Assembly (NCBI GenBank): GCA_000697355.1
Contig: JNEN01001256.1
Location: forward strand, 186,001 to 250,000
Direction: 5' to 3'
Length of the DNA: 64,000 bases
Origin: Syncephalastrum monosporum B8922
Taxonomy: Eukaryota > Mucoromycota > Mucoromycetes > Mucorales > Syncephalastraceae
Shown piece after piece: positions 1 through 64,000 of the stretch (position 1 is the first letter of the stretch; the number at the start of each line of letters is the position of its first letter). The notes beneath the pieces are model-generated. The model had not been told where the DNA came from. It saw nothing but the letters and a program-made list of their open reading frames with translations, and made no database searches. The position numbers were made by a program, and so were the translations under genes.

Positions 1-1896
1 GCAAACCCAGACGTTAAATTCCCAGTATTCATTCAACTATTTCCCCTTCCTTCAGTTCACAACTATTCTCCCCCTAGACAACACCATCTTTCATAATCTT
101 AGATTTCAAACACCCATATGTACAGATTATATATCACATCTTTATTCAGTTTACTGTTCTTTACTCATTTATAAAAAGCAACATCGTTTTTTACTCTAAT
201 TAGCATCCAATTTGGATGACCTTTTATGTTATGCGCAGGTCCTCATATTCTGTGCAATACCGCGAAACATTATACAAATCAGGTCAGGTGAAGGCACATA
301 CTAATGCTATGCAATTTACTGGTCCTGATGACAGTATACTTCTGGATCACTGATTTTGTTCTGTTTCGGGTAAGGCTTCGGTCGGTACGGACATGGCATC
401 CGCGCGAACGAGTTAAAAGCCACGCTTTGTGCATGATGCAGCAAGAATGCATTTTGTACATCTCAAGTTTGTTTACTACAGATGAGCTGGTCGTTGTTGT
501 TGTTATTATTTATCACGCGTGCGATAAGTCAACAGAAGGTCGCGTGGTCAATTGTCACTACCACGGACAATGATCTCGGTATTCGGTTAGATAGATTGAT
601 AAAAAATAAAAAAAGCTGATTAGTCCCAGATACGAAAGTGCACTCTTTTCCTTACTTGTGGCACACGAGCTGACATACAAAAGGCAACTCAATCCCAATG
701 GCTGGGTTTCACTTTGATGAAAACAAGTCAAAATGGAGAGAAAAGAAAGAGTCTCAGGGTGGGTTGCTACATCTGCTGTATTTTGCGGAAACTTGGGGAG
801 ATAAAAGTTGTTGTAAAGCGTCACGGTTGCACACTCCTCTTGTATTTCCCAAGCGGACTTAATGAAGCTCAACGCCAGACCGTCTTTCTTTTTCCGTGGT
901 CTCTTCCTGTTCCCGTAAACCTGCACAGAAGGGGCAAACGAACTCTGACACAAATTTCATTGATTTCAACATTGAAGAGAAACATGAGCAACTCCGTGCT
1001 TTGGTTTCATGCATGTTGCATGTCGCAGGAAAAAGTTTTTTTCTGTATATCCGGGCAAGTCAGGTGATGTGACACATTCTTTTTGTATGTTGGCCAAGTG
1101 AGAGATGGTCGTGGCACAGCACCACGTACTCATCCGCCTGTGCCTGGGCTGCTCGCGCTAGCATCAGCCAATCTCGCTGTTTTACTCCCCCGAGAATGGA
1201 TCAATGGAGATCTTCTTTTTTTCTTTACACAAGCTCTATTTGTTGTTTTTTTTTCTGGGGGGGGGGGGCTTGCAAAATTGAACCGCGGAACGGCTGCCGA
1301 AAGTAACGGCACATTGTCTTCACCTTTTTTTTTGTCACTTTCTCTCTCTGGTGTTTTCATCATATTCAGGCACATGCAAAGAGTTACGTCAAAAAGGACC
1401 AAACAGAATGGAAGTTAAACTCGTCTTGTGTGTGGTAGAAGATAGAGTTTTGATTAATGACGTTGATGGGCAAAGGCCGCAGAGCTGCCCTGCCCGTGTT
1501 TGGCATGTGCTTGATTTTTTCCTTTTTTTTTCTTTGCCATGACGAAGTAAGTCCGATTGGGTGTGAAGTGTGAGTGAGTATGAGTGAGTTGTGTGTATGT
1601 TTTTTTTTTCTCGTCAGTCGCTGTTGTAACTTTACGGTTGTTCTTCTTTTGGTGCGGATTGCCCCTTTGTCCCTTTGTTCTTTTTCTTTTCTTGTCATCT
1701 TTTGCTTTGCTATTGGTGTTCCTTTTTCTTTTTTTTTTAATTCAATTTTTACACGACCACCAACACCATCGGCTTATATCTTCTGCTACGGCTCGCATAG
1801 ACTCGACAACTTCAGAGCTGTTCATTGACATTCACACAACACGCGCGCCCTAGCTTAGCCTAGCCTACTCAGCCTACTCAGCTTGATTGCAACAAG
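1..1896. other. Gene-poor upstream region
   Basis: No coding region is supported here. The short open frames are low-complexity and pyrimidine-rich, especially 1210-1260, 1600-1740 and the G10 run near 1259. A degenerate transposon-like fragment lies at 834-899 and is listed separately. The pyrimidine tracts at 1590-1740 and the direct short repeats around 1855-1885 (AGCCTACTC-type) immediately precede the first coding exon of the PAS kinase. They are probably promoter and 5' UTR. Confidence 0.5.
834..899 (-). mobile_element. Fossil transposase-like fragment, copy 1
   Basis: This stretch and 21601-21665 (opposite orientation) share a core of 38 bases with only one mismatch, with weaker similarity beyond it. 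Read on the minus strand it encodes a peptide ending in IKSAWEIQEE. The second copy has the same peptide in the same phase. The pattern resembles the conserved AW...TI..NCW segment near the end of pogo/Fot1-type DDE transposases. That assignment is inference from a short motif. Neither copy keeps a complete open frame, and no terminal repeats were found around either copy. Confidence 0.4.
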
Positions 1897-4800
1897 ATGC
1901 CAGGCACCACCCACGGCAGACTCGCTGATCAACCAAGCATTCTGACAGCACCGCGTGGAGATGCCACCAAGAATGGAGATTCTGACTTGGGGTAATCACC
2001 GTTTCTTTTGAAAAAAAAAGAGAGAGCCAAGAGAGGGAAAATGAGAGAGATATCGAGTGATGATGATAGAGACTGTGCCATCAGGAGCTCTTACTTTCGT
2101 CTCTTGTTTTCCTTTCTCTCTGGCCCCCTCCCCCCATCGCACACACACATTTATATCTGCACACATGCAACCTATATACAGATGCACCCCCCGAAAATAA
2201 GTGGTCGAACCTGTCTCTCACATTGCATTATACTTTTTATTATTATTATTATATGATGCTATCCCTACGCTGCCATAACAGAAGCGACTCGGAGGTCATG
2301 GACAGCCTCGCACCTGCCGCAGACGGATTGATACGGCTTCGGGAGCATCCCGACGACGACCCCGGGCAATGGCAGCAGCGGTCACGCGAAAGGGAAAGCG
2401 TGCGCTTTCCACAGGAGTCGCTCCACAGCTTTCGCTTCTCCTCCTCTTCGTCCTCGTCGAACAATCACGACCTCGTCGAGCTCCGCAAATCGCTGATGAA
2501 CCGCTCTCTCGACTTCATGAAGCATGCTGCGTTCAACCACTCGGACACGCTCCCCGGCCACTACTCGCCCTCTGCCCTCCTGACACACTCGCTCGTCGAC
2601 ACTCGCACCAAGACCAAGTCCGTCGACTACAGCCCCGTCTCTTCCTTTAAGCTCGACCACTACAAGGCCGCCCGACGGCGCCGCCGCAGCAACCCCATGC
2701 CTGGCATCCAGGAGTCTTCCTCGTCGTCGTCCCTTCCAGGCACCCCCGCCGACGAATCCGATCTGAAGAAGCAGCCCCTCTCCTCTTCGTCGACGTCGTC
2801 TTCTCGACCGCTCACGCCCGACGACACCGACGATGTCACGCCCTCGTCCTCGTCCACGCTATCATCCACCAGCACCAACCAACGCAAGCCGTCGCACATG
2901 CTCTTCCCTCACCCCGCCCTTCACAACCCCTCCCGCTTCCTGCCCCAGAATCAAGCCATCCTGACAACATACGACGACTGGCGTGTCATTCTATCCAACG
3001 ACGTCGCTGGCCTGGTCCTGGTCGGCACCGGCGGAAGTTGTCGCGGCCTCGTCGGCACTTGCGTCATTGATTTCATTGAACCTACCTACCGATCCCGTTT
3101 TCTGGACATGGTGATGCGTCGGCGTGACGAGCTCGGCCGGTCCGACGAGAATACAGGTGGCATGGTCCTTATTTGCGGCAACGTGGTACGTTTTTTGCTC
3201 CTTCTAGAGGAGTCAGCCCAACGCAGCCGATCTAAAGCGCATTGCTTTAACACTTTTCTCTTTCCTTCTTTGTAATTAGTTGCCCATTGTCAAACAAGAC
3301 GGGACACGTTCGGCAGCCTCACTCTGGCTAAAGGAGAAGCGAAATGACGCTGGTTCGTCCGTGTACATCTGGATCTTCGAAGAGGTGTTCGAGACTGTGA
3401 TCCACGTGTCCGTTGATATGGATGTAAGCCCAAACTCTAATTTTTAATGCTTTATATGTTCTTCTTTGTCTTTCCTCAATTCACACACACACGCCCTCCC
3501 ATCTCTTTAGGGCACCATTCACTACGTCGACGGCGCTGTCCAGGACCTCTACGGTTATCGCCCTGACGAATTAATCGGTGCTCCCATCGACACATTGATC
3601 CCGTCCCTCGCCAAAGACAAGCGCAGCGGGTGGCAGGACGTGAACCGGTTACGGTCCTTTGGCAGCAAAACCAAGCTCGGCGCACACTTCCCCATCATTG
3701 CCAAGATCCACACCGTCACGCCCCCACCACCACCACCAACACTATCCGACAACACAGCTGCCTGTAACGATGCGCCAAATCATCAGCCGCGCTTTACTCT
3801 TCGTATTACATCCATCCCAATGATCGCCGGTCTGGTGACCATACGGCGGACCGGTATCATTGATGGGTGTAACGCGGCATTTGCCGGGTACATGTTTGGC
3901 CTTTCGCAGGAAGAGCTGGTCAAAAAAGATATTGCCGAGCTCGTGCCTCAATTTCCGCGCTTGCTCCATTGCTTGCAGCGCGACGACCTCCTGCAGCATG
4001 GCATCATCATCAACAACCTGATCTGCCGCAAGCTCGTTGCCGACGACAAGAGTGTTGAAAAATCCCTCGACGGCAAGCCGCGGCGGCTCACGCAGGCCCC
4101 CAATGGCCAGAGCCTGCCGGTCCTGATTGCTATCCACCGTGACCAGACTCCTATTGAGGTGCAGCTGCAGCTCAAGCTCGTGGAGGGCTCGGATGATGTC
4201 TGTGCACTCTGGATCACGTACGACCGCGAGGCGACCTTTGCACGTGTCGGCCACTCCCAGCCTGCGACCACGCCCCCCCTTGAACTCAAACAACACAATG
4301 GCCTTGGCCTCCCCGCCGCGCGCAGGCCTATACCCTCTGACCCAGAACACGATACAAAAGATAAGCCGTCCTCGACGGCGCAGCGCTCCCTCGCAGAAAA
4401 AAAGAAGCAGCAGCACCAGCAGCATCAGGAAGCCGAGCAGTACTCGTCCTCACCGCCGCCCATGCGCATTATCACCAGCTTCACCCGTCCCGACTTCTCA
4501 TCCCAACAACAGCCGCCGCCGAGCTCGCCTGTGTCACCGAGCACGCCAATCACAGTGCGATCCGCCACACTGGAACATAAGCGATCGTCGCTGCAGCATC
4601 AAGTTATGCCCGCCACGCCGCCCGCCCTGGTCTACTCGGCACAGACCAACGCGACCTCAATCGATGACTTTGAGATTCTCGAGAACCTCGGCCAGGGTGC
4701 CTACGGCCTCGTCAAGGTCGCGGTGCGCAAGGGTGACCCGGAGCGCAAAAAAGTCGTGATCAAGTACGTCATCAAGTCGCGCATACTTGTCGACTGCTGG

Positions 4801-5545
4801 ATCAAGGACCGCAAGCTGGGTGTCATCCCTGTCGAGATTCACATCCTGCATACGCTTCGCAAGATCCCACACAAGAACTGCAGCGACATGTGTAAGTGAA
4901 AATTAGAAAAAGAAGATAAAAAGGAGTGCGACAACACGGATGACACACCATACTCATCTTCACTCTTTTTTCTCGCTCTTTCTAGTGGACTATTTTGAAG
5001 ACGACGACCATTACTATATCGTGATGGGTCTCCATGGCGCAGGCATGGACTTGTTTGACTACATTGAGCTCAAGGAAGGCATGGCGGACAAGGAGATCCA
5101 GAGCATCTTTCGCCAGATTGCAGAGGCGGTGCAGCACCTGCACGAGCACAAGATCGTCCACCGCGATATCAAGGACGAGAACGTCGTGCTCGACCAGGAC
5201 GGTGGGGTGCGGCTCATTGACTTTGGGAGCGCGGCGTACCTGAAAGGACGGCGCTACGATACGTTTGTGGGCACGCTCGACTATGCCGCCCCCGAGATCC
5301 TGGCCGGCAAGACGTACGAAGGCCCGCCGCAGGATATCTGGGCCCTCGGCATCCTGCTCTACACGCTCGTATACCGCGAGAACCCGTTTTACGACATTGA
5401 CGAGATTCTGGGGCACGAGCTGCGCGTCCCGTTCGTGCTCTCCGAAGGATCGCTCGACCTTATTCGCAAGATGCTGGACAGAAACGAAGACAAGCGATTG
5501 ACGATTCAGGAGGTGCTGGCCCACCCATGGCTCAACCAAGAATAA
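1897..5545 (+). CDS. PAS kinase (PSK1/PSK2-type serine/threonine kinase)
   Basis: Nutrient-sensing kinase that in yeast controls glycogen, UDP-glucose partitioning and respiration. Exons: 1897-1991, 2282-3185, 3280-3423, 3511-4891, 4986-5545. All phases close to give 1,027 residues. The ATG at 1897 is chosen because its exon splices in phase (GG|A) into the long second exon. Residues 1-250 are Ser-rich and low-complexity. PAS-like sensor segments follow at about 258-380 and 382-430 (DLYGYRPDELIG), with a third like segment near 490-530. The kinase domain occupies about 767-1024, with glycine loop GQGAYG, lysine in VIKYV, catalytic HRDIKDEN, DFGS and APE motifs. The stretch YRENPFYDIDEI is characteristic of this family. 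The linker between sensor and kinase is Gln/Pro/Ser-rich. Identity is secure. Whether it is PSK1 or PSK2 cannot be told. Confidence 0.93.
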
Positions 5546-5887
5546 TTCACAGTTTGCCTTGTTTTCTTTTAAAAAAAAGTGTGTAAATAAGTCTCTCCCC
5601 CATCGAGCTTGGATGAGGGGTTGTATATACTTTTACTTTGCTTTCTCCCTCTCTCTCTCTCTCTCATCTTTCTTTCTATTTTACCCGATATCCCTTCCTT
5701 TTTTTTTTTCTTTTTCTCTCAATTCTTTCACTTCTCGTAGTGTCGTATACATATATACATATATATCTATACTTTTATATTACAGGAGTAGAAGAGTTCA
5801 ATTGATAAATGCGCAGGGAATGGGGATGTGTATACAATGCAACATAATGCGAAGTATGTATGTATTCTATAGAGTCTAACCTCTATT
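5546..5887. other. Convergent 3' region between PAS kinase and TMEM70-like gene
   Basis: Both flanking genes end here, so the 342 bp should contain both 3' UTRs. It is rich in (CT)n and T tracts at 5648-5720, with ATATAT runs near 5750-5780. No gene is seen. Confidence 0.5.
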
Positions 5888-6418
5888 CTAGAAGCCTTGG
5901 CCTACACCGACCTTGTCAACAATGGACTTGATCTCAGACTCCTCTTCGCACAGCTCTGGGTGGATATAGAAGAGTGACTTTGGCTTGGCAGGTCGACCGG
6001 CGACCGTCGCCTTGGCAGCCTCAGGGTCGGTGACCATCCAGGTCGTAAAGATGCGGGTCGACGGTGCAAGCGCAGTGACGGGCACAGTGGTCTGGTGCTC
6101 TTTGGCGAGCAAGTTGAGGGTGTGGATCGTGATCTGGTCGGGCTGGGTCTGGGTAATCTTGGTGACATAGGGCGACATGACCCACTGGATCAAGCCAGTC
6201 GAGGCTGCACTCGTGGCAATGGCAGCACCGACCAGGGCCGTCTTGGCCACCATGGGCACAGGCACGTCAATCATGAACACAAACGGGCTGATGGAGGTTC
6301 CCAGACCCAGCGACGTGATGCTGAATAGCTTGAGCTTCTTGGCGACATTCGAGAGCGGACCCTGGTAGATGGTCGCCTCTTTCTTGGCTGTTGACAGGAA
6401 CCGGCGTAAAACAAGCAT
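5888..6418 (-). CDS. TMEM70-family mitochondrial inner-membrane protein
   Basis: Single exon, 176 residues. TMEM70 proteins assist assembly of ATP synthase and complex I in the inner mitochondrial membrane. The sequence begins with a basic, Arg-rich presequence (MLVLRRFLSTAKK) fitting mitochondrial import. It then has the family signature of a YxGPL start, a KLKLFS segment and two hydrophobic stretches at about 31-50 and 58-78, followed by a soluble C-terminal part ending in RIFTTWMV and LFYIHPEL. The ATG at 6418 faces the PAN6 ATG at 6491 with only 72 bp between. The minus strand also carries a GTAAGT-like donor just before 6490, so a 5' UTR intron overlapping PAN6 exon 1 is possible. Confidence 0.75.
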   Translation of the reverse strand: MLVLRRFLSTAKKEATIYQGPLSNVAKKLKLFSITSLGLGTSISPFVFMIDVPVPMVAKTALVGAAIATSAASTGLIQWVMSPYVTKITQTQPDQITIHTLNLLAKEHQTTVPVTALAPSTRIFTTWMVTDPEAAKATVAGRPAKPKSLFYIHPELCEEESEIKSIVDKVGVGQGF

Positions 6419-6490
6419 AGAGTTGACAACAAGAAAAAGAAAACAAAATAGCAGCTGAGTTTCGACACTGCTTTAAACCTTGCACTTACC
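6419..6490. promoter_or_regulatory. Compact bidirectional promoter between TMEM70-like gene and PAN6
   Basis: Only 72 bp separate the two divergent start codons (6418 minus, 6491 plus). The interval is A/T- and purine-rich with no clear TATA box. Transcripts of the two genes almost certainly initiate very close together or overlap. This is inference from spacing alone. Confidence 0.5.
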
Positions 6491-7483
6491 ATGGATGACA
6501 GTACGTCAAAACACACACACACACACACAGAGCACAGACTCGACTGGCCGCTTTATTGACACTTGACAATAGTAAAGATCCCAGAGGGCATTCAGGTGTT
6601 CACGACGATCCAGACGTTCCGGCACTGGCGCCGTGAAACCCTGCTCAGTGGCAAGACAGTCGGTTTTGTACCGACGATGGGTGCGCTGCATGCCGGCCAC
6701 ATGAGCCTGGCCACGCAAGCCGCCAACGATACCGACGTGGTGTGTCTCTCGATCTTTGTGAATCCGGCTCAGTTCTCGCCGACGGAGGATCTCGCGACGT
6801 ACCCTCGCACGCTGCAGGCCGACCTCGAGACGCTCAAAGAAACGCTGCCCGACAAGGCCTGCGTGGTGTTGGCGCCTTCGGTGGCGGAGATGTATCCCAA
6901 CGGGATCACGCTGGACCGGGCGCAGCAAGAAGGTGCGTTTGTCGAAGTGCTCGGGCTGTCGCATCAGCTCGAGGGCAAGACGCGCCCGCATTTCTTCCGC
7001 GGCGTGGCGACGGTGGTCACGAAGCTGTTCAACATTGTTCAGCCCGAGCATGCCTATTTCGGGCAAAAGGACGTGCAGCAATGCATGGTCCTGAGGCGCA
7101 TGGTGCGCGACCTGCACCTGCCTGTCCAGCTCCACATTGGCCCCACCGCACGTGCTGAGGACGGTCTCGCCCTCTCGTCGCGCAATGCTTACTTGACGGA
7201 GGACCAACGCCACGACGCCCTCGCGCTCTACGCCGCCTTATCACGCATGCAGTCGCTGTACGACCTGGGCATGACCGACGCAGACACTCTCCGTGATGCT
7301 GGCAAGGAGCTTCTTTCCAACTTCCCCAATGTGCGTCTCGATTACATTAGCGTCGCCTCCCCTGATACCCTCAAAGAAATCCAAGGTGCTATTGATCCTG
7401 CTGTCGGCGCCGTCATGAGTGGGGCCGTCTACGTCGGTACCACTCGACTTATTGATAATTTTTTGATCGATGCCCAGCCATAG
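6491..7483 (+). CDS. Pantothenate synthetase (pantoate-beta-alanine ligase)
   Basis: Joins pantoate and beta-alanine with ATP to make pantothenate, the vitamin B5 precursor of coenzyme A. Exons are 6491-6500 and 6573-7483, giving 306 residues. The first coding exon is only 10 nt (MDD plus one base of Ile) and is followed by a 72-nt intron carrying a (CA)n run. This model supplies an ATG; without it the long frame has only a TTG at 6563. Family motifs are complete: FVPTMGALHAGHMSL (the nucleotide-binding HIGH-like motif), FVNPAQF, KTRPHFFRGVATVV, YFGQKD, and SSRNAYL near the C-terminal domain. Length matches fungal PAN6. It is divergent from a mitochondrial-protein gene 72 bp away. Confidence 0.95.
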
Positions 7484-7734
7484 TGTGATGGCGTCGTGCC
7501 CATAGATATGTATAAATCACACAGCAAAGTAAAAATAAAATAGAAGCATGAAGAGACTACATATTGGGGAAATTTTCGTTTTTGTATTGGTGGACGTTGC
7601 TGCGTGCTGTGAGTCATGTGTCTGTGGCAAGAAGAATAAAACACGAGAGAGAGTGTGTGTGTGTGAGTGAGGGACGAATATTGTGTGTGTGTGTGGTTGT
7701 GTATGTGTTTGTGGAAATGTGGAATTGGTGTTGT
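7484..7734. repeat. Convergent 3' region with GT microsatellites
   Basis: Interval between PAN6 and the USP7-like gene stop codon. It contains GAGAGAG/(GT)n tracts at about 7647-7715 and a candidate AATAAA at 7535 on the plus strand. No gene is seen. Confidence 0.5.
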
Positions 7735-12169
<4,435 letters not shown>

Positions 12170-15100
12170 ATCGGAAAGGTCTGCGGCAGACGGTGGAGAG
12201 ACTGCGGCAGGGCGGAAGCGCTTCGGCTGAAAGTAGTTGAAGACCGTGTTGGAAAAAGAGAGAGTGTGTAGTTTTTGGCTTGTTTAAGCCAAAACAGACA
12301 GTGAGCACAAGAAAATAGAGAAGAAAAAGAAGAAGAGCCCTATTTCTGCGACCTCGTACACGTATACACAACGACACACACCAGGACTTTTTGTGGGCTC
12401 TCACACATCCACCACCAGCAACGCGTACGTAACTGCTTGGCCCTCTCTCTCTACATTGTAACCGGGTCGATTTTGAGTTTCCGACACCTAAAACCAATTT
12501 GTAACCCATGCTACTCTTCTGCCTTCTCTCTTCTCTCTTTTCTCTTTTCTGTACTATGCTTCTTCCCTTTCTTTTTTCTGTTTTTTTTATAATTGAAAAT
12601 ACAAGACAGACCGCCGATCCCCATTAGTACCACGAGAGCATTGGTTGACGAGCGACGCCCGCTGCAACCGTGCACTCGTCCTTATATATATCTATATATT
12701 ATATTACGCCCATCAAGGAAAACACGGCTGTCGTGGGAAGCACTTCTTGAAGGGCCGATGGCGGGAAAGAGAAAAAGGAAAGGAAACAAAGAGGTTGGGA
12801 ATGGGGCGCATACCCCCATATTTCCCTCATCCATGTTGAGCAACTTTCGCATTGTCGCCCCACCTGCGTGTACGATATGAGCAAATTTTATGGATGTTCT
12901 GCAGGCCCTATCCCTGAGATCCCCTGCACCCTCACTTTTGTGCGGATACCCATTACTTATGCACGGTTCTATCTAAGAGCAAAAGTATGCCCCAATCAGT
13001 ACCTCCAAGCCTGGCATGATTCCGTTCTTCAGTCCAATTTCACAGGAGGAAAAAGGAAAGAAAAACATTATCATAATGGCATTGACGACTTCCCACTCTG
13101 ACTTTTACATTCGGGCTCAATTTGTGAATGCTGGACGGAACGAATGCTTGCTCGGATTTTTGGCCAGAAACACGATAAACACGTTTCCCCTTATTTCTCG
13201 ATGCCAAGACTCATAGCTGGCCGAAAATGGGCTAGCGGCCTTGCTTTGTGCATGATCAGGGCTGCCCGAAGTGAGTGTCCCTGGCAATAGGATACAAAAT
13301 TTTACATTATCTTGAGGAAACATGTCACATAAAACGCGAAAGGTCCACACGCAGGCGGCAGTGGAAGGTGGGGGTCCTTTGCTTCTTGCTATTGCTGTAC
13401 GAGGCACAGCAAACAGATGGCTGCTTCCCTTGATGTATGTGCACGGATGCGGGTGCGGCATATGTGACATGCATGTAAAGCAAAAAATATTGAGGCAGAA
13501 ACAAACATCATCCGGCTCACTCAGTGTTTGTCCATGTGTATCCTGATTTAGATACATCTCAGATGAAGGACGCGGGCTCGTTGACGATGTCTTTCATCGA
13601 TAAGATCTCTGCACATCGCCCAAATCCAAGTGCGCAAGTCACATACATAGTTCGAACTGTGATATTTTCTTTTTTATCTACTCTACCGATGAATGCAGTA
13701 CTGTACATGACGTGGAAGACAATAGGACATACTGCTTCCTTTTAGACCTTTTCCCCCCTTGCAAGCCTAACGCTAATTACTGGGTACGTATGGTAACTCA
13801 TAATGCGACGCTATGTACTTGGGGTAGTAGCACATCAAATAAATAATGACACTGGCCTGAGATGATGATCTGTCGCTACCTGTTTCTCGAGGTTCGTCTA
13901 CTTTCTAGGGTACAAATTATATGTGTATTGATATAATGACACCACTTAATGTGGAACAGTATCATGGAGCATATAATTTGCACGTATTGGGAAAGGAAAT
14001 GGCAGCTTTGCCTGTACCCTGTCGTGTCATGTTAGCCGTTCCTCCTCTGTTGTCGAAGACACGTACTTTATTAGGTCGCGATTTGCATACGCACTAAGGT
14101 CGTTGCCCTGATCATCTTTTCTGTCTTCCTTATTTTTGTTAGCTTTTTGCGCAGCTTCTGCAGCAAGATCAAGCATGACGTATTTATAAAGGGATGGAGC
14201 GTGACCAGCGCAAATGATCCTATATCCGTAGGTACGGACATAGAAGACAAAAAAGACGGAGGACGTCCCGCTTTCACATTCCGGGTGAGGCTAGTCGTGT
14301 GCGGAGGTGGAGATGAGCGGTAGGACATCATCTTATTGCCTCTCCATCCCTCCCCCCAACCAAAAACTACCAACACACTAAATCAAGAACCCTTCCTATC
14401 AACTTGACAAGCATTAGATATGACATAGAAGATAGGAGACGTTGTGAGTATGTGAGATTGACATGTCTTTAGCGCCTTTTTTTAATGATTCAGACAGAAT
14501 GAATCTTTTTTGTCCAGAAAGCGGGCAGAAGATAAAAAGGAAATATATTGTATACAGCGGATGACGGTGCGGCTTCCCTAGCCAGAAGGTTCTAATAGTA
14601 GCGGTGGTAGTAAAAATAAATTATGCAATCAACAAAGGACAGTCGTGATGCGATGCGACTTGATGGAAATAAAGCTTTAAATTGGATGTTTTATTTCGTG
14701 CGATTGGAGAACACCCTAGATGGAGGGACATATCGTGCAAACAGAGACAGAGCAAAAAGAACGGATAAGCTGGCACATGTCGAGAGCAATCATACCGGAT
14801 TTAAGCTGTACGTAGTCACGAAACAATAAAATAAGAAGGAGAATAGGCTCTACAGGGCGAGTGACAGACAGAGAGAGAGAGAGAGAGCACACTGCCAAGA
14901 AGGTTATGTATTTGATATTCTGCATGTGAGCAATGACGGCAGCCGCCACGATAGCGATGTCCATGTTTGAATATCCGCCCCTTGTGATCGTGAACATCAC
15001 CGTGCAGAACTTCTTTGTTGTGTTCTACAAAATATAGAGCGCTCGTCATCGGCTCGGATCCGCGCGTGTACCCCGACAAGCACAAAAGCGACACATGATG

Positions 15101-15956
15101 ATGCTGGTGATACTATTGGGTGAATGGTGGGGGCCACTGCCTGCAAGGCGACTGCCCTAAAACTCCAGGCTACCGGGTCGACCGGAAACGAAAATGTCGC
15201 TCCAGTATGATCGGCACGCAGCAAAAAAAAAAAAAGTGCCTCTGGTCCTCGCATCAGAAACCATGACGTGTGATCGAGTAAAATATTTCTTTTTTGCCGC
15301 ACAAGAAATGACACGCACAGGGCACAGGCATGCGATAGGGTGCGTGTGTGTGTGTGCGTGTGCGATGTGTAGAGCGTATGGTTGATTTAGGCTGGTCCAA
15401 TGGATTTGGAGAACACAAATTAAGTGAATAATGAAGGTGTTCAAGAATGGATAACCGACCAGAAAGGAAGACAGCAAAAGGAGAGAACCCATTGTCCGCG
15501 GAGAAAAAAAAAAGGATCATGGCACGGCGTTGGGAGAGCAAGTTTTGCGACTGTCTCAGCGGATCAGCCAGATAAAAAAAAAGCAAAGTTGGGTTGCGAT
15601 GAATTGGATGAGATAGTGATACTCTGATATTATTTGACAAAGCGACGTTCCTGAGCCAGAAGTGAAGCAAATCACAGGGGATATCGTTTGGGGGGAGAGG
15701 GGCAGCACAATGAGGTTATTTTGCCTGTGGTGAGAAAATGCTCAATTGCTGCATATGGCTTGGACAAGACATCCCACCATGAGTGACGATAATCTCATAT
15801 AAACCAGCCATCTTCGTCGTTTTTTGTCTCTTTCACTCTCTCAATCAAGTCTACCCTTTTTGCTTTTTTTTTTCTTCTTCTTTGTATCATATCGCTTGAA
15901 AATCCAAACACCACCGTTTTTCGCGTGTGTGCTGTATTTCTATAAATATTTGGTTT
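12170..15956. other. 3.8-kb region without a recognised gene
   Basis: Divergent interval between the USP7-like gene and the acidic protein gene. Short open frames occur on both strands (for example 13117-13557 minus). They have unusual composition, no family resemblance and no connecting splice pattern. Features seen: T-rich tracts at 12510-12590, a TATATATCTATATATT run at 12684-12700 that could belong to the minus-strand promoter, (GA)n at 14871-14887, (TG)n near 15340-15362, and A/T homopolymers. There is no RNA gene or transposon end that I can identify. Confidence 0.5.
15941..15948 (+). promoter_or_regulatory. TATA box of the acidic-protein gene
   Basis: TATAAATA, preceded by a T/C-rich stretch at 15810-15895. 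It lies only 16 bp before the first ATG at 15957. That spacing would favour translation from the later ATG at 15978 if transcription starts 25-35 bp downstream. Confidence 0.45.
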
Positions 15957-16802
15957 ATGATGGCAGCATTGTCCACGATGCCTCCACCGTCTTCGTACAA
16001 CAAACATAAATGGCGCAAGAGCTTTGCGTCGATGCTATCCAAGACGCACCTTTCGCACAAATACGATGCTGCCACTGTACGAGCGGCAGCGACCGAGAAG
16101 GTGGTACGCCATCGTCCCCAATCCGACGATTCGTCCCAGGGTGTTGCTCTTGTGTCGCCTGCCACCCTGAGCTCTGAAGATCTGACCGCCAGTCAGTTCG
16201 CGTCTCTGACAGGCATGAAAGTACGCAAGCTGTCAGGCGAATCCGACCCATACGACGATGACGACGATGAAGACGCTATAGATGGCCCACTCACGCCCAA
16301 CAGCACCCACCACCCTAGCAGCGATCCAAACGACGACGAAGACGACGAAGACGATATGAGTGCTAACTATGCGTTCACCAACCCTACCGGTTTGCTGGTT
16401 CAGCATCAGAACGCCATGCTCTATCAGGTACCCATGACACGCAGCCTGTCTACCCAATCCGAGCAGCGTCGTAGGAGCCATCTACCCCAAATATGGGATT
16501 CGGCCTTTTGGCAGGAGCAGACCAAGAACAGCAAGCCCGGTGTAAACCCACTGCCGCTGCGCTACTACGCATCCACCTCGTCCACCTCCTCGAACCGGCC
16601 TTCATCGATGGGCTCGACCTTTTCGAGCTGCTCCTCTGCCCACAGCACAGAACGTCCTCTCACGAAAGCAAATAATGTCATCCTCAAGGGACGCTTCAAG
16701 ATCGTCGTGGGCCAGGAAAATGCTGATGATGAAGAAAACGACGAAAAACCCGCAGAGCCTCAAGTACTCGAGTGGCGCCGAAAACGCGCTTGCACGACCT
16801 AA
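15957..16802 (+). CDS. Unrecognised acidic, Ser-rich protein
   Basis: Single exon, 281 residues from the ATG at 15957 (274 from 15978, which the TATA position favours). I do not recognise the family. The N-terminus is basic (NKHKWRKSFASMLSKTHLSHKY) and the middle has two acidic runs of Asp/Glu near 96-105 and 120-131. A Ser/Thr-rich linker precedes a short ordered-looking segment, NNVILKGRFKIVVGQE, about 35 residues before the end. The C-terminus is basic. Composition and codon use look coding and resemble neighbouring genes. It could be a nuclear regulator, but the sequence does not show a domain that proves it. It converges on MPP10 about 520 bp away. Confidence 0.7.
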   Translation: MMAALSTMPPPSSYNKHKWRKSFASMLSKTHLSHKYDAATVRAAATEKVVRHRPQSDDSSQGVALVSPATLSSEDLTASQFASLTGMKVRKLSGESDPYDDDDDEDAIDGPLTPNSTHHPSSDPNDDEDDEDDMSANYAFTNPTGLLVQHQNAMLYQVPMTRSLSTQSEQRRRSHLPQIWDSAFWQEQTKNSKPGVNPLPLRYYASTSSTSSNRPSSMGSTFSSCSSAHSTERPLTKANNVILKGRFKIVVGQENADDEENDEKPAEPQVLEWRRKRACTT

Positions 16803-17323
16803 TCTGCTCATATATTAACAACTGAATGCAACGTACACGCACAGCACATTACAGCACAGCACACACACGCGTCTCTCCTTTTTCTTGTACAAATCCGGCG
16901 AATTTTGCCCAAAAAGGTGGCTCACTCCATTATGCCCCTCCTTCTACACCCTCTCCACCCCTAAAACAACCCACCCTTTGACACATCTACATATATACGC
17001 GGCTCAACAACTTATGTTTTCTGTATGCCCTTTGAGCGTTGTACGCTCTTTTTCATACCCGCTATACCACCCCCTTGTCATATAAGCACTTTTTTTAATT
17101 ACATCCGTAGTACTTCCTTCTTATTATGCCCCACACCATTTGTACACACCCTGTTGTCCTCTTTCTCTAAACGGTGGATCACAACTCCAAACATGTATAT
17201 AATCTAATTGCGTTGCGTGAATAAATCAATTTACGATATAAAAACATGCATGTTTGCGATGGTGGTGGTTGAGAGAAAAGAAAGAAAAATGATGATAGAT
17301 ATGATGCGAATAAAAAGGTAGGC
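16803..17323. other. Convergent 3' region
   Basis: Lies between the acidic-protein gene and MPP10. It is C/T- and A/C-rich with ACAGCACA repeats at 16838-16868 and no coding potential. It presumably holds both 3' UTRs. Confidence 0.45.
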
Positions 17324-19455
17324 TTATTTGTTCTTGATGATCTCGACATTCTACAGAAAAAAGTAAAGAAAATGGAATAAGCATCTACAACTCGTGTCAG
17401 ATCGACTATCTGATGACTTACCCTGTGCTTCATGAGCTCTTTGACAGCATTCATCTTGGCCTGCTTGTGACCCACGTTGGCATTGGTTTTTCCGAGCACC
17501 TTCTTCTCGCGCTCCTTGAGGGCCTGATCCTTCCGCTTGAGTTTCTTCTTGAGCGCACGCGCCCGCTTGCGCTCCTCCTGCGACATTTCTCCCTGGCTCT
17601 TGACATCGCGTCGCTGTTTGTCATATACTTCCTCAGGCGCCAGCATGGTCGCGTCGGACACGTTGACGGGCATCACCTCCTCCATGCTAATCGCAGGTGC
17701 ATTAGTAACCACGTTGATATCGGCCTTGGGTGCCTTGGGTGTGTAAAAGAAGTTGCTAAGCGCGTCGAGTCGGGAGAACAGGTCGTTGACCATGCCGTCG
17801 ATCGCCTCGTGTTCTTTCTCAAGGGCCTCATCTTTCTCGTTGGAGGTATCACCCGTGCGCTGCTTGACATAATCTTCTTCGTAGAGCTCGGCAAGGGATT
17901 TCTTGCCGCGCTCGTCACTGATGCTGATTTGTTTGGATGGTAAGAAGGGGCGGGCGGTGGGGTCGGATTTGCGCTCAACGTCGTCAAAGTTGTGGTCGAT
18001 AATGCGCTTTTTGATCATGTCTTCTAATGCGTCTGTGGTTTCTTGTGTGATGACAGGGACAGGCTGACAGAAGAAAAAAAAATAATTCAAGTCAACACGA
18101 AACGTCTCATACGACCGCTCTGCTTTTTACCTTGACCGATTGGTCAAACTCGAGATCTTCTTCGAGCAAACTGTTGACCGGCCGAGACTTGGCGTTAGCT
18201 TCACCTTGCAGGGTCCAATGTCGTGCGTTGATGTTCTCGTTTTCAAACTCTTCAATTTGGTCTTGCACACGCTGCAGCCGCTTTTGATGTGTTGAGGTTG
18301 CGTCTGCCTCTTCGTCTTCCTCATCCGCATCAAACAAGTTTCGCTTTGTCACCTGATCCTCCTCGTCCTCTTCGTCTTCATCCTCTTCATTGTCGTCTTC
18401 CATTGCGTCGAACCCGAGCTCTGCATCGCTCGGCTGTTCTTCAATGTCGTCTTCCTGTGCAAACTGGACCTTCTTCTTGCCCTTGCCTTTCTTTGCTTTG
18501 GGTGCGGGCTCGAAGAAGTCGGCGTAGTTGATATCTGTTATTATTATTATTTGATCAATTATTAGACTCCACCTCTCGTCGTATATATTTTGTTGACTTA
18601 CCAGCTGCGTCGCCCAGGTCATCTTCGTCATCATCCTCTTCCCCCGCCAGGTCCTGATCGAAATCGATACCGTCCTCGTCGTTTTCATCATCGTCCTCAG
18701 AATCGGATTTCATATCGAGTTGTTCTTGTTCCTCGGACCATTTGTTGAACTCTTCGAGGTTGAAGAAATCGTCATCGACCTCAGACTGCTTTTTACTGCT
18801 ACAGTCCGTGCTGTTAGTACCAGAGGCAACATGTTTTTCTTAAGTGAGGTATACCTTTTCGGTGCTTCTTCTTCACTCTCTTCGTCTTCGTCGTCTTCGT
18901 CTTCTTGTTCGTCTGCCTCAGGATCCATGTTCATATCCATATCCATATCCATATCCTCGTCCTCGTCCTCGTCCCCGTCCTCGTCTTCGAGATTGTCCTC
19001 TTCTTCAATGTCATCCTCCATGTCGACGTCGCCGTCCACACTTGCAGCGTCCAAGTCATCGCTCAATTCGTTCTGGGAGTCATTCAAGTCCTGATCGAGG
19101 GAGTGGCCCGAAGCGCTGGCATCGTCTTCCCAGGCCATGAAGTCCTGTACTGTGGCGCTGGCGTATTCGAGCATAGGATCGTTTTGTGTCGCAATTTCCT
19201 CCCAAATCTGATCGTGGTCGAATCCCTCGGTGAGCAGTTCAGTGAATGGCGACAACTCGACCGTCTCGTGTTCCTTGGCTGTACAGACGTTAAATCGACA
19301 GCATGTGTTGCTTTGTTTTAACGCTTACCGGCAGCAAAGAAGTGCTTCGCCATATTCAGTGCGCGATCTGCAACAGCATTGTCGGGTGTAAAGAAGACCT
19401 GAGGTTTGTCGACGATGGTCGAGACAAATCCCTGGACGGTCTCGGCTTTTGGCAT
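17324..19455 (-). CDS. U3 snoRNP component MPP10
   Basis: Component of the U3 small nucleolar ribonucleoprotein (SSU processome) needed for 18S rRNA processing, acting with Imp3 and Imp4 in the nucleolus. Exons in transcript order: 19455-19329, 19278-18855, 18798-18602, 18534-18131, 18063-17422, 17350-17324. They give 606 residues. The N-terminus (MPKAETVQGFVSTIVDKPQ) leads into long Asp/Glu tracts around residues 95-150 and 245-300, a hallmark of Mpp10. The block DDDFFNLEEFNKW and the segment DYADFFEP-like, with a KKGKGKKKVQF basic patch, follow. The C-terminal core (TTDALEDMIKKRI, LDALSNFFYTPK, MLAPEEVYDKQ) is the conserved Mpp10 domain. The last exon is only 27 nt. Identity is secure. Confidence 0.92.
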
Positions 19456-22400
19456 GATCGCAGTAAGACGACTTTTTTTTTGTGCGTTGCAGGAAAAAAG
19501 CAATTCTTCAAATACTATTTATGGCCCGCCCATATCGAATGCCTCCCCGACTCTCCCATTCGCTGTGGCTTGTAATAAGGTACCATGCTGGCGTTTAGTT
19601 GATGTTGCCGTCTGCCACAGTACTGTATAGTACAGTGCATTATACTTATGACACTGTTAGAGCAAGCATTCCTGGTCATGATACAAGTTTGTATTAAACG
19701 AACACTCTTCTGTCTAGGATTGGAAATATGGCAGATAACTTATATTTTCTATACTGCTTGCTGCACGATCGTGTTTGGCTTCCTTTTCTACACTGATGCT
19801 GCAAAATAGTCCCATATAGCTCACACATGACCAGTATAAGCTATACTCTCAAGCGAAGCAGAGAAGATGATGTACAGATCTACTCAGGTATATACAGTAC
19901 TTTCTTTGTCGTTCTATCCAGATTCACCACTCAGTAGAAAAGTAGTAAGGCTCTTGTCGCATATAAGCTTCCTAGCTACAATTTTCAGACAAGAAATGAT
20001 CCGCAGCTGCTCGCTATTTATTTTTGCAAAGCATATAAACTGGCTATTTGATGTGCTGATTTGGTTATGTTGAAGCCTATTGCAATCCTTTTCATAGGAA
20101 ATTCAAGAATGGGCAGTCACGGAGCTATCTATTCGAAAAGCCAGTGCATGGCTTTCACACAGTTCTACCACACCTTTGCAGACAAAAAAATACAAAATCG
20201 CTTTCCATCGTCTCATCCTTTTTACAGTGTTTTCTTGCTTATGCATCTAGTAAGGTTGGGAGCCGGAGGAGGGGGGGAACCTTGGGCAGCCATTTCATGA
20301 TGAATACTTAGCCAAATCAGAACGTCTCGTTCGCGTTTAAAGTTTGACTGTGGACAGCACCGCACAGAACGGGAGTTGAACACGTCTTCTTTTTATGTCG
20401 GACACGTACAGACATGATGAGTTCAGACGCTGAGAAGGAACCAAAAAAGTACTCTGACACATGGTTGGCCCACAGATATCTGGTTGTATATACTGTATCC
20501 TAGTCTCTGCAGGCGGGTTGTGCGACAATGTGTTCCTGTACTCGTGCACATGCATCCTTTCAACTGCTGTAAATGTGCGGCAGGCAACATGGAAGGTGGG
20601 AGAAGGAGAGAGAAGCCTGTTCCACAGCTAGTGTCTCTCCAGTTATCTATTTCTGATGCGGTATCTGCGTGTAAATTATCATGGCGATGATAACAGAAAA
20701 CGGAAAGCTAGAATGTTATGAGCAGCAGGTTCGTTGTCAATCTGGAGAAATAGGCGTCATGGAAGAGAAGAGAGTTCTCAACAAGCATACGCTTTTTTAG
20801 CTTCAGTGGAGCATGATGATCAGCCAGTCTTCTTTGCTCTTCTCTTCCATCTCAGTTCTCAGGAGAGGAAGCAGAGAGAACAATAAATTCCTTCCAGTTT
20901 CATCTCTATTCCTAGACTACTGATCTCCCCTCCTATTATCAATGACCACAGTACTGGCGCATCAAAAGTACTGCATGTATACCGAATACGGAAAAACTGT
21001 GGCCGTAACTAGAGCAATGTAGAGACAATTGTGCTGATACAGCGTTGACATAATTGAATAATCTCATGTGAGTAGAGCATTGCCTCAAGCTTCAAAAGGA
21101 AGCTTAAAAAACACCAAAGTTCAGGGCATGTCACTGCATTGCTTTCGCTTCCAATGCGATACCGACGGATGAGCTGAAGTAGTGCTTGGGGTTTGGGCGA
21201 TAGGCGGATTACGCTGAAACTTCAAGCGGTAAGATTGTTGCCATTGATGCCCTTTGGGCTCTTATTGGCGTACGCACTCCTGTATCGCATACGCATAACC
21301 GTCTTTTCTACCCGCGGGAAAGCATTTTTGATCGAACCATCGATTCGAACAAAGCGGGAAGCAGATGGCGTTTCGGCGTCATATCGACGCTTATACGACA
21401 ACTTCAACGTGGTATAGTCTGACGATAAACCATGACTTTGAGGAGCGCGCGCAAGAACACGTTTCCACCAATAATCCACTGCCACTGTGTCCTCGCACAA
21501 TCAAATGCGACGATAAAACCAGGAAACTGCGAGCAACCAGTTCATAGCCGAGTAGCAGAGGACGTAATCGAAAAAGAGTTCGAGGACTACATTGATACCC
21601 ACGAAAAAAAAAAAGACAGTCTGGAAATGAGCTTCATTAAATCCGCTTGGGAAATACAAGAGGAGCGAACGACCAGCACGGATGGCGAAACGGAACTGTA
21701 GTATTTGAAATTGGGTTTTGAGAGAGGAAAGGTCGGCAAGTACCAGGGTGACGATAGTTGGGCGGTGAATGGGACGGGCTTGTATTGTGTGCGAGTTCGG
21801 CACAGCCTCGTTGCGCACGATCTAGAATTTTAAGCTGGCAGGCACAGAGGAGTGATGGCTAGGCCATACTCGAGGACGGTTCGAGTAAAGGTACGATACG
21901 TGCGATGAGCTGGTCAAAATTCAAATCCGTATCGATGGACACCTTTAAGCCGCAGAATGGTCATAGTCGCAGTGACGCGCTGAGTGCGACCATGTATGAG
22001 TTGACCGGTGTGGACAGCTCTGTATAAATCATAGCGGAAACGGAAATTCTTTCTGTACATTATAGCACATACATATGTACCAGCCAAGACGAATCATGGT
22101 GCGGATCCAGCTAAGCTTCTTTATGCTTTCGCCATATTGCCATCCTGCCACGTCGATTATTAAGGGGTGCTTTTGTATGCCAATCAGTTTACCACTTTAA
22201 ATGGTATGTGGACCAATGAGATTATCATTTTATTTTATCAAACAAGCAGATTAGTTTTGGGGGAAGATAGCTGCCTGTGCAAGATATAGTTACTTGTACA
22301 TAGTATGATCTCTTTGTTGATCAGTGGTGGTGACACTGGGCCTCAACGACAGTGTATGTAGATGAAGAACTGTTATGAGGATTAGGGTAGTTTGTACCGC

Positions 22401-23598
22401 CTTCCGCTTTCTCCTTTTATTTCAACCAACCGTCCATGATCTGATACGTCATGATCACATTTTTTCTCATTTCGGCATACTGTATCTGTCGTTTTTTATT
22501 CTCGGGGTAGAAACAGCTCGAACAAAAGTATTCATCATGAAAAGATACAAGACACGTAACCAGCGATATCAATTGCAAGGAGTCAGAAAGCAGGCAAGAG
22601 ACAGAAGATCATGTTGGGTGCGGGCCTCGAAACACATGCAAGAGTGGGCAAATGGGGACCAAGAAATGGGTACACAATATTGCACTTACTTTTTTTCTTT
22701 TTTTGGAGGGATCTGAAAGACGTCTATAAGCGGGCTTTTTTTTACGGTCACCCATGTGCCTGACCCTCATCCCTTATAGTACCCGTCAGCAAAACAATGT
22801 GTAGGCGTCTCCTCACTGGATATTCTATCCCTTCCTGAGCCCACCTGCTTCCCCAAGACCGCAGAAAATGACGCATTAGTACATTTGATTCACTCCTATG
22901 ACCTGTTCTGTAAGCTTCGCCCAGCGTGTTGGAGACGCCCCGTTTCCTGGGATATGAATCCATTATGCGGAGTGCCAGGGGCTGCGTCCGTCGCAGAAGA
23001 GAAATTCGTTTGTGTGTACAGCGTTCGTCTGTACAAAAGTCCCTGCTAACGTCCTCATGGCCGTGCGTTCAAATTCACCATGTTGTATATAACCAAAATG
23101 CACTTGATCCTCCTTTTGCTGAAATACAGAAAAGGTGCATATCGAATTAAACCAAAAACATCAAAATGGGGAAATTTTCTACGATCCAGCGTTTCATACT
23201 GTAAAATTAGGAGCAGACGACAAATGGAGAAGGAGGGACAGTAAAAGACGGTAAACAGGAATGACCAATACGGTGTTTAGGACGCAAAAAAGAGAGAGAT
23301 AGACAGTGAGCTATATAAAATACTATCAAGCCAAGTTCAATGCGGGCGTGTGCGGGTGTGTGTATGCATAGATGCGAGAGGGTGAATAAACAAACGAGTA
23401 CAAATACGTTGCGACAGAAGAGATTATGATACAGTGCGTGTGAGAGACTGAGCACCGGAAATGCGGGCTATAAGTGTGTCTCTGCTGAGTGTGTGTGTGG
23501 GAGGGGAGGAAGGGGAGGGGTAACAGATGGTTTGAAAGCAGTATATAGGTGGTTTTTCTGCGTGGGAGTGGATACAGAACAGCAGATCCAACCAGACG
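19456..23598. other. 4.1-kb gene-poor region
   Basis: No complete gene is supported. The sequence is AT-richer than its neighbours with many short, broken frames. It contains the second fossil transposase-like fragment (21601-21665). Adjacent minus-strand frames at 21222-21500 and 21501-21818 may be further decayed element sequence, but show no recognisable motif. A TATAT-containing stretch and GA/CT simple repeats occur at 20860-20885 and 23290-23310. Decayed mobile DNA is the most likely content. Confidence 0.45.
21601..21665 (+). mobile_element. Fossil transposase-like fragment, copy 2
   Basis: Opposite-orientation partner of 834-899. The plus strand encodes SFIKSAWEIQEE in the same phase as the minus strand of copy 1, with a synonymous AAA/AAG difference inside the block. 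Similarity drops away within about 10-20 bases outside it. It sits in a gene-poor interval, consistent with decayed mobile DNA. The pogo-like assignment rests on the short motif only. Confidence 0.4.
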
Positions 23599-24720
23599 TT
23601 AGGAAGGTGACGATGATGCACTACTACTTCCTTTGGACGAGGATGGCGAGCGACGCGCACCCGTTAACGTATTAGAAATGGCCTCGGCAGCGTCGCTTAT
23701 TACAGCCGACGTGGATGCATCCGACATTTGGGGGTTTTGATAGACGGTAGTGAGCCGGTACTGCGGGATATTGTGCGGGTGATTAGAGGAGGAGAACGGC
23801 GGAGCGGGTGACTGGGGTGGTTGTGGTGGTGGCTGTGAATATGGCTGTGCGTACTGTTGTGGGAGCTGCGACGACATTGGTTGCTGCTGCTGCTGCTGTT
23901 GTTGTTGTTGTTGTTGTGATGGTTGTGATGGTTGCGGTGGTTGCGGTGGATGTTGTAGTGTAGGATGAGATAGGCCTGGAGAAGAATAGGCGATGGAGTC
24001 CATAGGAGAAATCGACGCCGAGGACTGTCGCTCTTCTTCGAGAAGCTGCTGTTGGCCGTGTCTGTCTTGCTCGGCGTACAAGTCGACGTGCTGTTGGATG
24101 TACTTTATAAGCTGCTCTTTGACAAAAGTCGCCTGGCGCACTTGCTCCCAGACCTCCTGACGGAACGATTCTATACGCTCGCGCTTGACATGTGGGGTTC
24201 GCTCCATCTTGTCCAGAATGAGGAGCAATATCCGGCAGAGTCGTGAGAACTTCTGGAATGTCTGGGCGAGGTATTCATTGACCCGTCGAACGAAATCGGC
24301 TGATCCTAGACGGGGATCGTGCATTGCGGTGGCAGCGTGGTTGGGTTCGTTGTGGGGCGAGAGGCGAAGGGCGGGGCAGACCGAGTCGCTGAAGCTCTCG
24401 AGCTCCTTGACGATGGACTTGGCCTGGTACAGGCAGCGGGTGAATTCGATGAAGGCTCTGTCGTTGAAGGGCAGGCTGGATGGGGTGGTGGGGTCGAATC
24501 GTGATGTGCTTCGATTGTATCCACGGCGTATTGGGCCGTAGGAAGGCATGTCGGTGGGAGGAGAAGGAGTGCGGGATTGGGTGTGTGGTTCGGGTAGGAA
24601 AGAGTTTGTGTGTTCTGAGGCCTGCTCAACGCTGGGTCGTTGCGCCTGCCTCATAGTGATAATATGACTAGGTAATAATAGAAGACGTAGAGCCCTCCAG
24701 AAAAGACTGGGGGCGGGCAT
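23599..24720 (-). CDS. Unrecognised protein with helical core and polyQ tail
   Basis: Single open frame of 373 residues from the ATG at 24720. A second in-frame ATG at 24654 (MRQAQRPS) would remove 22 hydrophobic residues and may be the true start. Pro/Ser-rich residues 30-80 precede a predicted helical core at about 85-215, with RAFIEFTRCLYQAKSIVKEL, FQKFSRLCRILLLIL and EQLIKYIQQHV. After it come a 12-residue Gln run (CAG/CAA codons at 23881-23918) and a Pro/Gln/Ser-rich tail. I do not know the family. Low-complexity tails of this kind are common in fungal transcription co-factors, but nothing proves that role. It starts only 87 bp after the stop of the coiled-coil gene on the same strand. 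Confidence 0.65.
   Translation of the reverse strand: MPAPSLFWRALRLLLLPSHIITMRQAQRPSVEQASEHTNSFLPEPHTQSRTPSPPTDMPSYGPIRRGYNRSTSRFDPTTPSSLPFNDRAFIEFTRCLYQAKSIVKELESFSDSVCPALRLSPHNEPNHAATAMHDPRLGSADFVRRVNEYLAQTFQKFSRLCRILLLILDKMERTPHVKRERIESFRQEVWEQVRQATFVKEQLIKYIQQHVDLYAEQDRHGQQQLLEEERQSSASISPMDSIAYSSPGLSHPTLQHPPQPPQPSQPSQQQQQQQQQQQQPMSSQLPQQYAQPYSQPPPQPPQSPAPPFSSSNHPHNIPQYRLTTVYQNPQMSDASTSAVISDAAEAISNTLTGARRSPSSSKGSSSASSSPS
23881..23918 (-). repeat. CAG/CAA triplet repeat coding polyglutamine
   Basis: Imperfect GCT/GTT triplets on the plus strand (CAG then CAA on the coding strand) encode about 12 consecutive Gln residues. The mixed codons suggest an older, fairly stable repeat with a younger pure CAG end. 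Confidence 0.8.
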
Positions 24721-24807
24721 TCAATCCGTTAGAAAGACGAAGAAACTTTTGCCTTTTTCGGTTGTTCACGCTATCTGCGAATTTAATGGTTTCATTGGTT
24801 TAAATTC

Positions 24808-26916
24808 TTAGCACGATGCAATTCCGCTGTCTCTGTCAAACATATCACTGTCACTACTACTAATTCCACCACCACCGCTGTGTCTCGATCCGTCTTTAAC
24901 ATCATCGTGATGGTTCTTGACTGGAACACTATGGCTATGGCTGCTCCAGCTTCCAATCGTCATGCGTTTCAACGCCCGAGACCATCCACTGCTATGGCCG
25001 TTTGTTGTGCCCTCGGCGAATTCCGACGTACATGCCTGTTTCGGCGTGGAAATCCACGAAGAAACTGTGCTTCGCCGGGGTCGACTCGCATCTTTGCAGT
25101 TCAGACCGTTACCCTTGCATCTGGTATCTTCTTGCTTGACTTGAGTCTCTTCGGCTTTCTTGCTAGGTGTGGATGCGGGTGGGGCCAAATCGTCAATGTT
25201 GAGTACATCCACAAGCTCTTGGTTGTCGATAATCTTGAGCAAAATCTTGTTCATATACAACGACAGCGCCTTATTTGATTCTTGTAACATTCGATTCTCG
25301 TCTGAAAGTTCTAAGACATTCTTTTGAGTACAGTGGTTCTTTTCGTCGCTGTGCCACGTGCATGCGTACTTTTGAGCTTATTTGCATATTCCTCATTTTG
25401 ATCCCCACTGCCGCTCATTTGAGAAGCATGGTCGAGCTCAGCCGCCAGGCTGTTGGGTTCAGGCGCATTATCTGCTACCTCGCGTTTTTCTTCCACCTTC
25501 TATTGCATCGCACAATAAATTGATAAAGGGCGAGAGGGGTTGCGGTGTGAGAAAAAAGTGAATAAAACCAGGGTCACTCTACCTTCAGAAACTCGCCCGT
25601 CATTGTCTTTTCGTGCAGCAGCATTTGGTAGCTTTCATTATCCTCCATCAGAGAACCGTTGACCTGCTTCAGGCTCACTAACTCTTCTTCCAAGGATCCC
25701 ATGCGCTGCGCTTGCGTTTCCGCTGTCATCAAGGCATCTTCTATCACACGCTTCTGCTGCTCCACTTGGGTTTTGAGGTCCGCAATCAGCTTATCCTGGG
25801 CCCGTGCCTTGGCGTCGTTGCTATTGATGAGTCTTCGTTCCAAAACCGATGGCTGTTCCCAGTTTGCTGTGAAGTATTCATGACATCAGCCCTTCGTATT
25901 CTGTTTGCATCGTTGTATTACTTGCCTGGCTCGGGCGATGGTAAGGCACCTGGCGGACGGGTGGCCCAGATATTGGAAGCCGTGGCACTACGCGTGCGGC
26001 GCGGATGGCTGTTATTTTGCATCGCCCATCGCTTGATTTCGGCACAGAGTTCAGCTTCACGTTGCTGCCAAAGCAGCCGATCATTTTCGTAGATCTCGCG
26101 CTGATTTCATTGGGTCCGTTTTAGGCGCGGGTTGTTCTTGTATGTTCTGTAAATGTTCTGGTCTGTCCTACCTCGGATTCTAGTCTTCTCTGTAAATCTT
26201 TTTGTCGCCTTTTCAAAATCTGGGTTTCTTTATGCGACTCGGCCAATTCTTGCCCCTGTGCAAACACTTCGGATTCCAGTCTCTCTTGCACTTTTCGATA
26301 AGTCTTATTGTCCTGAATCACGGACAGTAAATTCTGTGTGACTGGTATTAGTGACCACTCTCACAACAATGATGAACAGTAAAAATAGAAACTGCTTCTC
26401 TGCCATGAAGAGACGTGAAAGGGCAGAGGCTAAGATTAGCATGATAATTACCTTGCGCAAGTGCTCAGCTTCTCGAGTCAGGACACGGCACTGTTCCTTG
26501 TTGTCTTCCATCTGGACTTTGTGTTCCTGTTGAAGAGGGATAGGAAATAAGAAAAAAGGCAATTCACCAGCGGCTCCTGTCAGCTCAACGTAATGATGCC
26601 TCAGCCTCACACACACAGCAGAGAGAGAGATACCGCGCTCTCAGTAGCATAAACGAACTCGTTTTCTCACAAGCGAGACATAGCGAGCAAGAGCAAGTCT
26701 CCTATTCTGCCCCCTCTCCTTCACATAGGCTCTCTCCAAAAGGGAAATGAGCTCATTTCATGGATATTGGATACTTGCATATAATAAAGACTCGTTTTGC
26801 ATTTGAGGTATGTATGGTTGGAGTAGCCGAAGCACGTCTGTAACGTCCAAGAAGGGCGAGGCTGTTCCTGGCGACGAAGGCGGGGGTCGATGTTGGCTGG
26901 AGTTGATAGCTGTCAT
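24808..26916 (-). CDS. Conserved-looking coiled-coil protein, function unknown
   Basis: Eight exons in transcript order: 26916-26775, 26729-26671, 26526-26452, 26333-26172, 26100-25926, 25866-25583, 25499-25370, 25310-24808. They close in frame to 509 residues. The first two exons are inferred from a Met-initiated frame (MTAINSSQHRPPPSSPG) and in-phase splice sites. A 9-nt extra exon near 26560 is possible. Most of residues 60-340 is heptad-rich coiled coil (EAEHLRK, KVQERLESEVFAQGQELAE, DLKTQVEQQKRVIE). A conserved-type motif, NKALSLYMNKILLKII, then precedes a Ser-rich tail. The intron at 25867-25925 uses a GC donor (CAG|GCAAGT). Fungal proteins with a similar ALNLYINKI motif are coiled-coil cytoskeletal or cortical factors, but I cannot name an orthologue. 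Confidence 0.72.
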
Positions 26917-27564
26917 GATACTTTAACAATGCTGAAGATGATATCGTGCAGTCAGGTGGGTCGTCGTGTCGGTTAGACTTCGTATGTATAATATATGTAC
27001 AGAAGGAACAAAATGGAGGTAAGTGTAAGTGGATGATATACAAGGGTGGAGTGAGAAGTGGGAAGAAACAAGAGTAAGAAAGGAAAAATAAGAAAGCGGC
27101 AAATGTCTGGGATCAGTGGGTTATAGGAGGTCTCCTTCCTTTGCTTCCTTAGTGAATGACGGGCCGTGGCTCACGGGACAGGCGAAATGTACAGTATGTT
27201 ATGTGATGATGCGCTGGCGTTTTGATGCTGTGTACACGTTCACTAAAACACACACACATACACAGGGATCAGGGATACAAGAAAAAAAAAGGGGGGGTGG
27301 GGGAGTAACTTGGTCAAGAAGGGGCACGGCTTAAGCGAGGGTAGAAGAGAAACAAGCTTTTCTTTGTGCGTTATACCGTATCAGAAAGGGTTTATTATCT
27401 TTAAAAAAGCCCCGGAGATGTGTTGATATCTTTTTGTCTCCCTTGCTTCACTTTGCGCGTGTGTGAAAGCGGAAGTATCTGAGAGAGCAAGCGGGTGCAT
27501 TGCATTGCAGTCAAAGCATATAGAATATTACGGCAGGCATAGACAAAAAGGACAGCAGGCTTGA
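26917..27564. other. Intergenic interval upstream of the coiled-coil gene
   Basis: No gene is seen. Contains (CA)n at 27249-27261, a G/A-rich tract with a G7 run near 27290, and probably the promoter and 5' UTR of the minus-strand coiled-coil gene. Confidence 0.4.
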
Positions 27565-28183
27565 CTATTTCAGTCGACTTGCACGCGGCCAAAGCCCGAC
27601 TCTCCCGTCCATGCATCTGACTAAAGCTTGCTTAGACTCTGCCATGTATGACGCGGATGATTCGCACTTTAGCCACAGGGCCAACTTGGTCGCGCTCATC
27701 TGACTGGACTCGCGCACACGCGTGTCTGAAGCTAAATGAAAAAAGGCGATATTGCCATGTACCTCGACCGGAACTGTCTGGCGTAACATCTAGAAAGCAA
27801 CGGTCGTCCATGGCAAAAGGGGATCTTCTGGTCTGAGCATCAAGATGAAAACACGCGGCTGGGTTTCCAAATAACTAGCATACCTGTTCATCCATTGTTA
27901 TATCTGCGCGCTCGTTGGCTTTGTTCAGCTGCATGCATACGTATCTATGTACAAATGTGGGCCATCCCCATCTCCCATCTCACTTTCCATTCATCCGCTC
28001 AGCATCTCGCCCCTGGGTTGCAACCAAACACAAAAGCTGTGCAATGCGGCGACCGGCCGGTGCATTGTTTCTTTCACTGGCGAAACCTTGTCTTTTGATA
28101 CCGTGTAACATTTCATCTGCCGCAAGCGCTGCTACGAAATCAACAAAGAAAAAGCCTCGGGTGACGGATTCCGTGCGCCACAT
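27565..28183 (-). CDS. Possible small gene with RRM-like RNP1 motif (weak model)
   Basis: Three minus-strand segments can be joined with consensus splice sites in matching phase: 28183-27984, 27944-27884 and 27789-27565. They give a 161-residue frame from ATG to stop. The first segment includes TRGFFFVDFVAALAADEMLHGI, resembling the RNP1 half of an RNA recognition motif. The usual upstream RNP2 strand is missing, so the model would be truncated or start in an unseen exon. The remainder shows no family. Base composition is less coding-like than in the sure genes, and the region borders a mobile element. It may be a pseudogene or a chance model. Confidence 0.3.
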
Positions 28184-28609
28184 CTGTTCAGAAAACAACG
28201 CCGACGTTTGACAGGCGTATCAGACATAGCTGATGGATAAATGCTGAAGTCAGATGCATGTGTTGTCTCTTTTCCTTCTTTTCGGCATCAGAATGTATGT
28301 ATATACGTAAGAGAGAGGAGAGAGATGGTCTGGATGCAGTCGCTATTTTCACCAGCAGAAGCATGATATTCACAGCTGCATTTCATTGTTATGAATAATG
28401 CATGCATACACCATCCAGCGTCTGGCTCATGCCCAATACAAAATCCCGTGCTTATGCTGGTAATCACAAAGGGGAGAGTTGCAGTTTCCGTTTGGGTACA
28501 GGTGCTTTGGATTGTGTCCATTAAGGCAAGTATTACGCCGCAGGAGTTTGAATGGTGTTTGCCATTTCGGCTGATGAGGGCGTTTACAGAATAGTGTTTT
28601 GGTTTGATA

Positions 28610-28651
28610 CCGTGTTTCCCAGAATTATTGGCGGCTTTTAAGAAAAAATGT
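28610..28651 (+). repeat. Left terminal inverted repeat
   Basis: Begins CCGTGTTTCCCAGAATTATT directly after a TA. Its reverse complement recurs at 29816-29857 with two mismatches. Confidence 0.75.
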
Positions 28652-29075
28652 GCGCGAGCCAACTGCCAAATTTGACGGATTACACAGATTGCACTTCGAG
28701 GTCTGCTTACTTATCGGGGTTTCCTAAGTTCTCCGTTTTTAATTGCGAACAAAGATTGACAGCTAATCTATTACTACATCTTTGAAAGAGAGTGAACAGA
28801 AAAGCAGAAAGCAGGCGGGCGGGTGGGTGAAAGACCGTAGCAGACCTCTCGTGTAATAAGTGAGTCCAGCGCTACGCTAGGACGTCACATGATAAAATGC
28901 ACTGTTCACCAAATGAAGTCGATGTGTCGCGTGAAGAAAGGTACATTGGGAACCGTTTGGAAATGACTGGAATGCTTTGTTTCGCACTCAAGAATCTAAC
29001 TCCTGATCCTTCCTTATTTTACTCGATAAAGCGAATCCCAAATCTCAGACGTGGATTGCCATTCTGGCACTCCCT

Positions 29076-29765
29076 GTGGCTGCTTCCACCTTGCGATTAC
29101 AAGTTCCAGCACTTCCTCAAGCTGGTCACGCTGACAAGCGACGCCGAACGGAACACGAAGCTATTCTTTACGCCTGCCAAAAACACGTCGGTGACGAAAA
29201 GGAGCAGAATAAGACCTTGTACATCGTTGACAACTTGGAATTACGACCATTCGTGATTGGCACCCAGGTATCCAATGCGCTTGTCACCTCATCTATTCGC
29301 TTGGATCGACGTTTTCCCCCGTCTGTCGGCGGCTCTACGATGAACTTTGATTTGAATATGTCAGATTCTTTCGCCTGCAAAATATTCGTGGATGAGGATG
29401 CCATGAAAGCAGCCGAGATAATCATCAGCAATCCAACGACAACCTGTGTGTCAAACATTGGGATGATGTCCCATCAGCTACGACAAGTACGAACTCGCTT
29501 TGACTCGCCCAAGACCTTCATGCTGTGCCGCGCTTCTGGTCCGCTGACTAAGAACCATACCTGCCAACCCTATACCATTTTTACCTTGAACGAGTGCAAT
29601 CGCGGCGGCAACCCTTGTAGCACTTTGTTTGATGAAATAGCGACCGAAGTGTTAAAAAATATGACCAATGCAACGCTCAAGAAATCAACAGTACTTGCAT
29701 GTGCCAAGCAAGCGACTGGAAAGACCAAGGATGTTTTGGATAGTATTCTTCATTTGTATCAATGA
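29076..29765 (+). CDS. Uncharacterised Cys-containing protein inside the inverted-repeat element
   Basis: Open frame extends back to 29007. The first plausible start is the GTG at 29076, or an upstream exon joined at the AG before 29049 would supply the start. From 29076 it codes 229 residues. The segment just upstream (TWIAILALPVAAS) looks like the end of a signal peptide. The body has seven Cys residues and N-glycosylation-type sequons (NKT, NMS, NHT, NMT, NAT), which would fit an exported protein. I recognise no domain and no transposase catalytic residues. Codon use is less biased than in the housekeeping genes, suggesting low expression, foreign origin or decay. It lies entirely between the two terminal repeats. 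Confidence 0.45.
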   Translation: MAASTLRLQVPALPQAGHADKRRRTEHEAILYACQKHVGDEKEQNKTLYIVDNLELRPFVIGTQVSNALVTSSIRLDRRFPPSVGGSTMNFDLNMSDSFACKIFVDEDAMKAAEIIISNPTTTCVSNIGMMSHQLRQVRTRFDSPKTFMLCRASGPLTKNHTCQPYTIFTLNECNRGGNPCSTLFDEIATEVLKNMTNATLKKSTVLACAKQATGKTKDVLDSILHLYQ

Positions 29766-29815
29766 AGCCAGTTGCGCCAAGAAAGTTGTGTGGGAATGCC
29801 AATTTATTTCTGTGT

Positions 29816-29857
29816 ACATTTTTTCTTAAAAGCCGCCAATAGTTCTGGGAAACACTG
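29816..29857 (-). repeat. Right terminal inverted repeat
   Basis: Reads CAGTGTTTCCCAGAACTATT on the minus strand, directly followed outward by TA. Matches the left arm at 40 of 42 positions. Confidence 0.75.
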
Positions 29858-29859
29858 TA

Positions 29860-30201
29860 TTCTACACACCAAAGACGTCAAGCGATCTTCAGATGAAGCG
29901 CCGCTTACCGTCGCTGTTGCAACACATGACATTTCTCGGTCCTTATTTAAACATACATTTGCAAACGCGTACATGACCCTCCATCCGATACAATGTGAAG
30001 CACTCGGGTCTCCTTTTATCTTTCATTAAGGAGTTTCAAAGACTCAGCACCCCCTTCTTGCCTTTGCTTATTCTTATTCCGTCGTCTATACCGTTTTTAA
30101 TTACTGTAAATATGTACAGTTGTGCAGATAGGTGGGCTGTGTGCGCGTATATGTGGTGATTTTCTGTGAGAAGTGCGTGATGATGTGTGTGATGTGTGTG
30201 T
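29860..30201. other. Downstream flank of the element and TIM10 3' region
   Basis: No gene is supported. A short plus-strand frame (to 30029) starts inside the terminal repeat and shows no family. GT-rich simple sequence at 30140-30200 lies just beyond the TIM10 stop codon. Confidence 0.4.
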
Positions 30202-30528
30202 CTATTTCATGTTTTGCTGGCCCATCTGCTGCATTTTTTCGCCGACCTTGAGGTTGACGTCAAAGAACTTGGCGACACAGCGATCAATGCACACCGACTC
30301 GCCCTGCGTAAGATCGTTCTGCTGATAATCCTTGGAGACGCACTTGCTGTAGCAAGAATCAACGATGCTATACAAAAAACAAGGTTCAGTATGACAAGTT
30401 GGCATGGGATGCACTCGAGTTTACCGGTTGAAAAGATCGGTGACCATTTCGAGCTCCTGCTCAGCCATGGCAACGTTCTGAGGGTTGATCGCCTGCTGCG
30501 ATTGCATACCACCACCAAAGAAGGACAT
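30202..30528 (-). CDS. Small Tim chaperone, Tim10
   Basis: Intermembrane-space chaperone that, with Tim9, escorts hydrophobic precursors to the TIM22 and SAM complexes of mitochondria. Two exons, 30528-30425 and 30367-30202, give 89 residues. The start MSFFGGG is typical of Tim10. The twin CX3C motifs are complete: CYSKC in the first helix and CIDRC followed by VAKFFDVNLKVGE in the second. These form the two disulphides of the helical hairpin. The intron splits an Arg codon just before the first CX3C. The minus-strand frame is open above the ATG, but that part reads as Lys/Arg-rich 5' UTR. Identity is secure from length and motifs. Confidence 0.95.
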
Positions 30529-34669
<4,141 letters not shown>

Positions 34670-34968
34670 AATGTATATATATCACACTCCCTACCCATGT
34701 ATAGATGATGTTGATGATGATGATGTGGGATCAAACAAACCCAAAATAATATACACGCATTATTTATTTATGCAAGACATCCTGTGAAATTGGCTGCCAT
34801 GATTGACGCGCGCGCGCGCACGCGCAAAGCAAAAGCGTGTGACCCCCGCACAAAAACCGCACAGCTTTTGTATCTTTTCCCATCTTGTCACACCCAGCAG
34901 AATAAGAAAAAAAAAAAGAAACCAAAACTTAAAATACCTGTCCTCTGCTTTTCTATTCTCCAAGCACA
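34670..34968. other. Enolase 3' region and ERG24 promoter
   Basis: 299 bp with a GATGAT run at 34705-34721, a (CG)n stretch GCGCGCGCGCACGCG at 34808-34822, then an A-rich stretch just before the ERG24 ATG. No gene is seen. Confidence 0.4.
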
Positions 34969-36671
34969 ATGGCGAGGTCGAAACAACGTAGCCCAGTTAA
35001 AAACGGTCCTGCGGCTCATACACGATCCAAAGATCCCGCCAACAATGCCAAGGCGGGAGCATCCACCAGCAGTACTGCACGATCGCAAGCTCAACCACGA
35101 CGGTCGGGTCCACCGGGGACGGTGCAACCGCAGCCTCCTCGAAAGAACCTCGACTGGAAAGCTCTGAACCCGAAAACAGACCACTACGAGTAAGTGGGAG
35201 GCATCTCTTCTATTTTGATATTGACGACATGTGGAAGGTTTTGTGGTCCTGTGGGCGCTCTGGCGATGGTGCTTTTTTTGCCTCTGCTGGTCCTCATATT
35301 TGCGTTTGGATGCGATGATACCGGGTACAACCCATTCGAGCGATTCTACAGCTTTGCCATGGACATTTTCGAAGGCAAATTCACGGGCGAGATGCTCTGG
35401 TCCATGGTCACCAGCTGGCACCCGGTGTCTCTCTTGTGGCTCACCATTTTCCTCGGCAACCTTGCTACTTTCTCAGCCATGCTGCCCGGTGAAGAAATGC
35501 TCGGCACCGAGCTCCGCGATGGCTCCCGCCTCGTCTACAAACCCAATGGTATGATGTTTGCATATCTACTACGTACTGGAAGTTGACATTCCTGTTATGC
35601 AGCGCTTCAGATGTTGCAGACCGTCTTCATGCTGACCATGATGTCCACCAAGGGTCAAGGTCTCCGCACTCCTCTTTGGGTCCATGAGAACTTTGCCCAT
35701 ATTGCGGTCGCAACCCTGATCGTTTCTTTCCTCGTCTCCATTGGCGTCTATATCAAGAGCTTTTACGGTGGACCTAAGCTGCTCGCTCTCGGCGGCAACA
35801 CGGGCAACCCCATCTATGATGTAAGCCCCTCTTTTTTTTCTTCTTCTTTATCCGATACACGTTTTGCTCATACCAGGCCCTGTAGTTCATGATCGGCCGC
35901 GAACTCAACCCTCGCATCGGCAAGTTTGACATCAAGTTCTTCACCGAACTGCGTCCCGGTCTGCTTGGCTGGCTCGTGCTCGACATATGCTTCGCCTTGA
36001 CTCAATACGCCAAGCTCGGCCGGGTCACTAACAGCATGATCCTCGTCGTCGCCTTCCAGGCCTGGTACATTCTCGATGCTCTCTACAACGAGGTAATACA
36101 ATCATGGTGCATGCGTAGCTGTATCATTGACGCATTTTGGCAGGCTTCCATTTTGACTACGATGGATATCACGACGGATGGGTTTGGTTTCATGCTTGCC
36201 TTTGGCAACCTGACTTGGGTGCCCATTATCTACAGCATGCAGGCACGCTATCTCGCCGACTTCCCCATCGACCTCAGCATCGTTCAGGTGATCGCCATCG
36301 TCGCGCTGCAGCTCGGTGGCTACTACATCTTCCGTTCGGCCAACAGCCAAAAGGACACATTCCGCCAGAACGCGAATAACCCGGATGGCCTGGAATTCAT
36401 AGAACCCAAGGCTGGCCCCCGCCTCATTCCCTCTGGCTGGTGGGGCAAAGCCCGCCACATCAACTACCTTGGCGATTGGCTCATGTCCGTCGCGTGGTGT
36501 CTGCCCTGTGGTTTTGGCTCGGTGATTCCCTACTTTTACTGCATTTACTTTGCCATTCTGTTGATCCACCGTGAGCGCCGCGACGACGCCAAGTGCAGAA
36601 AGAAGTACGGCGAGGATTGGGACCGCTACTGTTCCATCGTCAAGTCCCGCATCATCCCCGGCGTGTATTGA
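34969..36671 (+). CDS. Delta(14)-sterol reductase
   Basis: Reduces the C14-15 double bond in ergosterol synthesis, downstream of lanosterol 14-demethylase, in the ER membrane. Exons 34969-35189, 35238-35548, 35603-35820, 35886-36092 and 36144-36671 give 494 residues. After a basic, disordered N-terminal extension of about 65 residues comes the conserved start YEFCGPVGALAMVLFLP. Multiple membrane segments follow, with PLWVHENFAHIA, DITTDGFGFMLAFG and the reductase signature SGWWGKARHINYLGDW. The end is KKYGEDWDRYC...IIPGVY. Length exceeds yeast Erg24 because of the N-terminal extension, which recalls the soluble domain position of lamin B receptors but shows no Tudor motif. C14 reductase rather than Erg4-type C24 reductase is the better fit. 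Confidence 0.93.
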
Positions 36672-36736
36672 GTTGTATGTCAATTGCTTGATTGTTTTCT
36701 TTTGTAAGTAGGTAATTTTATATAATATAAGGGTGC
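36672..36736. terminator. 65-bp convergent terminator region of ERG24 and NIT2
   Basis: Only 65 bp separate the two stop codons (36671 plus, 36737 minus). The interval is T/A-rich with TATAATATAA at 36720-36730. The 3' UTRs must overlap or be extremely short. Confidence 0.5.
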
Positions 36737-38039
36737 CTATTGCTTCTTGGTACCGTTGCCATCCTTATCCACCACCACGGTCTCCGCCACGTCACCATAA
36801 ATATCAAAACGACGCTGGTTGTATAGGGGAATGCTCGTCCGGATCGTGTTGACCTGTTCAGGATCAATGTCGGCATAGACAATGGTCTCGCTTTCCTCGC
36901 AGGTGGCCACCACCATGCCCCTTTTGAAGAATTTCAGTACGGCACACATAACCCCATTTGTATGACTTACGTTGGATCGACCACAGTGGAATGGCCCCAT
37001 GCATGGTAGCTCGCCGCCATGTCGCGTGCAGGGGAGCAGGCAGCGACGTACATTTGGTTATCCACGGCTCTAGATCCCAGTTGAATATCACCTGCGCCTG
37101 AATTTGATTTCCTTTTACCTAGCACGCTGCAGCAGCTCCCAGTGCATCGGACCGGTGGTCATATTGAAGGCGCCGGGGTACAGCATCGCAATACAGCCCT
37201 TGCGAGCCGCGACCATGGCCATCTCAGGGAATCTAATAGAATATGAGATAAAAACGATGGAAGTGATTTGCGCTTTTCTCATTTTTACCTAATGTCATAG
37301 CAGATACCAGCACCGATTTTCCCGTACTCTTATCCAAAAAGTGAGTAAGCGTCCATATGTCTCATAAAGAACTTACTGGTATCGACCATGGTGAGTGAAT
37401 CGCCAGGAGAGAGCGTCTCGCTTTCCTACATATCATTGTAAGTTTCGTATGCACAGCGTACCCACTTTTTTTTTTTTTACGTACAATGAAGCGGATCTTG
37501 CCAGGCACATCGATATCGAAAAGATGGACCTTGCGGTGGGTAGCAATGAGAGCGCCCTGGGGATCATAGACGGTCAGGGTATTGTAGAGCTTATCGCCCG
37601 AGCGCTCGGGAATAGAGCCACCAAAGAGGTAAATGCCCGTTTCCTAGCACCGCCTATTTGTCAGTATTCCCACGTAAAGAAGAAGGTACATTGTCATACT
37701 TTGGCGACATTGGAGAGCATTTTAACGGTCGGGCTTGTGCTCAGCTCCTCAGCATACTCGTCAAAGTATTGCGTGCCGTACGGCGAATTGAAGCATTCCT
37801 AGACATTGTAAGAGACGCACCACACGGTATCACGCGGCTCATATCACACGTACAGGGAGGACGACGACCTGAGCACCTTTCTGAGCGGCTTCAATGACTT
37901 TCGAGCGGGCATGCTGAATGTTGTGAGCCTTGTCAGCGCCTGTGTTGCCGAGCTGAATCAAGGCGAGTCTGAATTTGGAAGCAGGGGACAGAATAGACGA
38001 CATTGAACGAAGTGTAGAGGACAGTCGTCGAACGAGCAT
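36737..38039 (-). CDS. Omega-amidase NIT2 (nitrilase superfamily)
   Basis: Hydrolyses alpha-ketoglutaramate and alpha-ketosuccinamate, clearing the keto-acids formed by glutamine and asparagine transaminases. Eight exons in transcript order: 38039-37854, 37798-37700, 37643-37485, 37425-37377, 37328-37289, 37232-37119, 37069-36971, 36920-36737. They give 309 residues. The nitrilase Glu-Lys-Cys triad is intact: Glu in [10 protein letters not shown], Lys in [10 protein letters not shown], Cys in [29 protein letters not shown] and WGHSTVVDP mark the Nit2 subfamily rather than the Nit1 deaminated-glutathione amidase. The N-terminus ([15 protein letters not shown]) is basic and may target mitochondria, with a second Met at residue 13 allowing a cytosolic form. 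Head-to-head with the next gene, 70 bp apart. Confidence 0.92.
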
Positions 38040-38109
38040 GAAATGAAAAATCTACCCAGCCGAAGATGGTTGCGCTTTTTCCCCGCCCGAGCCTTCTCCT
38101 CTATTAATT

Positions 38110-39885
38110 ATGAATATTCCACCTTCCCGCACTGTCGTGGGCGTCAAGCGCAGACCTTCTTCTTTCTTGCCGCCCCCACATAAGAAGAGACCGTGCCGTG
38201 CCCGACCTTCACGAGGCCAGCGACCTTCCACACAGCTCAATCCTGCCTTTCTCAATCCACCGTCGTCCTCTGAACAGGAACTTGCAGCTGCCTTCATTCA
38301 GTTGATTCAAGACCACAATGTAACTGACACAACAGCATGCCAGTCTACAGTCGCTTATGCGGGTATAGGCCTCTGGGATACGAGACATGGGAGTCAGGAT
38401 ATGTGCCATGAAGCGCTTTGGGCCTGGCTTCTCAGAGCGCGTGTTCGTTGAAGCCCTCGTTTCTTCGATACAACAGCGACCGTCGGTTGACACAGACTGG
38501 ACACTGATAGGCTACTGGCATCTGACGCGTGCTGCACCGGTTTACATTCACCTCGATGCACTGATCGAAGCTGCTCCACCTGACTGGATACAGTCCCAGT
38601 ATCGGCATGTATTACATACTCCCGGTACAGCCATAGTCCAAGGTATTAGTTTAGATCAGTCGCTTCCGTTCAGTTTGTGTTGACATGTTGTAGACTATCT
38701 CGAGGTCCTGTTGGCCGAGAAGAGTCGGCGGCCTTTGATACAAGCCTTGCTGCGCACCGACGAAGACAAGCTGTCCGAGCACGTACTCGAGATCTTGCAG
38801 GACACCACGCGCCTCAAGGGTCTATCCAGAGACGTCTGCCGCTCGCTTGCACTGGAGCTCATCCTCGAGTGCAAGATCAGAGCGAGACAGCCTAAACCGA
38901 TCTTGCGTGCCAAACGCGCTCTCTTTGCGGGTGAACGCCCCACTTATCCGCCGTCCTTGTTTCGCTGGTTTGGCGAGCATACACCCGGCTGGCCTCACCT
39001 GTCGACGCTGATCCTTACGCACGCTGTCTCGGGCAAACCCAATCTATCCTATTTGCTCGGCTTGTATGACGCGAGCTGTCAAGCCCTTCCTTCATTGGCC
39101 ATTATCGAACTCATGGATACCCTCAACACGCGCATACATACCGAGCTTGAGTTCGGCGAGATGCGCACCGATATGCTGGCCCTCATTCTCAGTCTGGCCC
39201 AGATTGCTTTCCACCGACTTGATCAGGTTGCGCAGTATGCGCTTTGGTTCAAGGTAGGGAACAGAATTCGATCTCCTGATCTTGTCACTCATGCCTAAAA
39301 TCTATACTAGGAGAAATTCATTACCAAAGCGACACGCTGTCTGCCCACCGAGCGATCCATGCAAGGTTTTATTCACTCGCTCACGGAAATGATACCTCAG
39401 GAAGCAGGCTCCATTCTTCAGGTAAGAAACCTGCCCTCCTGCTTTTTAGAACAGAATTCTAACCAAAGTTGACATAGATCCACGGCAAGATGCTCATGAA
39501 CGCAGGTGACGAGGGTCGTGAATATGCACAAAAAGTCAAGATGCGTCTGATGGACCTCGGTCTGGATCATACTTTGCACTCGCTTCCGACGGACATGACG
39601 CAACCCGTATCTTTAAAGGCGACCAAGACCGTCGAGCGCATGGAGACTACGGCGGATATAGAAAAAGTGATAAAGCTTTTTGTGCATGCCAACTACTCGA
39701 TACCTAGCAGTCTGCTCGAAGACTGCATCTTCTTACCCCGGTGGTTCCGGTCCGTCTTCGTTCCAGCCATGACTGACTATGATGGCGATATGCATTCAGA
39801 TCGAGATCGTCTGATGGCTGCGCTACACGAAAAGAAGAAGCTGTCTGACAAGATGTACAGGGAGTTCCTCGCGAATAAAAAGTAG
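38110..39885 (+). CDS. Helical protein with tentative FANCA-like C-terminus
   Basis: Exons 38110-38319, 38369-38642, 38694-39253, 39311-39421 and 39478-39885 close in frame to 520 residues. The first 60 residues are basic and Pro-rich (VGVKRRPSSFLPPPHKKRP), suggesting nuclear localisation. The remainder is predicted almost entirely helical, without obvious catalytic motifs. The last 60 residues (LPRWFRSVFVPAMTDYD, then DRDRLMAALHEKKKLSDKMY) recall the C-terminal block of Fanconi anaemia group A protein. That resemblance is from memory of the pattern and is weak. If right, the gene belongs to interstrand-crosslink repair, but the protein is far shorter than vertebrate FANCA. The gene is clearly real; its identity is not settled. 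Confidence 0.5.
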
Positions 39886-40279
39886 ACACAGTCAACGAAC
39901 ACGCCCTAATCAAACGCGTTCGTTACTGCCATCCAGTTTCCTGGGAAACCACGAACATTCTGTGATTTACTGCATTTACGAAATTTGGGCGGGTATTTCC
40001 AAAAAAGGCAATTTGAGACTGAGTGGGATGACGGTCAATAGGCTTCTCGTGTGCCAAAGCAAGGATCCCCCTCTTTCCCCTCATATCTTGGACGGTACGT
40101 TATCACATCCATCCATTATCCATTCCCTACGATCCCCATTCATCCATCCATCCATCCATCCACCCACTCCTTCTTTCACGGATCCATCCACTCTGATACT
40201 TTTTTCCGCTTGCCTCCCTCCCTTGACGACGACGAACGTTTCTATGGAATTAAAAATACTCATGACGGATTCACAATAG
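39886..40279. promoter_or_regulatory. RPL32 upstream region with possible 5' UTR intron
   Basis: Contains a GTACGT donor-like site at about 40095 and a CACAATAG acceptor directly before the RPL32 ATG at 40280. A 5' UTR intron of about 180 nt is therefore plausible, common for ribosomal protein genes. Within it lies a (TCCA)n tract at 40139-40165. Confidence 0.4.
40139..40165 (+). repeat. (TCCA)n microsatellite
   Basis: About six tandem TCCA units followed by CCCA variants, located 115-140 bp upstream of the RPL32 start codon. Confidence 0.85.
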
Positions 40280-40742
40280 ATGGTTACGCCTGCCGTCAAG
40301 CACACGATCGTGAAGAAGCGCACTGCTACCTTCAAGCGCCACCAGTCGGACCGCTTCAACCGCGTTGGTGTAAGTTGACGAAGAATGATGACTCGAGTAT
40401 GGCTTATATTGATGAATTCTGTTTTCTGTCATGCAGGAGTCGTGGAGAAAGCCCAAGGGTATCGACAGCTGCATCCGCCGTCGTTTCCGCGGCCAGGCTC
40501 CCATGCCCAAGATTGGCTACGGCTCGAACAAGAAGACCCGCCACCTGCTTCCCAACGGTTTCCAGAAGTTCACCGTCAAGAACGCTGCTGACCTGGACAT
40601 GCTCCTCATGCACAACCGCACCTTTGCCGCCGAGATTGCCCACAACGTCTCTGCCAAGAAGCGCGTTGAGCTTCTTGAGCGCGCTGCTCAGCTGAACGTC
40701 AAGGTCATCAACGCCGGCGCTCGTCTCCGCAGCCAGGAATAA
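40280..40742 (+). CDS. 60S ribosomal protein eL32 (RPL32)
   Basis: Structural protein of the large ribosomal subunit. Exons 40280-40369 and 40437-40742 give 131 residues, the usual eL32 length. The basic N-terminus ([20 protein letters not shown]) and the core [17 protein letters not shown] are diagnostic. They are followed by [16 protein letters not shown] and a C-terminal helix of [17 protein letters not shown] type. Codon use is strongly biased like enolase. The intron falls after codon 30 (RVG|ESW). The ATG at 40280 directly follows a CACAATAG acceptor-like sequence, so an upstream untranslated exon is likely. Confidence 0.96.
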
Positions 40743-41077
40743 ATGGGCCCTCTCTAATGTATATTAGGGCATGTGCTTTCTCTCTTGCTTCACACATTAT
40801 AAGTCTGCCATTTGTTTTTTTTTCTCTTGTGGTATTTTGAGGTGAACACAAAACCTATCATTTGGTAAATGAGGATGGACAAAAAAGAAAAGGAGAACGA
40901 GAGAGGGAGGAAATAGAACAGAGAGAGAGAGCGAGTATATGTGTGTGCGTGTGCGTGTGTGCGTGTGTGTGTGTGTGCAACTGAAAAGGAGAATGGGTGA
41001 TAAGGTGTAAGTATGTGATGGTGCCCTAGACAAGAGAGTATATGATGCCAGTGTATCAAACTGAGCATGCATAATGA
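40743..41077. repeat. Convergent 3' region with GA and GT tracts
   Basis: Between RPL32 and the DMA1-like stop. Carries (GA)n at 40919-40931 and a long (TG)n/(TGCG) tract at 40937-40977. No gene is seen. Confidence 0.55.
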
Positions 41078-42622
41078 TCACGATGACGACGGCGTCGCCT
41101 CCGCCTCAGTGGGAGCGTCATCTGAGGAAAATTTAGTAAATGGATCAGAAATAAGCTCAATCACACATTCTTCGTCGTGGTATTCACCTTGTGCTTGCGG
41201 TTGTGAGGTATCTGTGGTATCTTCTTCCATCTTGGTTGGAACATTTGTCTCTTGTTTGATGGCGGCGTTATTTTCGTTGTTTTCTTGCTGCTGCTTTTGC
41301 CGCAGCATTTGGAGAACCTCGTTCGCCTCCACGGCGACGCTGGCATCCAGATCAGCATAGCTTCTGCAAAGAGGACAGAGAAAGCCCGGATAGCTCTGTA
41401 ACAATGGCCGGCAGCATTTAAAATGGAACGTATGCGAGCATGGCGCGACAAAGAGGGCTTGGAAAGGTGCGATGGCATACAGACAGATACAGCAATCTTC
41501 AATGTGGATGTTTTGATCCTCATCGGTTTTAACGGTCTGCTGTAGTGGAGAAGGAAGGGTGGTGTGGTGCGCGGAAGACGAGTCACCCATCGCAGCCTCG
41601 AGGACACTGACATTGTTCGGCGGTGTTGTCAAATTCCGGAGGGATTGGAACGTGTTTAGGCTGAAACATGTAATGCAACACGATAAGAATATGTACAACC
41701 AATACACACATGCACTCGCACACACACACACACACACACGCACAAAAAGCTATGTGCGGGTCATAAATGAGGTAGTTACCTGAAGGTGTTTGCTTGGTTT
41801 TGCCAGGAACGATTCAGTTCTATGCGCATCTTGACGGCACGGTATATTTCTGGTGTTTTTTAACGGAATGGGTGAGTATTGAGGCCACTCCTTCTCCTTA
41901 ATATATTTACCTTCCGTTCCTCCTTGGTAGTCTACACCAAGTTGAACTACGTCGCCGTCTTTGAGCAAGAACGGTCGAGAATCTTGGTTGGGAGCAGAGA
42001 GTCGGACATGATTCAGAAATGTGCCTGAGGAAGACCGGGTATCACGGATATAAAACTACGGCACCACAATCAAGGAAAGAGATAAAAGAGTCAATTAAAG
42101 GGTGAAACGGGGATGGGGAGGTCAGAACACGGGGCGAAAAAGAAAAGGAAAAAAAAAAAGCGAGCTTGGTCTTCCAAGCTAACTACAACACACATACATA
42201 CATACATAGCACACATATACACACACACAAAAGCATGGAAGAAACAGATCATACAGGAAGAAATAAATGGGATATATCCACTTTACCTTGGAGCCTTCGG
42301 TCCATATTTCTGCGTGGCCACGACTGACGACTTTGCTCCTAAAGGTGATGCGGTTGGGAGACATGAACCGATCTGTAAAGCGGCCAATCTTGAGCACAGT
42401 GTCATTTCGGACGTCACGTTCAATTATGCTAAACACAAGCGAACGGGGAGAATCCAAATGAGGCACGATGCGAATGTGGGGCGGGGGAGAGCTGTTATCG
42501 GAAGGGTCAGTGGTTGCCGTCCGGCTCGCCTGGCTGTCAACAGGAGGCGACGCACGGAAGTTGTCGTCTGCAGTCAGTATAGGACGTGAATTCGATGGGG
42601 ACGACAAGGCAGCAGTCAACAT
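41078..42622 (-). CDS. FHA-RING E3 ubiquitin ligase, DMA1/DMA2 family
   Basis: Dma-type ligases couple phosphothreonine recognition to ubiquitination in the spindle-position checkpoint and septum control. Exons in transcript order: 42622-42287, 42055-41911, 41849-41780, 41660-41078. They give 377 residues. A Ser/Pro-rich N-terminus precedes the FHA domain at about 62-180, with KIGRFTDRF, SRGHAEIW and RDTRSSSGTFLNHVRLS giving the phosphopeptide-binding Arg, Ser and Asn. DYQGGTEEIYRAVKMRIELNRSW is the family linker. The RING at about 239-283 has CCICL, PCSHTFHFKCC and CPLCR, a complete set of zinc ligands. The tail is acidic and Gln-rich. Domain order and linker make the Dma assignment firm. 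Confidence 0.92.
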
Positions 42623-43689
42623 TATAAAAAGATGAGTTCGGCCAAACTCACACGGCGTACAAAGAAAAGAAGAGAGGGAAAAAAGAGAGAGAAGGGAAAG
42701 GAAAAAAAAGGACAGAAGGGGGGAAGGGTCAGGACCGCCTCAGCAAACACACCCACCGCACCATTTCAGTGCGCCTTTTTTTTTTTTTATAACGCACACA
42801 CACATACGAAAACTCTCTTTTTCTCTTACATTTTGTCTTTTGTTCTATACTCATAAGTTTCTGCTAGATGATTTCTATCTGTACAATGAGATCTCACCCC
42901 TAGCTTTTTCTCTTGCATATAGGCACGCTAGATGGTGCATCCGAAGGCATGAATCCTATGAACGTGCAGATAATTGCTGAATTACCATCCTCATCCTACT
43001 ACCTATGCCTCATATTCTGTGGTTATTGTCTAACCAGAACAAGGAGACCCCGTATATCAACTTGGAGTTACCTTTGCATTGTCTACTTTCACGATATCGT
43101 CCTGCTCGTCTGCTTGTCTGCTTGTCTGCCTGCCTATCTTATTCTACCTCCCTTCCAGCCATCATTAATCCCTTTTGATCTCCCCTTCTTTTGACCACAT
43201 TCATCACTGTCAAAAGCGGTTTGGTAGCACACATTACACTACTTTCTTGATATGTCTGTCTGTGGCGCGGTTTTTAGGGGAAGTGAAATGACAAGGAAGT
43301 GTTATACGAAAGCATGGAAGAAAGGTACATAGCGAGGAGAAGAAAAAAGTGCATATCATTCAAATACGGCATGCGTTATCAATCCACAAAGTATTACAGC
43401 ACAACAAGCGCGCATGAAATTTGAATTGCCCCCCCTCTCTCTGCTTCGATAACAACTTTTCCTTCCTGGGGCGTTGTGCAACTCTTGTATGCTGCTGAAT
43501 TGCCTGTTACGACCACTCCACTCGTAGTTTTGGACTTAAGACTCCGGGAGTGACAAGCGTTGATTATAGACACACACTAAGTCAACTCCGGTATGATATT
43601 CCCATTTCTCACTCGCTTCCCTCTTTTTAATCATCCATTCTTTCTTAGCTTTCCCTTTCCCTTCCCCCGCCCCTTTCCAGTAAATCAAC
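42623..43689. other. Divergent region between DMA1-like gene and GPCR gene
   Basis: About 1.07 kb. Purine-rich (A/G) at 42650-42730, a T12 run at 42780, CTGCTTGTCTGC-type repeats at 43108-43135 and C/T-rich sequence (43600-43680) just before the receptor ATG. It should contain both promoters. No gene or RNA is seen. Confidence 0.45.
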
Positions 43690-46600
43690 ATGGCCGATTG
43701 GCGACTCGGCAGACGGAGACGTCGACGGCCATCCCTGATATATTTATGTCTTCATTTTGTTTCTATCCTTCTGATGTTTCAACACCGCGTGTATGCAGCT
43801 CCTAGTCCCAACACGACGACGAACGCCACAACCACCACATCCGCCACTCCACCCTTTACCGCTAATACCACACTGACTACCACTACTGCGCCCGCCGGCG
43901 CTGCGACATACACGATTGGCGTCCTCTTTCCCGATCCGGCCGCGGTACGTCGAGATGACCCCACCCTGAATGATATGATTCTCGCAAGCGAGACGGCCAT
44001 CATCATGGCTGCACAGAACATCTCAGTCAATCACGTCCTCCCAGGTACAGCTTTAGCATTTCTAATCGGGCAAAACGAGGCAAAAAAATTCTGTGGAACC
44101 ACCTTTCTGATTCAGTTTTGCAGATGTCGAGCTTAAATTTGTCCGTTACTATTCGGACGAGAACAATCTCGGTCAAACAGCCTGGACGACCGTCAGTATG
44201 CTCGAAGCCGGTGTCAAGTAAGTCCCATCATGAATATAACAAAAAAAAAAAAAAGAGAGAAGGGGGCGTTATTTTATTCATCCATTTTTATTTTTCTCTT
44301 CTTGAAAAAAAAAAGTGCTATTGTCGGCGACATGATCTCTGACATGACTGAGACGGAAGCTGGTATCGCCGGCGTGCGCAGCATTCCCCAATGCAGCTGT
44401 GCTTCAGCCTCGCGAACGCTCTCCGACAAGGATGCCTACCCATACTTTTTCAGGACCGTCGGTGATGTCGCGCTCTTCGGGAGAAGTCTCATTGATTGGG
44501 TCTCGCATATGGGCTGGAGCATGTTCGCCATTATTTACACAAACGATAACGTCGGCCAACAAGGTAATAATAATAACGCCATAATGTCCGCCACAAGCGA
44601 TCGGCAATAAGCGTAAACGGAGACAGAGTAAAAGAGAGCGCAATTATAACCTATTTTGACTTGCAGTACTATCTGCCATGCTCAGCCGAGCCGCAGATCA
44701 TAACATCCATGCTATGACCCAACTCCCTCTGTATGATATGAGCAAAGTCGAAGGTATGTAAATGGTAACCATCCATTTGCCATTTATGATCTTGTGTGTC
44801 ACTCACGCTGTATTTTTCATTACACACACCTGTCTTGGTACAGATACCCTCGAGAAGCTCGAGGCGTCAGGTGCGCGAGTCGTCATTTTTACAGACTCCA
44901 CGACCTCCGATCAGCTCACCGTGCTCCAGACTGCCCGGTAAGGGAATGTGCACAGACGTCTCTAATTGATCTAACCCAATCACATCGCACTCTGACGCCA
45001 CGAAACAGATCGATGGGTCTCCTCTCTGAAGGCTGGGTCTGGATGCTCACCAACGACATGTCGCCTGCTATCCGCGACACAGTCGATTCACCTGAAGAGT
45101 TGGCAGAATACGACGGCCTCATGTTCATTAGCGGTTTATGGGACTGTAAGTGTAACAATGACGTGTCAAACGAACCCTGTTGGTGATCGTCCCGCCTCAT
45201 GCCTTTTTGTCATATAGTGTCCGGCATATCGGCCTACGATGACATGCAACGTGAATGGCAAAGCCAAAGTATTCCCGCCAACTTGTAAGTAGTGTCACAT
45301 TCACACAGGAAATCCGTTAACCCAGCACATCTTTGATTTCTATAGCACTAATCCCGACGCGTGGTACTCGTCGGGTTTGTCCTACAATGCCCCTAACGCC
45401 TATGCATGTGCTGAACTTTTAGCACTTGGTCTGAACAAGGTAAGCGAACCCTTTCTCTTCTCTTTTCCCGTTTCTGCTCCCCAGGATGTGGCTCATTTAA
45501 AGTTCACTAGTCACTTGAGACTTACCCCGGCGGCCGGCAGCAAGGTCTTAGTGACCTCAAGGCTGAAAAATTCAACTCCTCCGTGATGACACCTGAGTTT
45601 TACAACTTGAATTATACGGGTCCAGCGGGTAAATATGGGGAAAAATTGTTACACCAGCTCAAATGAATAACGCCATTTCCGGATTTTATCAGGGTTCATG
45701 GATTTCTTGCCCACTGGTATAACAATGACAAAGAAAAAGGGGGGGTCACCCCTTACAGACATTGTGCTGATATTCGTCCATGTCCTAGGTGACCTCTCTA
45801 CCGGCTACTTTGGCCTGCAGTACATGCTTAACGGCTCGGTCGTGACGTATGCCACGCTCAAGAACAACTACTTTGAATTTCTGTCCAACACGACCATCCT
45901 TTACCCCGGCCACACAACCCACAAGCCGTCTGACATGGTAGCCAAGTCTTGTACGTACCTTACGCCAATAGGGACAATTTTACTATGTATGCGTGGATGC
46001 ACTTACAGAACCAATCGACAGGCCTCAACCCCACCTACACAGATTCGGCTGGTATCGTCGTGCTGGCGATCTCGGCTCTCGGGTTCGCATTTTGCCTTAC
46101 TTTGATCGGCCTGATCGCATGGTATAGAGATCTGAAGCCCATCATGGCTGCCAGCCCGTCCTTTTGCTGCGTTCAGCTTGTTGGTATCTTGCTTGGCTAC
46201 GCGGGTGTTGTCATGTACCTTGATTATCCGTCGCCTGCCAAGTGTATCGCGCGCAAGTTTGCCATCACCACGGGCTTTATCTTGGTCGTCGGAAGCTTGA
46301 TTGCAAAAAATTATCGGTAATACATTATATCATGCAAAGACATACAACTGACTTAATATACTATTGAAATAGAATCTATCGAATGTAGGTCCATTTCGGT
46401 GTAATAGCCGTTGGTTGCTTAACAGAATCCTATGCAGTTTCCAGAACGTATTCACAGTGCGCACGTCCAGGCTCAAGTCATCGTACCTGATGCGCATTTT
46501 AATCATTTTTGGAGCCGTGGCCTACATTCCCTTGATCGTATGGGAGAGCATGTACCACTATGAAGTAAAGGACACCATGGTCACCGCCGATACCTACTGC

Positions 46601-47985
46601 TGGCTCTGTTTCTACCCTGACACACGACCCGAGTGGCGACGGCTCAATCCCACAGAAATCTTTGTACTTTCGTGGGGCGTGCTTCTCATTATCATTGCCG
46701 CCTTACTAGCTTTCAAGGTAGGTTATGCTAGTTTTCAAATGTAAAAAAAAATTACTCATCATCCTTGTTATCTCTAGACACGTAAGGTACAAGGCAAATG
46801 GTCGGAAACAAACCAAACCGCCTATGTTAGCTAGTAAGTTATCTTAGAATAATCTGATACACTGTGCTCACGAAATATTCTTTTTCACTATAGCAACATT
46901 GGTCTAGCCGCCATCCTCGCCAGTCCAAGTTTCTTCATGACGATCGACAACTTTTTGATTGGTTTTTACCTCAAAATCTCGTCCGTGCTCTTTGCCGCCA
47001 CGTTCACGTTGGTTGTGCTCTTTTTTCCCAAATTGACGGTTATCCTGCAGTATATTTATTCGGAGCATCGCATGAAACTTTGGCGGCTCGGTGAGCGATT
47101 TTACAGGGACCGAAGCAATAGCCGCGACGAGTTTTCCAACAATGCCATGACGGAAGAGAACAGTGAGCAGATGCCTGAAAATTTGGCTGCGCGAAATTTG
47201 TTGGATTTCAGTGTGCAGGCGCACGAGGGTATGCTTCCTGTCAAAAGGGTGTCGCGGTTCAACTTTATGGTCATCTGGGAGCTTAAGCATATCGTGGTCG
47301 TTCCCTTAAAACGCTTTTTTGTCTTGATGAACGTAAGTCTCTACAAATTTTCTACATTTTAACGTGCTCACTTTTTTTTTGTCTGAAGCAATCAGGGCAA
47401 AAGGCACAAAGATACCATTACGTGGCATGTGAACCTGTTTCAAGCTCGACAGCGCGCTGCATGTTTCGAGTACTCACTGACAATGACAGTATTTTCATGT
47501 TCCAAGTGCACGACCAAGTGGCGCTCGCACGCTGGATCCAGTGGTTCCGTGAGCCTGTCGACCATACCAACGAGCAAGCGGCGCAAGAGCGACAGTACAG
47601 CCACTCAGAGGATGATAATGTTATCATGATGCACAGCTATTATGATGCAACGGAAGACGATAACCTCAAGTTTACGAACAAAAAGTTGGACGTGCATGAT
47701 CCGCTGACAACATTCGGTGCAGTGCGTCCCAACCAGACCGCCCAGACCCACTCCACCATTGCCTCTCTGCGCCGTCCCTCTGCTCTGACAGACCCCTCCT
47801 TATCTACTTACAGTGCCTTGGGTGACCGCCAGCCGTCGTCGTCGCTCATAGACGATGCTATCCACGGCAGCAGTGACCTTCTAATCCGCCAGAACCGATC
47901 TGACCACCAATTTTCGCTTTCGCCTACCACAAGGACATCCTTCACCAGTATGATGACGGATTCAACACGTCCTTCACATTATTAA
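43690..47985 (+). CDS. Class C (GABA-B-like) G-protein-coupled receptor with C-terminal PH-like domain
   Basis: Seventeen exons: 43690-44044, 44124-44217, 44316-44563, 44667-44753, 44844-44937, 45009-45145, 45218-45284, 45346-45439, 45541-45628, 45693-45716, 45789-45950, 46022-46316, 46373-46384, 46438-46717, 46778-46833, 46894-47332, 47389-47985. They give 1,042 residues. A signal peptide or anchor (residues 14-38) and a Thr/Asn-rich linker precede a bilobed type-1 periplasmic-binding ligand domain at about 74-480 (TIGVLFPDPAAV, AIVGDMISDMTETEAG). The 7TM core spans about 490-745 with class C landmarks: DLKPIMAASPSF, KNYRIYRIFQN in loop 2, and ETNQTAYVSYNIG before TM6. About residues 806-903 resemble a PH domain (HEGMLPVKR start, FQVHDQVALARWIQWF final helix). 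The tail is Ser-rich. Ligand is unknown; amino-acid-like ligands are usual in this class. Confidence 0.9.
46373..46384 (+). other. 12-nt micro-exon of the class C receptor
   Basis: Twelve bases between introns of 56 nt (46317-46372) and 53 nt (46385-46437). It completes an Arg codon, encodes Ile-Tyr-Arg and starts an Ile codon. This restores the class C loop-2 motif KNYRIYRIF. Without it the junction falls out of the conserved pattern, so the motif supports the exon strongly. Confidence 0.8.
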
Positions 47986-48884
47986 TTTGCTGTACCATAC
48001 GTATCCCTTGTTTGAATATGCCAACTCTTGTAAATATATATACACTTTACCCATTTATCGCCATAGACTACACCTTTACAGCGATGACCACATCATATCA
48101 TATTACGAGACTCGACGCCAATTGACGCGTATTACTCTTTGCTCATCACAATGGCTTCGTGCAGTATATGCCAGTAAATTTAATTGTATAGCACTAATTT
48201 GTGATATGCACCTAATCACGTCCTTACACCTCTTCGCCTTGGATTCGTTTCTTTTCTATTGTGACTTTGTCTTCCTCCAATTCCAATACATGTGCATATC
48301 GATGGCTTTCAAACGTGCATGAGCTATATATGCCTAACAGCGACATGCGGCGAGGAAGTACGTCGCAACCGATGGGTGCAGACTGAAAACTCTATTTGAA
48401 CCCCTAAGCTTAAAAAAAGGTGGAGAAAAACTTTAAAGAGCATCACCCCCAAACTGATATATCCTCGCAGGACTACATCGTATTTTGTAGCAGTCTAAAT
48501 GGTGCGTCTAGAACGCGTATATATATTCCTTCAGGGGTGAGCTGGTGCAAAACGACATTGTTTAAAACCTTTGCACGGATACCAAATTAAGTTTCACTTA
48601 TGCGAAAAATATGGCAGAGAAATCAGGCGACAGCCAAGGATAACGGGCTCATACAGTTTAAACCTGTACGCAAAGGCCATAGAATGAAGATTGCCGCTCA
48701 ACAGAGCGTGAAGCTGATAGCATAACCGTTAGCGATACATATAAATACGTGTATTATATGAGCACAGGTCTCTTGATGATATGATACCAAGGAAATGGCG
48801 GCCATTTGTGAAAGTGATCAATGCGCGCCGAATTAGGACCTATGCTCTTTTATCTTCTGCAGCTTCTTCTCTATTGATTCCCCC
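47986..48884. other. Intergenic region after the receptor gene
   Basis: About 0.9 kb, AT-rich, with short frames only. The first 300 bp are probably receptor 3' UTR and the last 100 bp (T/C-rich) the promoter of the Alba-like gene. No RNA gene or repeat is recognised. Confidence 0.4.
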
Positions 48885-49749
48885 ATGTTTGATCCCAATG
48901 CAGCCGAATTCAAGCCTCGATCCGAACTTTTGAATCCTCAGGCAGCTTCATTTACCCCTCTCCCTAAACCTGCTTCCAACACGGACACGAAAGACCCTAG
49001 TTCATCGCAGCAACGCGGCAAAAAGAAAACCTCTCGGGACGGCAAGGCAAAAAGCGGTGCTGCACAACAACAACAACAGCAGCAACAACAACTCCAGAAA
49101 GGAAGCTCAACTCATAAAAAGCAGACTTCCCCGCCTCGAACGCCACAGCAAAGAAAAGCGTCGTCTTCAGTGCGTGCATCGTCCAAACAATCGAGCCAGC
49201 CGCAGCAGAAGCAGCACAAACAAGAACAAAAGCAGAAACAGAAGAAGACATCACTTTTCGACGAACCTGTCAAATTTATCACGCTTGAACAACCCATCGA
49301 GCCGGTGTATCGCATCCGACCTGAAGACCCCGATGAGGGAGAGTTACGGCTCTCGCATGGTTATGAGCGTTACATTGAATGGGTAAGTGCTGTATCGTAC
49401 CATCATCTTGATCTCACAGGGTACTCGCTGATAGATCGGACGTTGTCTCAAAACATTTGAAGCAGTGACGCTTGTCGGTATGGACGGGGCCATTGTGGAT
49501 GTTGTGTCGCTTGTCAATATCTTGCAAGAAAGATACATCGGTGAGCATGAAGGTAAGGGACGCCATAGACGAAAGCGAGCTGTCACTGATGCTGATATGC
49601 ACGCATGCATGCATGCATTCATTCATTTTTTTTTTTTTATATTTTTATATTTTTATTTTGTATATCTAATAGACGTTGAGACATTCACGGTCGAGCAGGG
49701 CAACAAGCGACACATCAGCTGTTTACAAGTAAGATTGTGTCGCACCTGA
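48885..49749 (+). CDS. Alba-like nucleic-acid-binding protein with low-complexity N-terminus
   Basis: Exons 48885-49382, 49435-49552 and 49673-49749 give 230 residues. The first 130 residues are disordered: an opening FDPNAAEFKPRSELLNPQAASF-like motif, polyGln, and Lys/Gln/Ser-rich sequence. The C-terminal 95 residues resemble an Alba fold: RYIEWIGRCLKTFEAVTLVGMDGAIVDVVSLVNILQER, then a beta-hairpin ending in KRHISCLQVRL. Alba proteins bind RNA or DNA, in RNase P/MRP or mRNA granules. The AEFKP start is reminiscent of PAM2-type poly(A)-binding-protein ligands, an inference. I keep the last exon unspliced to the stop at 49749. A GTAAGA donor 9 bases earlier would add nothing, because the next acceptor leads straight to a stop. 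Confidence 0.65.
49597..49628 (+). repeat. GCAT/ATTC microsatellite in Alba-like intron
   Basis: Tandem GCAT units followed by ATTC units and a T12 run, inside the second intron of the Alba-like gene. Confidence 0.75.
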
Positions 49750-49893
49750 TTTCCTTTTTTTTTTTTTATCCTTTCCCCTATTCCATCCCTTTGAGTCCAC
49801 ACACGCATACAAAACTCATACATAGTCCTGCACCTCCCGTGTCTCTCCTTTCACTTTTTTATTTATTTTATTTATTCCTTTCTTTGGCACGCG

Positions 49894-49929
<36 letters not shown>

Positions 49930-50064
49930 CATATCACTGTGTCTACTACCTTCCTTCTCTTTGTTCTCTATCTTTCTTAAATTTCCCTAGTAAACCCGGC
50001 CCACTCGGCGTCCGCGACGAACGAACTATCTATATAAAAATAGTGCTTACAAGTTGGTGACTCC
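49750..50064. promoter_or_regulatory. Pyrimidine-rich promoter region of the DPP-IV-like gene
   Basis: 315 bp, strongly C/T-rich, with a (CT)n tract at 49896-49928 and a TATATAAAAA sequence at 50031-50040, 25 bp before the ATG at 50065. The TATA-like element is close to the start codon, so initiation may be TATA-independent. Confidence 0.45.
49896..49928 (+). repeat. (CT)n microsatellite
   Basis: Uninterrupted CT dinucleotide tract of about 16 units in the promoter region of the peptidase gene. Confidence 0.9.
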
Positions 50065-53644
<3,580 letters not shown>

Positions 53645-54206
53645 ATACCTCATTCTGCATATAGCTGATATGTACTTTTGACAGACTGCATGTAATGCAG
53701 ACGTTTCTACGATATGTTGCAGATGTGTGATCACGCATGCACATAAATACTGAAATACACAATTCCCTCATAGCAGTTATCCTGCTATAGAATTTAAAAG
53801 AAAGTGTCCACATTCACGAGACTGGTCTAAAACGGGCGGACTGCGAAATGCTACAGCCGCCTTGACGAGAACAAAAAGGTGTTCTCGCCACCATGTCTGC
53901 CCAAGTTCATCCAGTCCCGTCATAAACTTGTCCATCGCGGTGAAGCATGGTTCTTATGACGCGATCGACGCTTTTCTTGCTGTACTCTGGCCCCGTGACA
54001 GTTTGTTTTGTGGATCCCACTATTAAAGTTCATTGGTAAACAAAACGTGCTTGCACCACGTAAACAACTTCGGTCTTTAAAACAGGAAAGATAAAGAACA
54101 AGAAGTAGCAAGAGGAATAAGGAAACTTTTATGAGATGAGAAAAGTCTATTGTACAGAGATCTAGGATTAAGACAATCTTGCGATTCGAGAAGGAGATGG
54201 AGATAT
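53645..54206. other. Convergent 3' region between peptidase and phosphate-carrier genes
   Basis: 562 bp of mixed composition holding both 3' UTRs. No open frame or repeat of note. Confidence 0.45.
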
Positions 54207-55319
54207 TTAGGCCTTGGTGATCTCAATGCCCTTGGTGCAGCCGAGAGCACGCTTGATGTCACCGTAGATGGCGAACTGACCAGCGGTGAGGGTGGCAACC
54301 ATGACGATACGGGGACCGAGACCGACGAAGAGACCCTTGGCACCGAGCTGACCGGCCATCTGGATAAGACGCGAGGTGACGGACTGACCCTCACCACCCT
54401 TGGTCTTGTTGATCTTGGAAAGAAGGGTATCGGCGGGCTGCGAGATGATGGCAGCAGCAGTACCGGCGATGATACCACCACCCAAGTTGATGGCGGTCAT
54501 GGTCGAGGGAGAAAGCTCATCCTTGGGCTTGCCAATGGAGGCAACAATGTTCTCACTATAGAAGGAAGTAAAAGAGCAAGATCAGTTTCTTATCTTCTTA
54601 TCAGCGGCCTTTCCTTTTCAACTTACACAGCCTTCTCGAAGACGACGAACTTGGCCATGGTGTAGGGGACCTGCTTGAACAGGATGGGACCGAAGCCAGA
54701 GTAGAAGCCCTTGATGATACCCTCCTCACGGGCGATCTTGCCGAAGCCGGAGACGAGACCGGAGGCGAAGTCGGGCTGCGAGACGAGACGGATACGGGTG
54801 GCCTCAAGAGGGCAGAGAGCAACATCGGCGAAGAACTCGGCGATGGCGGAGGCACCGAGGTAGATGGCAGTGCGGTTCTCGACGGCCTTGTCCATGCCGA
54901 TGGCATCGATGAAGGTCTTCTTCCAGAACTCGTAACCACCGAACTTGAAGGCGCCCTGGAGGAAGTAACCAGCGGCGGTAGGACCGAAACCGGTCAGAAG
55001 GGCACCAGCACCCTCAGCGGCAATGACCTGGCGGAAACCAGAGATCATACCCTAGTAGTGACGATAGGCAGTGAGCACACACACAGAAAGGAGTTTATGC
55101 GCCTATATATCTTTGAGTTACCTTGTTGTAGACCTCGGGCTCAAGCTGGATACGGGTCTTGACGACATCGACGGGGGTCATGGCACCGTGGGTGATGGCG
55201 CAGCAGGTGGCACCAGCGAAGGCGAAACGGCCGTAGAGGTTGGCACCGGTGAGGGGAGCCTCCTCAGCGGGGGAGGGGATGGCGAAGTTCTTCTTGAGAG
55301 TCTGCTGCGAAGGGAACAT
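54207..55319 (-). CDS. Mitochondrial phosphate carrier
   Basis: Imports phosphate with protons into the mitochondrial matrix for ATP synthesis. Exons 55319-55122, 55051-54627 and 54555-54207 give 323 residues. Three carrier repeats are visible: [18 protein letters not shown] in repeat 1, [15 protein letters not shown] in repeat 2 and [16 protein letters not shown] in repeat 3. Each carries the Px[DE]xx[KR] signature. [25 protein letters not shown] is typical of the phosphate carrier group. The intron positions fall between and after the first and second repeats. Codon use is strongly biased, fitting high expression. The start is divergent from 2-oxoglutarate dehydrogenase E1. Confidence 0.96.
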
Positions 55320-56085
55320 GACGGACCGTTTGTAAGGAGAGGGGAAAGAAAGTTATTTTTTTTATTTCGGGCGGCCCTTGTCAAAAACTTTTTTCAGCCG
55401 CTCTGATTGACCCTGAATTCGGACTTTGTGCCACCCAGACAGCCAGCGACTCGCCTCGAATGGAATGGCACAGCCAGAGGTTTATGGATACGATAGACGT
55501 TTTCGATGCTTCGCCTCAAATTCCTCTTTTATTTAGTTTTGCTTGACTACGAAGATAAAGGTGTGGGGTAAATTTGATATGGATCGCTTTGCTCAAAAGG
55601 CACGGACGGTAACCCAGTCCTTTTAAATCGCCCAAAATGAGACGCGACGCCGGCTCCGCTTCTCATCGGCCCGGCTCGTCCTCGTCTGCAATGGAAAAAC
55701 ATGGGAAATTACGGATGCACGTGTCAACCCCGAAGCCAAAGCCCAAACAAATATGCAAAAGAACAGACGAGGCAGGTACATGCAAGAAGTTAAATCATAG
55801 TCGAATGGAAAGTGGATGCCTTCGGGAGGGGTAAACGATCAACCTAAAAATTCAACCTGGAGAGGATGGAGAAAACAAGGCTGGAGTGGATGACGAGACA
55901 GAAAAAGGGATTCTAAAACATAAAAGAGGAAGCTGAAAAAACGATTTGCCGAGAGGCCGAAAATTTACCGCCTCCAAAGGAGCGGGTCGGGTAAACGTCA
56001 CTAAATAAAATAGTAAAAGAGGTACACGTTCCCTCTTGTTTTTTTACCCTTTTAACTCCCTTTTCTACCCCACTTTTTATCCAAC
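55320..56085. promoter_or_regulatory. Shared divergent region of MIR1 and KGD1
   Basis: 766 bp between two nuclear genes for mitochondrial energy metabolism. Their promoters lie back-to-back, so shared control is plausible. There are pyrimidine tracts immediately before each start (55345-55400 on the minus side, 56030-56080 on the plus side). No TATA box is obvious. A short plus-strand frame at 55637-55834 has no resemblance to any family. Confidence 0.45.
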
Positions 56086-59000
56086 ATGTATCGCTTGTCT
56101 GCGCTTTCGCGTGCAGCGAGACCCATGGCAAGCCGTCTGCCCACGGCGACGAAGCGCATGCCTGCCGCCGTCTCGTCATTCCACACCTCGCCATCCCGGT
56201 TCGCCAAGCAAGCCCCCGAGTCGTCCGACGGCTTTCTGCAGGGCGGCGCTGCTTCGTACATCGAGGAAATGTACGAGGCCTGGCTTAAGGACCCTTCCTC
56301 GGTCCATCTCTCGTGGCAGGTCTACTTTAAGAACATGGCCAACGGTGTCTCGCCCGGCCAGGCCTACTCGCCCCCGCCCAACCTCGTTCCTTCCGCCAGC
56401 GCTCGTCTCCCCAGCCTGCCTGACGCCCTTCCCGGCACGGGTTCGTCCTCGGACATCATCGACCATATGAAGATCCAACTGCTCGTCCGTGCCTATCAGG
56501 TGCGCGGTCACCATCTCGCTGGCCTCGACCCCCTCGGCATCCAGCACGCCGATCTGCAGCATTCCTCTCCGCCTGAGTTGTCACATGAGTACTATGGCTT
56601 CACCGAGAAGGACCTTGACCGTGCCTTCACCCTCGGTCCCGGCATCCTCCCTGCCCTGAGCAAGGACAAGACCCTCACCCTCCGCGAGATCATCTCTTCT
56701 CTCAAGAAGATGTACTGTATGTATACGGCATTATGACAATAATGGGTTGGCATGGTAACAGATGGACTCACCTTACTTTAGGTGGTTCGATCGGTATTGA
56801 GTACATCCACATTCCCGACCGTGCCCAGTGCGACTGGATCCGTGAGCGCGTCGAGAACATCCAGCCCTACAAGTACTCCGTCGATGAGAAGCGCGTCATC
56901 CACGACCGTCTGACCTGGTCCGACAGCTTTGAGCGTTTCATTGCTTCCAAGTACCCCTCCGAGAAGCGTTTCGGTCTCGAGGGTGGTGAAACCCTTATCC
57001 CTGGTATGAAGGCTTTGGTAAGTAACTGAGTCCTGACAAGCCCTCTATTTTGTTACGTGCGGAGATTCTTAGTCAGCCCTATTTAGATTGACCGCTCCGT
57101 CGACCTTGGTGTCGAGTCTATCGTGATTGGTATGCCCCATCGTGGTCGTCTCAACGTCCTCAGCAACGTGGTCCGTAAGCCCAACGAGTCCATCTTTTGC
57201 GAGTTCAGCGGCTCGCTTGAGCCCTCCGAGGAAGGTTCGGGTGATGTCAAGTACCATCTGGGTATGAACTATGTCCGTCCTACCCCCTCGGGTAAGCGCG
57301 TCCACCTTTCGCTCGTCGCCAACCCCTCCCATTTGGAGGCTGTCAACCCTGTCGTGCTCGGCAAGACCCGTGCCCTGCAGTTCTACAGCAAGGACACTGA
57401 GCGCAAGCACTCGATGGCTGTTCTCATGCACGGTGATGCCGCCTTTGCTGGCCAGGGCGTTGTCTACGAGACCATGGGCTTCCACGACCTCCCTGCCTAC
57501 ACCACCGGTGGTACCATCCACATCGTTGTCAACAACCAGATCGGTTTCACCACCGACCCCCGCTTTGGTCGCTCCACTCCTTACTGTACCGATATCGCCA
57601 AGGCCATCAACGCCCCTGTCTTCCACGTCAACGGTGATGATGCCGAGGCCGTGACCTTCGTCATGCAGCTTGCGGCTGACTGGCGCCAGACCTTCCACCG
57701 TGACGTTGTCATCGACCTTGTCTGCTACCGTAAGCACGGTCACAACGAGACTGACCAGCCCAGCTTCACCCAGCCCCGCATGTACCAGGCCATCGCCAAG
57801 CAGGAACCTGTTGCCAAGAAGTACGAGAACCAGCTTATCTCGGAAGGCTCCTTGACCGCCGAGGATATTGAGGCCAACAAGAAGCGCGTGTGGCAGATCC
57901 TCGAGGACAGCTATGCCCGCAGCAAGGACTACAAGCCTACCTCGCGCGAGTGGCTCTCGTCCTCGTGGCCCGGCTTCAAGTCGCCCAAGGAATGCGCCGA
58001 GGAGATCTTGCCCCACAACCCCACCGCCGTTCCTGTCGACACCCTCCAGCAGATCGGCAAGGCCCTCACCACCTTCCCTGAGAACTTCACCGTCCACCGC
58101 AACCTGAACCGTATCATCCAGAACCGCGGCAAGGCCCTCTCCTCCGGCAAGGACATTGACTGGTCCACCGCCGAGGCCCTGGCTTGGGGCTCGCTTCTGC
58201 TTGAGGGCAAGCACGTCCGCATGTCCGGTCAGGATGTCGAGCGTGGTACCTTCTCGCAGCGCCACGCCGTCCTTCACGACCAGAAGAACGAGAACCTCCA
58301 CACCCTGCTGAACCACATCTCGCCTGAGCAGGGCACGCTCACCATCAGCAACTCGTCTCTTTCCGAGTTTGGTGTCCTTGGCTTTGAGCTCGGCTACTCG
58401 CTCGTTGACCCCAACGCTCTCGTCGTCTGGGAGGCTCAGTTCGGTGACTTTGCCAACAACGCGCAGTGCATTGTCGATCAGTTCCTCGCCGCGGGTGAGC
58501 AAAAGTGGCTCCAGCGTACCGGTCTCGTTATGACCCTCCCCCACGGTTATGACGGTCAGGGCCCCGAGCACTCGTCCTCGCGTATTGAGCGTTACCTCCA
58601 GCTGTGCGATGATAACCCGTACATCTACCCCTCGCCCGAGAAGCTCGCCCGCCAGCACCAGGACTGCAACATGCAGGTCGTCTACGCTTCCACCCCGGCC
58701 CAGTACTTCCACGTCCTCCGTCGCCAGATCAACCGCGAGTTCCGCAAGCCTTTGATCCTGCCCTTCTCCAAGGCTATGCTCCGCCACCCTCTGGCCCGCT
58801 CCAGCCTCGAGGAGATGAGCGGTGACAGCAGCTTCCAGCTCTACATTCCCGAGCCCCACCCCGAGAACCTCGCCGCGCCCGAGAACATCACCAAGCACGT
58901 CCTCTGCTCTGGTCAGGTCTACTACGCTCTTCTCAAGGCCCGCGAGGAGTTCGGTATCACCAATGTCGCCATCTCGCGCGTCGAGCAGCTCAACCCCTTC

Positions 59001-59255
59001 CCGTATGAGCAGGTCAAGGAGCACGCTGACAAGTACCCCAACGCCGAGGTTGTCTGGTGTCAGGAGGAGCCGCTGAACATGGGCCCTTGGTACCACGTCC
59101 AGCCTAGAATCCAGACCGCTCTGTCTCAGACCTCCCACCATGCCGGCAAGACTCCCACCTACGCTGGTCGTGAGCCCTCTGCATCCGTCGCCACTGGCAA
59201 CAAGAAGAAGCACTACCAGGAGGAGAAGGCTCTCTTGGCCGCCGCATTACAATAA
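56086..59255 (+). CDS. 2-oxoglutarate dehydrogenase E1 component
   Basis: Thiamine-diphosphate-dependent decarboxylase of the 2-oxoglutarate dehydrogenase complex in the TCA cycle, mitochondrial matrix. Exons 56086-56716, 56782-57017 and 57087-59255 give 1,011 residues, as in yeast Kgd1. The presequence ([18 protein letters not shown]) is Arg/Ser-rich. [20 protein letters not shown] is the E2-interacting N-terminal segment. [33 protein letters not shown] and [13 protein letters not shown] (cofactor-binding parts) are intact, as are [14 protein letters not shown] and the C-terminal [12 protein letters not shown]. Strong C-ending codon bias produces a 714-codon antisense open frame that is not a gene. 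Confidence 0.98.
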
Positions 59256-59629
59256 TTATTACTTTTGCATCCATGCATTCTATCGCAGCGTCTCTAATGA
59301 CCTTAGCACCACCTTATTACCAGCATTAGAACGTGAGCGTAGAACAGAAGAAGAATTTGAAAATGTATATACTACATAAACTCGTGTATCTCTACAACAC
59401 TATTTTTTTTATTGTGTATTGACTATCTATTTGTGATGTGCACGTGATGCTTCGGAAACGCTTTCGTGTGCGGGGAAACAAAACGTGCAACCAGATTCGA
59501 CCGTTCAGGCACGATCTTTATCAGATCATTTCTCTTTTTCTCTTTTCCCATTAATTTTTAGGTTCTATTTCACTCTTTGACTTTTTTATTTTTTTTATTT
59601 TTATTTCATTCAATACTTTTGTCTGCTCT
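59256..59629. other. KGD1 3' region and metal-transporter promoter
   Basis: 374 bp, with T-rich sequence at 59400-59420 and 59585-59625. No gene is seen. Confidence 0.4.
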
Positions 59630-61096
59630 ATGCTCCGTGTGTGCTTCCGAGTACCCAAAGGCGTGGAGCTGGGAACGTCCATCCCATCTATCAGCTACCG
59701 TCACCGGGTACTCATGACGCTTGTAGACTCCAAGCAATCCACTTCCCCTTTTGCAGCCCTCGCCAGATTCAACAATAGCCATCTTCCGTCAGCGACTTCC
59801 TCCTCCACTTCCATCAACTTTATCGCCGCCACTGCCATCAACACACGACGTTCCTATAGTCATCCTCAACAGTTATCATCGTCGACGGCATCATCTCACC
59901 CACCGGAACTCGACATTGAAGTCGCTGGTATACCATATCATCAAAATATCATTTCCAACAACTAAGGGTGTACCCAGGCAAACGTGGTGTGCAGATTACT
60001 GTGATAGGCATGTTATCGAACGTGGGCTTGACGATCGGTAAAGGTGCTGCGGGCTGGCTGATGAATTCGGCCTCGCTCTTGGCCGACGCAGCTCATTCGA
60101 TGAGCGGTAAATTGAATCTCGCCTTGACAATAATTCAGAGATTGACGTATCTCTCGTCCAGACCTGCTGGGTGATTTCGTCACCCTCTACACATATAGAA
60201 TGTCCCGAAAGCGGCCCGACACGATATACCCCTACGGCTATGGTATGGCGCTTGATGTTCAGTGAAAATTGTGGTCTGACATCACGCTTAGGCAAGTACG
60301 AAACCATGGGTTCGCTCGCCGTATCGTCGTTGCTGGTGGCGGGCGCGGTCGGCATTGGTCTTCACTCGCTCCACCTTTTAATGCAACCGAGCATGCTTGC
60401 ATCTATCCTCGATCCCAAGGCGGCCTGGTTTGCATTTGCAAGTGTGGTCGTCAAAGAATGGCTGTATCGCGCCAGTAAGTGAAGACGGATTTTACGTGCC
60501 TATTTTTTTTTTTTTTTTTTGACTGGAAATGAATGCGTTATCACTGTAGCGCTCAAGATTGGTCAGAGTGAGCGTAGTTCGGTCCTGATCGCAAACGCAT
60601 GGTACGTTAACAATAAGCCCCTTCGTGCGGCTGATAACATGATCGCTGCAGGCACCACCGATCCGACGCCTTATCGAGCGGCGTGGCTTTAATCGCCATC
60701 CTGGGCAGCTACGCAGGCCTTCCGATATTGGACCCGCTTGGTGGTTTGGTCGTGGCGGGTATGCTCTTGCGCGGCTCGGCTGATATGCTCAGTGAATCGC
60801 TCCATGAATTGACCGATCGAGGCTTGAGTGCGAAGGACATGAGCTTGATCCAAAAGGGAACCATCCCGCATTTTGACATCCTGCAGGGACGCAAATTTGG
60901 ACCCTTTGTGCATCTCGAGGCAGTACTGCGCGTCCCGGCTCACATATCTGCAGCCGACGTGCATGCATTGCAAGAGCGCGCACGAGCGGACGTGCTCAAA
61001 GCAAATGACCATGTCCAGCAAGTCCATATTAGGCTCGAAACCTTATCCACAGATAATACAGTGAATTCAACAAATAGAAATACACCCATAGATTAG
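59630..61096 (+). CDS. Cation diffusion facilitator, mitochondrial MMT type
   Basis: Metal exporter of the CDF family. MMT1/MMT2 move iron across the mitochondrial membrane. Exons 59630-59927, 59978-60106, 60162-60242, 60292-60474, 60550-60601 and 60652-61096 give 395 residues. About 100 N-terminal residues are Ser/Arg-rich and fit a mitochondrial presequence. The membrane part starts at GKRGVQITVIGMLSNVGLTIGKG. Metal-site motifs are complete: ADAAHSMSD with GDFVTLY in TM2, and WHHRSDALSS in TM5. YPYGYGKYETMGSLAVS is the family's cytosolic loop. The C-terminal domain (VHLEAVLRVPA) is the usual ferredoxin-like cap. Substrate cannot be read from the sequence; iron is inferred from the MMT resemblance. 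Confidence 0.88.
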
Positions 61097-61225
61097 ATAC
61101 GACTGCATATACATACTCAAATCTCGTGTCAGTATTTTTTTTATTTGCACCCGGTCTATTTGTACCATGCATTTCGCCTCTGAAACCCAGCTATCTCGTC
61201 ACCTTTTTTCTCTTCATAATCCGGA

Positions 61226-62507
61226 ATGCTGGACCACATCCCAATTGTTGACTTCAAGGACTTTGACTCGAATCCCAAGAAGGTGGCAGCCGACGTCCTC
61301 GATGCCTGCAAGACCATTGGCTTCTTCTATATTGTCAACCACGGTCTGCCTGCTGGTGACATTGACCACGCCTTCGATCTCGTAAGCCGTGTGATCTCCA
61401 CACTCATATAAAGAAATGGCTGATCCTGTCTGCAGAGCAAGGCTTTCTTCGACCTTCCTGCCGAGGAGAAGCGCGTTTATAACATCGAAGCGAACAATCA
61501 TGGCTATTCCGAGCTTTACAGCGAAACGTAAGAAACCCGTCTGTTGTATGTCTTCCCTTCCTAGTTAATTCTGACGTATCTTAGGTTGGATCCCGAGCAT
61601 CAGCGACAAGGCGACCACAAAGAGTAAGGGCATCGCTTAAGGCGAAGCTTATGCGACTAACCAGATCCGCAGAGGCTTCAACTTTAGAAACTTTGTGGAT
61701 GGTAAGCCCTTCGCCCCATTACCGCCCGTCTTTGCGAACGAACAAGACTTTGTGGAGTCCTTCTCTCGGGTACATAATTGATATAGGACGACGAGCCGTA
61801 GACTTACGCATCCAATTAGGCATGCCATGCAACTGCGATGCGTGTCCTGGAAGCCTTTGCAATTGCACTCGAGGTACAGCGCACGAACAGGATTTACCAA
61901 GTAGTTTATCTCACGTGCCATGTCAGATCCCGGAATCCGAAGGAGGTGCGGCGTGGTTTAAAGACCGCCACCCCTACGACCGAGAATCCGGGCAAATCCT
62001 GCGCTTCTTGAAATACCCTCGCGGTGGAGAGGCTACCTACAAGGAGCCCGTGCGTGCGGGTGCAGTAAGTTCTTGTAGAAAAGGAAAAACCAACCCACTC
62101 TTATATTACCATCTACAAAGCACAGCGACTACGGCTCCATCACCTTGCTCTTCCAAAAGGACGTGCCTGGTCTCGAAGTGCAAGGTGCAACCCGTTCCGG
62201 CTGGGTCTCGGCCCCGCTCATTGACAACGCTATCCTTGTTAACGTCGGCGACCAAATGGAGTTCTGGACGAACGGCTTGTTCAAGTCGACTCTTCACCGT
62301 GTCACTTTCCTGCCTGAGCACAGCCACCTCGATCGCTATTCGATGCCTTTCTTTGTCCACCCTGAGGATGCCGTGATGCTGTCACCTATTCCCAGCAAGG
62401 TAGTACCGCAGAAAGAGTCCCAAGATGAGGAAATCATTTCGGCAGGTGAGCATCTTCGCCGTCGCTTAGAGGCCACCTATGGTTTCGAGTCAAAGAAGGA
62501 AGCATGA
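61226..62507 (+). CDS. 2-oxoglutarate/Fe(II) oxygenase, isopenicillin N synthase-like
   Basis: Non-haem iron dioxygenase of the IPNS/ACC-oxidase-like family. Exons: 61226-61381, 61436-61527, 61585-61623, 61673-61769, 61820-61873, 61927-62064, 62121-62507, giving 320 residues. The N-terminal half shows IPIVDFKDF, GFFYIVNHGLP and NHGYSELYSE. Iron ligands are His193 and Asp195 in GAHSDYGS and His251 in STLHRVTF. The 2OG-binding Arg is in DRYSMPFFVHP. An intron splits the motif directly before the first ligand (GA|HSD). The C-terminus (ISAGEHLRRRLEATY) is typical of fungal members. Substrate is unknown; there is no biosynthetic cluster around it, so a general metabolic role is more likely than antibiotic synthesis. 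Confidence 0.9.
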
Positions 62508-63176
62508 AGCAAGGGCACATTGGAACCGGTATTTTGAATGTAATGTACGTATAGCATTTCATCATGACATGTAATATAAAAAAAGTGGCGTTAGCATTCT
62601 ACTTCAAAGTGTTTGCCAAACAAAATTTTAATTCGAGAAGCCAAATGAGGGTATGACGGATGAATATGCCTGATATGTGCGAATTTTTGTACTGAAACAC
62701 AATGTACGGAACGGGTCAAGGAAGAAGATGAGCTCAAAAATATTGGGATGCTACCTGATAGAGCAGATCAACCATCCTGTTCATGCTTGGATCGGCATAA
62801 AGCAAAGCCTATACTTTTCAATGACTAGATATTGGTGCCCTGTATAACCATGGTTTGAAGACTGCTTCATGGCATAAGTCTTCTCTTTTTCGAGAGTAGT
62901 TTTGAAGATACCGTTCGCAAGGTGTAAAACGTTGAGATTTAATCTATGTTATTGGTCTAGTGGATATGGGGCTCCACTACGAGCCGCTTGGTCTCACCTA
63001 ACTTGACTTTGCTGACACGGGGTTAGCTAGCTATCCTAAACACGAATTTAAAAATGCTGTGACAACACATAGAGTAATATATAATGCAGAAATGTCTATG
63101 AGTATTTATTTTCAAGAGAGCGCCAGGCTACTCTTATTAATGTGTATAATAGAGGTAAAAAAAGGTAATATGGAGT
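62508..63176. other. Convergent region between oxygenase and thaumatin-like gene
   Basis: 669 bp, AT-rich, no gene. The sequence TGGTCTAGTGG at about 62953 resembles a tRNA A box, but no B box follows, so no tRNA is called. Confidence 0.45.
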
Positions 63177-63908
63177 TTAGTTGCCAGAGGGGCAGAAAGT
63201 GACGGTGTAACCAGAAGCCTGGCACTGGTAGGTCGAGGACTTGTCATCATAGGCATACGAGTAAGCGTCGGGGCAGGACTCCTTGACAGACTTGGAGTAC
63301 ATATTTGGAGAGCACTTGTCGGGAGTGCCGTTGGAACCAGAGCAGCAGTATTCATCCGTCTTGAAGCGAGAGCAGGCAGACTGGCAGCCGACCTCCTTGC
63401 CATTCTCGTACACCTTGAGCTCGCTAGGGCAGCTGGGAGCCTTGGAGCACGAGGGCGAGCCGCATTGGTACTTGCCCTCACCACCGCCCTTCTTGCCGTC
63501 AATGGGAGAGATGCTTACAGGCAGGTTGAAGCCGTCGACCAGCGACAGGTCATAGTAATCGTTGCCACCTGCACCCTTGAAAGTGAACTCGGCCAGCGAG
63601 GCGGGGTGACCGGCACCGGCAGGCTGGGAGCACTCGTCGCCACTGCATTGCTGACGAGCCCAGAAACGGCCTTGCCACTTGCTATCAAAAGGATAGCTCT
63701 TGGACGAGCCCTGGGCAACATGGTCGGACTGGGCAGAACTTTGGCCGTTGGTGAGATGGCCAACATCGAGATCGTAACCGCAGTCGTTCTTGACAACAAT
63801 CTGGACACCGCTACCATTAGAGTCGCCGCCACCTGAAGTGGAATTGTCGGCAGCAGCAGCGAGACCAAGGAGGGCAGCGATAGAGACGTACTTGAGGGAG
63901 GTATACAT
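63177..63908 (-). CDS. Secreted thaumatin-like protein
   Basis: Intronless, 243 residues. A signal peptide (MYTSLKYVSIAALLGLAAA) precedes a Ser/Gly-rich linker and a thaumatin-type beta domain. VQIVVKNDCGYDLDVGHL, WQGRFWARQQC, SLAEFTFKG and YYDLSLVDGFNLPVSISP match the family order, then the Cys-rich loop (CGSPSCSKAPSCPSEL, CQSACSRF, YCCSG) and a final TFCPSGN. I count 14 Cys against the usual 16 of large plant members, so one disulphide may be absent. Fungal members act in or on the cell wall, some with beta-glucan binding or hydrolysis; the exact role here is not shown. A TATA box sits about 58 bp upstream. Confidence 0.92.
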   Translation of the reverse strand: MYTSLKYVSIAALLGLAAAADNSTSGGGDSNGSGVQIVVKNDCGYDLDVGHLTNGQSSAQSDHVAQGSSKSYPFDSKWQGRFWARQQCSGDECSQPAGAGHPASLAEFTFKGAGGNDYYDLSLVDGFNLPVSISPIDGKKGGGEGKYQCGSPSCSKAPSCPSELKVYENGKEVGCQSACSRFKTDEYCCSGSNGTPDKCSPNMYSKSVKESCPDAYSYAYDDKSSTYQCQASGYTVTFCPSGN

Positions 63909-63965
63909 GTTTAGAAATAAAGACAGATAAGAGGGATAACGGATTTGAGCTTACCAGAGGATGCC

Positions 63966-63974
63966 CTTTTTATA
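63966..63974 (-). promoter_or_regulatory. TATA box of thaumatin-like gene
   Basis: TATAAAAAG on the minus strand, 58 bp upstream of the ATG at 63908. Position and sequence fit a strong fungal core promoter. Confidence 0.7.
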
Positions 63975-64000
63975 CACGAAATGAATTGTGCCTTGGAAGT

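What the first reader, a model, noticed from the sequence alone, without database searches (positions are those of the whole stretch)
47222..47566. Class C GPCR fused to a C-terminal PH-like domain
After TM7 of the GABA-B-like receptor the chain continues into a roughly 98-residue module. It starts EGMLPVKR, has alternating hydrophobic strands, and ends in an amphipathic helix with the invariant-type Trp (ALARWIQWF). That is the layout of a pleckstrin-homology domain. Class C receptors of animals end in coiled coils or disordered tails, so a lipid- or protein-binding PH module would be an unusual direct link from receptor to membrane lipid or G-protein beta-gamma. The PH call is inference from strand/helix pattern.
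Basis: partly seen in the sequence, partly recalled or inferred. Interest (0 to 1): 0.78.

Follow-up and report, generated by a model that had tools for sequence, protein, structure and literature searches.

The report
Fungal GABA-B-like receptor with PH-domain tail
A cell-surface receptor of a Mucor-type fungus, related to our GABA-B and glutamate receptors, carries what is predicted to be a built-in PH domain on its inner tail; related receptors of other moulds sampled here have the same tail, and standard annotation misses it.

The parts
43690..47985 (+). Class C receptor gene, 17 exons, 1052 residues
   Evidence: Spliced by GT-AG sites guided by P0001 (93.7% identity over 1056 columns); no RNA evidence
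43990..45108 (+). Venus flytrap / ANF_receptor match, residues 101-326, introns included
   Evidence: PF01094 E 1.2e-29; coordinates
46033..47032 (+). Seven-transmembrane domain, residues 498-754, introns included
   Evidence: PF00003 E 5e-36 (draft residues 480-736); own-genome search; mGluR and GABA-B receptors by sequence (with P0001)
47033..47203 (+). Linker, residues 755-811
   Evidence: Mean pairwise identity 0.23 for residues 755-800 and 0.49 for 801-818
47204..47553 (+). PH-fold tail domain, residues 812-909, with intron 47333-47388 inside
   Evidence: AF2 models of relatives' tails and fold searches; conservation
47222..47251 (+). Strand 1 (HEGMLPVKRV) with K825, a position basic in 71 of 80 tails
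47515..47550 (+). C-terminal helix with W903, Trp in 80 of 80 tails
47554..47982 (+). C-terminus, residues 910-1052, variable, 41% S/T/P/Q/N (counted from residue 909)
   Evidence: Mean pairwise identity 0.21 for 909-1052; composition

Best explanation
The gene encodes a GABA-B-like class C receptor whose cytoplasmic tail is a divergent PH domain. Shown: the fusion, its conservation, its common descent with the 7TM, and (by prediction) the PH fold. Inferred: after ligand binding by the flytrap domain the 7TM activates a heterotrimeric G protein, and the tethered PH domain docks the tail onto the inner membrane face and/or onto G-beta-gamma. That would keep the receptor next to its G protein or effectors in cis, a job that in animals is done by separate proteins such as GRK2 or KCTD. 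Lipid binding, if any, would use a non-canonical site built on the conserved K825 and R829 of strand 1 and the strand 1-2 loop.
Confidence: 0.5

Rival explanations
1. The tail is a PH-fold protein-protein adaptor with no lipid or G-beta-gamma role: it recruits a fungal partner (scaffold, trafficking or desensitisation factor), much as the EVH1 fold of Homer (recalled) recognises group I mGluR tails in trans.
For: Canonical lipid motif present in 0 of 80 tails; Homer EVH1 chains and a PTB chain are among the structural matches. Recalled: many PH domains bind lipid weakly or not at all.
Against: A basic patch is kept: K825 position basic in 71 of 80, R829 position in 77 of 80; median pI of the tail 8.0 to 9.2 by group.
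Confidence: 0.35
2. The tail is a folding, dimerisation or export module of the receptor (in place of the coiled coil of GABA-B), without a signalling ligand.
For: It evolves in step with the 7TM (r = 0.96) and the three genomic paralogs have it, which a structural module would also explain. Recalled: animal GABA-B subunits pair through a C-terminal coiled coil.
Against: Recalled: PH domains rarely act only as dimerisers. The conserved basic residues would have no obvious role.
Confidence: 0.12
3. The tail is an artefact of gene joining: a separate PH gene downstream was fused to the receptor by the gene model.
For: Nothing here. Public models with such joins seem to exist (P0075, P0111 list domains of unrelated enzymes).
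Against: TM7 and the start of the tail share one exon here, and TM7 plus the whole tail share one frame in L006; 115 of 118 fungal-type proteins have the tail.
Confidence: 0.01

Closest known systems
Class C GPCRs, GABA-B and metabotropic glutamate receptors
   Same: ANF_receptor flytrap plus 7tm_3; P0001 collinear with GABA-B1 over residues 99-759; no NCD3G match in the window protein
   Different: Ends in a PH-fold domain; recalled, animal members end in coiled coils or disordered tails. P0095 (butterfly) and P0096 (unnamed, animal-type domains) lack it
PH domain of GRK2
   Same: First in Foldseek for both models; W-x8-P and Q-x9-W spacing shared; binds anionic phospholipid and G-beta-gamma (passages of PMC8002388 and PMC5638609)
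   Different: GRK2 is a kinase acting in trans; here the PH is part of the receptor. R587 position basic only in the ortholog group
PH domains of beta-spectrin, Tiam1/2 and ArhGAP9
   Same: Among the best structural matches and, for spectrin, the best sequence match; recalled as PH domains with a non-canonical phosphoinositide site
   Different: Recalled: cytoskeletal or GTPase regulators, not receptors
GPCR-bigrams (GPCR-PIPK and others) of oomycetes and Dictyostelium
   Same: Receptor with a C-terminal intracellular accessory domain, some tied to phospholipid signalling (passages of PMC6033456)
   Different: Bigram accessory domains are described as catalytic; a PH domain is not. 'PH domain' does not occur in that paper's main text
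GABA-B receptor with KCTD12/16
   Same: Recalled: KCTD proteins bind the receptor tail and G-beta-gamma; the start of the abstract of PMC9976452, seen in a search listing, names KCTD binding to G-beta-gamma
   Different: KCTD acts in trans and has another fold (recalled)

Membership tests
PH-domain fold | Seven-stranded barrel capped by a C-terminal helix | tested here: met
PH-domain fold | Conserved Trp in the C-terminal helix | tested here: met
   Trp in 80 of 80 complete tails
PH-domain fold | Sequence relationship to known PH domains | tested here: met
   PF00169 in 18 of 49 tails at E<=10, best 2.9e-5 over nearly the whole domain; profile against PDB led by PH chains, best E 0.0038, with p73, SUMO and DET1 chains at E 0.7-1.3 further down
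Curated Pfam entry PF00169 | Score at or above the gathering cut-off 25.1 bits | tested here: not met
   Best of 49 tails 25.0 bits (P0015); window tail 12.5 bits, E 0.22. I therefore describe a divergent PH-fold domain, not a PF00169 entry
Canonical phosphoinositide-binding PH | Basic residues at end of strand 1 (G+4) and at W+1 and W+3 of strand 2 (rule recalled) | tested here: not met
   All three basic in 0 of 80; W+1 and W+3 both basic in 8 of 80. Anchored by sequence, not by superposed coordinates
G-beta-gamma-binding PH of GRK2 type | Basic residue at the R587 position | tested here: inconclusive
   21 of 22 orthologs, 0 of 31 Mucorales/Umbelopsis paralogs, 0 of 27 Mortierella/Calcarisporiella tails; placement uses the alignment and recalled numbering
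G-beta-gamma-binding PH of GRK2 type | Binding to G-beta-gamma | not testable with these tools
   Needs purified proteins or complex prediction
Class C GPCR | Venus flytrap domain plus 7tm_3 domain | tested here: met
GABA-B-like subtype | No cysteine-rich NCD3G domain between flytrap and 7TM | tested here: met
   No PF07562 match at E<=10 in the scan of the draft protein. mGluR2 scores slightly better than GABA-B1 (E 8.9e-20 against 8e-19), so the subtype name rests on architecture
GPCR-bigram | C-terminal catalytic accessory domain | tested here: not met
   Accessory domain is a PH fold, non-catalytic; definition from passages of PMC6033456

The most novel reading that the evidence does not exclude
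An ancient receptor family in which the receptor carries its own GRK2-like PH domain, so that G-beta-gamma freed by the receptor is captured by the same molecule. Receptor, G-protein tether and membrane-lipid sensor would be one chain, fixed before the Mucorales, Umbelopsis, Calcarisporiella and Mortierella lines split, and the GRK2 way of finding active receptors would have an in-cis counterpart.
Probability: 0.2. Interest if true: 0.85.

Novelty: new variant of a known kind. Interest (0 to 1): 0.62.

Why it matters
Glutamate-family receptors of early-diverging fungi still await experimental validation (passage of the review PMC13308352). A built-in, conserved PH domain says where to look: the inner membrane face and G-beta-gamma. 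It is a small module that can be expressed and tested alone. It also shows that a receptor family has gone without its tail domain in databases because scores fall just under a curation threshold.

Tried and rejected
Rejected: gene-model fusion artefact (shared exon; paralog with one frame). Rejected: the first 15-exon draft; homology to P0001 showed a wrong acceptor and two missed microexons, corrected. The Pfam scan of the full protein used the draft.

Led nowhere or spoke against: the C115 tail gave no Pfam family at E<=10; 3 of 7 single tails gave no PH-family match at E<=1 and 1 of 10 none at E<=0.05; member 1 of A2, the P0001 tail, gave none, where chance-level families (transposase, DUFs) also match one member each. 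NCBIfam gave nothing for the tail. One Mortierella-type tail against PDB ranked an unrelated proteinase inhibitor first (E 0.014), adiponectin second and GRK2 third (E 1.1); another gave a PH domain (1v89, E 0.066) and GRK2 (E 0.46). The PH subfamily could not be settled.

Sampling bias: searched with regions that include the tail, which favours tail-bearing proteins, and scored only the 7993 and 7994 candidates sharing most words. The 7TM-only search is fairer: 66 of its 69 hits have at least a partial tail; the others are P0110 (model stops inside the 7TM) and P0120, P0121 (distant, unnamed). No chytrid or Glomeromycotina name was seen in the three lists, but word-based searches cannot show absence; PMC12842992 (passage) reports many such receptors in chytrids and Blastocladiomycota, whose tails I did not test.

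Literature: ten searches and term look-ups in PMC12842992, PMC13308352, PMC3251606, PMC12716839 and PMC6033456: 'PH domain' occurs 0 times in these five main texts; 'pleckstrin' once in PMC6033456 (the DEP name) and once in PMC12716839 (passage not shown to me). Only passages were seen, and most subscription papers are not in the library.

Rows dropped: P0024 from the 24-protein conservation count. The 80-tail counts come from the 97 proteins held: 83 had a near-complete tail match, minus W, P0022 and P0079. Of the 80, 60 remained below 88% identity and 49 of those went into A2; A3 holds 21. In the 115-of-118 count, 12 of the 115 are partial, three unnamed proteins (P0032, P0052, P0062) count as fungal-type by similarity, and P0095, P0096, P0120, P0121 are left out.

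Full report
What is there. The window lies in an assembly of 27.5 Mb in 198 contigs. Its class C receptor gene is 93.7% identical over 1056 columns to a Syncephalastrum racemosum protein, P0001, so the source is probably a Syncephalastrum (inference). The gene has 17 exons with GT-AG introns, from 43690 to 47985, and encodes 1052 residues. Pfam finds ANF_receptor (E 1.2e-29) and 7tm_3 (E 5e-36) and nothing else of weight. By sequence P0001 matches solved mGluR2 (E 8.9e-20) and GABA-B1 (E 8e-19) receptors.

The tail. Residues 812-909 follow the 7TM after a linker of 57 residues. In 24 proteins (window plus P0001-P0023) mean pairwise identity per column is 0.52 in the 7TM, 0.23 in residues 755-800, 0.54 in the tail and 0.21 behind it. 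A conserved island between two variable stretches is what a folded domain looks like.

The fusion is genuine. TM7 (read by eye) and the first 43 tail residues lie in one exon (46894-47332). The 7tm_3 search of the genome found two further loci, fetched as L005 and L006. In L006 one open frame of 305 residues (3367-4284) holds TM7 and the whole tail; the tail profile scores it at E 1.2e-40, and finds the L005 tail in two pieces at E 1.2e-16 and 6.8e-14. So the three loci found all carry it.

Spread. Three protein searches gave 121 proteins. With the window protein, 122 were scanned with a tail profile: 103 have the full tail, 12 a part, 7 none; 0 of 610 shuffled sequences matched. Of the 7, P0024, P0094 and P0110 end inside the 7TM, P0095 is from a butterfly, P0096 carries an NCD3G domain, and P0120 and P0121 are distant and unnamed. 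Leaving out the last four, 115 of 118 have it. Named sources include Mucorales, Umbelopsis, Bifiguratus, Calcarisporiella and Mortierella relatives. In the 7TM-only search, which does not favour tails, 66 of 69 hits have at least part of it. In 100 proteins with both parts, pairwise identities of 7TM and tail correlate at r = 0.96 (4950 pairs; highest of 999 permutations 0.17), with mean identity 0.45 and 0.38. This points to one fusion followed by vertical descent rather than repeated shuffling.

What it may bind. Invariant in 80 of 80 complete tails are the positions of W836, P845, Q893 and W903. The recalled canonical phosphoinositide positions are together basic in none of 80. Yet the next position, K825, is basic in 71 of 80, and R829 in 77 of 80. 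A basic patch beside, not in, the canonical pocket would fit the non-canonical site recalled for spectrin, Tiam1 and ArhGAP9, which are among the closest structures; this is inference. Foldseek ranks GRK2 first for both models (E 3.5e-4 and 1.7e-4); 12 and 19 of the 50 rows shown are GRK2 chains, many of them near-duplicate entries. The W-x8-P spacing also occurs in GRK2; Q-x9-W occurs there and in spectrin. GRK2's PH binds G-beta-gamma and phospholipid (passages of PMC8002388 and PMC5638609). Against a strict GRK2 reading, the R587 position is basic in 21 of 22 orthologs but in none of 58 other tails, nothing conserved follows the helix, VIA-align does not put GRK2 ahead, and spectrin wins by sequence profile.

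Mechanism. I commit to a docking model: the flytrap domain senses a small ligand, the 7TM activates a G protein (G-alpha matches at about eleven places on ten contigs plus one weak match, three G-gamma matches), and the PH tail holds the receptor to membrane lipid or G-beta-gamma. Fold and fusion I hold at about 0.95; the docking function at about 0.5; GRK2-like capture of G-beta-gamma at about 0.2.

Novelty. Fungal glutamate-family receptors are known (passages of PMC3251606, PMC12842992). I found no report of a PH tail on them in the searches listed under Tried and rejected. GPCR-bigrams are the nearest idea, but theirs are catalytic domains (passages of PMC6033456). I rate this a new variant of a known kind.

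Noticed in passing
46373-46384 and 45693-45716: Two microexons of 12 and 24 nt, inferred from homology to P0001; the 12-nt one contributes to only five residues (R-I-Y-R-I) of a motif conserved in the homologs.
   Followed up: yes
L005 (G000:C42) and L006 (G000:C115): Two further class C receptor genes in the same genome, both with the PH-like tail; P0051 appears to be the S. racemosum counterpart of L005.
   Followed up: partly
P0075, P0111, P0040 (database proteins): Public models that list domains of unrelated enzymes beside the receptor (phosphoacetylglucosamine mutase, ribonucleotide reductase) or are named choline phosphate cytidylyltransferase; probably annotation errors.
   Followed up: no
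own genome G000: G-alpha matches cluster at about eleven places on ten contigs (plus one weak match on C90), with three G-gamma matches; recalled, many ascomycetes have about three G-alpha genes.
   Followed up: no
48837-49460: Open frame downstream of the receptor with a glutamine-rich stretch; not identified.
   Followed up: no
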